From Ferruginibacter sp. (GTDB taxonomy: Bacteria; Bacteroidota; Bacteroidia; Chitinophagales; Chitinophagaceae), in the NCBI GenBank assembly GCA_014379905.1, contig JACMKX010000169.1, forward strand, positions 1 through 64,000: DNA of 64,000 nucleotides, given 5' to 3'. Shown piece by piece: positions 1 through 64,000 of the stretch (the first letter of the stretch is position 1; each line of letters starts with the position of its first letter). Below the pieces are notes generated by a model. The model was given only the letters and a program-made list of their open reading frames with translations. It was not told where the DNA came from and searched no databases. The translations under genes were made by a program, and so were the position numbers.

Positions 1-333
1 GCGGATACCATTTTACTAAGGGATTGCTTTTCCGCCAACGCTGTTCTTCATACCATTAAGCATGATAAAGATGATATAAAAGTCATGGAGGGAAAAATTG
101 CTGATTTTATCGCATTTGTGGGTAAAGAAACCGTGGGCGCAGCCGATGAACAAATTGTTGTTGAAACTTTAAAAACAGATGGGTCACTGGCAATAGTGTG
201 GACCCCCTATCAATTTTTTTACAAAGGAAAATTCAGCCATTGTGGTGTAAATTCTATCCAGCTCGTCAGGCTAAAGGCTGGTTGGAAAATTCAATATATT
301 ATAGATACAAGAAGAAGGGAAGCCTGCCAGTAA
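1..333 (+). CDS. SnoaL/NTF2-like (lumazine-binding-like) protein, 5' end outside window
   Basis: Frame +1 is open from base 1 (ADTILLRDCFSANAVLHTIKHDKDD...) through the listed ORF; NTF2-like pattern (LRDCFSANAVLHT... SIQLVRLKAGWKIQYIIDTRR). Confidence 0.65.
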   Translation, partial: ADTILLRDCFSANAVLHTIKHDKDDIKVMEGKIADFIAFVGKETVGAADEQIVVETLKTDGSLAIVWTPYQFFYKGKFSHCGVNSIQLVRLKAGWKIQYIIDTRRREACQ

Positions 334-367
334 GTAGGATACCCCCCGCAGCAGGGAGGGACGATAT

Positions 368-1624
368 TTATTTCTTTTTAACCTTATATTTTTTATTCAC
401 TTTGGGGTTATTAAAATATTCATCTAGTTCCTTACTGTTTAAATTCTCTTCGGCAATTGGTACGTCAATCAGTTGAATTTGCATTTGCTTTAATTCATCT
501 TTCAGTTTTTTTGTCTTAATCAATATTTCAGGATCCCTTTCGCCTACGATGGTATTATCTGCTATCAGGTATTCCAGCCTTTTAATACTGTTTCTTATTA
601 AAGAGGCCATATTTTGGTCAGAACTGATATTGGGAGCAGTGGCTTCTTTTACAGGTACCAATGCCACACCAACACTGGGCAAAATTTTACCTACTGTCTT
701 TTGATCAGGAGTAGACATGGAAGAAAATACGGTTCCTCCCAATCCCGTGGCAGCAGAGCCCAGGTCAAAACCTGTCCTCGTTTTTTTTGTTCTTTTTAAT
801 TTTTTGTCAATTATCCTGAAACTGCTTTTTAGCTGAACAATGTAATCCATTACATCTTTTCTAAGTTTTTCAAATTCCATTACCCTTTGCGGATAGTTAA
901 TATTTTCTCTTACATAAACCTGTATAATGGCGGTATCCCTGTTGCTGAATTTATTGGTGCCTACAAAAAACAACTCCAGCATTTTTTGCCTATCCTTGTC
1001 ACCTTCTTTTATAAAGTCAAATGGCGCATACCAGGTATAATCATCATTGCATTTGTTTACCGGGGTAAGTGATTTCGCCTGGTAGTTGCTGAAATAAGTG
1101 ATTTCTTCAATGGGAAAACTTCCGTTGTCGCATTGCAGCTTAAAGCTAATGGTATCTCCTTCATCAATATATAAAGTTTTGGTAACCGTTGGCTTAATTT
1201 TAGAAGGAATGATCTCTGTGCTGTAAAATAACAGTATAAAGGAAGTATCTATTCTTTCTGCCGGGGTGTTCAAATTTTGTATACCGATATTAACCTTGTA
1301 TTCAAAATCATACTTCAGTTTTCCGGAAAGAAAATATGATTTTTCTGCTTTAAAAGTTAACAGCCCGTTGTCTTTATTGATTTTTAATCCAACCGGCGAA
1401 TTTTTTAAGTACCAGTAATATTGGGATTGATCTTTATTTATTTCAAACGCATATCTTAATGTTGAGTCTACGTGCAGGGTAAAATACGGATTGATATTCC
1501 TGATTCTCAAAGCAGAATCCGCATAATTCACTACTTTATGTGTGCTGTCTAATATAATCTGAGCCTGTCCTGCAATACAAAAAAGAAAAAATAAACCTGC
1601 AACTGTCACATTTTTTATACCCAT
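368..1624 (-). CDS. hypothetical secreted protein (signal peptide MGIKNVTVAGLFFLFCIAGQAQ)
   Basis: 418-aa ORF with N-terminal signal peptide; no recognised family. Confidence 0.8.
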   Translation of the reverse strand: MGIKNVTVAGLFFLFCIAGQAQIILDSTHKVVNYADSALRIRNINPYFTLHVDSTLRYAFEINKDQSQYYWYLKNSPVGLKINKDNGLLTFKAEKSYFLSGKLKYDFEYKVNIGIQNLNTPAERIDTSFILLFYSTEIIPSKIKPTVTKTLYIDEGDTISFKLQCDNGSFPIEEITYFSNYQAKSLTPVNKCNDDYTWYAPFDFIKEGDKDRQKMLELFFVGTNKFSNRDTAIIQVYVRENINYPQRVMEFEKLRKDVMDYIVQLKSSFRIIDKKLKRTKKTRTGFDLGSAATGLGGTVFSSMSTPDQKTVGKILPSVGVALVPVKEATAPNISSDQNMASLIRNSIKRLEYLIADNTIVGERDPEILIKTKKLKDELKQMQIQLIDVPIAEENLNSKELDEYFNNPKVNKKYKVKKK

Positions 1625-1670
1625 AACGGAAATTAAAACTTAAGCGCTAAAATTACAATTTTTAAAAGTA

Positions 1671-1704
1671 AAAAAGCCATCCTGATAAACCAGGATGGCT
1701 TTTT
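1671..1704. terminator. intrinsic terminator downstream of Hsp20 gene
   Basis: AAAAAGCCATCCTG-ATAAAC-CAGGATGGCTTTTT, 14-bp perfect stem with A/T tails. Confidence 0.85.
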
Positions 1705-1759
1705 AACCAAAATCAACCTTATACTCGCAGTTATTATAAAATTAATACCTGCGGGCTTT

Positions 1760-2200
1760 TTACTGAATAGTAATTTCCTTTGTTGTAACCTTAGCCACTT
1801 CTTTTTTAGGTAAGGTTAATTTTAAAATTCCATTTTCATATTTGGCTTCAATGGCCGAAGCTTCAATTTTTTCATCCAGTGTAAAACTGCGGGTGAAAGC
1901 TTTATGGCTGAATTCTTTCCTGATCACTTTTTCGGTTTCTGTTACCGGGGCTGATTTTTTATCAGCGCTGACAGTTAATAAATTACCATCTAATTTAATA
2001 TTGAAATCTGCCTTTTCTAATCCCGGTACAGCTACTTCCAATTGATAAGCATTTGTACTTTCCACAATATTAACAGGTGGAAAACTAAATACATCTTCCC
2101 TGAAAGTTTTGCCAAAGCTTGCGGGCAAATCATTGAAAAGATCATTCATTAAACCATCAAATGTTTTTGCAGCGGGGTTGTTTACTTTTACGAGTGTCAT
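1760..2200 (-). CDS. Hsp20/alpha-crystallin family small heat-shock protein
   Basis: 146 aa; YQLEVAVPGLEKADFNIKLDGNLLTVSADKK ... YENGILKLTLPKKE motif. Confidence 0.95.
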   Translation of the reverse strand: MTLVKVNNPAAKTFDGLMNDLFNDLPASFGKTFREDVFSFPPVNIVESTNAYQLEVAVPGLEKADFNIKLDGNLLTVSADKKSAPVTETEKVIRKEFSHKAFTRSFTLDEKIEASAIEAKYENGILKLTLPKKEVAKVTTKEITIQ

Positions 2201-2448
2201 AGTGATTATAATTTTTTTGTTTAAAAATTTATTGTTTGATTGTACTTTTTCAAATTCTGTTCCAACACATTTTTAATGCATAGATGGCAATAATCTAAAG
2301 AAAATGTAGACAAAATGACGTTAAATAAAAAAACTGCCGCCGTAATGGCGCTTTTGATGCATAACAGATTTTTTCAACACATTGAAATTCTTCGATAGAT
2401 AATTCATTGCAAGTATGTAAATTTGTATTTCCAAAAAAATAAAATTAT

Positions 2449-2865
2449 ATGTATCCAGCAGAAATTGTAATACCAATGAAAGAAGAGTTGACAGAAAACG
2501 GCTTCGCCGAAATGTTGACGGCAAATGATGTAGAAGAAAAAATTACCGACGAGGGAACCACTTTGGTGGTAATAAATTCGGTTTGTGGTTGCAGTGCAGG
2601 TACGGCCAGACCAGGTGTATTACTGGCAGTGCATAACAGCGCCAAAAAACCCGATCACCTGGCAACAAGTTTTGCCGGATTTGATGTAGATGCAGTAAAA
2701 AAAATAAGAGAACATCTTTTACCGTATCCACCGTCTTCACCTTCTATTGCTTTATTTAAAAACGGTGAGTTAGTGCATTTTATTGAAAGGCACAATATTG
2801 AGGGACGGAGCGCTCAAATGATAGCAGAAAACCTGATCGGCGCATTTGAACAATACTGCAACTAA
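2449..2865 (+). CDS. BrxA/BrxB (YphP/YqiW) family bacilliredoxin
   Basis: 138 aa with VVINSVCGCSAGTARPGV (CGC motif) and conserved N-terminus MYPAEIVIPMKEEL. Confidence 0.93.
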   Translation: MYPAEIVIPMKEELTENGFAEMLTANDVEEKITDEGTTLVVINSVCGCSAGTARPGVLLAVHNSAKKPDHLATSFAGFDVDAVKKIREHLLPYPPSSPSIALFKNGELVHFIERHNIEGRSAQMIAENLIGAFEQYCN

Positions 2866-2897
2866 ACAAACAATTTTTTTCAGATGGGTTAGTGTAG

Positions 2898-2928
2898 ATC
2901 CTGTAGTGAATAACTACAGGATTTTTTG
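2898..2928 (+). terminator. intrinsic terminator after bacilliredoxin
   Basis: ATCCTGTAGT-GAATA-ACTACAGGAT followed by T tract. Confidence 0.8.
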
Positions 2929-3103
2929 TATGGGTATTCGCCGGTGATTAGTTTGGTTAAATGACTTCCTTAATCTTCAGTAAAATTGAAACGCGCTAAT
3001 AAAAAATCAGGTTTAACAGATGATTTATACTATTGGTGAAACTAAAATGCTGAATGATTATATTTGAATATCTTGCAGCTCATAAATTTTAATTTTCAAA
3101 ATA

Positions 3104-4432
3104 ATGTATCCCAATTTATTTTACGTTTTTAAAGACTGGTTTGGTGTGGAGTGGGAAGCGCTTAAAATTTTGAACACATTCGGTTTAATGGTTGCCATGG
3201 GTTTCGTTACCGCAGCCATAGTAATATCCAGCGAACTAAAACGTAAAGAGAAACAAGGCCTGCTTTTTCCCAGGGAGGAATTTATTACAGTTGGTAAACC
3301 TGCTACCCTGGTAGATTTGCTGATCAACTTTATAGTTGGATTTATTTTTGGCTTTAAAGTATTTGGATTCAACTTTAATATGCCTGCTGGGACAAGCCCG
3401 CAATCCTATATCTTTTCCCTTGAAGGTAGTATCGCAGGAGGTTTGGTATTGGCAATTTTTTTAGCAGGGTTAAAATGGTGGGAAAAGAATAAGCAAAAAT
3501 TAAAAGAACCTGAACAAAGGGGCATACGCATATGGCCGCATGACAGGGTAGGTGATATTGTTATCATTTCACTGGTATTTGGGATTTTGGGGGCCAAGTT
3601 ATTTGATAACCTCGAAAACTGGGAGGATTTTATACAAAACCCGCTTGAGAGAATTTTTTCTGCAGGCGGACTAACTTTTTATGGAGGTTTAATAGCAGCA
3701 GGGATCGCTATTTGTGTGTATGCTGCAAAAAAAGGTATCAAACTGATCCACCTCGTAGATGCTATTTCAATCGCAATGTTACTTGCCTATGCGGTAGGCC
3801 GGATAGGCTGCCAGGTTTCAGGTGATGGCGACTGGGGTGTGTATAACAGTGCTTACGTCACCGATGCGAGTGGGAAAGTAGCCCTTGCAAAAGACGGTGA
3901 TTTCCAGGCGCAACTGGAAAGGTATAAGACGTATTTTTTAGATGGAACAGTTTTAGATTCCGGCAAAACAACCCCCACATTTGTTACCGACAGAAAAAGC
4001 GCCAGCCTCCAGGCTGTACCGCATCGTTATGTAAAGGCGCTTTCTTTCATGCCGGTTTGGATGGTTGCTTATAATTACCCCCAAAATGTAAACAATGATG
4101 GCGTATTAATTCCAGGCAATTATGATGATCATAACAGGGTGCTTCCCCAGCCGGTTTTTCCGACACCTTTTTACGAAACGGTTGTTTGCACATTACTATT
4201 TTTAATTGTATGGGCATTCAGAAAACGCATACATGTTGCGGGTACAATTTCTGGTATATACTTCATTATAAATGGGTTAGAGCGTTTTCTTGTTGAAAAG
4301 ATACGGGTAAATAACCAGTACCATTTTTGGGGCATTCATCCCAGCCAGGCCGAGATCATTTCCTTCTTTCTTATTTTGACGGGTGTTATTATTATTATAA
4401 CAGTACACGTAAAATCTCCACGAAAGAGCTAG
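3104..4432 (+). CDS. lgt: prolipoprotein diacylglyceryl transferase
   Basis: 442-aa polytopic membrane protein; YAVGRIGCQVSGDGDWG, FYGGLIAAG, NGLERFLVEKIRVN typical of Lgt. Confidence 0.9.
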   Translation: MYPNLFYVFKDWFGVEWEALKILNTFGLMVAMGFVTAAIVISSELKRKEKQGLLFPREEFITVGKPATLVDLLINFIVGFIFGFKVFGFNFNMPAGTSPQSYIFSLEGSIAGGLVLAIFLAGLKWWEKNKQKLKEPEQRGIRIWPHDRVGDIVIISLVFGILGAKLFDNLENWEDFIQNPLERIFSAGGLTFYGGLIAAGIAICVYAAKKGIKLIHLVDAISIAMLLAYAVGRIGCQVSGDGDWGVYNSAYVTDASGKVALAKDGDFQAQLERYKTYFLDGTVLDSGKTTPTFVTDRKSASLQAVPHRYVKALSFMPVWMVAYNYPQNVNNDGVLIPGNYDDHNRVLPQPVFPTPFYETVVCTLLFLIVWAFRKRIHVAGTISGIYFIINGLERFLVEKIRVNNQYHFWGIHPSQAEIISFFLILTGVIIIITVHVKSPRKS

Positions 4433-4618
4433 TTTCTTTTTAAATTACATTTTTTAACATTGTGTAAAGGAATAAATTTTTATTCCGGAACTCATTGACC
4501 ATACCTGTTATTACCGATCATCCATAATATGTAACCGTCTGTGTAAACCAATGTTCCTTGCTATACAAAGTACCTACTTTTGTAATGTACAATTTAAAAC
4601 AAAGTATAAAGTATAGCC

Positions 4619-7063
4619 ATGAAACATTTTTTTAACATACTAGCTGCAATGGGTGTAAGTCTTGTCAGTTTCGCCCAGCATCCGGGCAAAGTATCCGGAT
4701 CAATAAAAGATGGCGGTAATCAAAAAATTATCGACGCCGCTACCATTTCCTTACTAAAAGCTAAGGATAGTAGTATCGCGAAAGTTGCCCTTACCGACAA
4801 AGGAGGGAATTTTATTTTCGAAAATCTGAAGGATGGCGCCTACCTGGTTTCGGCAACTTCTATTGGTCATAACAAAGTGTACAGTAGCAGATTTACCATT
4901 TCCCCCACTCAAAAAGAATTTAACCTGGGGGTTTTGCAACTTGTTGCGGCTGATAAAAATTTGAAGGAGGTAACGGTGACTTCAAAAAAGATGCTTATCG
5001 AACGCAAAATTGACAAAACTGTTGTTAATGTAGACGCAGCAATAAGCAATGAAGGGAGCACCGCGATGGAAGTGTTGGAAAAAAGCCCCGGGGTAACGGT
5101 AGATAAAGACGGAAACATAAGTTTGAAAGGTAAGCAGGGAGTGATGATTATGCTCGATGGTAAGCCTTCTTATCTTACCGGTCCCGAACTGGCTAATCTT
5201 TTAAGATCAATGCCTTCCAATAACCTTGACCAGATAGAGATTATGACGAATCCCTCCGCAAAATACGACGCAGCGGGTAATTCGGGAATTATCAATATCA
5301 AAACAAAAAAGAACAAGCAAAAGGGCTTTAACGGAAGTGTAAACCTTGCCTATGGCCAGGGAGTATACGAAAAGACAAATAACAGCCTTAACCTGAATTA
5401 CCGAAATGGGAAATTCAATTTGTTCGCAAATGTGAGTGGTAATTACCGGGAAAATTTTAACAAGCTTACCATTAAGCGGAAATACAAAAATGAGGACAAA
5501 TCCCTGAATGCGATTTTTGAACAAACTTCCGATGAAATGAGGTTCAACAGTAATTACAATACAAAATTGGGAGCAGATTTTTATGCGGGTAAAAATACAA
5601 CGATCGGGATTGTTTTAACGGGCTTTACCACGCCCTCAAGCCAGGGTGCCAATAATACGAGTTATCTTAAAAGCAACCTGGGTGTAATAGATTCTATTGT
5701 GACGGCAGCCAGTTACGAAAAATCTACCTGGAAGAACGGCGCTGTAAATCTAAATTTTCGCCACCAGTTTGATTCTGCGGGGAAAGAATTAACTGCAGAC
5801 CTCGATTACCTTACTTACCACGCACACCGGGACCAACATTTCACCAACACCTCCTATGCACCTGACTGGACGCTAAAAAACTATGATCAGCTAATGGGTG
5901 TGCTACCCTCAATAATTAGTATATACTCCGGCAAAATTGACTATTCGCATCCTTTAAAAAGTGGGTTAAAAATTGAAACAGGGTTGAAGACGAGTTTTGT
6001 TGAAACAGATAATACTGCAGGCTATTTTAATATCACTGGAAATACCAGGACCCCAGATTACGACAAGACAAATCAGTTTGTATATAAAGAAAATATTAAT
6101 GCTGCGTACCTGAATATGAACAAACAATTGAAGAAATGGGGACTACAGGCGGGCCTGCGCGCTGAAAATACCAACTACAATGGCCGGCAGTTTGGCAACC
6201 CCCTGCGACAGGATAGTTCATTTAAGAAAAGCTACACCGGACTTTTTCCAACAATGTTTGTAAGCTATGCGGCCAATGAAAAAAATCAATTTGGATTTTC
6301 TTATGGCCGCCGTATTAACCGACCGGATTACGAGGACCTCAATCCGTTCTTATTTTTCCTTGATAAATATACTTATGGCTCTGGCAACCCGTTTTTAAAA
6401 CCCTCCTATGCACATAGTTTTGAAGTATCGCATACCTATAACCAGTTTTTAACCACCACCATTAACTATGCAAATACAAAAAATCTCTTTAACGAAACTT
6501 TTGAGCAAAAGGGTTACGCAACAATAGTAAAGCAAGGAAATTTTGGATCGGCAAATAGTGCCAGCATATCGGTAAGTGCGCAAATAACCGTGGAAAAATG
6601 GTGGACAGCCATTGTTTATACAGAAGGTAATTACAATAATTATAAAGGCTTGTTGAATGGGGAATATGTAAATGTAAAAGGGGGGAATTTTTTGATTAAT
6701 GTAAACAACCAGTTTAAGTTCAAAAAGGGCTGGAGCGCCGAATTATCCGGCTTTTACAGAACAAGTGGTATCGAAGGCCAGATCATTATCAAGCCAATGG
6801 GCCAGTTAAATGCAGGTGTGCAAAAACAGGTGTTAAAAAATAAAGGAACATTGAAATTGAATATCAGGGATATGTTGTACACGATGCGTACCAATGGAGA
6901 AATTAATTTTCAGCGTACCGAAGCATCCTTTCACCAGGAAAGGGATTCAAGAGTTGTTACCCTGAGCATTGGATACCGTTTTGGAAAACCCATAAAAGGA
7001 TTGCAAAAGAGAAAAACCGGTGGCGCAGGAACAGAGCAAAACCGGGTGAAAGGAGGGAATTAG
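4619..7063 (+). CDS. outer membrane beta-barrel / TonB-dependent receptor-like protein
   Basis: 814 aa, signal peptide, carboxypeptidase-like regulatory domain, plug region (VLEKSPGVTVDKDGNISLKGKQGVMIMLDGKPSYLTG) and C-terminal barrel. Confidence 0.9.
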   Translation: MKHFFNILAAMGVSLVSFAQHPGKVSGSIKDGGNQKIIDAATISLLKAKDSSIAKVALTDKGGNFIFENLKDGAYLVSATSIGHNKVYSSRFTISPTQKEFNLGVLQLVAADKNLKEVTVTSKKMLIERKIDKTVVNVDAAISNEGSTAMEVLEKSPGVTVDKDGNISLKGKQGVMIMLDGKPSYLTGPELANLLRSMPSNNLDQIEIMTNPSAKYDAAGNSGIINIKTKKNKQKGFNGSVNLAYGQGVYEKTNNSLNLNYRNGKFNLFANVSGNYRENFNKLTIKRKYKNEDKSLNAIFEQTSDEMRFNSNYNTKLGADFYAGKNTTIGIVLTGFTTPSSQGANNTSYLKSNLGVIDSIVTAASYEKSTWKNGAVNLNFRHQFDSAGKELTADLDYLTYHAHRDQHFTNTSYAPDWTLKNYDQLMGVLPSIISIYSGKIDYSHPLKSGLKIETGLKTSFVETDNTAGYFNITGNTRTPDYDKTNQFVYKENINAAYLNMNKQLKKWGLQAGLRAENTNYNGRQFGNPLRQDSSFKKSYTGLFPTMFVSYAANEKNQFGFSYGRRINRPDYEDLNPFLFFLDKYTYGSGNPFLKPSYAHSFEVSHTYNQFLTTTINYANTKNLFNETFEQKGYATIVKQGNFGSANSASISVSAQITVEKWWTAIVYTEGNYNNYKGLLNGEYVNVKGGNFLINVNNQFKFKKGWSAELSGFYRTSGIEGQIIIKPMGQLNAGVQKQVLKNKGTLKLNIRDMLYTMRTNGEINFQRTEASFHQERDSRVVTLSIGYRFGKPIKGLQKRKTGGAGTEQNRVKGGN

Positions 7064-7119
7064 TTTGGTGAATGGTTGATTGTAGATGGCCAATCGTCAA
7101 TGGTTAAAGGTCAAAGGTT
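7064..7119. repeat. degenerate heptamer (7-bp period) array
   Basis: tttggtg aatggtt gattgta gatggcc aatcgtc aatggtt aaaggtc aaaggtt: 8 consecutive 7-mers starting at the base after the TAG of the preceding CDS. Confidence 0.7.
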
Positions 7120-7154
7120 GCGGTAGCCTTTCACTTCTTCCCAAAGGACAGATA

Positions 7155-7187
7155 AAAACACAGCTCAACATTGGGCTGTGTTTTTTA
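7155..7187 (+). terminator. intrinsic terminator
   Basis: AAAACACAGC ... GCTGTGTTTTTT hairpin. Confidence 0.75.
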
Positions 7188-7221
7188 TATTTGCATATAT
7201 TTTGTCATTAATATTATTTTT

Positions 7222-7713
7222 ATGCCATCATTCGATTTTGCCAGTAAGGTTGATTTGCAAACACTCGACAACGCGATCAATACCGTAAGTAAGGAAATAA
7301 CCAACCGGTTCGATTTTAAAGGTTCGCCGGTAGTGATAGATTTAAATAAAAAGGAATACAAGGTAAACCTGGAGGCAGATAGTGAAATGAAACTGAACCA
7401 GATTATTGATGTAATGATCAGCCGTAGTATGAAACAGGGACTTGCCGCCGAAATCTACGATTTGAGCAAGGAGCCTTATCAAAGCGGCAAAGTAGTAAAA
7501 AAAGAAGTTCCGGTAAGAAATGGTATTCAACAGGATGATGCTAAAAAGATTGTGAAGCTGATAAAAGACAGCGGTTTAAAAGTGCAGGTAGCTATTATGG
7601 ATGATATTATAAGGGTAACGGGCAAAAAGATTGATGACCTGCAGGATGTCATTCATGCATCAAAAGGCTGGAACGTAGGGATAGCCTTGCAGCAAACCAA
7701 TATGAAGAGTTGA
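7222..7713 (+). CDS. YajQ family (putative cyclic-di-GMP / nucleotide-binding) protein
   Basis: MPSFDFASKVDLQTLDNAINTVSKEITNRFDFKGS...; in-frame ATG at 7222 is the canonical start rather than 7171. Confidence 0.93.
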   Translation: MPSFDFASKVDLQTLDNAINTVSKEITNRFDFKGSPVVIDLNKKEYKVNLEADSEMKLNQIIDVMISRSMKQGLAAEIYDLSKEPYQSGKVVKKEVPVRNGIQQDDAKKIVKLIKDSGLKVQVAIMDDIIRVTGKKIDDLQDVIHASKGWNVGIALQQTNMKS

Positions 7714-7995
7714 GGCCTTCTCAATGGCATATGTATGAATGGATATTATTAAAAACCATTTGCATTTCAAATTTACCGGGATAATATTTTGTGATAGTAA
7801 TTTCATCGGGTTGTAATAACAGACTAAGGCAGATGAAAATCATTAAAAATTACCGAAGTATTCAAAATCCCTCATTGGTTTAAGTGCCTTGTTTTTGCGG
7901 AACTGGGTTCGGCCTAGCGTTTTTTCATCAATTTCCCTTACATTTGCAGTCTTAAAAAACGCATGGCAAAATCCATGCACAAAACTTTTATTATT

Positions 7996-8250
7996 ATGAA
8001 AAAAGATTTGCATCCTAAAAATTACCGTTTTGTAGTTTTTAAAGACATGAGTAATGGCACTACTTTTTTAAGTCGCTCCACTGCTAATTCCAATGAAACC
8101 ATAAAGCATGAAGACGGTAAAGATTATCCTGTAATTAAATTAGAGATCTCGAATACATCTCACCCTTTTTATACAGGAAAAAATGTACTGGTGGATACTG
8201 CTGGACGTATTGATAAGTTTAAGAAACGTTACGAAAAGAAAGCGCATTAG
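7996..8250 (+). CDS. rpmE2: 50S ribosomal protein L31 type B
   Basis: [29 protein letters not shown]...HPFYTGKN...DKFKKRY; ATG at 7996 preferred over ORF start 7963. Confidence 0.93.
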
Positions 8251-8289
8251 TAAATTACTAAAGTTTGTTTTTCATGGCTATACTTTAAG

Positions 8290-8319
8290 TCCCTCCGGTT
8301 TTTCGGGGGGATTTTTTTT
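8290..8319 (+). terminator. intrinsic terminator after L31 gene
   Basis: TCCCTCCG-GTTTTT-CGGGGGGA plus T8 tract. Confidence 0.8.
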
Positions 8320-8368
8320 GGACTTGCCGGGTACAACAGTATCTCCGCTTTATTAATCAATCATTTAT

Positions 8369-9463
8369 TTGAAGTATTTTTATCCGGTGAACATAATTCT
8401 TGACGATACAAATGCAAAACAATGGCTGTATCCTTTCACGGCAACCAGGCATGCTGCGGATATACGGATTGGTATATTAACCACGAGGGAGAAATGGGCA
8501 TATTTGCCGGGCTTTCATATTTATACTGATTCAAATACATTTTTTACCGAAAACCCGGGGATTGAAAATGGGTTACCCGTTAGAATGGAAGCGAATATCA
8601 TCCCGACAAAAGAATGGCTGGATGAACTATTGAGCAATACCGGCAAACAGGATTTTTCCGAAATTCAATTAATTGATTCAGACAGGATAAAAAAGTTGAA
8701 TTACCCCTGGCAGATTTTTCAGTATAACGACTGGGCCCTCAGGAAGGATTTTGAAATGATAACTTCCGGAAGGGTTTCACAGCCTCTTTCCTCTACCAAT
8801 AAAATAGTTTGCGGTGATAATATTTTTTTAGAAGCAGGTGCCGTGGTTGAACATAGTATTTTAAATGCGTCTGCCGGTCCTGTTTATATTGGTAAGAATG
8901 CGCAGGTGATGGAAGGCTGTATGATACGGGGCGCTTTTGCTTTATGTGAAGGAGCTGTTTTGAAAATGGGAACTAAAGTATTTGGCGCTACTACCATTGG
9001 CCCATATTGTACCGTGGCGGGAGAAATAAAAAACTCTGTAATATTTGGTTACAGTAATAAGGCACATGATGGTTACCTCGGTGACAGTGTAATAGGCGAA
9101 TGGTGCAATCTGGGTGCAGGTACCACCAACTCCAATGTGAAGAACACTGCCGGTGAAGTGAAAGTATGGAGTAATGCCGCAAGGGATTTTTTAAACGCAG
9201 GCTTAAAATGTGGTTTATTAATGGGCGATTACAGCAGGTGTGCCATTAACAGTTCTTTTAATACTGGCACGGTAATAGGGGTTTGTTGTAATATTTTCGG
9301 TCAAAATTTTCCACCAAAATTTGTAGGCGATTTTACATGGGGTAAAGAAAGGTATACTATTGATAAAGCGCTTCAACATATTGGTAACTGGCAACGGCTT
9401 AAAGGAAAAATTACTACCGAACAGGAAATAGAAATATTAAAACATCTTTATACTCAATCATAA
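8369..9463 (+). CDS. GlmU-family putative sugar nucleotidyltransferase (left-handed beta-helix C-terminus)
   Basis: 364 aa; hexapeptide-repeat region (GPVYIGKNAQVMEGCMIRGAFALCEGAVLKMGTKVFGATTIGPYCTVAGEI); TTG start. Confidence 0.85.
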   Translation: MKYFYPVNIILDDTNAKQWLYPFTATRHAADIRIGILTTREKWAYLPGFHIYTDSNTFFTENPGIENGLPVRMEANIIPTKEWLDELLSNTGKQDFSEIQLIDSDRIKKLNYPWQIFQYNDWALRKDFEMITSGRVSQPLSSTNKIVCGDNIFLEAGAVVEHSILNASAGPVYIGKNAQVMEGCMIRGAFALCEGAVLKMGTKVFGATTIGPYCTVAGEIKNSVIFGYSNKAHDGYLGDSVIGEWCNLGAGTTNSNVKNTAGEVKVWSNAARDFLNAGLKCGLLMGDYSRCAINSSFNTGTVIGVCCNIFGQNFPPKFVGDFTWGKERYTIDKALQHIGNWQRLKGKITTEQEIEILKHLYTQS

Positions 9464-9472
9464 AAAAACATC

Positions 9473-10237
9473 ATGAGAAAGCAAATAGCCGCAGCTAACT
9501 GGAAAATGAACCTTACGCTTTACCAGGCAGAAACTTTAGTAAATGATTTACTGGCTGCACCCATTGAAATAAGCGAACACCAGGAACTGGTTTTTGGGGT
9601 TCCGTTTCCCTATTTAATTGATATCCAAAAAAAGACAGAAGGGAGGGAGCGTATGCTGGTAGCCGCGCAGAATTGCTATAGCAAAGTGTCTGGCGCCTAT
9701 ACCGGCGAAGTAAGCGTGGAAATGCTGAAAAGTATCGGTGTACCCTATGTAATAATCGGGCATAGTGAGCGCAGGGAATACTGTAACGAAACAAATGCCC
9801 AGCTTGCTGAAAAAGTAAATGTATGTTTTGAATATGGGTTAAAACCTATCTTCTGTTGCGGAGAAGCCTTAGCTATCCGGGAAGCGGGCACACAAAACAG
9901 TTATGTGGAAAATCAATTGAAAGAAAGCTTATTTCATTTAACGGCGGAAAGCTTAACAGGATTTGTAATAGCATATGAACCGATCTGGGCCATCGGAACA
10001 GGTAAAACAGCTACCAGCGAACAGGCCCAGGAAATGCACGCACATATAAGAGCAGTAATGGCTGCCCAGTATAGCAGTGAACTTGCAGATAGCATTTCCA
10101 TATTATACGGGGGCAGTGTAAAATCCACCAATGCTAAAGAGTTATTTGGGCAACCAGATGTTGATGGGGGGTTGGTGGGCGGTTCCTCATTGGTGGCCAC
10201 CGAATTCTCAGCCATTGTTAACAGCCTCAAAAAATAA
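9473..10237 (+). CDS. tpiA: triosephosphate isomerase
   Basis: RKQIAAANWKMNLT, VIIGHSERREYCNET, AYEPIWAIGTGKTA, LYGGSVKSTNAKEL. Confidence 0.98.
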   Translation: MRKQIAAANWKMNLTLYQAETLVNDLLAAPIEISEHQELVFGVPFPYLIDIQKKTEGRERMLVAAQNCYSKVSGAYTGEVSVEMLKSIGVPYVIIGHSERREYCNETNAQLAEKVNVCFEYGLKPIFCCGEALAIREAGTQNSYVENQLKESLFHLTAESLTGFVIAYEPIWAIGTGKTATSEQAQEMHAHIRAVMAAQYSSELADSISILYGGSVKSTNAKELFGQPDVDGGLVGGSSLVATEFSAIVNSLKK

Positions 10238-10257
10238 CACAGGCATGTAGTAATGGT

Positions 10258-10413
10258 TTACATTAAATCCATCGCCTTGGCAAAAAAAGTAACGTTGAAC
10301 GGTAGTACCATTGAACTATATCCGCCGCCAATTTTGTAAACAATAACAGAAGCCGCTATAGAGACGAAAAACAGGATCCAATATAAACCGGTAGATTTTT
10401 TTACAGTTTCCAT
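10258..10413 (-). CDS. small hypothetical membrane protein
   Basis: METVKKSTGLYWILFFVSIAASVIVYKIGGGYSSMVLPFNVTFFAKAMDLM; internal ATG at 10413 gives a plausible one-TM protein. Confidence 0.5.
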   Translation of the reverse strand: METVKKSTGLYWILFFVSIAASVIVYKIGGGYSSMVLPFNVTFFAKAMDLM

Positions 10414-10649
10414 TCTTAAATTTTTTTGACAAAAATAGGGGAAAACAAACATAATTGATGATAGAATAATTGATAAATGTTTTTTGCTAAAACCGGCCTC
10501 CATATCCCTGAAGTGTAACATTTGAAAACATTTTCAATTATCATCGGATAATTATCCATTATTTTACCTTTTAGGCTGTTTATTCATTGTGTATTTTTTA
10601 CATTTCGCTACAAAGGTTTTATATTGCTGTTTCTTAACCTTGCCATTCA

Positions 10650-13346
10650 ATGACACTTAACTTTTATATCCGGTTTTCAACAAAATTCGGGCAAACCCTG
10701 TTTGTTTCCGGGAACAATAAATCATTGGGAAATGAAGATTTTACCCAGGCAGTTTCACTACAGTATTTTAATGAGGAATTTTGGCGGGGAAGGGTGGATG
10801 TACCATCAACCGAAATTAATTCATCAGACATTGAATACAGGTACATGCTTAAAGAGGCGGATGGTACCCGGGTAATTGAGTGGGGTAACGACAGGGTGAT
10901 CAAACTCAGTAAAATCAGCTTCAGCGAGATCGTATTAATTGATACCTGGAACCATGCAGGGGATATTGAAAATGCATTTTTTACAAAAGCATTCCAGGAG
11001 GTTTTACTAGTATCAACCCTTGCTCCCGCAAAACAAAAATCAATTAAAACCTATACCCATGAATTTAAGGTAAAGGCTCCCCTGTTAAAGGAGGATGAGG
11101 TAGTATGCATAGGCGGGAGCGGCCTGCAATTGGGCGAATGGCAAACCAATCAGCCATTGCTACTTTCAAAAGAAGGAAATTGGTGGACAATCAGGCTAAA
11201 TCTTACCAGTGAAATTTTCCCCATTGCTTATAAGTATGGAGTGTATAATACCCGGCAAAAAATGTTCAGCAGTTATGAATCAGGGAAGAACAGGACATTG
11301 AACAGCGAAAGCGGCAAACCAGCACTCACGGTTATTCATGATGGATTTGCGCAATTTGCTTTTCCAAACTGGAAGGGGGCAGGGGTGGCAATTCCTGTTT
11401 TTAGTCTGCGCAGTGAAACCGGCTTTGGTACGGGCGAATTTTCGGACATTAAATTATTAGTGGATTGGGCGAAAATCAGCGGACTAAAATTAATTCAGTT
11501 GCTGCCCATCAATGATACAACGGCAACCCATAGTTTCGCGGACTCGTATCCTTATGCGGCTATCTCCAGTTTTGCTTTACATCCTTTGTACCTGAACCTT
11601 GGAAAAATGGCGGGAAGCAAAAATACCGGGGTCATTAAATTATTAAAGAAAAAGCAGGCCGACCTGAATAATTTACCGGAGGTTGATTATGAACAGGTGA
11701 TGAAAGTAAAATTTTCTGTCGCAAGGGAACTATTTATTTTACAGCAGGATGAATTTTTAAATGATGCTAAATATTTTGAATTTTTTGAATTGAACCGCCA
11801 TTGGCTGGTACCTTATGCTGCATTTTGTTACTTAAGGGAAAAATACAAGACGGCGGATTACAATCAATGGAAGTCGCAACGCATTTTTGATGAAGCGGCC
11901 ATTCAACGGCTGGCTTCACCCACTCAAAAGCATTACGATAGTATTGCACTCCATTATTTTATCCAGTACCATCTTTACCTGCAATTAAAAGATGCCACTG
12001 CCTACGCTCACAGGAATGGTATTGTTGTTAAAGGCGATCTGCCTATTGGCATTTACCGGTATGGCTGCGATGCATGGATGGCGCCGGAATTGTACAATAT
12101 GAATACACAGGCAGGTGCGCCACCGGATGATTTCGCCATCAAAGGACAAAACTGGGGATTTCCAACCTATAACTGGAAAAAAATGCAGGAAGACGGCTTT
12201 GCGTGGTGGCGTAAACGTTTTGAACAGATGAGTGAATATTTTGACGCTTTTCGTATTGATCATATTCTTGGATTTTTTAGGATCTGGAGTATCCCGTTAA
12301 ATGCAGTTGAAGGGATCATGGGGAAATTCGTACCCGCCATCCCTGTCCATATCAACGAACTGAACAATCAGTCAATTTCGTTTTTGCCTAACCGTTACTG
12401 CAGACCCTATATCCCCGATCATGTGGTTAATGAAAGATTTGGGCAGGAGGCGGATTATGTAAAAGAGCATTTCCTTTTCTGGAAGGATGGCAGTTTTCAG
12501 TTAAAACCCGATTTTGATACGCAAAGAAAAATAGAACATTATTTTAGCCTGCAACCGGAATCAACTCAATTTCACCTGGTTAAACAAGGCCTCTTTGATA
12601 TGGTCAGTAATGTGATATTTTTTGAAGAAGAGGGCTCACAAATGCAGCGGTTTCATTTTCGCATCAATATGCACCAGACAACATCTTTCAGGGATCTTGA
12701 TGATTATACAAAACAAAAGCTAAAACAACTTTATATCAATTATTTTTTCCATCGCCAGGATGATTTTTGGAAGAAAGAAGGCTTGAATAAATTGCCCGAC
12801 CTGAAAAGGAGTACTAACATGCTGGTTTGTGGCGAAGATCTGGGTATGGTTCCTGACTGCGTGCCGGATGTAATGCGACAATTGGGAATATTGAGTTTAG
12901 AGATACAACGCATGCCGAAAGATGCCCAAAGAGAATTTTTCCACCCCGCTGATGCGCCCTATTTATCAGTGGTGACCCCCTCTACGCACGACATGAGTAC
13001 CATCCGTGGGTGGTGGGAAGAGGATGCCGGGAAAACGCAGCGTTTTTATAATGCTGTATTAGGCCACTACGGTCCCTCCCCGTTTTATTGCGAAGCAAAA
13101 ATCAATAAAGAAATAATAATCGGGCATTTGTTTTCTCCGGCAATGTGGAGCATTTTTCAACTCCAGGATATCATGGGCATAGATGAAACCCTGAGGCGAA
13201 ATAATCCGGAGGAGGAACGGATCAATATCCCCGCAGATCCAAAACATTATTGGAAGTACAGGATGCACATAGGTCTTGAAGAATTAATTAATAAAAAAGA
13301 ATTTAATAAAGAGTTACAAACCTACATAAAGGCAAGCGGGAGATAG
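10650..13346 (+). CDS. malQ: 4-alpha-glucanotransferase with N-terminal tandem CBM20-type domains
   Basis: 898 aa; GH77 signatures (AIPVFSLRSETGFGTGEFSDIKLLVDWA, KGDLPIGIYRYGCDAWMAPELYNMNTQAGAPPDDFAIKGQNWGFPTYNW, CGEDLGMVPDCVPDVM). Confidence 0.95.
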   Translation: MTLNFYIRFSTKFGQTLFVSGNNKSLGNEDFTQAVSLQYFNEEFWRGRVDVPSTEINSSDIEYRYMLKEADGTRVIEWGNDRVIKLSKISFSEIVLIDTWNHAGDIENAFFTKAFQEVLLVSTLAPAKQKSIKTYTHEFKVKAPLLKEDEVVCIGGSGLQLGEWQTNQPLLLSKEGNWWTIRLNLTSEIFPIAYKYGVYNTRQKMFSSYESGKNRTLNSESGKPALTVIHDGFAQFAFPNWKGAGVAIPVFSLRSETGFGTGEFSDIKLLVDWAKISGLKLIQLLPINDTTATHSFADSYPYAAISSFALHPLYLNLGKMAGSKNTGVIKLLKKKQADLNNLPEVDYEQVMKVKFSVARELFILQQDEFLNDAKYFEFFELNRHWLVPYAAFCYLREKYKTADYNQWKSQRIFDEAAIQRLASPTQKHYDSIALHYFIQYHLYLQLKDATAYAHRNGIVVKGDLPIGIYRYGCDAWMAPELYNMNTQAGAPPDDFAIKGQNWGFPTYNWKKMQEDGFAWWRKRFEQMSEYFDAFRIDHILGFFRIWSIPLNAVEGIMGKFVPAIPVHINELNNQSISFLPNRYCRPYIPDHVVNERFGQEADYVKEHFLFWKDGSFQLKPDFDTQRKIEHYFSLQPESTQFHLVKQGLFDMVSNVIFFEEEGSQMQRFHFRINMHQTTSFRDLDDYTKQKLKQLYINYFFHRQDDFWKKEGLNKLPDLKRSTNMLVCGEDLGMVPDCVPDVMRQLGILSLEIQRMPKDAQREFFHPADAPYLSVVTPSTHDMSTIRGWWEEDAGKTQRFYNAVLGHYGPSPFYCEAKINKEIIIGHLFSPAMWSIFQLQDIMGIDETLRRNNPEEERINIPADPKHYWKYRMHIGLEELINKKEFNKELQTYIKASGR

Positions 13347-13585
13347 GGAGATACGCTGATAATTTGAAAATGTGAAAATAGAGGATTGTTATTGGCGGGT
13401 AAGTAAAGGGCAAGGGGCGCAATATTTAATTTATATAAGGATGATATTACCCAAAATGCAGTTGGTGGCGATACCTGGCTTCTGAGCTATTATCGCTCCT
13501 GCATTTACATCAGCCGTATTTTTTTAACCCACAATATTCATTACTCTCCATTGACTGTCATTCTGCATTTATGTAAAATCGTATT

Positions 13586-14107
13586 TTATTTTTGCGCCAT
13601 TTTATTCAAAACTTTCAGCAATTCTATTTCTTCCCAGTTTCCATCGTACCTGGTACCGTTGATGAAAAAAGTAGGTGTGCCATTTACGCCACTCATTACA
13701 CCGCTTTCAAAGTCAGCCTCTACTTTTTCTTTCAGCGCTTCGTCTTTCATGTCAATATCAAAAGTTTTCAAATTCAATTTTAGTTTGCCTGCATAAGCCT
13801 CCAAATCATCATGGCTTAATCTTTCCTGGTTTTCAAATATCACATTGTGCATTGGCCAAAAGGCCTTTTGCCTCGCAGCAGCTTCAGTAGCCACCGCAGC
13901 CATAAAGGCATTTGGATGAGATTCCTGTAAAGGGAAATTTCTAAACACAAAACGTAAGATACCCTCCATTTGCACCTGAATATTTTTAATAATCCCGTGA
14001 GCACGACCGCAATGCGGACATTCATAGTCGCCATATTCGACTAATGTAATAATGGCGTTATCCGGACCGGAAATATTATCCCTATTGTTAATTGAAGGTT
14101 TTAGCAT
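13586..14107 (-). CDS. DsbA-family thioredoxin-fold protein (CPHC), no signal peptide
   Basis: 173 aa; LVEYGDYECPHCGRAHGI ... SGVNGTPTFFINGTRYDG. Confidence 0.9.
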   Translation of the reverse strand: MLKPSINNRDNISGPDNAIITLVEYGDYECPHCGRAHGIIKNIQVQMEGILRFVFRNFPLQESHPNAFMAAVATEAAARQKAFWPMHNVIFENQERLSHDDLEAYAGKLKLNLKTFDIDMKDEALKEKVEADFESGVMSGVNGTPTFFINGTRYDGNWEEIELLKVLNKMAQK

Positions 14108-14125
14108 GCTTGTATTATTAAAAAT

Positions 14126-14596
14126 TTACGATTGGTTTTTGTTATCCAATTCTTCTAATGCACCTAATATTCCGTCAGCACCCGGATTAATGCCATCAGG
14201 CGATAAATAACTCCATTGGATAATTCCTTCTTCATCAATTACAAACAATGCACGTTGAGCCTGCCCTTCCTGTTCATGATAAACTTCATAGTTTTTTGCC
14301 ATCGCACCCTTTGGTTCAAAATCCGCCAGCAACGGAAAATGGAGTTTGCGGCTTTCTGCAAATGCCATGTGGCACCATTTACTGTCAACAGAAATACCGA
14401 GTATTTGCGCTTTGTACTTTTGAAATAATTTCAGGGTTTCATTATACAACGACATCTGATCGCCGCATACCGGGCTCCAGTCTGCGGGATAAAATGAAAG
14501 AATAATCCGTTTTCCCCTGAAGTCACTTAATTTTAATTGCTGATCCGGAGTAGAATTAAGTTCAAAGTCCGGTGCTTTTGTTCCGATTGCTAACAT
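14126..14596 (-). CDS. AhpC/TSA-family peroxiredoxin
   Basis: 156 aa; GTKAPDFELNSTPDQQLKLSDFRGKRIILSFYPADWSPVCGDQMSLYNE. Confidence 0.92.
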   Translation of the reverse strand: MLAIGTKAPDFELNSTPDQQLKLSDFRGKRIILSFYPADWSPVCGDQMSLYNETLKLFQKYKAQILGISVDSKWCHMAFAESRKLHFPLLADFEPKGAMAKNYEVYHEQEGQAQRALFVIDEEGIIQWSYLSPDGINPGADGILGALEELDNKNQS

Positions 14597-14622
14597 AGTT
14601 TTTCAATTTACTGCTTATTTAT

Positions 14623-15654
14623 TTATAATCCTTTTTCTTTAACCATTGGTATCAAAACTGTACCAATAAGCTCGATCGCATTCATTAATTTGTCGTGTGG
14701 CATGTTGGCCGTATCCATTTGAAAACTAACCCTGTTCAATCCGCCTAATGCATCACTGTGCCGTTTTATTTTTTCGGCAACATCTTGCGGGCTGCCCAAT
14801 AAAAATGCGCCGAGGGGCCCGGCCTGTGCATCAAAACGGGACCTTGTTACAGGAGGAAAATTGCGGTCTTTTGCCACACTGCCCGACATGGCAATTCTAT
14901 ATCCTTCGTACATTTCATCTGCAGCCTGCCTGGTTGTTTCGGCTACATAACCAAAAGCATGCATACCAACAATAAGTTGCTCCGGTTTATGACCCGCACG
15001 CAGGCCTGCCTGCCGGTAAAGGTCAACCAATGGCCTGAAACGATGCGTTTCGCCACCTATGATGGCTACCATTAAGGGCAAGCCCAGCACACCTGCTCTT
15101 ACAAAAGACTCCGGGGTGCCGCCCACACCAAGCCATATGGGCAAAGATTGCTGTACAGGCCTCGGGTACACAGGTTGATTTTTCATAGCCGGGCGAAACT
15201 TCCCGGACCAGGTCACAAACTCATTATCACGGATTTTCAGGAGCAGGTCGAGTTTTTCCGCAAAGAGGGCGTCATAGTCCTGCAGGTTTAACCCGAAGAG
15301 CGGATATGCTTCTATAAATGAACCCCGCCCCGCCACTATTTCGGCCCGGCCTTTTGATAATAAATCCAAAGTGGCAAAATTTTGAAAAACCCTAACCGGG
15401 TCTGCGGCACTCAGCACCGTAACCGCACTCGTGAGCCGGATTCGTTTGGTACGTGCCGCTGCTGCTGCGAGTATCATCACGGGTGCAGCGTCCAAAAATT
15501 CTTTGCGGTGATGCTCCCCAATGCCAAAAACATCGAGGCCCATTTTATCTGCAAACTCAATCCTGTCCAGCAGCAGTGCCATTGCATCCTGGCTGCTTAT
15601 ATTTGTATCGGGCTCATCGAAGTTTGCGGCAAAACTGTCAATTCCTATTTCCAT
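14623..15654 (-). CDS. LLM-class flavin-dependent oxidoreductase
   Basis: 343 aa; luciferase-like monooxygenase fold (MEIGIDSFAANF... LDVFGIGEHHRKEFLDAAPVMILAAAAARTKRIRLTSAVTVLSAADPVRVFQ). Confidence 0.92.
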   Translation of the reverse strand: MEIGIDSFAANFDEPDTNISSQDAMALLLDRIEFADKMGLDVFGIGEHHRKEFLDAAPVMILAAAAARTKRIRLTSAVTVLSAADPVRVFQNFATLDLLSKGRAEIVAGRGSFIEAYPLFGLNLQDYDALFAEKLDLLLKIRDNEFVTWSGKFRPAMKNQPVYPRPVQQSLPIWLGVGGTPESFVRAGVLGLPLMVAIIGGETHRFRPLVDLYRQAGLRAGHKPEQLIVGMHAFGYVAETTRQAADEMYEGYRIAMSGSVAKDRNFPPVTRSRFDAQAGPLGAFLLGSPQDVAEKIKRHSDALGGLNRVSFQMDTANMPHDKLMNAIELIGTVLIPMVKEKGL

Positions 15655-15820
15655 TTCTTTTTTTTACAAAGTTATTGCTTTGGTCGTGGATCATTGAATC
15701 CCCGATAATTACCATTTCAGCGAGGGCTACTCCATACAACCTTAATTTATGCGCTGCTCCATATTCCGGTGAATGGTAGCAGGCTATTGCATCTTCATAA
15801 CTGGTAAACGCTGTTACCAC
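15638..15820 (-). pseudogene. remnant of a DUF1330-family protein (C-terminal part only)
   Basis: Reading frame ...CRGPRSKLVVTAFTSYEDAIACYHSPEYGAAHKLRLYGVALAEMVIIGDSM resembles the DUF1330 C-terminal half; an in-frame TAA lies just upstream and no N-terminal half is seen. Confidence 0.5.
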
Positions 15821-16638
15821 CAGCTTTGAACGGGGTCCACGACAGGTAAAGATTGTTAATCTTTAGTTTCTTAAAAATTTACTTTACAAAGGTGCAGGAA
15901 AAGAGAAGCCTTTTCAAATGATAAATAGCAGGAAATTAACTTGACATATGTCAATGAGGGCGCATTAAATAACAGGGAGGGGTTTTACATCGATTCGCTT
16001 TATTGCGGATGCGGCTTAATGTTTCAGGCGAAACGCCTGGAAAGGAAGCAATCGTGGTTTGCGGAAGTGGTTGCATTAAAGCCGGGTTGATTGCAAATAT
16101 ATTTAAGCATCTTTCATCAGCCGAAAACAGTTGGAGGCTTTACTTCTTTGCTGTTTTGCAATGATATCTATAGCCCATAGCGCATGGCAAAGTTAAACAC
16201 GGGTACAGTGCTGAACAACTCCTGGAAATGAGCCCTTGCAACCAATGCAATATCAGAATTTTACACTTCAACACTATTACAGTGGTAAAGCAGGAGCATT
16301 GTAACTGTTCGCTGGAGGGCTTTTGCGCTATGGCAGCCTATTACCTGTGAGCTGCTAACTGGCATAAACAGTGGATCCGGCATTCATCTGTAATAGCCCT
16401 GCGGTGATACGATAATGCAAAAAACTGACTCTGAATATTTAACAGCGCTTATTTTTTAAAAGGAGTTTTTAAGCCTGTCAGCATTGATGTTAATCTCGCT
16501 TTGTTCTAACGCAGCGTATCATGCGCTGGAGTTAAACATCTTCTTAAGGCATCATTCAGGTACAGGGAGTTAAAAATAACTGATCCACTGATAACCTGCC
16601 GAAGCCAAAAGATGCCGGTTTTATATGACTGTATTAGT

Positions 16639-17631
16639 TTACAGCTTTATAAAAACCATCGCAATTTCCTCATTTTCGATGTTTGTTTTTAAGAAATATT
16701 TGCCCGCTGGTAAATTCCTTATATCTACAGATAAAACCGATTGATTATTGAAATAGTATTGCCCCCTGAGCATTATTTCTCCGCCTGCGCCTATTATAAC
16801 AATCAGTGCTTTTTTATTTTGCATTGACTTTACTTCAATTTTCAGGTAGTCGGATGCAGGGTTTGGGAATATTTTCAGGCTGGTAATTCCAGCTTTATAA
16901 TTTCTAATAAGTACAACAGGACTGTACGAAATATGCCCGGATCTTTCTGTTATTTTAAGCCGGTAATAATTATATCCTTTTACAACATTATCGTCGGCAA
17001 AGCTATATACTGCGTTGGCACTCGTATTCCTTGCTGCAAAACTCCCGTTTATCAAATCAGTGAAGTGGTTATCATCCATACTGTGCTGAACCTGGTAGGT
17101 ATTAAGGTTACTCTCTTCCGAACTTGACCATTTTATTATATTGCTGTTACTACTCGCATTTACTACAGTGAAGGAAAGCAACCTGAGGGGTAAAACCAGG
17201 GCTGCGGATGTAGAAACAGCATAAGGACCGGTTACATTATTTTTATAGGAGCAAATAACTACATAGTAAGTTCCGGCAGCAGGAAAATTATAAATAAATC
17301 CCGAATTGGGGAGTCCCCCAAAATCATCATTTGCACACAAGGAATTATTAAGGGGTAGTGCAGGATTAAATCCAACCGAATTATATAATATAGCAAAATT
17401 ATCCCATATACTGTTGCAACTAATGGTTATAAGTCCCGCCGCAGGCACAATGATTGGAACTACCTTATAGTATACATTTGTACCTACAGGAGATAAAGCA
17501 GTGGGAGGAATTCCTTCGTCCGGACGGTTAAATGTAAGATCAGTATTTGTAAGAGATCCCGTGTATTGGGTTTGTGAAAATGCCGGAATAAAACAAATTG
17601 CGAAGAATAACGCAAGTAAAGATTTTTTCAT
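16639..17631 (-). CDS. secreted protein with C-terminal T9SS type A sorting domain
   Basis: Signal peptide MKKSLLALFFAICFIPAFSQ; C-terminal SLKIFPNPASDYLKIEVKS...LPAGKYFLKTNIENEEIAMVFIKL. Confidence 0.9.
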   Translation of the reverse strand: MKKSLLALFFAICFIPAFSQTQYTGSLTNTDLTFNRPDEGIPPTALSPVGTNVYYKVVPIIVPAAGLITISCNSIWDNFAILYNSVGFNPALPLNNSLCANDDFGGLPNSGFIYNFPAAGTYYVVICSYKNNVTGPYAVSTSAALVLPLRLLSFTVVNASSNSNIIKWSSSEESNLNTYQVQHSMDDNHFTDLINGSFAARNTSANAVYSFADDNVVKGYNYYRLKITERSGHISYSPVVLIRNYKAGITSLKIFPNPASDYLKIEVKSMQNKKALIVIIGAGGEIMLRGQYYFNNQSVLSVDIRNLPAGKYFLKTNIENEEIAMVFIKL

Positions 17632-17713
17632 AGTGGTCAGGTTAATTTTATAAGATATTGTGGATCAGGTTAATAATTACTTTATTTGGAATTATAAGTA
17701 ACTTTAACAGATT

Positions 17714-18730
17714 ATGGAGGTTAAAATTAAGCATTTTAATTTATTGTTTAAACATAAGTTTACTATTTCCAAGGGAAGCAAGACCCACCAGTCTATTATA
17801 ATAGTTGAACTTGATCATTTTGGCGTTAAAGGATATGGTGAAGCGCCGATGATCAGCTACTATAATATTACTGTTGAAAAAATGCTCGAAGACATGGAAA
17901 AGAAGAAAAGCTTTCTTGAAAAATTCGCTTTCTCCGACCCTGAACGATACTGGCATTACCTGCATCACCTTTTTCCCGATAATTCTTTTTTAGTATGTGC
18001 GCTGGATATGGCAGGCTGGGATCTTTACGGTAAAATAAAAAGAAAACAATTGCATGAATTATGGGGATTGGATATCGAGAAAGCCCCTGTTACCGATTTC
18101 ACTATTGGTATAGATACTATTGAAAATATGGTGGCAAAAATGAAAGAACAACCCTGGCCCATTTATAAAATAAAGGTAGGGGTGGAGAATGACATGGAAA
18201 TGGTAGCTGAACTGCGCAAACATACGGATGCAGTTTTTAGGGTAGATGCCAATGCAGGCTGGAGTTTGGAACAGGCCTTAGAAAAAATTCCTGTATTAAA
18301 AAAGCTGGGCGTAGAATTGCTGGAGCAACCGTTGGCCAAACAGGACTGGGAAGGTATGAAAACCCTGTATACCGTGTCTGCCATACCGCTAATTGCGGAT
18401 GAAAGTTGCGTTTCGGAAGCCGATGTAAAAAAATGCCATAAGCATTTTCATGGTATTAATATCAAACTAACCAAGTGCGGGGGTATTACGCCGGCCCGCA
18501 GAATGATTACAAAAGCGCGCGAACTGCAGATGGACATCATGATTGGATGTATGAATGAAAGTTCTGTAGGAACTGCCGCCATTGCACAACTGGCGCCATT
18601 AGTGGACTACGTGGACATGGACGGGCCCCTTTTGCTGGCAGAAGATATTGCCAGGGGGGTGGGTTTTGATTTTGGTAAAATTATTTATACTGCTTCACCC
18701 GGTTTAGGACTTGAAATTGAACCGTTGTAA
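17714..18730 (+). CDS. enolase-superfamily dipeptide (L-Ala-D/L-Glu) epimerase
   Basis: 338 aa; YKIKVGVENDMEMVAELRKHTDAVFRVDANAGW, LLEQPLAKQDWEGMK, ADESCVSEADVKKC, NIKLTKCGGITPARRM. Confidence 0.92.
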   Translation: MEVKIKHFNLLFKHKFTISKGSKTHQSIIIVELDHFGVKGYGEAPMISYYNITVEKMLEDMEKKKSFLEKFAFSDPERYWHYLHHLFPDNSFLVCALDMAGWDLYGKIKRKQLHELWGLDIEKAPVTDFTIGIDTIENMVAKMKEQPWPIYKIKVGVENDMEMVAELRKHTDAVFRVDANAGWSLEQALEKIPVLKKLGVELLEQPLAKQDWEGMKTLYTVSAIPLIADESCVSEADVKKCHKHFHGINIKLTKCGGITPARRMITKARELQMDIMIGCMNESSVGTAAIAQLAPLVDYVDMDGPLLLAEDIARGVGFDFGKIIYTASPGLGLEIEPL

Positions 18731-18776
18731 ATTTTATTTGGTGAAATAATTTATCAGTCTTTACTTTGCATTGCAA

Positions 18777-18827
18777 ATGAAACAAAATATTCATATAAAC
18801 CATCATCATTATTTTGCCGAAGGGTAA
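18777..18827 (+). CDS. hisL: histidine-operon leader peptide, 16 aa (MKQNIHINHHHYFAEG)
   Basis: ATG AAA CAA AAT ATT CAT ATA AAC CAT CAT CAT TAT TTT GCC GAA GGG TAA: 4 His codons including a run of 3, between the epimerase and hisG, followed by a terminator. Confidence 0.85.
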   Translation: MKQNIHINHHHYFAEG

Positions 18828-18898
18828 GCTATGCTGATTGGTATGTAATCAAACATATTTTCAAAAAAGGGCTTACTCAAAAGGTAAGCCCTTTTTTT
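18822..18898 (+). promoter_or_regulatory. his operon transcription attenuator (antiterminator/terminator switch)
   Basis: Terminator GGGCTTAC(18869-18876)/GTAAGCCC(18884-18891) followed by T7. GGGTAAGCT (18822-18830), overlapping the leader stop codon, can pair with the terminator 5' arm (18870-18878). Confidence 0.82.
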
Positions 18899-18929
18899 GT
18901 CTCGCGAATGAGTAAAAATAATGTTCTGG

Positions 18930-18957
18930 TTTTCACCATTGCCCATTCACCATTGAC
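18930..18957. repeat. short degenerate heptamer array (complement-strand orientation)
   Basis: ttttcac cattgcc cattcac cattgac. Confidence 0.5.
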
Positions 18958-19011
18958 GAAAAAACGCTGTCATTTTACTGAAAGCCATATAAACATGGAT
19001 AAAAAATAATT

Positions 19012-19863
19012 ATGCTGAAAATTGCGATTCAAAAATCCGGGAGACTTTATGAAGACTCTATCAGGTTATTAAAGGAATGCGGAATAGAATTAAACAACGG
19101 TAACAAACAATTAAAAGCGGTTGCATTTAATTTCCCCCTGGAAGTATATTTTTTAAGGGATGATGATATTCCCCAGTATGTATATGACGGGGTTGCAGAT
19201 ATTGGAATTGTTGGCGAAAATGTATTGTTGGAAAAAACTAAAGATATCGACCTGGTTTACCGCCTTGGTTTTGGAAGGTGCAGGTTGAGTATTGCCGTTC
19301 CAAAGGCCATGCAGTATGAATCCTTGGATGATTTAAGAGGTTTGAAAATTGCCACAACTTATTCGACTATCCTCCAGGAATATTTATCCCAAAAGCAGGT
19401 GAACGCTGAGATTCATGAGATCAGTGGTTCGGTGGAGATTGCACCGGGTATCGGACTGGCAGATGCGATCTGCGACCTGGTAAGCAGTGGCAGCACACTT
19501 TTTACTAATGGGTTGAAAGAAGTGGAAGTAATACTGCGGTCTGAAGCTGTTTTGACTGCTAATAAAAATTTATCTGAAGAAAAGAAACAGGTACTGGATA
19601 AATTATTGTTGCGTATCAATGCAGTAAAAACAGCTAAAAACAATAAATACATTTTACTGAATGCACCTAATCACCAGTTAAAGAATATCTTTTCGCTATT
19701 GCCGGGTATGAAGAGCCCAACGGTAGTGCCGCTTGCTGAGGCTGGGTGGAGCAGTGTACAAAGCGTGGTGAACGAAAATGATTTTTGGGAAGTAATTGAA
19801 AAATTAAAACAATATGAAGCGCAGGGCATTATTGTAATCCCGATTGAGAAGATGATTGTTTAG
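19012..19863 (+). CDS. hisG: ATP phosphoribosyltransferase
   Basis: 283 aa; MLKIAIQKSGRL, VADIGIVGENVL, LADAICDLVSSGSTL. Confidence 0.97.
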   Translation: MLKIAIQKSGRLYEDSIRLLKECGIELNNGNKQLKAVAFNFPLEVYFLRDDDIPQYVYDGVADIGIVGENVLLEKTKDIDLVYRLGFGRCRLSIAVPKAMQYESLDDLRGLKIATTYSTILQEYLSQKQVNAEIHEISGSVEIAPGIGLADAICDLVSSGSTLFTNGLKEVEVILRSEAVLTANKNLSEEKKQVLDKLLLRINAVKTAKNNKYILLNAPNHQLKNIFSLLPGMKSPTVVPLAEAGWSSVQSVVNENDFWEVIEKLKQYEAQGIIVIPIEKMIV

Positions 19864-19968
19864 GCTTGCAACCACCCGGAAATGGATATCGTTGAGGCCT
19901 GTAATTGTTTTATTTGAATATTGAGCATTGAACATTTTCCTATCGATGATGAACTGATAAAATGTATT

Positions 19969-21264
19969 ATGGAGAGAATATTTATTAACCCCGATAAAAA
20001 AGACTGGGCCGGCATTTTGCAACGGCCGGTTTTTGATAGCAAAGCATTGGAAGGGACCGTGTCGGCGATATTAACGGATATAAAATTAAATGGAGACGAA
20101 GCAATAAAAAAATATGCGGCCCGGTTTGACGGAGTTGAACTGGATGATGTAAAAGTGAACGATGGAGAAATAGAAGAGGCGTTAAAAATGGTGAGCGATG
20201 AATTGAAGGCAGCTATATTGGTAGCTAAAGATAATATACAGAAATTTCACGAGGCGCAGGCGCAGCATCCAGCGCAGATCGAAACCACCAGGGGGGTGTT
20301 GTGCTGGAGAAAATCAATTGCCATACAAAAAATTGGATTGTATATTCCCGGGGGTACCGCGGCTTTGTTTTCTACTTTGCTGATGCTGGGCGTGCCGGCA
20401 GTGCTGGCTGGTTGCAAAGAGATTATAGTGTGTACGCCCTGCGATAAAAATGGAAAAGTAAACCCTGTAGTTTTGTATGTGGCCCATTTGATCGGGATAA
20501 GAAATATTTATAAAATTGGTGGTGCGCAGGCAATAGGGGCGATGGCGTATGGAACAACTACCATTAAACAGGTAAATAAAATATTTGGGCCAGGTAACCA
20601 ATATGTAACCTGCGCAAAACAATTGGTGAACAGGGAGGGTTTGGCAATTGACATGCCCGCAGGCCCAAGCGAGGTAGCCGTATATGCAGATGAAACCTGT
20701 GATCCTGCTTTTGTGGCTTCCGATCTGTTGAGCCAGGCGGAGCATGGGGTTGATAGCCAGGTACTATTGGTTGCAGGTTCGCGGTTTGTAGTTGACGCAG
20801 TAATAAAAGAAATTAACCACCAGTTGCCCTTGCTTTCAAGAAATAAAATTGCAGGAACAGCATTACAAAACAGCCGCTTTGTGGTAATGGAAAATGCAGG
20901 TGCAGCATTCGATTTGCTGAATGAATACGCCCCCGAGCATTTGATCATTGCTTCAGGTAATGCCCTGGAATTGTCAGTTAAGGTAATAAATGCAGGGAGT
21001 GTATTTTTAGGCAATTATTCTCCTGAAAGTGCAGGTGATTATGCTTCAGGTACCAATCATACACTTCCCACCAATGGATATGCAAAAGCCTATAGTGGTG
21101 TATCTTTGGATAGCTTTGTTAAGAAAATCACTTTTCAATATATGGATAAAGAGGGTATTCAGAATATCGGTAATACCATTGAAATAATGGCGGCTGCGGA
21201 GGGACTGGATGCACATAAAAATGCAGTGACTTTGAGGTTAGAAAAGATCCGAAAAAGTCGGTAA
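19969..21264 (+). CDS. hisD: histidinol dehydrogenase
   Basis: MERIFINPDKKDW...; GLYIPGGTAALFSTLLMLGVPA, GPGNQYVTCAKQLV, DLLSQAEHGVDSQV, GDYASGTNHTLPT; ATG 19969 preferred over ORF start 19921. Confidence 0.97.
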   Translation: MERIFINPDKKDWAGILQRPVFDSKALEGTVSAILTDIKLNGDEAIKKYAARFDGVELDDVKVNDGEIEEALKMVSDELKAAILVAKDNIQKFHEAQAQHPAQIETTRGVLCWRKSIAIQKIGLYIPGGTAALFSTLLMLGVPAVLAGCKEIIVCTPCDKNGKVNPVVLYVAHLIGIRNIYKIGGAQAIGAMAYGTTTIKQVNKIFGPGNQYVTCAKQLVNREGLAIDMPAGPSEVAVYADETCDPAFVASDLLSQAEHGVDSQVLLVAGSRFVVDAVIKEINHQLPLLSRNKIAGTALQNSRFVVMENAGAAFDLLNEYAPEHLIIASGNALELSVKVINAGSVFLGNYSPESAGDYASGTNHTLPTNGYAKAYSGVSLDSFVKKITFQYMDKEGIQNIGNTIEIMAAAEGLDAHKNAVTLRLEKIRKSR

Positions 21265-21329
21265 CGGATGGCTATTGAACAAGCAAAAAATTAACCTGCC
21301 TGCTTTTTAAACGAAATAAAATTCTACAT

Positions 21330-22430
21330 ATGAACGACGCTGAAGATAAAGACGCATCTGCTAAACTCCCTGAAGGTGAAGGACCGCTGGCACTCGATTT
21401 TTTGGTACGAAAAAATATCAAAAAACTTGTACCTTATTCCACCGCCCGTCACGAGTTTACCGGCAGGGCCAGCGTTTTATTAGACGCGAATGAAAACGCT
21501 TATGGTTCGCCGCTCGAAGATAACTTCAACCGTTACCCCGATCCATTGCAATGGCAATTGAAATATGCGATTGCCGGGATTAAAGGAGTACCTGCAGAAA
21601 ATATCTTTATTGGAAACGGAAGCGATGAAGTGATCGATATTGCTTACCGTATTTTTTGCGACCCGTTAAAAGATAATGTAATTATCTGTCCGCCTACTTA
21701 CGGCATGTATGAAGTGAGTGCCAATATCAATAATGTGGATATCAGGAAGGTAAATCTTACACCGGGTTTCCAGTTAGATGTGCAGGGGATATTAAATGCC
21801 GTAGATGACAGTACAAAATTATTATTCATCTGTTCCCCCAATAATCCAACTGCCAATAATATGAACCGGGGTGATGTGGAAGTATTGTTGAATAATTTTC
21901 CGGGAATTATTTTAATTGATGAAGCTTATATCAATTACTCCAAACAAAAAACATTTATACAGGAGCTGACGGAATATCCTAACCTGGTGGTTATGCAAAC
22001 ATTATCTAAAGCATGGGGACTTGCCGCATTGCGTTTAGGGATTTGCTATGCCTCCGGCGATATCATTAACCTGTATAATAAAGTAAAGCCCCCTTATAAT
22101 ATCAATGAAGCATCACAGGAACTTGCTTTGGAAGCGCTGCAGCATACAGAGCAGGTAAATAACTGGATAAAGGAAGTGGTTACGCAGAAGAATTTTCTTA
22201 TCAAAAAATTGTTGGAATGCCGTTTTGTTGAAAAAATTCACCCGAGCGATGCAAATTTTTTATTAGTAAAAGTTAAAGATGCTGATGCCTTATACCAGTA
22301 CCTGGCAAAAAATGAGATCGTGGTAAGAAACCGGAGCAAAGAAGTATTATGTGATAATTGCCTGAGGATAACCATTGGCACACCGGAAGAAAATTTACAA
22401 TTAACAAGAATAATTAAAGCGTATGAATGA
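21330..22430 (+). CDS. hisC: histidinol-phosphate aminotransferase, N-terminally extended
   Basis: 366 aa; [51 protein letters not shown]; overlaps hisB by 8 bp. Confidence 0.96.
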
Positions 22431-23625
22431 CAATGCCCAAGCAATAACTACCCAAATCCCCGATCAGGCGGCAGGGTTGAAACGGGTTAAAATATTATTT
22501 ATTGACCGCGATGGGGTATTGATAAAAGAAGCTCCGCCAACTTACCAGCTCGATTCTTTTGAGAAATTGCAGTTTTACCCGGGTGTATTTGAATATTTAA
22601 GGAAAATCGCCACTGAACTCGAGTACGAATTGATAATGGTTACCAACCAGGATGGATTAGGAACCCCTTCCTTCCCGGAGAACACATTTTTGCCCGTTCA
22701 TAATTTTGTAATAAACAGTCTCGCGAATGAAGGCATTCATTTTAGTGAAGTGTATATTGACAGAACATTTGCGAAGGATAAATCGCCTACCCGCAAACCG
22801 GGAACCGGGATGCTCACAAAATATTTGAACAATCCTCGTTATGATCTTACCAACTCGTTTGTAATTGGCGACAGGGTCACGGATATGCAACTGGCAAAAA
22901 ATTTAGGTTGTAAAGGTTGCTGGTTAAATAACGATGCAAGTTTAGGCGCCACAGAAATTAACAGTACTATTGAAGATTTAAGAAAAGAAGTGATTGTGCT
23001 GGAGTCGCCCCATTGGAAAGACATCTACAACTATTTAAAATTGCCGCCACGAATTATTACACACGAGCGAAATACCAACGAGACAAAAATAAAAGTAACC
23101 ATAAATCTTGATGGAACCGGTAAATCAGCTATCCAGACAGGACTGGCTTTTTTTGATCATATGCTCGACCAGCTTGCCCGGCATGGAAATATTGATCTGA
23201 CCGTTGAATGCCGGGGCGATCTGCAAATTGATGAGCACCACAGTATTGAAGATACGGGCATTGCATTGGGTGAAGCTTTTGTAAAAGTCTTAGGCGATAA
23301 AAGGGGTATCGAAAGGTACGGGTTTTTATTACCCATGGATGATTGCCTGGCACAGGTAGCCATTGATTTTGGCGGCCGGAGCTGGCTGGTATGGGAAGCG
23401 GAATTTAAAAGAGAAAAAATTGGTGAAATGCCTACGGAAATGTTTTTTCATTTCTTCAAATCATTCAGCGATGCGGCCAAATGCAATATCAATATAAAGG
23501 CAACAGGCGACAATGAACATCATAAAATTGAATCTATTTTTAAGGCATTTGCAAAAGCAATTAAAATGGCCGTCAAAAAAGACGTCAACAATAATTCTTT
23601 ACCAAGCACAAAAGGGGTGCTTTAG
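22423..23625 (+). CDS. hisB: bifunctional histidinol-phosphatase / imidazoleglycerol-phosphate dehydratase
   Basis: 400 aa; HAD domain [14 protein letters not shown] plus IGPD domain [46 protein letters not shown]. Confidence 0.97.
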
Positions 23626-23659
23626 GATATAGGGGCTGGTGCATCACTGAAAGAAACAG

Positions 23660-23729
23660 AACATCAACTAACAGCGCTCAACTAACAACCATCAACTAAC
23701 AACCATCAACCATCAACCACGAGCATCAA
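23660..23729. repeat. degenerate heptamer array between hisB and hisH
   Basis: aacatca actaaca gcgctca actaaca accatca actaaca accatca accatca accacga gcatcaa: 10 consecutive 7-mers. Confidence 0.8.
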
Positions 23730-23734
23730 TCAAA

Positions 23735-24328
23735 ATGATAGCAATAATTAAATACAATGCGGGTAACGTGCAAAGCGTGCAATATGCTTTAGAACGGATT
23801 GGCGTAGCGTCTGTAGTTACGGATGATGCGATGTTAATACAACGTGCGGATAAAGTGATTTTTCCCGGTGTTGGTCATGCCCATGCAGCTATGCGGTATT
23901 TGAGGGAAAGGGGATTGGATAAACTGATCATATCTTTACAACAACCGGTACTCGGGATTTGCCTCGGCCTCCAGTTAATGTGCAGGCACTCTGAAGAAGG
24001 CGATACCTCGTGCCTGGGTATATTTGACGAGAACGTTATTCTATTTCCAACATCGGGCAAGATGAAACTAAAAATACCGCAGATAGGCTGGAATAATATT
24101 TACGATTATAAGTCGGTATTATTTAATGGCCTCAGCGAAAACGCATTTGTTTATACCGTTCATAGTTATTTTGCCGCGGAGGGTAAGGAAACCATTGCCA
24201 CAACGGACTATATCCTTCCTTACAGTGCCGCACTTGAGAAGGATAATTTTTATGCGGTGCAGTTTCATCCTGAAAAATCAGGAAGGGTAGGGGAATCGAT
24301 ATTAAAAAACTTTATCAATATACCATGA
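23735..24328 (+). CDS. hisH: imidazole glycerol phosphate synthase subunit HisH
   Basis: 197 aa; MIAIIKYNAGNVQSV, PVLGICLGLQLMCRHSEEG, FYAVQFHPEKSG. Confidence 0.97.
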   Translation: MIAIIKYNAGNVQSVQYALERIGVASVVTDDAMLIQRADKVIFPGVGHAHAAMRYLRERGLDKLIISLQQPVLGICLGLQLMCRHSEEGDTSCLGIFDENVILFPTSGKMKLKIPQIGWNNIYDYKSVLFNGLSENAFVYTVHSYFAAEGKETIATTDYILPYSAALEKDNFYAVQFHPEKSGRVGESILKNFINIP

Positions 24329-25062
24329 TCATCATCCCTGCAATAGATATTATTAATGGCAAATGCGTCAGGCTTACCAGGGGCGATTACGCTCAACAGG
24401 TAGTGTACAACGATAACCCGGTGGAAGTGGCTAAGCAGTTTGAGGGAGCGGGGATAAAAAGATTGCATATCGTTGACCTTGACGGCGCAAAGGAGGGCAG
24501 GATAATAAATTTAAAAGTGTTGGAAAATATCGCGTTAGCAACAGGGCTGGTGATCGATTTTGGAGGGGGGGTAAAAACCATCACTGATGTAAGCAATATA
24601 TTCAATGCAGGTGCCGCCATTGTAACCATTGGCAGCATGGCGGTAAAGCATCCTGAATTGCTGGAAGAATGGCTGATGGAATTCGGGACGGAGCAGTTTC
24701 TAATTGGGGCAGATGTACTGGATGGTAAAATAAAAATCAGCGGCTGGCTCGAAGACGGGGATATCGGTATTTTTGATTTTATTGGTAAAATGCTCAGTCT
24801 TGGGGTCACCAATATTTTCTGCACTGATATTTCAAAAGACGGTGCTATGGAAGGGCCCTCCGCGGACTTGTATAAAAAAATAATTGAGGAACATCCTGAA
24901 GTCAGCTTGATAGCGAGTGGTGGTGTAAGTAATATCGATGATGTGCTGTTATTAAAAGAGACAGGATGTAAAGGTGCGATTATTGGAAAAGCAATCTATG
25001 AAGGTAAAATACCCCTGAATCCCTTTGAAGCTGACTTAAATGCATATAAATATTTCAAATGA
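24325..25062 (+). CDS. hisA: phosphoribosylformimino-5-aminoimidazole carboxamide ribotide isomerase
   Basis: 245 aa; MIIIPAIDIINGKCVRLTRGDY, FGGGVKT, ASGGVSNIDDVLLL; 4-bp overlap with hisH. Confidence 0.97.
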   Translation: MIIIPAIDIINGKCVRLTRGDYAQQVVYNDNPVEVAKQFEGAGIKRLHIVDLDGAKEGRIINLKVLENIALATGLVIDFGGGVKTITDVSNIFNAGAAIVTIGSMAVKHPELLEEWLMEFGTEQFLIGADVLDGKIKISGWLEDGDIGIFDFIGKMLSLGVTNIFCTDISKDGAMEGPSADLYKKIIEEHPEVSLIASGGVSNIDDVLLLKETGCKGAIIGKAIYEGKIPLNPFEADLNAYKYFK

Positions 25063-25092
25063 TTTTATTATCAGGATTAATCCCGGCTTATA

Positions 25093-25914
25093 ATGAATGA
25101 TGGCCCTGCAAATACTGAAACTTTACTCAACACCCATTTAGGTGCAGGAGTTCACGGCCTTACAAAGAGGATCATTCCATGCCTGGATATTAAAGACGGC
25201 AGAACCGTGAAAGGCATCAACTTCGAAGATATCCGCGATGCCGGTGACCCGGTTGAACTGGCCATATTGTATTCAGGAAAAGGAGCGGATGAATTGGTTT
25301 TCCTGGATATCACCGCAACTATAGAAAAAAGAAAAACCCTGGTTGAACTGGTAAAACGTATTGCCGCCAATATCAATATACCATTTACGGTAGGAGGTGG
25401 TATCAGTACGGTAGAAGATGTGGGCGTTTTGCTGAAAAATGGCGCCGATAAGGTTTCTGTCAATACCGCGGCGTTTAAGCATCCCGCTTTAATAGAGCAA
25501 TTGAGTAATGAATTTGGCAGTCAGTGTGTGGTTTTGGCGATTGATACCAAAAAAGAGCAAGATGGGGAATGGTATGTTTACCTGGATGGTGGAAGAACAA
25601 AAACTGAAATGAAAACAACGGAATGGGCGGGCAGTGCAGTAGCTTTAGGGGCAGGTGAAATATTACTAACGTCCATGAATAACGATGGCACCAAAAATGG
25701 CTTTGCTTTGGATATCACCGCAACCCTTTCCAATACATTACCCGTTCCGGTGATTGCATCCGGCGGAGCGGGAAGCATGGCGCATTTTAAAGAAGTATTT
25801 GAATCCGGCAATGCGGATGCGGCGCTGGCCGCCAGTATATTTCATTACAAGGAAATTGAAATAACAGACCTGAAAAACTATTTATCCGAACAGGGGATAA
25901 GGGTTAGGTTGTGA
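25093..25914 (+). CDS. hisF: imidazole glycerol phosphate synthase subunit HisF, N-terminally extended
   Basis: 273 aa; [45 protein letters not shown]. Confidence 0.97.
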
Positions 25915-25942
25915 GTGAATTGGTGAATGGTGAATAGGCAAA
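25915..25942. repeat. short degenerate heptamer array directly after hisF stop codon
   Basis: gtgaatt ggtgaat ggtgaat aggcaaa, beginning at the base after TGA. Confidence 0.5.
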
Positions 25943-26144
25943 AGACAGTGCAATTATTCACCAGTGCCCATTTACCCTTAGACAAATTATACGGCTGCGC
26001 TGGTAACCCCATCGCAACAGGTTTATTGAAAATAAATAATAGGATTAAGTAGATAGTTCGCAAAAGCAGTGCTAGTATGATTTTGGTAAATGCGCCATGG
26101 TCGATTTTAAATCAGTAACTGCATAAGCAGCCTCTTTTGGATCG

Positions 26145-26260
26145 GTCACGGCGAAGCCGTGATTCAGCATTTCGGCTACGCTCAATGCTTCAATAACATA
26201 ATATTGAGCGTAGCCGAAATGTTGAAAGATGCAAAAGCAGCTGCGTTGCAGTTACGCAGC
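26145..26260. repeat. cluster of three inverted repeats between hisF and hisIE
   Basis: TCACGGC-GAA-GCCGTGA (26146-26162); CATTTCGGCTACGCTCAAT (26168-26186)/ATTGAGCGTAGCCGAAATG (26203-26221); GCTGCGT (26240-26246)/ACGCAGC (26254-26260). Confidence 0.85.
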
Positions 26261-26377
26261 CCCGCCGGCTGGGGAGGCGAAAGTTAGCATTCTAAAAGGA
26301 ATACCCAATATAGAAAAGCATATGCGAATCATCCACCTAATCCAAATAAATAATTTACCACCAGAAAAAAACGGATA

Positions 26378-26983
26378 ATGAATATTGATTTTAGCAAATA
26401 TGCCGATGGACTTGTACCAGCTATAATACAGGATGATGTTACCGGAAAAGTGCTAATGCTTGGCTTTATGAACGATGAAGCGCTGGCTAAAACAAAGGAG
26501 TTGCAAAAGGTTACTTTCTTTAGCAGGGGTAAAAACAGGCTATGGACAAAAGGAGAGGAAAGCGGTAATTTTCTTTTACTAAAAGATATCAAGTCGGATT
26601 GTGATAACGATACCCTGTTAATAAAGGTAAAGCCTGTTGGCCCGGTTTGCCATACCGGCGCGGATACCTGCTGGAATGAAAAAAATATCAACGATAATTT
26701 TTTGTTTCAACTGGAAGAAATCATCAGGGATAGAAAAAATAATCCTGCTGAAAAATCCTACACCAGTTCTTTATTCGAAAAAGGGATCAATAAAATCGCG
26801 CAGAAAGTAGGTGAAGAAGCGGTGGAATTAGTAATTGAAGCAAAAGATGATAATGAAGATCTTTTTAAAAATGAAGCGGCTGACCTCTTGTTTCATTATT
26901 TAATATTGTTGCAGGCCAAGGGTCATACATTGAGCGAGATACAGGATGTGTTGATTGCCAGGCACAAGGAAAAAGTTCAATAA
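26378..26983 (+). CDS. hisIE: bifunctional phosphoribosyl-AMP cyclohydrolase / phosphoribosyl-ATP pyrophosphatase
   Basis: 201 aa; VLMLGFMNDEALAKT, FFSRGKNRLWTKGEESGN, CDNDTLLIKVKPVGPVCHTG, KVGEEAVELVIEAKD. Confidence 0.97.
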   Translation: MNIDFSKYADGLVPAIIQDDVTGKVLMLGFMNDEALAKTKELQKVTFFSRGKNRLWTKGEESGNFLLLKDIKSDCDNDTLLIKVKPVGPVCHTGADTCWNEKNINDNFLFQLEEIIRDRKNNPAEKSYTSSLFEKGINKIAQKVGEEAVELVIEAKDDNEDLFKNEAADLLFHYLILLQAKGHTLSEIQDVLIARHKEKVQ

Positions 26984-26987
26984 GGAT

Positions 26988-27617
26988 TTAACCGGCCATC
27001 AACTTCCTTTTTTGCGCAACATATTCTTCCTGGGTTATCGCTCCTTTCTGTAGCAGCTCAAACAACTTATGCAATTCATCCGCAATCATTTGCTGGGAGG
27101 GCGCCGAAGGCATAATATGGGAGGATGCAATTGCCCTGGCCAACTGCGTGGCCTGGTTACTGATCTGTGTTTTTTTATATTCTTCCTGTGCATGCGTAAT
27201 GGTATCTTTTAATAATTTGGGATGGTGAATGAGTTCGTAGGTTGTTTCGCCCAGTTCCGCAGCGGTTTGAATATCCACATCGCCGAAGCCAAAAATCCTG
27301 CCCAGGATACTTTGATCATACTCCACGTTGTTTATTTTGTCGAGCGGACTTTCTTTTGAATACCGGCTAAAAAAACCGCTCTCGTCTACCACCCTCAGGT
27401 TGGTTACACACCATAAATTACTTTTGTAGTTAAGGTATTCGTAGAGAGGGTATATGGAGGCCACCAGGGTAATGATAAACCCAGTGACCTTATTTTCCGG
27501 CAGCCATAGTAAGAGGGTAGCAGCTACCATCCATACAAACACCGGCAATAGCAGCCTGATCCAGTGCTGTCTTGTGATGAGTAAAATTTTTTCGTCTTTT
27601 TTTAATTCGGTTCTCAT
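26988..27617 (-). CDS. PH-domain (bPH2-like) membrane protein with C-terminal SHOCT-like motif
   Basis: 209 aa; two TM segments, WCVTNLRVVDESGFFSRYSKESPLDKINNVEYDQS, C-terminal LFELLQKGAITQEEYVAQKRKLM. Confidence 0.85.
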   Translation of the reverse strand: MRTELKKDEKILLITRQHWIRLLLPVFVWMVAATLLLWLPENKVTGFIITLVASIYPLYEYLNYKSNLWCVTNLRVVDESGFFSRYSKESPLDKINNVEYDQSILGRIFGFGDVDIQTAAELGETTYELIHHPKLLKDTITHAQEEYKKTQISNQATQLARAIASSHIMPSAPSQQMIADELHKLFELLQKGAITQEEYVAQKRKLMAG

Positions 27618-27912
27618 AAATTATCATCCATTTTTTGTGCTAATACGGGGTTGAATTATCGGGCGGTAATTGCCAGGTACAGGTTCAGTAATATTACCCG
27701 GAAGTAGATTATTTAATAATATTTTATTTTTTAAAAGTAAGCAATGATTCGGGTAACGGATGAAAATTTTTATAAATGGAAATTAACTTTCGCCCCTGGC
27801 CTTTGTAAATAAAACAGATCTTATTTTTTGGAAATAAATTACGTTGTTCTTTTGCTTACGAAATACCACTCAACTTTCAAATTCCTTATTTTTACCTTCT
27901 TATCCCATTTAT

Positions 27913-28506
27913 ATGACCACGGAACGAAATGAACGGCTTACCGCTGTTTTAAATAAAAGACAGCCAGACCTTACTGTAGTGTTGGAAAATGTATTTGATC
28001 CCCACAATATTTCTGCAGTTATGCGTACCTGTGATGCAGTAGGTATACAGGATATTTATATTTTGAACCATAAAATTCCGCCGCATAGAAAATGGGGGGC
28101 AAAGAGTTCTTCGAGCGCGGCCAAATGGCTCACTATTCACCAGTTTACGGATGCGGCTGCATGTTTGGCTGAACTAAGAAAACAATATAAAAAAATTTAT
28201 ACCACCCATTTAAGCACAGATGCGTTTAGCCTGCATGAGATAGATTTAACAGAATCAGTAGCATTGGTGTTTGGCAACGAACACAGTGGCGTTAGCGAAG
28301 AGATTATCGCCATGGCCGATGGTAACTTTATCATACCGCAGGTGGGCATTATAAAATCGTTGAATATATCCGTGGCTTGTGCTGTTACCCTCTATGAAGC
28401 ATTCCGGCAGAAGCTTAATGCCGGACATTATGCGTCTGCAAAACTGGAAGGAGAAAAATTAATATCCCTACGGGAAGAGTGGGGTTTTATTGAGACGGAT
28501 GAATAA
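27913..28506 (+). CDS. TrmH/SpoU-family RNA 2'-O-methyltransferase
   Basis: VLENVFDPHNISAVMRTCDAVGI, ALVFGNEHSGVSEEI, IPQVGIIKSLNISVACAVTLYEA; ATG 27913 preferred. Confidence 0.92.
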   Translation: MTTERNERLTAVLNKRQPDLTVVLENVFDPHNISAVMRTCDAVGIQDIYILNHKIPPHRKWGAKSSSSAAKWLTIHQFTDAAACLAELRKQYKKIYTTHLSTDAFSLHEIDLTESVALVFGNEHSGVSEEIIAMADGNFIIPQVGIIKSLNISVACAVTLYEAFRQKLNAGHYASAKLEGEKLISLREEWGFIETDE

Positions 28507-28512
28507 TTAATG

Positions 28513-28743
28513 TTGTTTGGTTAAGCCTGAAGGCCTTTAATTTGAATAGCCGGCGGTTTCACCGGCGGAAGAATAAGGTAACCAGATAGCAACCCCTTCG
28601 GGGTTGAATTTTATTTCGCCGTCTGTTTTCATTTGTTCAACCCCGAAGGGGTTGTTATCCGCGGCCATATATTATCCACGGGTTGCACCAGTAGCTATTC
28701 AAATTTTACCCTTTCAGGGTAATTCAACCTTAACTAAACGACA
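28513..28743. repeat. REP/MITE-like nested palindromic element
   Basis: Outer arms AATTTGAATAGC (28539-28550)/GCTATTCAAATT (28694-28705); inner CAACCCCTTCGGGGTTG (28590-28606) and its exact reverse complement CAACCCCGAAGGGGTTG (28638-28654). Confidence 0.8.
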
Positions 28744-28828
28744 TTGAATCAACAATGTGCAAATATTATGAGAAATGAATATTGGTCGCAATCAGGTGCC
28801 GCCGGTATTATCACGAATCTTACAATAA

Positions 28829-29902
28829 TTATTTGACCATTTTATCGGGCTTAATTAATTCCGGAACTGCCTTCTGTGTCCTGCGTAAACGGGGGATGGA
28901 TTCCATTTGAACGTATCTTTCATTGGGGTTGTGCTGTACATAATTCTGATGATAATCCTCCGCCTGCCAGAATTTAGTATAGGGCACAACCTGCGCTGCA
29001 ATAGGCTTTGTGTATTTACCTGATTTGGTTAATTGCCCGATGTACTCCTCTATTAATTGTTTTTCAGCGGCATTGCGGTAAAAGGCAATAGAGCGGTATT
29101 GTTTGCCATTATCAGGGCCCTGGCCATTGACCTGTGTTGGATCCTGCGAAGCAAAAAATACTTTGAGCAGCGAAGGAAAGCTTACCAATGCTGAATCGTA
29201 ATACACTTCTATCGCTTCAGCATGACCTGTAGCTCCGCTCCCCACTTGCTCGTATGTTGGATTTTCTTCATTTCCACCCGCATAGCCTGAGATCACTTCT
29301 TTTACACCCTTTACGCTTTCAAAAACCGCTTCTTCGCACCAAAAGCATCCTGCGGCAAATGTGGCTTTACTGAGCTTTACATTGATATCTTCTTTTTGAA
29401 ATAATAATGCAACGCCATCCATGCAATACCTTAATCCCGTTGGTTTTGGCCCATCGTTAAATACATGGCCTAAATGCGCATCGCATCGCTGGCAGGAAAT
29501 TTCATCCCTGGAAGTTCCTTCAGAATTGTCTGTTGATACCTGTACACTTTTAGTAGAATAAGGAGCATAAAAACTTGGCCAGCCCGTACCCGAATCAAAC
29601 TTGGTGGTTGATCTGAATAAAGGGTTTTTGCAGCTTACGCAATAATAAATACCCGTTTCTTTATTTTTTTCATACTCACTTGAAAATGGCTTTTCCGTGC
29701 CTTGCTCCCTTGTGATATTAAATTGAGCAGCAGTAAGAATTTTTTTCCATTCCTCCCTGGTTTTCTCAACTTTTGTGGTCCAGGTGGTATCCGGGATCAA
29801 ATTATCCATAAGGGTTGTTCCTGCATTTGCTGAACCTTTTGAAGGTTGGGTGCAACTGAAAAAGCCCTGAGTAATAAATAATGCGAGGATTAAATTTTTC
29901 AT
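28829..29902 (-). CDS. fused MsrB-MsrA peptide-methionine sulfoxide reductase, predicted lipoprotein
   Basis: 357 aa; MsrB part YYCVSCKNPLFRSTTKFDSGTGWPSF...RCDAHLGHVFNDGP; MsrA part ATFAAGCFWCEEAVF; N-terminus MKNLILALFITQGFFSC. Confidence 0.95.
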   Translation of the reverse strand: MKNLILALFITQGFFSCTQPSKGSANAGTTLMDNLIPDTTWTTKVEKTREEWKKILTAAQFNITREQGTEKPFSSEYEKNKETGIYYCVSCKNPLFRSTTKFDSGTGWPSFYAPYSTKSVQVSTDNSEGTSRDEISCQRCDAHLGHVFNDGPKPTGLRYCMDGVALLFQKEDINVKLSKATFAAGCFWCEEAVFESVKGVKEVISGYAGGNEENPTYEQVGSGATGHAEAIEVYYDSALVSFPSLLKVFFASQDPTQVNGQGPDNGKQYRSIAFYRNAAEKQLIEEYIGQLTKSGKYTKPIAAQVVPYTKFWQAEDYHQNYVQHNPNERYVQMESIPRLRRTQKAVPELIKPDKMVK

Positions 29903-30289
29903 TTTTATGTTTATGTATTTTTTTGAAACTAGTTAAAGGTATCGCCACATACGTATTGTTGCTAAGTTTAGTTGAATAAGAATGTGAAAGCTTTGTTAGG
30001 GTTGGCATGTACCCGAATACAATGATCCTGCAAAATTAATAAGTGCAGGGTATTAAATATGTAATCCAGGCGACAATTATAACAATGCCTGTTGCCATGC
30101 TGGGTGCTAAGCTGGAAAAAAATTAATACGGAGCGTTAAAAAGTTCAGTCATGTACTTATGTACAAGCGTGCGACGCCAATGAAGTCATATAATTGTCGT
30201 GAAGCCGGGCCCATAACTCTTTTACCCCAGCAGAAATGTTTTGCCCCATGATTGCAACAATAAAAAGTGGTTGGTATAATTGATGGTTA

Positions 30290-31948
30290 TCATTTATCAG
30301 TGAGTACAATCCTGCTTCTTTGTAATGCACGGTCAAATGTCGCCAGCACATTGCCTTTCCCGATTTTAAACAATAGCCGGGCTTTTTTCAACTCCTGGGT
30401 AACCTGTTCACTTTCCAGTTCCGAAAGGATGAGTTTGGTGCCGCTATTCCTGGTCTCTTTATGCAGATCTGCCAGCATCCGTATGCCGGTTGAATCAATA
30501 ATGGGCACCCGCCGCATACGGACGATGAGCACTTTTGGTGTTTTTTCAATGAATTTCATCGCGTCTTTGAATTTATAAGCGGCGCCAAAAAATAAGGGGC
30601 CGTTTATTTCAAATACTTCAACTCCCTCGGGGATTGAATAATTGCCGACCGGCTCATTATCCTCTTCCTGTTCTTCTTTATTCATCTCCCGCGTAAGAAT
30701 ATTTACATTGCTCGATTTGGTCATGTTTCGCATAAACAGGAATGCTGCCAATACCATTCCTATTTCGATAGCAACCGTTAAATCCACAATCACGGTTAAC
30801 AGGAATGTGATGAGCAATACAGCCACATCACTACGCGGGCCTTTCACCACCGAAATAAAACTATGCCACTCACTCATATTATAAGCTACTACCACTAATA
30901 TACCAGCCAGCGTGGCCATCGGGATCAGGGCGGCCCATTTGCCCACAAACAGGATAATGATTAATAAAACAATTGCGTGAACAATACCGGCAATGGGTGT
31001 ACGCCCGCCATTTTTTACGTTGGTAGCGGTACGGGCAATGGCGCCGGTAGCGGGAATACCACCAAACAATGCCGAAAAGATATTAGCCGTTCCCTGCGCA
31101 ACCAGTTCCATATTAGAACGATGGCTGCCACCGATCATGCTGTCGGCTACTACTGCAGACAGTAAGGACTCAATGCCACAAAGCAATGCAATTGTAAATG
31201 CAGGTTGTACCAGGTGTTTGATGGTCAGGAAATCTATATGTGGCAGGGAAGGCGTTGGAAAGGATGAATGGATGCTGCCAAAGCGGCTGCCAATAGTTTC
31301 TACGGGCAAATGAAAAATTTGTACGATGGCGGTGGTAATGAGTATGGCAATTAATGAACCCGGTATTTTATGGGTTATATATGGCCAGGCTAATATGGTA
31401 ATTACGGTTACCATTCCAATGATGGTTGCGGTAATGCTAAAACTGCTGAAAGAAAGAAAGTAAGCCTGCCATTTATTAATAAAGTCGGCCGGTACATTAC
31501 CCATTTGTAAACCAAAAAAATCTTTCATTTGCGAGGAAAAGATGATTAAGGCAATACCACTTGTAAATCCAACGATCAACGGGTGAGGAATGAATTTAAT
31601 AATAGATCCCAACCTGGCAAATCCCATAATGATCAGCATAATGCCGGCCATAAAAGTGGCGATGATCAGTCCATCAATGCCATAAACCTGCACAATGCCA
31701 TACACAATTACGATAAAGGCGCCGGTAGGACCGCCTATTTGCACCTTACTGCCTCCCAGCGCTGAAACGATGAATCCGGCTATTACCGCTGTAAACAACC
31801 CTTTTTCCGGTGATACTCCTGAAGCAATCGCGAAAGCAATCGCAAGCGGTAATGCTACTATTCCAACTATTAAACCTGCTAGCAGGTCTTTGCCAAACTG
31901 CTGCCGGCTATAGTTTTTTAATGTATCAAGTATCTTTGGTTTAAACAT
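30290..31948 (-). CDS. SulP-family anion transporter with STAS domain
   Basis: 552 aa; [55 protein letters not shown]-terminal STAS ([19 protein letters not shown]). Confidence 0.95.
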
Positions 31949-31951
31949 CCC

Positions 31952-32236
31952 TTATTCATTAGTTAACGTTAAAGCAAATTCCCTTTTGATATGTTGAAAA
32001 TATATTCTTGCCATATTCGAATTACTCCATTGCAAGGCATCCATATTCATTGGGTTTAAAGTTTCCAGATGAGTAATGTTTTCATTAACAAAGTCGGCAA
32101 CTTTCCCTGTATCCATTTTATTTTGTTCCAGTTTTTTTAGCGAGTTATCTATCAAAATTTTCACTTCTTCCTGTGAACCGGCAACCAGGATTTTATTGAA
32201 TAGTGTTGCCTGGTAATCATTTAGAGAAATTGACAT
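31952..32236 (-). CDS. hypothetical protein (94 aa)
   Basis: MSISLNDYQATLFNKILVAGSQEEVKILIDNSLKKLEQ...; internal ATG at 32236 more plausible than the ORF-track start. Confidence 0.65.
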   Translation of the reverse strand: MSISLNDYQATLFNKILVAGSQEEVKILIDNSLKKLEQNKMDTGKVADFVNENITHLETLNPMNMDALQWSNSNMARIYFQHIKREFALTLTNE

Positions 32237-32408
32237 GACTGTTAGTATTTTTTTTATTAAAGTAATATTAGTGTATGCAGGTGGCCTCTGCTTTTTTAAA
32301 TCCCCTTCGCTTTTTTGTGCCGGTGTTGATGATGGTGCCGGAATATAATAAAGCAGATATGAAGCTGTATTAGCTTGCATGTATAATGAGAAGCCGCTTT
32401 ACCGGTGC

Positions 32409-33020
32409 TCATATTTTTATCCAGAATTTTAAGGTGTTATCTATTTCAGTGCCTACTACCAGGAAATCTTCCGGCACTTCGTCTTCGAGACTATGAAATG
32501 TTGCTAACCTTGTTCCGGCAGGCTTTTGTTCCAGTTGTTTCAATAGGTAGCGGCTGTAATAATGATATAATTCTGGAGAGTAAGTTATACTGCTATCAAT
32601 TTTTTCGGAAAAGTCAAAATTTTCATAAAAGGAATTATAGAAATAGAAATGATCATAGTTTTTAAAATTCAGTTGTGTAAAATTACCATGAATAAAATCA
32701 ATATTTTTTAATCCTAAATTATTAACTGCATTTTTCGCATGATCAACTAATTTTTTCCGTTGTTCCACACCCGTGTAAAATGCATTGGGCATCGATTGAG
32801 CGGCGCCTATACAAAATTTACCTACCCCGCTTCCGATGTCCAGTATCCGGACGTTTTTTTCAGCAGCAAGAAACCTCGCCGCTTTCCGTGCAACGTTTAA
32901 TGGGGTCCAGTGTTTTGTTGCAAGCGACTGTATTGAAGCCGGGTACAATAAATGAAATTTTTCGTCTGAACTAAACCATTTATCGGTTTGTGAAATAGCC
33001 GGAGTTGCTACAGAGAGCAT
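32409..33020 (-). CDS. class I SAM-dependent methyltransferase
   Basis: 203 aa; VRILDIGSGVGKFCIGAAQSMPNAFYTGVEQRKKLVDHA. Confidence 0.85.
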   Translation of the reverse strand: MLSVATPAISQTDKWFSSDEKFHLLYPASIQSLATKHWTPLNVARKAARFLAAEKNVRILDIGSGVGKFCIGAAQSMPNAFYTGVEQRKKLVDHAKNAVNNLGLKNIDFIHGNFTQLNFKNYDHFYFYNSFYENFDFSEKIDSSITYSPELYHYYSRYLLKQLEQKPAGTRLATFHSLEDEVPEDFLVVGTEIDNTLKFWIKI

Positions 33021-33592
33021 AATGAATTTGAATTTTATTTGATATTGAATGTATATTGTTCTATTAGTAAGGATGTTTTTTAGCTGGCATAAAAGGCGGA
33101 ATTAAGACTTAGGTTCTTTTTGAAAGAAATTTCTTATGTCAACAGATTTTTTAAGATGCGGATGAAGTATTCTGCAAAGTTAACGGTTATTTTTTCCGAT
33201 AAGGTAAGCCTTATCAGTTTTAAAGGTGATTGTTGTCAATTTCTGCATTATTGTGTTGAGTATCATATTAAACATGAAGGAGATTAACCGGAATATTTTC
33301 TGAGAAGTTTTAATGATTACTTTTCCGCGAAAAATAAGATATGCCCTTCATCTAGTATTGATTGAACCGCTAAATATCCGGGATTTGCAATCCATGAACC
33401 TGATAATTTAGTATATGTGTGGGAATTATGCAATTGGGTAACCATTCAACTATAAGCAAGCTTGCCCGTGTATGAATTTACTTTGCTGAAGATCAAATAT
33501 GAAAGTTTGCGAAATCTTCAGTAATTTCAATTTTTATCCAAACACTTAAAAATAAGAAATAACAGGAAGCTGTTAATTAGAAGTGAACCATT

Positions 33593-34204
33593 ATGAAGGA
33601 TTTGAAATTATTTATTGAATCAGGTATATTGGAATCCTATGTAATGGGTGCCGTAACGCTTGAGGAAACTGACCTCGTTGAGCAAATGGCCGCGAGTTTT
33701 ATCGAGGTCAGGGCAGAGATCGATTCGATCAGTGAAGCGATTGAATTTTATGCTTTTTCACACGCAGTAGCGCCGGATCCAATAGTTAAGCCCTTTTTGT
33801 TAGCAACGATCGATTTTACTGAACGGCTCAAAAATGGAGAGCAGCCCTCTTTTCCACCCGAATTAAAGGAAGGTTCAACAATCAGCGATTTCTCCCAATG
33901 GCTAAGCAAGGCGGATATGGTTTTACCACAGGATTTCAAAGACCTGCACGCTAAAATAATAGGCTATACACCCAGTTCAATTACAGCAATTGTATGGATA
34001 AAGGAGCTGGCGCCACAGGAGGTACATGACAATGAATATGAGAAATTCCTGGTAGTAGAAGGTAGCTGCACTATTAGTGTTGGCGAAGCCATGCATCCTT
34101 TACTGCCGGGAGATTATTTTTCGATTCCCCTTCATGAAAATCACCGGGTAATTGTTACTTCTTCCATCCCCTGTAAAGTTATATTGCAAAGGATCGCGGC
34201 TTAG
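33593..34204 (+). CDS. ChrR-like cupin-domain anti-sigma-type protein
   Basis: 203 aa; N-terminal anti-sigma-like helical part (ESGILESYVMGAVTLEETDLVEQMAASF) plus C-terminal cupin (VHDNEYEKFLVVEGSCTISVGEAMHPLLPGDYFSIPLHENHRVIV). Confidence 0.75.
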   Translation: MKDLKLFIESGILESYVMGAVTLEETDLVEQMAASFIEVRAEIDSISEAIEFYAFSHAVAPDPIVKPFLLATIDFTERLKNGEQPSFPPELKEGSTISDFSQWLSKADMVLPQDFKDLHAKIIGYTPSSITAIVWIKELAPQEVHDNEYEKFLVVEGSCTISVGEAMHPLLPGDYFSIPLHENHRVIVTSSIPCKVILQRIAA

Positions 34205-34287
34205 ATTGGGTATTGGGTGCCGGATTCTGGATACTTGATTCTGGATACATGATTCTGGATACATGATATGAATTACCGGGTACTGAT
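34204..34287. repeat. degenerate heptamer array (12 units)
   Basis: gattggg tattggg tgccgga ttctgga tacttga ttctgga tacatga ttctgga tacatga tatgaat taccggg tactgat, abutting the stop codon of the cupin gene. Confidence 0.85.
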
Positions 34288-35107
34288 ATTTAAATTATAC
34301 AATATTATTTCGATGGCCTTAAAAATATACACCTGTCGGCCTTGATGCACCAGGCAGACTTTTTTATTTTATCCTGCGAAGCTGAAGTGTTTTGTCAAAA
34401 GAATAGATTCTGTCTGAAACAACCGGGTAACAGGTTTGCGAACTACAGCGGCTAATCCCGAATTAATAAAGTAAAAGAAAGCAACGGTTGGAAAAAATAA
34501 AATTTCCGAATATTATTCTCCTTTACTATTGATTACCACGTCTCCATCTATCATTTTTCACCGTGCATTTATAAACCCGATCCTGCCCGGTTTGCATTCC
34601 TGCCCAGCTCACAGAGTTCGGTCTTTTCTCCGCATCATTCAGAATCAATTGATATAAATCCTCATTTGTCGCGGGGTTGCCCGCACTAAAAGGTTGTAAT
34701 GCAGCAACAATGCTTGCCCGGGCCTGCAATCCGGTAAAACTTTAGGCGGGCGAATGAATTTAGGACACCAGTTGAACACACATACATACATTTTGTCATA
34801 TTTTTGCATTGTCTATTGATTATAAATTAGCCGGATTCTATTTCGCTAGCTTGGGATATAAACGGGTGCTTTTCCTGTTTTGAAATACCAGTTGAAACAG
34901 GTTTCCTAAACAAAAGGTGTCGTTGATGTGTTGATAGGGAATCACCTGAGCGTATAGCAAATATCCAAAATTGATCGAATTTAACTACAATAGTATTTGT
35001 TAATTGGTGAAATCTATGTAAAGGTCTTTTCCCATCAGTAAGTCAGGAACAGGTGGTTGCGGTGAAAGTTTTGCGGTGTAACTTTGTAATGAAAGAATAC
35101 TATTATA

Positions 35108-36553
35108 ATGAATAATAATAATGAAATACTGGAGCGGTTAACCACTGAGGTATACGAATACGGATTCGTTACTGATATCGAAATGGATATCGCACCCAAC
35201 GGGTTGAATGAAGAAACGGTACGGTTTATCTCTGCAAAGAAAAATGAACCAGGATGGTTACTCGAATGGCGGCTTAAAGGATTGCGTCAATTTCAGCAGG
35301 GCGAAATGCCCAACTGGCAAAATTTTGAAATGCCTGCCATTGATTTCCAGGGCATATCCTATTATGCGGCGCCCAGCAAAAAGGCGAAGTACAACAGTTT
35401 GGATGAAGTAGATCCTGAACTGCTGGCCACTTTTGAAAAGCTGGGCATTCCTTTAAACGAACAGAAAGCCTTGTCGGGGGTAGCGGTAGATGTGGTATTT
35501 GACAGCGTATCCGTTGCCACTACTTTCAGGGAGAAGTTACAGGAGCTGGGTATTATTTTTTGTTCTTTCAGCGATGCGGTAAAAGAGCATCCTGATCTGG
35601 TGAAAAAATATCTCGGTAGCGTAGTGCCCTATACGGATAATGTTTTTGCTTCCCTTAATGCTGCGGTGGTATCGGATGGGTCTTTCGCCTATATTCCAAA
35701 AGGTGTTCGCTGCCCCATGGAATTGTCTACTTATTTCCGTATCAACGCAAAAAATACCGGGCAGTTTGAAAGAACGCTAATAATTGCAGATGAAGGAAGT
35801 TATGTAAGTTACCTTGAAGGTTGCACTGCGCCCATGCGCGATGAGAACCAGTTGCATGCCGCGGTAGTGGAACTCATTGCACTCGACAATGCAGAGATCA
35901 AGTACTCCACAGTGCAAAACTGGTACCCGGGTGATAAAGACGGCAAAGGCGGTATTTTCAATTTTGTTACCAAACGGGGTATCTGTAAAGGCGTTAATTC
36001 AAAAATATCCTGGACGCAGGTAGAAACCGGTTCTGCCATCACCTGGAAATACCCCAGCGTTATCCTGCGTGGCGATAATTCAACAGGCGAATTTTATTCC
36101 GTGGCGCTTACAAAAAATAAGCAGATAGCCGACACTGGTACAAAGATGTTCCATATCGGTAAAAACACCCGCAGCAGGATCATTTCAAAAGGTATTTCCG
36201 CGGGCCAGGGCAATAACAGTTATCGCGGTCTTGTGCAGGTGGGTATTGGCGCTGAAAATGCCCGCAACTTTACTCAATGCGATTCATTGCTGATTGGTGA
36301 CGAGTGTGGCGCGCATACTTTTCCTTATATAGAATCGAAGAATAGTTCAGCCATCGTTGAGCATGAAGCCACTACTTCAAAAATTGGCGAAGACCAGATA
36401 TTTTATCTCAATCAAAGGGGCATTGCTACAGAAAAGGCGGTGGCACTGATCGTTAATGGTTACGCCAAAGAAGTATTGAACCAGTTACCCATGGAGTTTG
36501 CAGTAGAGGCACAGAAATTGCTGGCGATTTCTCTGGAGGGAAGTGTGGGGTGA
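35108..36553 (+). CDS. sufB: Fe-S cluster assembly protein SufB
   Basis: 481 aa; [59 protein letters not shown]. Confidence 0.98.
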
Positions 36554-36729
36554 TGCCTCCGGTCCCTAAAAGGTAGGTCTTCGAAGCGTCTATTGAAATT
36601 TCGGTTGACTTAAAAGGTAATATTAGATTTGATTATTGGCCGGATATTCATGATTTATTTTTTGCGGGGTCAGCAAATGATGAATAATCTTTTATAAAAA
36701 TGCAAAACAAAAATTAATACACGAACAAC

Positions 36730-37494
36730 ATGTTAATTATAAAAAACCTGAAGGCATCTGTTGAGGGAAAAGAGATTTTAAAAGGCGTTAACCTGGAGAT
36801 AAAGGCGGGGGAGGTCCATGCCATCATGGGACCAAATGGTTCGGGCAAAAGTACCCTGGCTGCAGTATTGGCGGGAAACCAAAATTATGAAGTGTTAGCC
36901 GGGGAAGTGACGCTAGACGGTAATAACCTGCTTGAAAAGACGCCGGAAGACCGTGCAAGGGAGGGGGTGTTTTTAGCATTTCAATACCCTGTTGAAATAC
37001 CCGGTGTATCTAATATTAATTTTTTAAGAACTGCCATGAATGAGATCAGGACGTACCGCAACCTGCCCCCAATGGAATCAAAAGAATTTTTGAAATTGGT
37101 AAAGGAAAAACAAAAGCTGGTTGAATTTGACGCGGCCCTTACCAACCGCTCGCTAAATGAAGGGTTTTCCGGCGGTGAGAAGAAGAGAAATGAGATCTTT
37201 CAACTGGCGATGCTTGATCCTAAATTAGCTATTTTGGATGAAACGGACTCTGGTCTTGATATTGACGCGTTGAGAATCGTTTCAAATGGCGTAAATAAAC
37301 TGCGTACCGAAAAAAATGCCTTTATCATCATAACGCACTACCAGCGTTTATTGGATTATATCGTTCCCGATTTTGTACACGTTTTGTACAATGGGCAGAT
37401 TGTAAAAACTGGCGGTAAAGAACTGGCCCTTGAACTGGAAGAAAAAGGATACGACTGGCTGAAAGAAGCATCCAAAGAAACAGAACTTGTATAA
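36730..37494 (+). CDS. sufC: Fe-S cluster assembly ATPase SufC
   Basis: 254 aa; [53 protein letters not shown]. Confidence 0.98.
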
Positions 37495-37504
37495 CAGCAT
37501 ATTC

Positions 37505-38836
37505 ATGGTTAAACAAATAACAAATACTTTATTCGATCAGTTCATTGCTGATTTTGAACTGCGTTCTCTTATATCTGCGTCTGCTGAAACAACTGAATTG
37601 CATACGCTCAGGGAAACTGCTTTCGAACAGTTTAAACAAATAGGTTTTCCGAATACAAAAGTGGAGGACTGGAAATACATTAATCTCACCCCTTTTTTAA
37701 AGGAAGATTTCATTACAGAACCGGGAGATGAGCTATCGATGACCCGTGATGAAGTGATAGCTAAGGCAAAGATAAAAAATCTGGATGCTTATAGTATAGT
37801 GCTGGTGAATGGCCAATACCTTTCAGCCTTGTCTGATACCATTCCGGGCGAAGAAATTTCACTGTCGTCTCTTTCAGCAGCAACAAACCAGCCCTCGTTT
37901 AAGGCGCATTTTGGGAAATACATCCCCCTGGATAAAAATCATTTTGCCGCTTTAAATACTGCCTTGTTCCGGGATGGTTTATTTATATCAATAAAAGACA
38001 AAGCGGTGGTTGATAAACCTATACATATCATTCACATCGTTTCTTCGGATAATAACCTGTTTTTACAACCACGCCACCTTTTTGTAATGGGGGCAGGGGC
38101 AGCACTACAAATTGTTGAAAGCTTTATATCCGGCGACAGTTCCGCCATGGGCGGCGCAAAAATTTTCGTGAACAATGTTTCAGAAATAGTGTTGGGCGAA
38201 AGGGCAAAATTGCAGCATTATTATATCCAGACAGGTAATGAAAACACCAGTTATATCCACCATACAGAAATCGTGCAGGAGGCTTACAGCCTTTACAATA
38301 ATTACAAGTCATCTTTTCCCGGAACAGGGTTATTGCGCAATAACCTGAATGTATCATTAAATGGGGAACATATTGAAAGCCATTTATACGGTTTATATCT
38401 TGCGGGCGGGCGGCAGTTGATAGATAACCATACCATTGTAGACCACCTGAAACCAAATTGCCAAAGCAATGAATTATACAAGGGCGTAATGAAAGATGAA
38501 GCCGTTGCAATCTTCAACGGTAAAATATTTGTAAGAAAAGGCGCCCAGAAAACCAATGCATTCCAGAAGAATAACAACCTGATGCTGAGTAAAAAAGCTG
38601 TGGTAGATTCCAAACCGCAATTGGAGATCTTTGCTGATGATGTAAAATGCAGTCATGGCTCCACCATCGGGCAATTCAATGAAGACGCGTTATTTTACCT
38701 GAAGGCGCGCGGAATAGGGGAGGAAAAGGCAAAGGCATTATTGATCCATGCTTTTGCCTATGATGTAACAGAGAAGATACCAATCCCGGCAGTAAAAGCC
38801 TACATTAATGAGTTGATTGAAGAGGGATTGAAATGA
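37505..38836 (+). CDS. sufD: Fe-S cluster assembly protein SufD
   Basis: KVEDWKYINLTPFL, DDVKCSHGSTIGQFNEDALFYLKARGIGEEKAKALLIHAFA; ATG 37505 preferred. Confidence 0.96.
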   Translation: MVKQITNTLFDQFIADFELRSLISASAETTELHTLRETAFEQFKQIGFPNTKVEDWKYINLTPFLKEDFITEPGDELSMTRDEVIAKAKIKNLDAYSIVLVNGQYLSALSDTIPGEEISLSSLSAATNQPSFKAHFGKYIPLDKNHFAALNTALFRDGLFISIKDKAVVDKPIHIIHIVSSDNNLFLQPRHLFVMGAGAALQIVESFISGDSSAMGGAKIFVNNVSEIVLGERAKLQHYYIQTGNENTSYIHHTEIVQEAYSLYNNYKSSFPGTGLLRNNLNVSLNGEHIESHLYGLYLAGGRQLIDNHTIVDHLKPNCQSNELYKGVMKDEAVAIFNGKIFVRKGAQKTNAFQKNNNLMLSKKAVVDSKPQLEIFADDVKCSHGSTIGQFNEDALFYLKARGIGEEKAKALLIHAFAYDVTEKIPIPAVKAYINELIEEGLK

Positions 38837-38874
38837 TTAGTAATAAGAAATAATTTTTGATAATCGGCCTATCC

Positions 38875-38994
38875 AGCCCTGAAAGGATGCAATATCCAAG
38901 CGATGGGTGAAGCCAATAACCCATCGTAAAAGATAATTTAACCCTGAAAGGGCTTAATACAAAAGCAGCGGGTGAAGCCCGTTGCGATATCATT
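38875..38994. repeat. tandem REP-like hairpin units between sufD and sufS
   Basis: Two related units with CCCTGAAAGG(G) followed by (CGATGGGT/GCAGCGGG)TGAAGCC; stems CGATGGGT/ACCCATCG (38901-38908/38919-38926) and GCAGCGGG-TGAAG-CCCGTTGC. Confidence 0.7.
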
Positions 38995-39112
38995 GGGTTG
39001 CGTTGTCGGCACGTTTTCGTTGAAAAAAATACAATTCAAGTAAACCCATCACCATTCAACAACCATAATTTTTCTAAAAGCATTGACTATAAAAACAGCT
39101 ACAGCGCGGTTT

Positions 39113-40366
39113 ATGAAAACAAATACTGATATATTGAAGGAAATTATAGACATACAAAAAATCCGGAAAGATTTTCCCATACTTGATTCAATAATAAATG
39201 GCAGACCCTTAGTTTACTTTGATAATGCGGCCACCTCACAAAAACCATGGAGCGTTATTAAAGCTATTGAACATTATTATACTGACCTCAACAGTAACGT
39301 GCACAGGGGTGTACATCATTTAAGTCAGCAGGCAACAAATGCTTTTGAAGCTTCACGCAAAAAAATAGCTGATTTTATCAATGCGGCATATGATCATGAA
39401 GTGATCTTTACAAAGGGCACTACGGAAGGCATTAACCTGGTGGCGCATAGCTATGGGAAAAAATTTGTGCAGCAGGGCGACACGATCATTATATCCGCTA
39501 TGGAACATCACTCCAATATTGTTCCCTGGCAATTACTTTGTGAAGACAGAAAAGCAACACTGAAAATTATACCCATCAATGAAAAGGGAGAGTTGTTATT
39601 AGATGCATTTAAAGCAATGCTGGATGAAAAAGTAAAGCTCGTTTCAGTTACCTATGTTTCCAATTCGTTGGGCAGCATTAACCCAGTAAGGGAAATTATT
39701 GAACTTGCCCATCGGAAAAACATCCCGGTTTTACTGGATGCGGCGCAGGCGGTACAGCATATCCCGATTGATGTGCAGGAATTGGATGTAGATTTCCTTG
39801 CTTTCTCCGGTCACAAAATGTACGGCCCAACGGGTATTGGTGTTTTATACGGCAAGCAAAAATGGCTGAATCAAATGCCGCCTTACCAGGGTGGGGGGGA
39901 AATGATAAAATCTGTAAGTTTTGAAGCAACCACTTACAACGAATTACCTTTTAAATTTGAGGCCGGCACTCCCAATATCGAAGCGGCCATTTGTTTAGGT
40001 GCCGCTGTTGATTATATTAATGAAACGGGGTTGGAGAATATTCAACATTATGAGCAGGAATTGCTGGAATACGCCACCGGTAAATTATCGGAAATTGACG
40101 GAATAAAGTTTATAGGGACTTCAGATAACAAAGCAAGCCTTGTGTCATTTATTATAGAGAATGTACATCCTTATGATGTAGGCGTTATCCTCGATCAACT
40201 CGGTATAGCCGTACGAACAGGCCATCACTGCACGCAACCCCTCATGGATTTTTATGGGATACCTGGTACCGTGAGGGCCTCCTTTGCTTTTTATAATACC
40301 AGAGCAGAGATTGATACTTTGGTGGAAGGCGTGCGTAAAGCCGTGTCTATGTTAGCGGTAAAATGA
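39113..40366 (+). CDS. sufS: SufS-type cysteine desulfurase
   Basis: PLVYFDNAATSQKP, NVHRGVHHLSQQAT, FSGHKMYGPTGIGVLYG, VRTGHHCTQPLM; start could also be 39083. Confidence 0.96.
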   Translation: MKTNTDILKEIIDIQKIRKDFPILDSIINGRPLVYFDNAATSQKPWSVIKAIEHYYTDLNSNVHRGVHHLSQQATNAFEASRKKIADFINAAYDHEVIFTKGTTEGINLVAHSYGKKFVQQGDTIIISAMEHHSNIVPWQLLCEDRKATLKIIPINEKGELLLDAFKAMLDEKVKLVSVTYVSNSLGSINPVREIIELAHRKNIPVLLDAAQAVQHIPIDVQELDVDFLAFSGHKMYGPTGIGVLYGKQKWLNQMPPYQGGGEMIKSVSFEATTYNELPFKFEAGTPNIEAAICLGAAVDYINETGLENIQHYEQELLEYATGKLSEIDGIKFIGTSDNKASLVSFIIENVHPYDVGVILDQLGIAVRTGHHCTQPLMDFYGIPGTVRASFAFYNTRAEIDTLVEGVRKAVSMLAVK

Positions 40367-40513
40367 ATCATCGATAGGTGAATGGTCAATGGTGAATGGG
40401 TAATACATCCAACGATCATCGGCCAACAAACAACGACCAACAAACAACGACCAACAAACAACAAACAACGACCAACAAACAACGACCAACCCCCAACAAC
40501 CAACCCCCAAACA
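40367..40513. repeat. degenerate heptamer array (21 units) between sufS and sufE
   Basis: atcatcg ataggtg aatggtc aatggtg aatgggt aatacat ccaacga tcatcgg ccaacaa acaacga ccaacaa acaacga ccaacaa acaacaa acaacga ccaacaa acaacga ccaaccc ccaacaa ccaaccc ccaaaca; starts at the base after the sufS TGA. Confidence 0.9.
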
Positions 40514-40532
40514 ACTATTCTAAATCAACCCA

Positions 40533-40961
40533 ATGACAATCAACGAAATACAGGATGAATTGATTGAAGAGTTTTCCCTCTTTGGTGACTGGATGGAAAA
40601 ATATGAACACATCATCCAGATGGCAAAGGAACTGCCGGTGATAGCGGAACGGTATAAGCTTGACGAAAACCTGATAAAAGGATGCCAGGCAAAAGTATGG
40701 CTGCACCCAGATTTTAAGGATGGCAAAATACTATTCAGCGCCGACAGTGATGCCATCATTACCAAAGGCCTGGTAAGCATGGTAGTTCGTATTTTGTCAA
40801 ATCATACCCCTGCAGAAATTGTTCATGCTGATCTTTATTTTGTTGATGCCATCGGGTTGAAAGAGCATCTTTCCATGACCCGCTCCAATGGATTATTATC
40901 TATGTTAAAGCAGATGAAAATGTATGCCCTGGCGCTGCAATCCACACAAAACGTAAATTGA
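40533..40961 (+). CDS. sufE: SufE-family sulfur acceptor protein
   Basis: 142 aa; KYEHIIQMAKELPVIAERYKLDENLIKGCQAKVWL. Confidence 0.96.
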   Translation: MTINEIQDELIEEFSLFGDWMEKYEHIIQMAKELPVIAERYKLDENLIKGCQAKVWLHPDFKDGKILFSADSDAIITKGLVSMVVRILSNHTPAEIVHADLYFVDAIGLKEHLSMTRSNGLLSMLKQMKMYALALQSTQNVN

Positions 40962-41282
40962 TTGGTTATGATTGATAAGGTTAGTTTAGAAATAAAGATC
41001 ATCGAAACACTGAAGACAGTGAATGACCCTGAATTGTCGGCGGATGTTTATGAACTGGGGCTGATTTATGCTATTGATATAAGTGACAATGGCTTTGTAC
41101 ATATTAAGATGACACTGACCGCACCCGGCTGCCCGGTTGCCGGTGATATCATCATGGAAGTGGACAATAAAATCCGTGCTATTGAAGGTATAACCGATGT
41201 AAACGTGATGCTTACTTTTGACCCGCCCTGGAACAGGGAGATGATGAGTGAGGAAGCTAAACTGGAGTTGGGCTTTTTATAA
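40962..41282 (+). CDS. SUF-associated DUF59/MIP18-family protein
   Basis: 106 aa; LKTVNDPELSADVYELGLIYAI, MTLTAPGCPVAGDIIMEV, VMLTFDPPWNREMMSEEAKLELGFL. Confidence 0.95.
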   Translation: MVMIDKVSLEIKIIETLKTVNDPELSADVYELGLIYAIDISDNGFVHIKMTLTAPGCPVAGDIIMEVDNKIRAIEGITDVNVMLTFDPPWNREMMSEEAKLELGFL

Positions 41283-41324
41283 AACAAAATCCCCGTTCAT
41301 TTAATATGAACGGGGATTTTGTTT
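41282..41324. terminator. bidirectional intrinsic terminator between convergent genes
   Basis: AAACAAAATCCCCGTTCAT-TTAAT-ATGAACGGGGATTTTGTTT, 19-bp perfect stem. Confidence 0.92.
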
Positions 41325-41352
41325 ATTCGAAAAAAAATCGGAATCAATTTTA

Positions 41353-42666
41353 TTAAAACACCCAGTTAATCCAGGATTTGCCGTTAAAAGCGCTTACCAT
41401 GTCGTAAGTGGTTGCACCGGTTTGCACAAAATAATACCCGCTGGTATTGTACAACAGTGTCCTGGTTAGCCCTGCAGGACCTGTGGTAGGGTGTGTGCCA
41501 TAATTACCCAATTGTAAAAAAACAGCCCGTCCATCGGCCGTAAATGTTGGTACCCGCGGCGCGGTTCCATATATAAGGGTAAGTCCGGTTTGTGCCGGAT
41601 TAAGAAAAACAGGACCAAAAAAATCATTGGCGGGAGCGTACTTAGGCCAATAAATTAAATAGTAATAGGTATTTGGGGGGGTGCCGCTGGTGAGTGTTTG
41701 AATTCCATAAGCATCATCAACACCATTTACATGGAAGCCCTTTCTGGAAATCCAGTAGTCACTTAAGTTAGCTGCATAATCCCACCATCTTTTGGGTGCC
41801 GCAATATCCACTTTTAGCGGAATTACAATACCAGTAATGGTGGCGGCAGTTGCATTTACCGTTAAATTAATTGTTTCAGTTGCGGCGGTCCATGTTATAT
41901 TGGTAAAGCCTGGAATTGTTTGCGATCCATTTACAAGCGGGGTGGTGAAAACTATTCCACCAGGGGTAAAATAATAGCCTGTGGTAAAAGTGACCAGGTT
42001 CCCGCTTGCATCCAGCCAGCTAAAAGTAAACTTGCGGGTAAGGGGATCAATTTTAACATCATACAACTGGGTACCTATTGTTAACCGTTTGAAATAGGTT
42101 AAAATTTTATTGATGGACAAACCTATTCCCAATGCACCGGCGTTATATGCATCTTCTTCAGGCTTGCTAGCCCTTACCAACACCAGTTTACTGGCATTAA
42201 ACCTCCCTACTAATTTAATAGTATCTGTTGACCCGGAATCAAAGTAAAACTCAAAATCTGAAGAAAGGCCCGCGCCATATCCACCCCCGTTTAAAGAAGC
42301 ATCAGGGTCTGATAACACATGGAGGTAAGAATAAGTGTCAAATATCAGGCTCGGCTGTTGTAAAGCCTTTAAACGATAGCTGCTTTCTTTCAACGTAACA
42401 GCGGATGTGGTATCAAAGTCTGAAAGCATCATCACCCTGTTAACAGCATTGAACTTAAAGTAGAAACTGAAAACTCCGCCCTTGCCACTATCAGTGGTTA
42501 ACAATCCCTTCCAGCCATTTAAAGCGCCGGAAAGCTGGGATTGGTAGGCCGCAAGTTTTTCATTTAGGCGTTCGTCCGCTGATTTTTCAAATACAGCTTT
42601 ATCCTCTTTTTTACAGGAGGATATACCAACGGCTACTATAAAAATAAATATTAAAACTTTTTTCAT
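41353..42666 (-). CDS. DUF4302-like lipoprotein of SusC/D-associated locus
   Basis: 437 aa lipoprotein (VGISSCKKED); composition and position match the DUF4302 family near RagB/SusD genes. Confidence 0.75.
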   Translation of the reverse strand: MKKVLIFIFIVAVGISSCKKEDKAVFEKSADERLNEKLAAYQSQLSGALNGWKGLLTTDSGKGGVFSFYFKFNAVNRVMMLSDFDTTSAVTLKESSYRLKALQQPSLIFDTYSYLHVLSDPDASLNGGGYGAGLSSDFEFYFDSGSTDTIKLVGRFNASKLVLVRASKPEEDAYNAGALGIGLSINKILTYFKRLTIGTQLYDVKIDPLTRKFTFSWLDASGNLVTFTTGYYFTPGGIVFTTPLVNGSQTIPGFTNITWTAATETINLTVNATAATITGIVIPLKVDIAAPKRWWDYAANLSDYWISRKGFHVNGVDDAYGIQTLTSGTPPNTYYYLIYWPKYAPANDFFGPVFLNPAQTGLTLIYGTAPRVPTFTADGRAVFLQLGNYGTHPTTGPAGLTRTLLYNTSGYYFVQTGATTYDMVSAFNGKSWINWVF

Positions 42667-42700
42667 TTTGTATTTTTTAACGGGATAGTTTTTGTATCAA

Positions 42701-43615
42701 TTAATAAAGAAGGGCGTTGATTGCAGTTTTAACCCTGGTCTGCAGGCTGTAAAAATCAATATTCCAGGCCTGTTTAAAATAACTCACCACTGCAGATTCT
42801 TTCTGTCTTAATCTTGCTTTTGCTACCGCGGCAGTAGTTCCGTTAGGGGTTGTACCGGTATAATTTATGCTATTAACTAAGTTTTCGAACCAGGGGCGTC
42901 CTTTAACAAGCATCAATGAAACCATTTCCGCCCAATCTTCCCCTTTCTGCGAAATTGAATATTGTGATATAAAACCATCATATAATGCTTCCTGCGGATT
43001 AACGTTTGTCCAGTCTGAGGTATAAGCACTTGCACTTGACTGGCTGAATTCAGTTGGGATCTTTACATTCTGATCCAGTATATGTGCGTATTCATGCTGG
43101 ATAGTATGAAACATTTCAATCACCGTACTGGTATCACTTAACGTATAACCTGGCATTCCTTTAATCCTAAAGTTATTTAAAACATATAAAACAACTTTCC
43201 GGCCACCTTCAGCGGTACCTAAGGTAATAGATCCATCACTATTGTAAGATGCGCTTCCAACCAGGTCAAAAAATTTAGGACTTACATTTTTAAAGAAGGG
43301 CAGGCCTGCTTCTTTAACATATGGGTTGATCCATCCCTTTGCAATTGAACTTAATGCAGGGATTACTTTTTCCTCTTTAGGTGGTACAAGCGTCCTGTTT
43401 AAAGAAAGTTCAAACTGGTCCCATTTATATTTAACGGCAATATTATATGGAGCGGTTAAACTGTCATATATCCATTTATCTATTGCACCAGGTGCCCAGG
43501 TATCGCCTCCGAGACCGGGAATATTTTCAACACTCCCCAACGGATCTTCCTTTTTACAGGAGGTGATAAAGAGTCCGAATGATAATCCGATTAATATTAT
43601 TTTTAATGCTTTCAT
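42701..43615 (-). CDS. substrate import-associated zinc metallohydrolase lipoprotein
   Basis: 304 aa lipoprotein (LFITSCKKED) with HExxH motif TIQHEYAHILDQ; next to SusD. Confidence 0.85.
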   Translation of the reverse strand: MKALKIILIGLSFGLFITSCKKEDPLGSVENIPGLGGDTWAPGAIDKWIYDSLTAPYNIAVKYKWDQFELSLNRTLVPPKEEKVIPALSSIAKGWINPYVKEAGLPFFKNVSPKFFDLVGSASYNSDGSITLGTAEGGRKVVLYVLNNFRIKGMPGYTLSDTSTVIEMFHTIQHEYAHILDQNVKIPTEFSQSSASAYTSDWTNVNPQEALYDGFISQYSISQKGEDWAEMVSLMLVKGRPWFENLVNSINYTGTTPNGTTAAVAKARLRQKESAVVSYFKQAWNIDFYSLQTRVKTAINALLY

Positions 43616-43644
43616 ATTATAGTTATAACAGTTTAAATTAATTT

Positions 43645-45120
43645 TTATCTTGGGTTAGGCGCTAATCCGGCAAGAGAAGTTGATGGTGGTATTTGTATTA
43701 CTTTACGCAAATCATCCGCAGCCAGCGTAGCTATAACAGTTCCCGTGCCTCCCGGCACTGTTGGAGAGGCAGTATGAACAACCGGTAATTTGTACCGCAA
43801 TATATCAAACCAACGCAATCCTTCATGTATAAACTCGGCCCTTTTATAATATAGAATGGCTTGTATTAAACCATCCTTTATTGCGGTTGTTCCGAAAGTG
43901 GTATTAATTTTAGCTTCAGTAATACTATGGGTAGTTGCTGAATAGTTAGTAATTCTTGCACTCGCATAGGTATTTAAATCGGCAACGGCGCCCGCCGTGT
44001 TATTCAGGTAGGTATATGCTTCAGCACGGTTAAATAATACTTCTTCTACCGAAAATAAAGGAACCATCACGTAAGGATAACCTATCTCCGCATTTACAGA
44101 TACTTTTACAAAATATTCATCAATTTTCGGAATCAGTTTGTTATCACCTAAGGAGTACTGGGAGAAAGCAAAATTACCACCCGTTAAGCGATCTGGTCTC
44201 GGGAAAATCAGGTTTTGTTTATTGGCATCCACACCATAGCGGCTGCTGTAATAATAGCGGGCCCATAAAGACTGTGTTTCAACTATCAGCAGGTTGGCAT
44301 TTTCTGAGGCTTTGGCATAAATTTTAAATAATTCGGTTACATCAGTTATATTTTTATAGGTAGTATTCCAGCCTCTTAAATTCGTAACAAAATTATTACC
44401 GGGAACTGCGAGGTCTGCATATTGCACCACTTTGGCATAGTCCTTTTTAAACAGGTAGTAACGGCAGGCAAAGGCATAGGCGGCAGCTTTATTGAAATGA
44501 TATTTCGGCACATCGTAAACGTTATCCTTAATTAAGGGAATACCTTCGAGTAAATCTTTCTCTATCATATCGTACACGTACTGCACAGTTTTCCTTTCGT
44601 ACTGCCTGATAAAAACATTTTCAGGTTGGGTTACATATGGTATGCCTGCATCTGTTGCTGCTGTAGCAACATCATAAAATTTAGAAAAAAAGTTAACCAG
44701 CATAAAATGCGCATAAGCCCTCGCAACAAGAGCCTCACCTTTTTGGGCGATATAATCATTGGGATTATCCGCCTTGCCAATGGTTTGCAATGCCTGGTTT
44801 GCTGCGGCGATAGCTGTGTAACATCCATACCAGTATGATTCAGGAGAGTCCTGCTGGTTTTCCTTGGTATCAATAAAATAGAACGGGTCATGAATTACGT
44901 TGTCACTTCCACCGGAACCTAAATCCGCAACATTATCCGACATGGTTTCTGCAAATGCCTGGTAATTACTTTGTGGATAAGCAGTTCCTAATAATTGTGA
45001 TACCTTTTCCGGTGTATTAACTTTTGCCCTGTTGTCTGGTTCTTTATCCAGATATTTATTACAACCCACACCGGCAGTAATCAGTAAACAACAGGATGCG
45101 TATAAAAAAATTTGTTTCAT
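43645..45120 (-). CDS. RagB/SusD-family nutrient-binding outer membrane lipoprotein
   Basis: 491 aa; LLITAGVGCNKYLDKEPDNRAKVNTPEKVSQLLGTAYP... C-terminal RAEFIHEGLRWFDILRYKLPV. Confidence 0.95.
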   Translation of the reverse strand: MKQIFLYASCCLLITAGVGCNKYLDKEPDNRAKVNTPEKVSQLLGTAYPQSNYQAFAETMSDNVADLGSGGSDNVIHDPFYFIDTKENQQDSPESYWYGCYTAIAAANQALQTIGKADNPNDYIAQKGEALVARAYAHFMLVNFFSKFYDVATAATDAGIPYVTQPENVFIRQYERKTVQYVYDMIEKDLLEGIPLIKDNVYDVPKYHFNKAAAYAFACRYYLFKKDYAKVVQYADLAVPGNNFVTNLRGWNTTYKNITDVTELFKIYAKASENANLLIVETQSLWARYYYSSRYGVDANKQNLIFPRPDRLTGGNFAFSQYSLGDNKLIPKIDEYFVKVSVNAEIGYPYVMVPLFSVEEVLFNRAEAYTYLNNTAGAVADLNTYASARITNYSATTHSITEAKINTTFGTTAIKDGLIQAILYYKRAEFIHEGLRWFDILRYKLPVVHTASPTVPGGTGTVIATLAADDLRKVIQIPPSTSLAGLAPNPR

Positions 45121-45129
45121 ATTTTCGAT

Positions 45130-48100
45130 TTAAAGTCCCGCTTTTAGTGAAAGGGTAAATTGTTTTTGAATAGGTTGGGCAACACCGCCGGTATTAAAAA
45201 ATTCAGGATCCTGTCCCTTTAATTTTGGATCCGCATAAATTAACCAGGGATTTGCTGAAACTGCGGTAAAAGATAAAGAATTTAATCCAATCTTTTTTAA
45301 TGAATTCTTATCTAAATTATAAGACAGTGACACGGTTTTTAACCGCACAAAACCGCCATCAGCAACTCTTTCTGTTGAATAATTATAATTGTTATAAGGA
45401 GCGGCGCCGCTTGCATTAACTAAATAACGCTCGTAAGCATCCAGCACAGAAGGAACATTGGTTACCAGTTCGTCTCCCGGCATAACCCACCTGTCTAAAA
45501 ACTCTTTGGGCATAGCATCAAAATCAGAATAAGATGTCCTGAATGCAGGATATAACCTGATCTTATTACCGGCCTGGTAAGTAACGAAAATATTTAGTGA
45601 AAAGGATTTGTAGTTAAAAGTATTTGAAAACCCACCAGTAAATTTAGGATCTACAGAACCTTCAAATACAAGATTGGATATGCCTTCATCCTGTAAATAA
45701 ACATTGGTACTTACCTCGCCTTTTTCGTTGATATACGTTGGTACGCCTGACCGGTGATCTAAACCTTTATACTTAATTGAAAATAAACTGTTAACAGGGT
45801 ATCCCAATGTGTTACCACCTTCTGATTTAACCAGGTCGAATATAATGGGCTGGTTTCTGGCATTGGTTATTTTAGTGGTGTTATAACCAAAAGTGATATT
45901 GGTTCTCCATCCCCAGTTTTTTGCACGAATTATAGTGCCGCCTATCAATGCCTCTGCACCATGGGCTTTCATATCCGCATAATTGGCTGCTTTCAGCGAT
46001 TCCCCGCCAATACCACCCGTTTTAATTACACTGATCAGGTCAAAACTCCTCCTTTGGTATACATCCAAACTCACATTAATCTTTCCTTTAAATAGCCCTG
46101 CATCCAAACCAATATTTGTCTGGTAATTTTTTTCCCAGGTAAGGTCGGAGTTTTCCAGGTTTGCGATTTGAATAACCGATTCTCTTTCGGTAGGGAAGGT
46201 CCTGTTAGTGGTAAGACTTCTTAAAACAACACCAGAGTTGGTTGCCGGCCCAAGACTGGCAGTAAGACCATAACTCGCCCTCAATTTCATATAACTGATC
46301 GAGTTAACGTTTTGAAGAAATGATTCTTCATCAATATTCCACGCTCCTCCAAAACTCCAGGTGGGCAGCCACCTCGCTTCTTTGGATGAACCTAATTTAT
46401 TTGAGCCATCGTACCTTACAGTACCATAAAAATTATATTTTTTATTATAAGTATACTGACCATTCAGGTAGAATGCTGCAAAGCGGTCATACTCCTTATT
46501 CATTCCATAATAAACGAAATTTGATTCAATGGTTTGTTTAAGGATCCGGTAATCAACAAAGGGGATGCCGCCGTTATCATACTGGTAACCATAACCTGTA
46601 TTGGAAAAATTCTGACGGTCGGCGGATTTTACCTGCTGGCCCAGCAAAACAGTGATTGTGTGTTTATCGCGGATGGTATTGGTATAGTTTAAACTGTTCC
46701 TTATGTCAAAAGAAAGCAGTCTGTCTTCTGTGCGGTTATAAAAACCACCATAGGGCAACACTACAACAGGTGGTGCGGAAGGATTATCAGGATCGGTATA
46801 TAAAAATTTATTGGCAGCGGCCATAGTTGCATTGTCGTTGGCCCTGTAAGCATTTGCCATATTTGCGTTTTCTGTTATCTGGTGCTCGCGGGTTGATTTT
46901 ACATAGCGCAAAGCCCCAATAAACTCATAACGTAAATGCTTAGTGATCTTATATCCAAGTTCACCCTGTAATTTCAAATCAATAACACTCAGATCGAGCG
47001 TATTATTCCTTACTTCGTCTATAATATTAAAAGGGGCGAAATTTCTCCTGAAATATTCCAGGTTACCATTGTCGTCGTAAGCGGTTAATGTACGGCTTGT
47101 ATTTAAAGCATAACTGAAAGGATTGATATCAAAATCACGGTCAAACTGACCTGATACAGGATTGCTTACCCTGCTTAATGCCCCGGGTGCTTTTTGCTGG
47201 CGCACAGAGGCAACCGTCATAAAGCCGGCGGATAATTTATCGGAAAAATTATAGTTGTTACGGAAGTTTAGCGTATATCGTTTTACATTGTCAGCTATCG
47301 TCCAGCCATTGTCGTTATAAAAACTGGTAGAGAAAAAACTTTGTGATTTGTCTGTTCCGGAAGAAATACTTAATGCATGTTCCTGGATAAGTGAATTGCG
47401 AAATAAGATATCGAACCAGTCTGTATTGGCACGACCGTACTTTTTTAAAAACGCGGATTTCGCTTCAGTTGTGTTCATTAAAGCAAAATTACCATTGGCA
47501 TCTGGTATATTGATAAGGTCGAACATTTTTCCATATACTCCATAATTAGAACCACTCAGTATATTCGGGGTTAATATCCCTTTCCTTTCCAGCTCTCCAA
47601 GAACAGAGAGTTGTTGCGCGGAATTCATGATGTTATAATTACTGTATTGTGGTTTTAACTGGGTACTGAAATTAGCCGTATAATTAATGGAAGGTTTGCC
47701 GGCCTTTCCTTTTTTTGTGGTAATTACAACAACACCATTCATCGCCCTGGCTCCATATAAAGCGGTTGCTGCGGCATCTTTTAAAATGTCAAAACTTTCT
47801 ATATCATTTGCGTTGATACCTGCAACAGAGGAGCCTAATAGGGTAGATGGGTCACCACTCGACAACTGGTCGTTCGATATATTTATGATATCTTCTAAAA
47901 CCACACCGTCTACCACCCATAATGGTTTATTATCCCCATTTATAGAAGTAGCACCACGCACACGCACTTTTGGGGCGCTTCCGAAAGTGCTGGACACGTT
48001 TTGAACAGATACCCCTGCCGCACGTCCTTCAAGCATACGGCTTACGTCTACAACACCATCTATCTTTACATCTTCGGCCTTTAATGTAACGGCCGCTCCC

Positions 48101-48510
48101 GTAAATTTCTTTTTGTCAATTCTTTGAAAACCCGTTACTACCACATCCTGCATGCTGGCTAATTCTACCCGCATCACAAGATTAAATGAAGTTTGCCTGG
48201 CCGACAGCCTTACTTCCTGGGTCTGTAGCCCAACATTACTCACCACCAAAACAGCCCTTTCCGCAACGCTGTTCAGGGTGAAATCACCGGAACTATTGGT
48301 ACTGGTGCCTATTTTTGTGCCTTTTACCGCTACCGATACACCTCCCAGCGGAGTTCCCACTGAGTCTGTTATTTTACCGCGTACCGTGCGGTTTTGTGCA
48401 TGCAATGCAGTTCCTGAAACGAGGAAAAAAATGATTAGATTGAGGAGGCAAATAAATTTATTAAAATTTATCTTTCGATCATTGGGGAACCCCAACGCAT
48501 TTCTTGTCAT
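45130..48510 (-). CDS. SusC/RagA-family TonB-linked outer membrane protein
   Basis: 1126 aa; QNRTVRGKITDSVGTPLGGVSVAVKGTKIGTSTN, DILKDAAATALYGARAMNGVVVITTKKGKAG, C-terminal barrel. Confidence 0.97.
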   Translation of the reverse strand: MTRNALGFPNDRKINFNKFICLLNLIIFFLVSGTALHAQNRTVRGKITDSVGTPLGGVSVAVKGTKIGTSTNSSGDFTLNSVAERAVLVVSNVGLQTQEVRLSARQTSFNLVMRVELASMQDVVVTGFQRIDKKKFTGAAVTLKAEDVKIDGVVDVSRMLEGRAAGVSVQNVSSTFGSAPKVRVRGATSINGDNKPLWVVDGVVLEDIINISNDQLSSGDPSTLLGSSVAGINANDIESFDILKDAAATALYGARAMNGVVVITTKKGKAGKPSINYTANFSTQLKPQYSNYNIMNSAQQLSVLGELERKGILTPNILSGSNYGVYGKMFDLINIPDANGNFALMNTTEAKSAFLKKYGRANTDWFDILFRNSLIQEHALSISSGTDKSQSFFSTSFYNDNGWTIADNVKRYTLNFRNNYNFSDKLSAGFMTVASVRQQKAPGALSRVSNPVSGQFDRDFDINPFSYALNTSRTLTAYDDNGNLEYFRRNFAPFNIIDEVRNNTLDLSVIDLKLQGELGYKITKHLRYEFIGALRYVKSTREHQITENANMANAYRANDNATMAAANKFLYTDPDNPSAPPVVVLPYGGFYNRTEDRLLSFDIRNSLNYTNTIRDKHTITVLLGQQVKSADRQNFSNTGYGYQYDNGGIPFVDYRILKQTIESNFVYYGMNKEYDRFAAFYLNGQYTYNKKYNFYGTVRYDGSNKLGSSKEARWLPTWSFGGAWNIDEESFLQNVNSISYMKLRASYGLTASLGPATNSGVVLRSLTTNRTFPTERESVIQIANLENSDLTWEKNYQTNIGLDAGLFKGKINVSLDVYQRRSFDLISVIKTGGIGGESLKAANYADMKAHGAEALIGGTIIRAKNWGWRTNITFGYNTTKITNARNQPIIFDLVKSEGGNTLGYPVNSLFSIKYKGLDHRSGVPTYINEKGEVSTNVYLQDEGISNLVFEGSVDPKFTGGFSNTFNYKSFSLNIFVTYQAGNKIRLYPAFRTSYSDFDAMPKEFLDRWVMPGDELVTNVPSVLDAYERYLVNASGAAPYNNYNYSTERVADGGFVRLKTVSLSYNLDKNSLKKIGLNSLSFTAVSANPWLIYADPKLKGQDPEFFNTGGVAQPIQKQFTLSLKAGL

Positions 48511-48882
48511 AAGCTTTCTTTGATTGTTTTTTCAAAAATATGTGTTAACATTTGATAAACCCAAAAAAATTAGATATTTAAATTTTTAACCTATAAGTAA
48601 ATCCCGATACAGTGGATAAAAAAATAAATTATTAACGAATCAGGCAGATATTAATTTTTATTTTAACAGCTTTACCATATTACCCGGCTACATTTTCCAG
48701 GTGAACTTGCCTGAATGATTGATGATCGTCACCCTTTTTTTAGGCTGTTAAAAATTATTGTTATTAAATACGGACTTACTTAAACAACTTGATAAAACCG
48801 GCTATTTCGTACTGATAAATTATATGCCTCCGTAAGATGGTGCTAAGATTATCTTAAATTATTAGAAATTGAAGTTGTTATA

Positions 48883-49080
48883 GTGTTAAATGAGTTGGTT
48901 AATTCAAAAAACGCTGCATTAAAACTTAAAAAAATGTATTATCCGGGGAAAAAGATATCATTTCCTGTAACTATGAAAACCGGAAAAATCGAACCGCTAT
49001 GTGTGAAAATAATGTACCCCACAGAACGGGACCCGAATTTTATGGTCTATGAAAAGAATAGCTATTATTACCAAACGTAA
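48883..49080 (+). CDS. possible small hypothetical protein
   Basis: 65-aa ORF in an otherwise empty gap; no family recognised. Confidence 0.25.
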   Translation: MLNELVNSKNAALKLKKMYYPGKKISFPVTMKTGKIEPLCVKIMYPTERDPNFMVYEKNSYYYQT

Positions 49081-49108
49081 ACACCCCCCGTTTTACCCGG
49101 AGGGTGTT
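49080..49108. terminator. hairpin terminator downstream of giant T9SS gene
   Basis: AACACCCCCC...GGAGGGTGTT; homologous hairpin at 62199-62229 downstream of the paralogue. Confidence 0.65.
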
Positions 49109-49140
49109 GCTATGCAATCATTCATTTCATCCGTCCCACA

Positions 49141-52100
49141 TTACTGAATTACCAGGCTGATGATAGTTTTGCCTTTACCCGGATCCGTTATCTCCAGGTT
49201 ATACATTCCTTTAGCAATATCATTTGCCAGGATTATTTTTTCTGTTGCATTACCACCCGAATGGGTAAACCCTTTGAGAAAAAGCGACTGCCCAATGGTG
49301 TTCAATAAACGAATTTTATATTTGCCGGGCACCATATTGTTGAATTGCAGGCCGATTACCCCGCCAGTTACAGGGTTTGGATAAACCTCCATTCCGCCAG
49401 GTACTTTTCCTATATTGACTTTTACTATTTTACTATAAGCCGCGGTACCATCCCTGTCAACGTTTTTGATTCGATAAAAATTATCCCCGTTTGCCGCATG
49501 CAGGTCTAACCAGTTATAAGTAGTCGCGGTATTATTGGGGTCTGTAACGTGCTGTGTATTTACCTTAGTGAAATTGCTGCCATCCAAGGATTTTTCCACT
49601 TCGTAACGATCTACATTCAACTGGTTTTCCACCTTCCAGCTTACCGCTATATTTTCGCCCTGTTGCCTGGCGATTACATCACTAAAGGTAACGGGCAAGG
49701 CCCCCGACTGTTTAAACACCAGGCGGAACCGCGTGGAATTAATGGAGGCTGCATCGCTATTGATGGTGAAATTATAATCAGTAATGCCTTCCAGGGTTAC
49801 CGGGGTGGCCATACCCGTGTAATGGTCTTCCAAAAACGCCAGCAGGTTTGGCTGGTGAAGATCATTTGCCTTAAATACCAACTGGTAATTTCTTTTAGTG
49901 GATTGGGTTAATTTTAAAAACAAGGTATCGGTTGTAACGATCAGTGGCCTTCTTTCAATGGATAGGGCAGTCCCATTTCTTGGCAAACTAAAGGTTTCAT
50001 TGATATTGGTAAACTTAACGGCATCCTGGAAATCAACTCCTGCATTGTAACCACTGGCAAATTCTGCCACCACACCATCCGCCGGTATGGTTGAATTATC
50101 CGCTTCAGCGAGGTTCAATATTATTTCCATAGATTTTACCTGGTTCAAAGGCCGGAAAGCTGCATTATGGCTCACACTGGTTTTGCTGCTTTCAAAAAAG
50201 GTTAAGCTGGCCGCAGAAGCCGTGTCTGTCAATACAAAGAAGGCCTGGCTCGACTGGATATTTTTATCCTGCAAACTGCCCGGAGGTGATGTTATGTACG
50301 TTCCGTCACTATTAAATAACAAGGTTACATAACCGCCCAGGAGGTTCAGTTTAGCATCCCAGGTATAAAATAAATTTGCTACATGGGATCTTTGCACATT
50401 ATTGAAATCAACAGGTGATGCATATGGATTTACCATCAACGAATAGGCATTGAGTGTGCCCGAAGCAGTAAATATCTGCTTACCCGTTTGCAATATCCCT
50501 GTACTTTTTAAAGTGGTTGCACTGCTGTTACCGGCATATAAATTATTGGGGTGCCTGTCACCACGGACAAAAACAAAATAACCCATATTAGCGGCATTAC
50601 TGGTAATACCTGACAGGTTGGTATTCCTGGTATCGGTAACATTTGAAAATCCCTGGGTAGCTGCATTAAACATTTTCATGGAAATAGTATTGAATGCGCT
50701 AACGTCTAATCCGTTAGTGGCAGGTTGGGGGTTAGGCCCTGTAATGAACATGCCCTTGCCGGCTTCATAAACGCCCCCGTTCTGCCACGAATTAAAAATT
50801 GAACCTGTAGCAGACAGCGGTGCGGTCAATAAACGCCATGCACGTTTGTTGGGTATAAACCTTTCCACCGTCACATTACCGTTAATATAACTTGTTGGAT
50901 TGCCAGCACCATCAACGGGTAGCGGCGCTACAATTGCGGTAGAAGCGGCTGTTGATTTTAAAATAAGAAAATCGCTTATTGTAAGTGTTTTACCACTGCT
51001 TCCCACAGTTAAAGTGCCGGTTATGGTATCCGCCCCCGAGAGGGTAACATTATTATTGATTACTAAGTTTAGCAGGCTGTTGCCGGTAAATGCGTTAGCA
51101 GGAATGGTTTGCGGTGCTGATCCATTCATCTCTATGGTTCCGCCTGAAACATCAAATGTTCCTGCATTACTGATTGACCCGGCTATTTGCAGGGATGCAC
51201 CAGTTACTGTTAATGATGCGCCATTTTGAATAGTAATATTATTTATCGCGTTGGTAGTACCCATGACCGGGTAAATAGGCAAGCCAGTCGAAATTAGTAC
51301 ATCAGTAGTTGAAGCCGGTACAGCGCATGACCAGTTACTGGCATTGTTCCAATCAGCATTTGTAGTGCCTGTCCACGTGCCGGCAGTGCCGATTATTACC
51401 GGTGAAGTCGTTTGAAATTGTGAACATCCTGCCGAAGCAGGAATGGTATAATTTACCAGGTAGTTTCCCACCGTACTTGCACCTAAATTAATGGCGCCGG
51501 TGGTGGAATTAATGGATAAAGACGGATCGGAAGAAAAAGTTCCTGAGGAAGCGTCCGTAACTGTAACAGTTGCAGTACCGGCATTTGAACAATAAGGGGA
51601 ACCTGTATAAGAAAAAGCAGTACCCCTGTTGCAAATTTCTCCTATGGAAAAATCTCCGAAGGAGGTAATAGCGGTTGCCTGAATATTGGTGGCATTGGCC
51701 GAAGCTATACCCGGCAACGCCCACGAAGAACCATTATAAAGCCCCACGCCAAAATTGGAAGTGGCGGCCCCACCATCAATATCAGGCGCAACAAAATTGC
51801 AGGTAGCGGAATAATTGTTAAAAATGATACCCGAATTGGTTAATGTCCAGAACCGGTTCACGCTTTTAGTTGGATTAATAATGGAACTGCTGATATTGGG
51901 ATGATCGCCTGCAGTGGTAAATGCAATTAAATTTCCTGCGGTGGTAACATTTGAAAATGCAATTGAAACAGGGGTAAAGCTTAAGGCATCACCTATTTCA
52001 AATGTTTTTCCGGTTGCCCCGGTTGCTATATTTTTCTGTATTTTACCGTTTACCCACCCGGTGTTTTGAGCAGCGCCGGTAACCGTTCCTGATGATGGAA

Positions 52101-55100
52101 GGATAATTAGTTGATTATCCGTTTGAATTTTTCCCGCAATAAAATTTAATGTCCCATTCACGGTTATGTTGGAAGAAAGGGTAGATGCCCCCGCTGATTT
52201 ATTGATGGTAAGGTTATTAAAAGCAGACAGGGAATAAATATCCTGGGCACCGCCGCCATTCAGGGTAAAGGTAGAACTGCTGCTGTTAATGATACCGTTG
52301 TTTACGATATTACCCCCTACAAAATGTATGTAATTACCTGCATTTAAAATAGAACCGCTGTTGATGGAAAGGTTATTGGTAATATTCCAGGCAGAGGAAG
52401 GAGTAATACCCGCAACATTTGAATTGGAAATTAATATATTTTGGAAAGTGGAAGGTGTACCAGCGAGGGTTATTTCGCCCGCTCCATCAAAATTCACTAT
52501 TCCTGTACTTGAAAAATTGGTGCCCAGGTTGATTGTTTTTGCAGTAGAGGGTATAAAGTTAATGTTACCGCTACTGGTTACGGTGCCGTTGTTTGTTAAA
52601 CTACCATATATATTATGGGTAGAAGAACCACCATTAAATGTAGCGCCCGGCCCTACTGTCAGCGAAGTTGCAATTGTCCATCCTACGCTGGGACTTACAC
52701 CACCGGTATTATTAATATATAAATTGGCAAATTGAGGGGCAGAAGTAGAGTTAAGGGCAGGTGATACAGAACCATTAAAGTTTACAGTCAATGCAACTGT
52801 AGTAGCATTTATTAAACTTAGGGTTTGTAAAACATTCCCTGTGAAAGTAGTTGTTCCAAGTGTATACAAAATACCACTGTTTACCAGATCGCCATTCATG
52901 GTTACCACAATTGTACTCCCTGCCCTAAAATTTCCGGTACTGGTAACATTAAGTAAACCATTAAAGGTAACATTACTCAAAATGGTATCAGTTCCTGAAA
53001 CCGTTGCATTATTAAATGTAGTATTACCGGTAATGCTTTTAGCCATGCCATTAAACAGGATCGTGCTGGTGGAGGGCACAAAGCTACCGTTGTTGACCCA
53101 GTTGCCATTTAATGTAATGGTATTAGACCCAGCATTAAAACTTGATCCGCTTTCTATGGTTAAATTACCATTCACGGTAAAAGGTGCTGTCAGTGTTTTT
53201 ACCCCTGCATTTCTAAATATGATATGGCCAAAGGCAATTGGTAATGGTAATGATTGCGGACCCGTGCCATCCAAAATTACAGTGCTTGCATTACCGAGTA
53301 CACCGCTTGTAAAATTCGTTGGGATATTATTGGCCGAAATAATAACAGTACCTGCGTCGGCCACCAGTATGGACCCCCCCAGTGTACTCCTGTTCCAATT
53401 AAAAGTCTTGGTATTAAGTGTTCCGGAAGTTACTGTAATGTTTCCTTTTATAACAATATTTCCGGTAAGTTCCGCAATGCTACCTACCGGTTTGTTGATA
53501 TTAAAATTGTTGAAAGTACTGGATGATATGGTTTGTGTTCCGCTGCCATCAAAAAATATGCTTGCAGCGGTTGCTGTAAATGTTCCGTTATTGGTCCAGT
53601 TACCTCCTACGTGTAAAATATTATGATTGTGTAAGGTTGCACCTGAACTAATAATCACATTGCCTGCAATGGTGGTAGTGGAAAGATTATCAAGTTCCCC
53701 GGCGGTTACTGTCAGGTTACCACCAACAGTAACGGGACTATTTACAGTAACGGATGCCGTTGCCTTATTAACGACCAGGTTATTATAATTTACAGCACCC
53801 ATTAGCTGGTTTGATACACCGTTGTAAGTAACAGTGCCGGTTCCCGGTGTTAATGTTCCGCCGGTATAATTATAATCCCCGGCGAGGTTTAAGTTTCCCG
53901 CCCCACTGAAAACAATATTCGCCCCCCCGGTTTGGTCAAGCATGCCTGTTATATTTACCGTTCCGGAGGCAATGTTTAGATTAATCTCCTGTCCTGTTCC
54001 ACCATGACTCAGGGAAAGGTCACCGTTTATTGTGATTGACTGATTATTTGCATTAATAGCATGTATCGCATTGGTACTCCAGGATCCGTGAACATCACCT
54101 GTTGTGAGTGAACCGCCAGCCGCCATAGACAGGTTAACTGCCTGTGCAGATCCAAAATTTATATTTTTAACGCTTACTGTATTACTGATCAATGGCTGGT
54201 AACTAAAAGATACCGTTCCCAGGTTTACAATATCCGTAGCAGATGGAGGGGTTGACGCTGAACCCTGCACAACGGTCCAGTTACCTGCAGTATTCCAATC
54301 CGTACTTTCACTTCCATCCCATACCACCACGTTTGAATTATCCGACAAGGTCCACTGGTTGGTGATATCCGTTAGCCCGCTTTGTTCTACATAATTTAAG
54401 GTAGTATTGTTGCCCGTTTTACCAATAGCACCCCAAACAGCGCCATTATATTTCCATAGCCCCATTGAAGACTCATTACTGCCATTAAGTTCATCGTCCT
54501 CATAATGGAGTCGAACTGTAGCGGTATAGGTACCTGTTGGAACCGCGATCGTGTACAACCTGTTTATTGACCCGCCAAACGGAAAACCACTGATCCTTCC
54601 TTTTTCAACAGATACTGTAACAGTAGTAACCCCGGAAACAGCAGAAAAACGAATCGTATTATCGGGACCTTCGAAAGCATAGTCGACACCTGTTGTAAAA
54701 GCATGGGTTCGTTGGATATTACCCATGATAATTCCATTGCCCGTCCGCGTAGAGGTAATAGTAAGGGTATTTGCCCCGGTAAGGATGGTGCCCATTGTCA
54801 TATTTACCGTTGAAGCGGAAACATTACTTTGCAAAATTACTCCCGTAGCCGCGGTACTATTATTAACTGTAAGGATATTAAAGGTAGTTGCACCAGTGAT
54901 ATTTGTAGTTTGGCTTCCAAGAAATTGTATTGTACTTGCACCGGGAGTAAAACTGCCATTGTTAATCCAGTCAATATAAATATAATGTGTAAAAGCACCC
55001 GGGATAAATGTGGTGCCTGCACCAATAGTGATGCTATTGTTTATAGTTATACCCCCAATGGCTGTTTTGTTGTTTCCATTACTCAGTGTAAGATTGTCAT

Positions 55101-58100
55101 AAGTGATGGCATTGATATCCTGTGCACCTGTTCCATTGAAATTTACAGTATTGGGGACTGAAGAATTTACATTTAAAGTACCTGCCGTAATTGTCAATCC
55201 AGCGGCAATTCCCAAAGTAGAATTGGCGGATAACTGCAGGGAGGTCCCATTGATAACCGTATTGAAGAGGTTGGCTGTTCCGCTTAAAGTAGCTGTTCCT
55301 GTAAAAGTTACTATACCGGCCGAAGCGGATAAACTTCCGTTAACTGCAAGGACCGATGAAATGGAAAAACTTGCATCAGTAGTAACATTTCCTGCTATGG
55401 ACAGAACATTAAAGGCCTTTGTGCCCGCTCCTGATATGGTTTTTGAAACACCGCTCATGGTAATGATGCCCGCACTTGCGGTGAGGCTTCCACTCGCCGA
55501 TAAATTGCCCCACAGGTCAAAAGAAGTAGCAGTGCTTACAGTTCCGCCTACGGCCAGGTTATCTAATGATATTCCCGAACCGCTGATGGTAGTAGCCGTG
55601 CCTGTCATTGATAAAATTCCTCCCGAAGCCTGGCTGAATGAACCAGATCCTGTGGTAGCAAGGTTACCGGATAAGCTAATGGTGCTGGCAGAAAAACTAA
55701 TACCTGAAGCAGCCACGGTAAGGCTATTAAAATTTTGAGTACCTGGTCCGCTTACCGAAGTGCCCGCGCCGGTAAAAGTAATTGTGCCGGTGTTACCATT
55801 AAAGGTACCACTGTTAACCCAGTTGCCCGTTATGCTATGTACGTAGCCACCTCCATTAAACGTAGTGGAAGCGCCAATGGAAACATTTCCATTAACAGTA
55901 ATAATGGACGCAGCGGTAAATGAAACAGCCGTACCTGCACCCAATATGCTGGTTAGGTTACCAACCACCGTCAATGCTGTGGCAGGGAATGTTTTTACTG
56001 CTGCGCCGCCCGAACTGCTTAGTTTAAGGTTTCCATAAGTTTGTGCCCCTACAGTTTGATTGGTACCAGAATATTCCACCGTACTATTTACTGATAAGAA
56101 ATTGGTTGTATAATTGGCCGGATAAGTATTGGTACCGCCGATCTTTAAAGTGGCGTTATTTGCAACAGTAAGGTTAGCGCCGGAAGTTAAGCGGTTGGCG
56201 GTATAAATCCCCATATCGAATGTTCCGCTGGATATGCTAAGATCGTTACTAATGCTGGCATTTACATTCAAAGTAACCGATGTAGCCGCGTTCGCAATAG
56301 CTAATCTGTTAAAAGTGCTTGAAAATGTTCCGGCTATTAACTGGGCGGCTGTACCATTGAAACTGACCGTAGCAGTGCCTGCTGTAAAGGCGGTTGCTGA
56401 AGCATTGTTTGTCCAGTTACCCTTAACGGCGATATTGAAATTATTTGCATTGAGTGTACCGGCAGTAATCAACAGGTTATTGTTAACGGTGATTGCGGCA
56501 GGCAAAAGAAGGCCAAAGCTATTTGTAAGCGTTAAATTATAGAAGGAAATTACACCCGAAAAAGTTTGCAGGCTGGTTGTTCCGTTAAAATTGGTTGTGC
56601 CATTGTTGGCCATCGTGCCATTATTGGTGAGCGTACCCGCGATATTCAGGGAGCCCGCCAAAGAAGTAGTAAGGGTAGCCCCGGCATTGATCGTAAGATT
56701 ATTACAGGCTACACTGCTGATGATCGACGGCATATTGGTAGCAGGGGAACTGATAACAACATTGGTGGCAGCAGTGGGAACTACGCCATTGCACCAGTTG
56801 CTGGCAACAGCCCAATCGGTGCTTACCGCACCAGTCCACTGGCCGGCAGTAGTGCTTGAAACTACATTTGTGTAGGCCGTAGAAGTGCAACCTGCTGCTG
56901 TTACATTTAGCGTATATACGCCTGCGTTAACCGCATTGTAAACAAGTGTGGGGTTTTGTAAGGTGGACGTAAAACTGTTGGGCCCTGTCCAGGAGTAGCT
57001 TCCGCCAACCGTGGTGGCAGCAAGGCTGAGTGTTGATCCTATACACACCGGGCCATTATTGCCTGCACCATCGGGTGATTTATATAATGCAGCTATTTCA
57101 GCAGCAGAAAGTACGCCATGGTATATCAATACATCATCGAGGCTGCCATTAAAATAAAAACTGCCGGGTTGATTCGTCCAGGAGTTCACATTATCAAACC
57201 CTATCCTCCAATAACCGTTAAAATTTTCGGCTGTAGTGGGGGTGGCATTAGTGCCTGCCTGCACGCCGTCTATGTACAGGATCATTCCCGTAGCAGCGGA
57301 AAATGATCCGGTGGCCTGGTGCCAGTTACCGTCATTATAAGCCAACGTGGTATTTACGGTTCTTACCGCTCCATTGTAAACACCAAAATATATCTGCCCT
57401 CCGTTGGTCATATAAAGATGGCGGTCATAATTGGTGCTGGTACCTGTTTGAGATTTACCAAATCCAATTAATTTACCACCGGTAGTGGTGGTAGTTTTAA
57501 ACCAGATAGAGATCGTGAAAGTATTTGGGTTTGTATATAAATTAGCAGTGGAAATATAATCGTTGATACCATCAAAATTATAGGCTTTGCTGGCATTGTT
57601 AAAACGGTCTGTTGTTAATGCCGGGCCGTTTTGCAGTGTACCATTATTGTTAGCTATAGCATCGTTGGCATTTCCTTCAAACTTATAATTACCGATAAGA
57701 TTAGATGAAGGTACCTGCGTGATGGCTGGCGCTGCAGTTACAGTAATATTAGCAGTAGACGAAGATGCACAACCTCCCAAACTTGTATTTGTAACGATGT
57801 ATGTTCCGGCCGTACTGATCGCTAAATTTACCACACCCGTAGCTGCGTTGATAGATAGGCCGGCAATATTGGATGTAAATGTTCCGGCAGTTCCGGTAAT
57901 GGTAGGTACGGCAGTTCCTGCGTTAGAACAATAGGGTGTACCGGGGTAACTAAACGCAGAAGAAGATGCACATATTTCCCCTACGGCAAACTCACCAAAA
58001 GAAGTTAACGCGGTAGCCTGTATAGATGTTGCTAAGGGCGAAGCAATAGTGGGCAGGGCCCAGGTGGGATTGTTATATTTTCCAACCTTAAAATTGGCGG

Positions 58101-61100
58101 TAGTTGATCCTGCGTCTACGTCTGCTGAAACCCAATTAATAGTAAGCGTGGCATTGGTAAAAACTATACCGCTGTTGGTTAAAGCCAGGAAACGGTTTAC
58201 GCTTTTATCGTTTCTGAGGCCTGAGCCTGTAATGCCGGGATGTTCGGTTGCCGTTACAGTTGCTGTAAGGTCACCCGCCGTGGTAACGCTGGCAAATGCA
58301 ACAGTTGCTGGGGTATAGTTGCCTGTATTACCGGTTTCAAAACTAAGGGTAGGGGTACCTGTTGTAATATATTTTTTTAAGTTACCGATAACATGGCCCC
58401 CGGAGGTTCTTACGATGCCCGCGGCCGCGGAATTGAGGTAAATTGTATTTGCACCGGTAGTAATAGTTCCCCCGGAAAAACTAAGTATACCACTGACTGT
58501 TACATTGCCTGACACTGCATCCGTGCCGCTGGAATTACCCAGCTTTAGGTTGGTATATGTACCGTTCATTACGGTTTGTGCCCCTGTTGTGGCGGCATAT
58601 TCTACTGTACCTGTACCTCCCCATGTTCTGCCTGTTGGAAAAGGTGTTGCGCTCGTAGAAGTAATTACAGCGGTTTTAATAGTGCCGTTATTTGTAATTG
58701 TACCCAACATACTGATCAGCCTGTAAGTTGGGCCCATATCCAGTGTGCCTCCTGCGGTAGTTACAAATTGATTGTTTACAGTTAAATCGCCGGCCGCTGT
58801 GTTGGTTCCGGCAGTGTTTGAAAATCTTATAATATTATAGGTTCCTCCAACAATTGTTTGCGCACCTGCAGGGGCATTGTAATAAATAGAACCGTCCCAG
58901 GTTTTACCCGTCGGTATAGGTGTGGCGCTTGTTGAGGTGGGAACGGAGGTTCTGATGTCGCCGCTATTCGCAATGCCGGTCAATGCGCCGCTCAGCACAT
59001 AGGTACCCAGGTCAAAAGCTCCGAATGCTGTGGTAACCGTAAGCGCACCATCTATAACAATGTTACCACTTGCCGTTGCTATCTTGCTATTTCCGGGACG
59101 GACGGTAAGGTTATTGTATGTACCTGCCACCACAGTTTGATTAGCAGTGGCACTATTATAATCTATGGTACCGCCCCAGGTTTTTGAAGGGGGTATTGGT
59201 GTGGCGCTCGTGGTAGTAGGTACAGCCGTTTTAATGGTTCCGCTATTGCTGATGACGCCCAATGTGCCGGTTAATATGGTTGTTGTTCCAAGATCAAGAA
59301 TTGCTGATGTCCCTGTTGTTAAAGTTCCGTTTACCACTAACCCGGTTATTCCTGATGAAGATGTTACTGTGGACGATACCGCAATTGCAAGGTTATTAAA
59401 GGTATTGTTTAGTGTTGTGCCGCTCATAATGGTTATTCCATTAAAAGTAACGGTTGAAATGCTTTGGGTAAAAGTGCCGTTATTGATCCAGTTACCGCCA
59501 ACTGTAAGATCGAGCGTGTTGGGATCCAGTGTCCCCCCGGCGATAGTAAGATCGTTTTTAACAACGAGGGGCGCAGTCAATAGTTTGGCAACAGGCGCAT
59601 TGGTACTGTTAATAGTAAGGTTCCATACTGGTGGCGTAGAATTGATTCGAAAAGTATCAGTAGCAACGGTAGTACCGTTGCCAATCTGTAAAGTGCCACC
59701 GGTAACACTCGATGTGCCGGCGGCATTCGTATAACCCAGGTAAGACCCGCCACTTTTGGCAATTACAATGGTACCACCCGACATATTGAAAACAGATGCT
59801 GCTGCAGCAATAGTAAATGGTGCAAGGGGTGTTGTATTACCTATCACACCTGCATTGAAAGTTCCCCCCGACATGGTAAATGTTATCACATCTGTGGTAT
59901 TTAGATAACTAAGCCTACCCGCAATATTCACTATACCTCCCTCTATGGTAATAACTGCACCGGTTCTGATTCCAATCTTTTCATCAATAGCGTCCCCGGC
60001 ATTTAAAACACCATTGGAAACACGCAACAACCCGGCAAGAGAAAAACTACTTGTTGTTGTTATTGTTCCACCATTTACCCACAATCCGGCAGTGGAAGGG
60101 ATATTATAAGGAGCAGTAACATTTTCTGTTGTAAAGGGCGTAATGGTGGATGCACTTGATATTTTAAATGTTCCGTTGGTAAGGGTTAATCCACCCGCAG
60201 TCATTGTAACAATTGATTGCACATCAAGTATACTGCTATTGTTAGTGCCTTTATCTATGGTGATAGTATTAAATCCAGTGGTGGAAGAACCTGTTACAGT
60301 TGTAGAACCTGCGCCGTTAAAAGTTACCCTGCCCGTGCCCGCAGTAAATCCTGCATTGTTGATCCAGTTGCCACTGATAGAAATATTGAAATTATTTAGG
60401 TTCAATGTGCCAGACGACAGGGTCAGATTTCCACTTACAGTAACTGCGCTATTTAAAAGAAGTCCTGCTGCATTGTTTACTGTAAGATTAGTAAAAGTAG
60501 AAACCCCTGTAAATGTTTGCTGGCCGGTAGTTCCATTAAAATTGGTAGTACCATTATTTGTCATGGTTCCGTTGTTGGTAATATTACCGGCTACATTTAA
60601 GGTGCCTGCTGCTGAAGTGGTAACGCTGGCCCCTGGGTTTATTGTGAGGTTTTTACAGCTTGCTGCGCCGCTAATGCCAGGTTGAAGGGCTGTTGCGGGT
60701 ATAATCACATCGGTGGCAGAAGATGGGACAGCCCCACTGCACCAATTGCCAGCCGTAGCCCAGTCCGTGTTGATTGCTCCGCTCCACACACCGGTACATG
60801 TTACAAAAGCCCAGCCCGAAGCGCTGGTGGTACTTATGGCTGCGGCAGTGCTCATGTTAAAAAGGGTTCCGTCTGTTTGACCTGCAACCAGGTTGTCTGC
60901 AACGCCCCCTGTTCCCTCATTTAAATTTAAATATTTATAGAGCCCGGCTTCATTGCCAATAAGACTACTATTCATATTAGCTGAAATTTGTGCCGGTGTA
61001 CGGGCTGAATTCCAAACCCTTATTTCATCCAGGTAACTATTTAAGTTATTGCTTCCTATACCGCCAATACTTTGGGTTGTGTTAGCTGTTAAGGGAAGTG

Positions 61101-61605
61101 ATCCCGCAACCCCGGTGCTGCCATTTTGCACTCCATCTACATATAATTTAACTGTTCCAGGACTGCCGGCAGTTCTTACCACAGCAATATGGTGCCATAG
61201 GCCGTCATTCAAATTAGTGGTGCCTGCAGTTTCAGTGTTGGAATTACCATCGCCAAAAGCAAGCTTATTGTTCAACATAGAAAATGTAAAATCATCGGCC
61301 GCACCAACTATATCAGCAGAAAAAATGACATTACCCTGCCATGCAGCGGAACCGGTATTACTTGTTGCAGATGTCTTTATCCTGGCTTCTAAAGTAAAAC
61401 TTGCGGCTACACCATTCGGTATAGTTAGATAATCATTTACCCCGTCAAATCTTAACGCATAATCGGTTTGGCCAAAACTTTCAATTGTAGAAAAGAGTGC
61501 AATGCAACACACCCATATTAACTTTTTAACTGATGGCAGGCTATTAAAAAATCTTAAGCTAATTAAGACCAATAAATTAGAAAAGGGTACATATAATTTT
61601 TTCAT
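49141..61605 (-). CDS. giant repetitive T9SS-secreted surface protein with two LamG/concanavalin-like domains and beta-solenoid-type repeats
   Basis: ~4154 aa from ATG 61605 ([17 protein letters not shown]...; signal peptide ends ...SFGQ); LamG ([18 protein letters not shown]...; [16 protein letters not shown]...), repeated [15 protein letters not shown] units, C-terminal [18 protein letters not shown]...[21 protein letters not shown]. Confidence 0.95.
58600..59330 (-). repeat. three tandem ~93-aa protein-coding repeats inside the giant gene
   Basis: [28 protein letters not shown] / [28 protein letters not shown] / [28 protein letters not shown], spaced about 280 bp. Confidence 0.8.
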
Positions 61606-61942
61606 AGTCAGATCAATTATTTCAGGGTATCGGATCAATATTTTTTAAAAGTTCAGACCCGGGTGATTACAATTTCATTATTGCTTACATGCAAAGAATC
61701 AGGCATCTCAGGTTTTTAAAACCCACTGATGTATTTCTGCTAAATCCAGGGTGCAAAAACTAATTAAAAAATACATGGATTGACTGCAAAGTATGATATT
61801 AAAATGTAGTGGTTTGTAGCATGAACACAGCGACAGGTATAGCAATTTTTCTACAGATAACACTTGTAACCTGATTAGAAATAGGTGTAATTGATAGCCC
61901 TCAGCGTTTGTTTTTGAAATTAATGTAAGGATGAAATTTCGC

Positions 61943-62186
61943 TTCCCGGGCGAGTCTCTGCAACGGGATCTTCAATTTGAAGTAAATTTCCTGCAGGACC
62001 CGCCGCGCTACAAAGCAAAGGGATTTATCAATCATGTGAACGCTTCGTATTACGGCGAGTCCTGCCACTGGCAGTTCAATGGCTTGAATAGTTCACAGGC
62101 AGAGACTCGCCTGGGAAATCTTCAAAATTCACTTCCCAGGAGAGTCCCTGCAACGGGATCTTCAATTTGAAGTTGATTTCCTGCAG
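61943..62186. repeat. intergenic repeat cluster: two 54-bp direct copies, one inverted partial copy, one degenerate copy
   Basis: TTCCCGGGCGAGTCTCTGCAACGGGATCTTCAATTTGAAGTAAATTTCCTGCAG (61943-61996) vs TTCCCAGGAGAGTCCCTGCAACGGGATCTTCAATTTGAAGTTGATTTCCTGCAG (62133-62186); inverted GCAGAGACTCGCCTGGGAA (62099-62117); degenerate copy ~62053-62090. Confidence 0.85.
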
Positions 62187-62198
62187 TAACTAAACGAC

Positions 62199-62229
62199 AA
62201 CACCCTCCCGGCTTATCCGAAAGGGTGTT
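62199..62229. terminator. hairpin terminator downstream of second T9SS gene
   Basis: AACACCCT ... AGGGTGTT. Confidence 0.65.
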
Positions 62230-62250
62230 ATCACTAACTCATAGCCCGTA

Positions 62251-64000
62251 TTATTGAATTACCACACTAATAACTGTCTTGTTCTTTCGGGGATCTGTTA
62301 TCTCCAGGCTATACAATCCTTTGGCAATATCATTTGTAAGGGTTATTTTTTCTGAAGCATTGCCACCCGCATGAGTCATCTCTTTAATTAAGAGCGCCTG
62401 CCCAATGGCATTCAACAAACGAATTTTATATCTACCCGGTGCCATGTTTTTTAATTGCAGGCCGATTACCCCGCCAGTTACAGGATTTGGGTAAATCACC
62501 ATTCCGCCGGGTCCTTTTCCTATATTCACTTTTACTATTTTACTATAAGCCACCGTTCCATCCCTGTCAACATTTCTGATACGATAAAAATTATCTCCAT
62601 TTACTGCATGCAGGTCTAACCAGTTATAAGTGGTTGCGGTAATATTTGGGTTGACAACAAGTTGGGTATTTACTTTATTGAAATTGCTGCCATCCACGGA
62701 TTTTTCCACTTCATAACGATCTACATTCAACTGGTTTTCCACCTTCCAGCTTACCGCTATATTTTCGCCCTGTTGCCATGCGTTTACATCACTAAAGCTA
62801 ACCGGTAAAGCCGCCGACTGTTTAAACACCAGGCGGAACCGGGTGGCATTAATAGAGGCAGGATCGCCGTTGATGGTGAAATTAAAATTAGTTCCACCCT
62901 GCAGGTCAACAGGGGTGGAAATGCCTGTGTACTTATCTTCAAGGAAAGCCAGCAGGGTTGGTTGTGAAAGATTACCGGCATTGAACACCAACTGGTAATT
63001 TCTCTGGGACGCCTGGGTTAGTTTTAAGAATAGTGTATCGATTGTAACAATGGACGGTCTTCTTTCAATGGCAAGGGAGACACCATTTCTTAGTAAGCTA
63101 AAAGTTTCATTGATATTGGTAAACTTAATGGCATCCTGGTGATCAACACCGGCATTATAACCATCCCCGAATTCTGCCACCACGCCATCCGCCGGTATGA
63201 TTGAACCATCCATTTCTACTAAGTTTAAGGTTATTTCCATTGATTTTACCAGGTTCAATGGACGAAATGCGGCATTATGGCTTACACTGCTCTTACTGCT
63301 TTCGTAAAAGGTTAAGTTTGCTGCAGTGGCTGTATCTGTTAGTACGAAGAATGCCTGCCCCGATTGAATATTTTTATCCTGTAAACTGCCCGGGGGTGAT
63401 GTAATGTATGTTCCGTCGGTATTAAATAATAAGGTTACATAACCGCCCAGAAGGTTCAGCTTGGCATCCCAGGTATAAAATAAATTAGCTATATGGGACC
63501 GTTGTATAGTATTAAAATCAACAGGGGAAGCATATGGGTTTACCATCAGCGAATAGCCATTGAGCGGGGCAGGAGTGGTAAATATTTGCTTACCTGTTTG
63601 CAATGTCCCTGTGCTCTTTAAAGTGGTGGCACTGCTATTACCTGCATATAAATTATTGGGGTTTCTGTCGCCGCGTACAAAAACAAAATAGCCCATATTT
63701 GCAGCACTACCGGTAGCATTTGAAAGATTGGTATTTTTTGTGTCCGTAATATTTATAAATCCCTGGGTGGCTACATTAAACGATTTCATGGAAACAGCAT
63801 TGAATGCGCTTGCATCTAATCCGTTAGCAGGTAGTGGGTTTGGGCCGGTAACGAGCATGCCTTTACCGGCTTCGTAAACACCCCCGTTTTGCCATGAATT
63901 ATAAATTGAACCGGTAGTTGATAAAGGCGCGGTTAATAAACGCCAGGCACGTTTGTTGGGAATGAACCTTTCCACCGTGACATTACCGGTAATATAACTT
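62251..64000 (-). CDS. T9SS-sorted surface protein, paralogue of the giant protein; N-terminal part outside window
   Basis: Frame is open to the window edge ([22 protein letters not shown]...); extends the listed 574-aa ORF; C-terminus nearly the same as that of the 49141-61605 product. Confidence 0.93.
   Translation of the reverse strand, partial: SYITGNVTVERFIPNKRAWRLLTAPLSTTGSIYNSWQNGGVYEAGKGMLVTGPNPLPANGLDASAFNAVSMKSFNVATQGFINITDTKNTNLSNATGSAANMGYFVFVRGDRNPNNLYAGNSSATTLKSTGTLQTGKQIFTTPAPLNGYSLMVNPYASPVDFNTIQRSHIANLFYTWDAKLNLLGGYVTLLFNTDGTYITSPPGSLQDKNIQSGQAFFVLTDTATAANLTFYESSKSSVSHNAAFRPLNLVKSMEITLNLVEMDGSIIPADGVVAEFGDGYNAGVDHQDAIKFTNINETFSLLRNGVSLAIERRPSIVTIDTLFLKLTQASQRNYQLVFNAGNLSQPTLLAFLEDKYTGISTPVDLQGGTNFNFTINGDPASINATRFRLVFKQSAALPVSFSDVNAWQQGENIAVSWKVENQLNVDRYEVEKSVDGSNFNKVNTQLVVNPNITATTYNWLDLHAVNGDNFYRIRNVDRDGTVAYSKIVKVNIGKGPGGMVIYPNPVTGGVIGLQLKNMAPGRYKIRLLNAIGQALLIKEMTHAGGNASEKITLTNDIAKGLYSLEITDPRKNKTVISVVIQ

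Follow-up and report, generated by a model that had tools for sequence, protein, structure and literature searches.

A heptamer array between sufS and sufE as a probable ORF-less derivative of a stop-codon S23 element with inverted arms

How does an array of 7-bp units come to lie behind the stop codon of sufS, and why does it turn from G-rich to C-rich on its way to sufE? The array is part of a 64,000-nt stretch of DNA (the window) from a Ferruginibacter genome bin (5.1 Mb, 194 contigs), the suf proteins of which are closest to Chitinophagaceae; SufS shares 80% identity with its Chitinophagaceae UBA4407 orthologue. A sequence-only reading had parsed the gap into 21 in-phase 7-mers from the base after the stop codon onwards. 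Indeed, a period-7 array is present, as the 166-nt gap yielded a lag-7 score of 39.0, a value that none of its 2000 dinucleotide shuffles approached (15.8 at most), and TRF called 40377-40399 and 40423-40515. The strict parse, however, is partly forced, with units 1–2 and 5–8 matching the next unit at 2–4 of 7 positions and the real start lying 10 nt past the stop; the supported period-7 segment (40377-40510) consists of a short G-rich and a long C-rich arm (Table 1). The shift from G-rich to C-rich along the + strand was borne out by the composition of the arms (G11 C1 in the G arm, G7 C42 in the C arm), and the array is noncoding and situated between sufS and sufE, as had been stated. Its contiguous 7-mers also set it apart from CRISPR, with repeats of tens of bp and unique spacers. 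We read the G-rich and C-rich halves as two inverted arms of one element, a relationship that the sequence-only reading missed. Periods of 14, 21 and 35 bp in the array are expected if whole blocks of units were duplicated.

Table 1. Features of the sufS-sufE region and of further period-7 arrays in the window
Feature	Position	Strand	Remarks
G-rich array	7066..7118	+	starts 2 nt past stop codon (7063)
C-rich TTCACCA array upstream of hisG	18932..18954	+	missing in orthologous gap of G063
C-rich CATCAACTAACAACC array, hisB-hisH junction	23662..23719	+	
G-rich GGTGAAT arm	25915..25938	+	directly after his-operon stop codon
Short C-rich inverted partner (TTATTCACCAGTGCCCATTTACCC) of the 25915 arm	25954..25977	+	read from sequence
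GGATTCT/GGATACT array	34205..34268	+	directly after stop codon; related unit in an arm of S23 locus C16:29209 (AATCCAGTATCTAGTATCC)
sufS (cysteine desulfurase)	39083..40366	+	TTG start from longest ORF, so 5' end uncertain
sufS stop codon	40364-40366	+	borders the element
Leader, stop to first well-matched unit	40367..40376	.	10 nt; lag-7 segment starts at 40377
G-rich 5' arm	40377..40404	+	four units, GGTGAAT GGTCAAT GGTGAAT GGGTAAT
Poorly matched stretch separating the arms	40405..40422	.	unit-to-unit identity 2-4/7; without S23 ORF
C-rich 3' arm	40423..40510	+	CCAACAA / ACAACGA / CCAACCC units; 14/21/35-bp higher-order period
sufE	40533..40961	+	first gene 3' of array
sufT-like gene	40962..41282	+	next in operon; named by position and sequence resemblance only

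The array is not an isolated case. Further period-7 arrays had been proposed at 7064, 18930, 23660, 25915 and 34204, and all five are present. In 0.66 Mb of this genome, 57 intergenic segments showed period 7, compared to 2.8 in dinucleotide shuffles; 7 was the commonest period among those from 4 to 16, and periods 8 and 9 were likewise in excess. Fourteen arrays of this genome started within 2 nt of a stop codon, with 2.4 expected, and when all samples were restricted to gaps offering 80 nt or more of free space, there were 15 such arrays compared to 1.1 expected. When array positions were measured across gene borders, most near-stop arrays began close to the stop and some overlapped it. Across samples, 76 arrays were G-rich and 31 were C-rich on the strand leaving the neighbouring gene. 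The two outcomes that had been named as refuting the class, no genome-wide excess of period 7 and no enrichment at stop codons, were thus not observed. The notion of a single class with a common period, varying units and a location at stop codons survived, as did its likeness to cyanobacterial STRRs, given that the arrays are degenerate 7-bp intergenic tandem repeats; heptamer arrays were already known from Bacteroidetes (PMC4679880). Genes were called throughout as longest ORFs, by far the longest in the window comprising 4165 codons (49141-61638, - strand). We also observed second copies of two genes that normally occur once, a DUF520 gene (78%) and hisB (70%), in this bin (contigs C82 and C21 compared to C30), which suggests that it may mix two related genomes or carry paralogous operons.

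As sufE was found in only 1 of 23 sampled genus members, orthologous junctions were compared in named relatives and in his-operon gaps; the suf operon on C30 may have been laterally acquired or may stem from another organism. In one of the two closest relatives (L023), sufS and sufE are separated by 19 repeat-free nt, while the gap in L024 contains two arrays with units unlike those of the window. In Chitinophagaceae UBA4407 (L022, 3726-3968), a long palindromic element (CACTTGTACA...TGTACAAGTG) encloses a heptad array. The hisB-hisH junction, a 109-nt array-bearing gap in the window, is replaced by overlapping genes in several genus members, and in G063 it carries a G-arm/C-arm pair with other units, the fold of which beats shuffles (z -2.2). 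These differences between orthologous gaps indicate that arrays appear and disappear at a constant position while the unit changes. In two other Bacteroidota (L033, L095), the same sufS-sufE junction harbors a complete element, with the gene of the S23 four-helix-bundle protein (PF05635; 23S rRNA intervening-sequence protein, IVP) in L033 (Pfam E 1.5e-35) and with such a gene between the arms AGTCCAAAGTTTGAAAGTTCAAAG and CTTTGAACTTTCAAACATTGAACATTGGACT in L095. Other suf junctions contain S23-bearing elements (L080, L094, L096, L073, L100) or arms without S23 (L056, L057, L070, L083, L089, L092). Array gaps of named Bacteroidota that contain S23 are longer, the gene being flanked by an array and, on its opposite side, by the inverted counterpart of that array. 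A filled and an empty site are represented by L235, arranged as A-element-B, and L254, where only about 40 nt lie between A and B.

The complete layout consists of a stop codon, a G-rich 7/8/9-bp array, the S23 gene, an inverted C-rich array and a start codon. This genome contains 10 PF05635 matches, most of them between inverted 7/8/9-bp arrays, and the family is present in 56 of the 59 members of the genus; across the phylum, 157 of 199 sampled Bacteroidota genomes have it, as compared to 0 of 14 control genomes. An array (score at least 9) flanked the S23 gene on at least one side in 53 of 70 loci, compared to 2–4 in shuffles. Both sides bore arrays in 17 of the 70, compared to 3 of 377 control small ORFs (Fisher 2.6e-12), even though the design puts the S23 set at a disadvantage, its flanks ending at the neighbouring genes while control flanks were fixed at 220 nt; as sampling of the 70 loci favoured best-scoring matches and some loci are mutually orthologous, p-values overstate independence. 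The arms of S23 loci are inverted in a ratio of 58:8, G-richness marking the upstream arm (44:3) and C-richness the downstream arm (32:4), and most arms start 0–6 nt past the upstream stop. The upstream gene is co-directional in 64:1 and the downstream gene in 61:6 cases. At the level of sequence, these loci delineate a class that is stop-proximal, placed between co-directional genes in operon orientation and equipped with inverted, mutually matched arms, and S23-element arms are seen to come and go at orthologous sites. In 100-kb samples (G107, G176, G208), two S23-rich genomes had 0–1 period-7 arrays and an S23-free genome had 0, so that array abundance is not determined by S23 content alone. 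A head-to-head, telomere-like origin through end addition at breaks would fit the direction of the arms; it was dropped, as the arms flank a gene and their periods vary from 7 to 9. The PF05635 protein matched PDB 2gsc. As a separate observation, GxxExxY genes (PDDEXK_3, PF13366) in this genome (L289-L295) are located between short inverted periodic arms of about 8–10 nt, for example GCCACAAAGACGCAAAGACTCAAAGG / GCCTTTGTGTCTTTGTGGC, suggesting GxxExxY as a second cargo family of such elements.

Plain replication slippage, by which 7-bp duplications would be purged from coding DNA as frameshifts and accumulate in gaps, with S23 genes being incidental, accords with part of these data. Arrays are rarer in ORFs (12 in 1.0 Mb) than elsewhere (75 in 0.15 Mb), and the higher-order periods of 14, 21 and 35 bp as well as the excess of periods 8 and 9 are in line with it. 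According to Mrazek et al., as summarized in PMC4679880, heptanucleotides outnumber all other categories of long simple repeats in most bacterial genomes rich in repeats, and a polymerase footprint was proposed to explain them. However, slippage does not predict inverted arms that flank a 350-nt gene and usually have both unit and period in common, nor the G-first order, nor anchoring at stops in long gaps, nor the association of S23 with arms, which is strong here. We therefore consider it an unlikely origin of the class. Of the slippage-type generation that the sequence-only reading had put forward, one part stands: block duplication by slippage or unequal exchange still accounts for arm lengthening, while the unit and period common to both arms, their order and their siting at stop codons are left without an account.

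In RNA duplex energies, the arms of S23 loci paired better with each other than with partners from other loci (median z -2.3), ranking in the top 5% in 39 of 67 cases. Where orthologous insertions had different units, own arms outpaired swapped arms in 28 of 36 pairs (p 2e-5). This preference despite changed units implies either selection on pairing or copying of one arm from its partner. Taken together, arms-only gaps paired less specifically than S23 arms, with 19 of 71 in the top 5%.

Such co-variation of arms in orthologous insertions, like the fold of the G063 hisB-hisH pair, would also be expected of a functional intercistronic hairpin or leader (an mRNA stabiliser, a terminator or a CA-rich unstructured leader) that is under selection and involves no mobile element, and the C-rich arm just upstream of the start codon would suit a leader. 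However, the arrays are sporadic at orthologous junctions, where relatives can have overlapping genes, their units turn over fast, and the fold of the whole sufS-sufE gap of the window is no better than that of shuffles (z -0.40), leaving a hairpin across this gap unsupported. A selected hairpin or leader thus appears improbable to us. Tandem stop codons acting as a barrier to read-through were considered as well.

We give about the same low credence to the reverse order of events, in which heptad arrays are a separate type of insert that served as a hot spot and later captured S23 (and GxxExxY) genes. In its favor, about 50 arrays were found in 1.15 Mb of this genome (G000), compared to 10 S23 matches in all 5.1 Mb, and a second family, PF13366, likewise sits between inverted periodic arms. 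Yet the arms match each other across the ORF, beyond local matching, and S23 is kept at orthologous sites while the unit changes; neither is in keeping with arrays that came first.

We suggest instead that the array in the window is probably an ORF-less, partly degenerated derivative of a stop-codon S23 element with G-rich and C-rich inverted arms. The array fits the intercistronic layout of such arms, with tandem units that lead from a G-rich to a C-rich arm, downstream of a stop codon and between co-directional genes. In addition, 8-mers of its C arm reached 5.1 per kb in the downstream arms of S23 loci, compared to 1.2 per kb in all intergenic DNA and 0 in S23 upstream arms, two loci contributing much of this signal. 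A profile search revealed no PF05635 ORF in the sufS-sufE gap of the window or on contig C30, and the window arms are not complementary when compared to random partners (z 0.04). The derivative reading draws on the position, the orientation and the unit style that the array has in common with S23-element arms, and we take the descent of this particular array, as an ORF-less, drifted and block-duplicated derivative, to be the least certain step of our reading.

How such an element might operate can be outlined as follows. In the co-transcript, the arms would pair into a stem whose loop contains the S23 ORF, much like the intervening sequence (IVS) of 23S rRNA, and the element could spread as a selfish insert that is tolerated behind stop codons. 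Loss of the S23 gene would leave paired arms behind, and these leftover arms might then drift and, through 7n duplications, grow or shrink into arrays of the type found in the window. Neither a target duplication nor a transposition event nor an excision product turned up among the loci compared; mobility is what we infer. The strand bias together with the stop-codon position would point to transcript-coupled insertion. As PF05635 resembles the DGR accessory protein Avd in sequence and fold (PMC10053308), a reverse transcriptase (RT) partner acting in trans is a candidate at most; neither an RT nor template/variable repeats, the hallmarks of a DGR, were noticed in the element itself.

Heptamer repeats next to S23 genes also occur outside Bacteroidota. 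Period-7 or period-8 arrays lay beside the S23 gene in 12 of 12 examined cyanobacterial plasmid loci, from Nostoc, Calothrix, Stanieria, Geminocystis and other hosts, as exemplified by GGGAACA with TGTTCCC at the S23 locus of Nostoc sp. C052. We infer that these cyanobacterial arrays are classical STRRs. On some cyanobacterial plasmids (L316, L317, L319), S23 genes are part of CRISPR-cas operons: in Pseudanabaena galeata and in Anabaena sp. 90 the flanking genes are cas6 and cas4, in Picosynechococcus PCC 7003 they are cas10 and a Cmr3-family gene. On plasmid alpha of Nostoc PCC 7120 (L218 3776-4185), an S23 gene and a CTCTGCC heptad arm follow an apparent transposase 3' end, and a second plasmid of the strain encodes an S23 protein with 100% identity to this one; the gene on plasmid alpha may therefore ride on an insertion sequence.

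A broader proposal, which we put forward tentatively and with somewhat less than even confidence, is that S23/IVP genes form the core of widespread, tiny mobile elements that insert behind stops in operon orientation, that the self-matching tandem arms of these elements are the source of the heptamer repeats (STRRs) of Bacteroidota and cyanobacteria, and that insertion is coupled to transcripts, possibly in an Avd-like manner with an RT in trans. The 7-base repeats of both groups could then be explained as leftover arms of a small selfish hairpin element of stop codons. For intergenic heptamer repeats as well as for IVS elements, both origin and function have been described as unresolved (PMC4679880, PMC4990558), and linking the two would provide a testable origin for the repeats and a role for the S23 family. 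Such elements would also offer a case from nature in which insertion is confined to the bases that follow stop codons, and transcript-coupled insertion, if true, would represent an unusual mechanism of mobility. In the open-access literature, we found no description of S23 genes with tandem repeats or of an intercistronic S23 element.

Among known systems, the TAACTGA repeats of Beggiatoaceae, cyanobacteria and five Bacteroidetes (PMC4679880) and STRRs resemble the present arrays in being intergenic 7-bp tandem units, often immediately upstream of a start or located at a stop, strain-specific and with mixed heptamers, but the units in the window are GGTGAAT and CCAACAA/ACAACGA rather than TAACTGA. 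The origin of heptamer repeats was left open in that study, and a search of its text revealed no S23 or four-helix genes. Long simple sequence repeats (Mrazek et al. 2007) share the prevalence of heptamers as a long class, whereas neither a two-arm architecture nor a cargo gene features in the summary of that work given in PMC4679880. MITEs and REPIN/REP elements are likewise small, inverted, ORF-less, dispersed and intergenic, and inverted arms are seen in the present class; in contrast to them, there is no fixed terminal sequence here, no transposase partner was seen among the loci compared, and the unit differs at nearly every locus. The IVS of 23S rRNA with an S23 ORF, as in Coxiella burnetii, has been described as selfish, sporadic and horizontally acquired, and it shares with the complete elements a PF05635 protein and terminal inverted repeats enclosing the ORF (PMC4990558). 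The array in the window itself has no S23 ORF, no complementary termini and no location in a 23S rRNA helix, from which an IVS is excised by RNase III. The complete S23 element differs from the IVS in lying between protein genes behind stop codons rather than in a 23S rRNA helix, and in having arms built of tandem 7/8/9-mers; it is IVS-like, yet located between mRNA cistrons.
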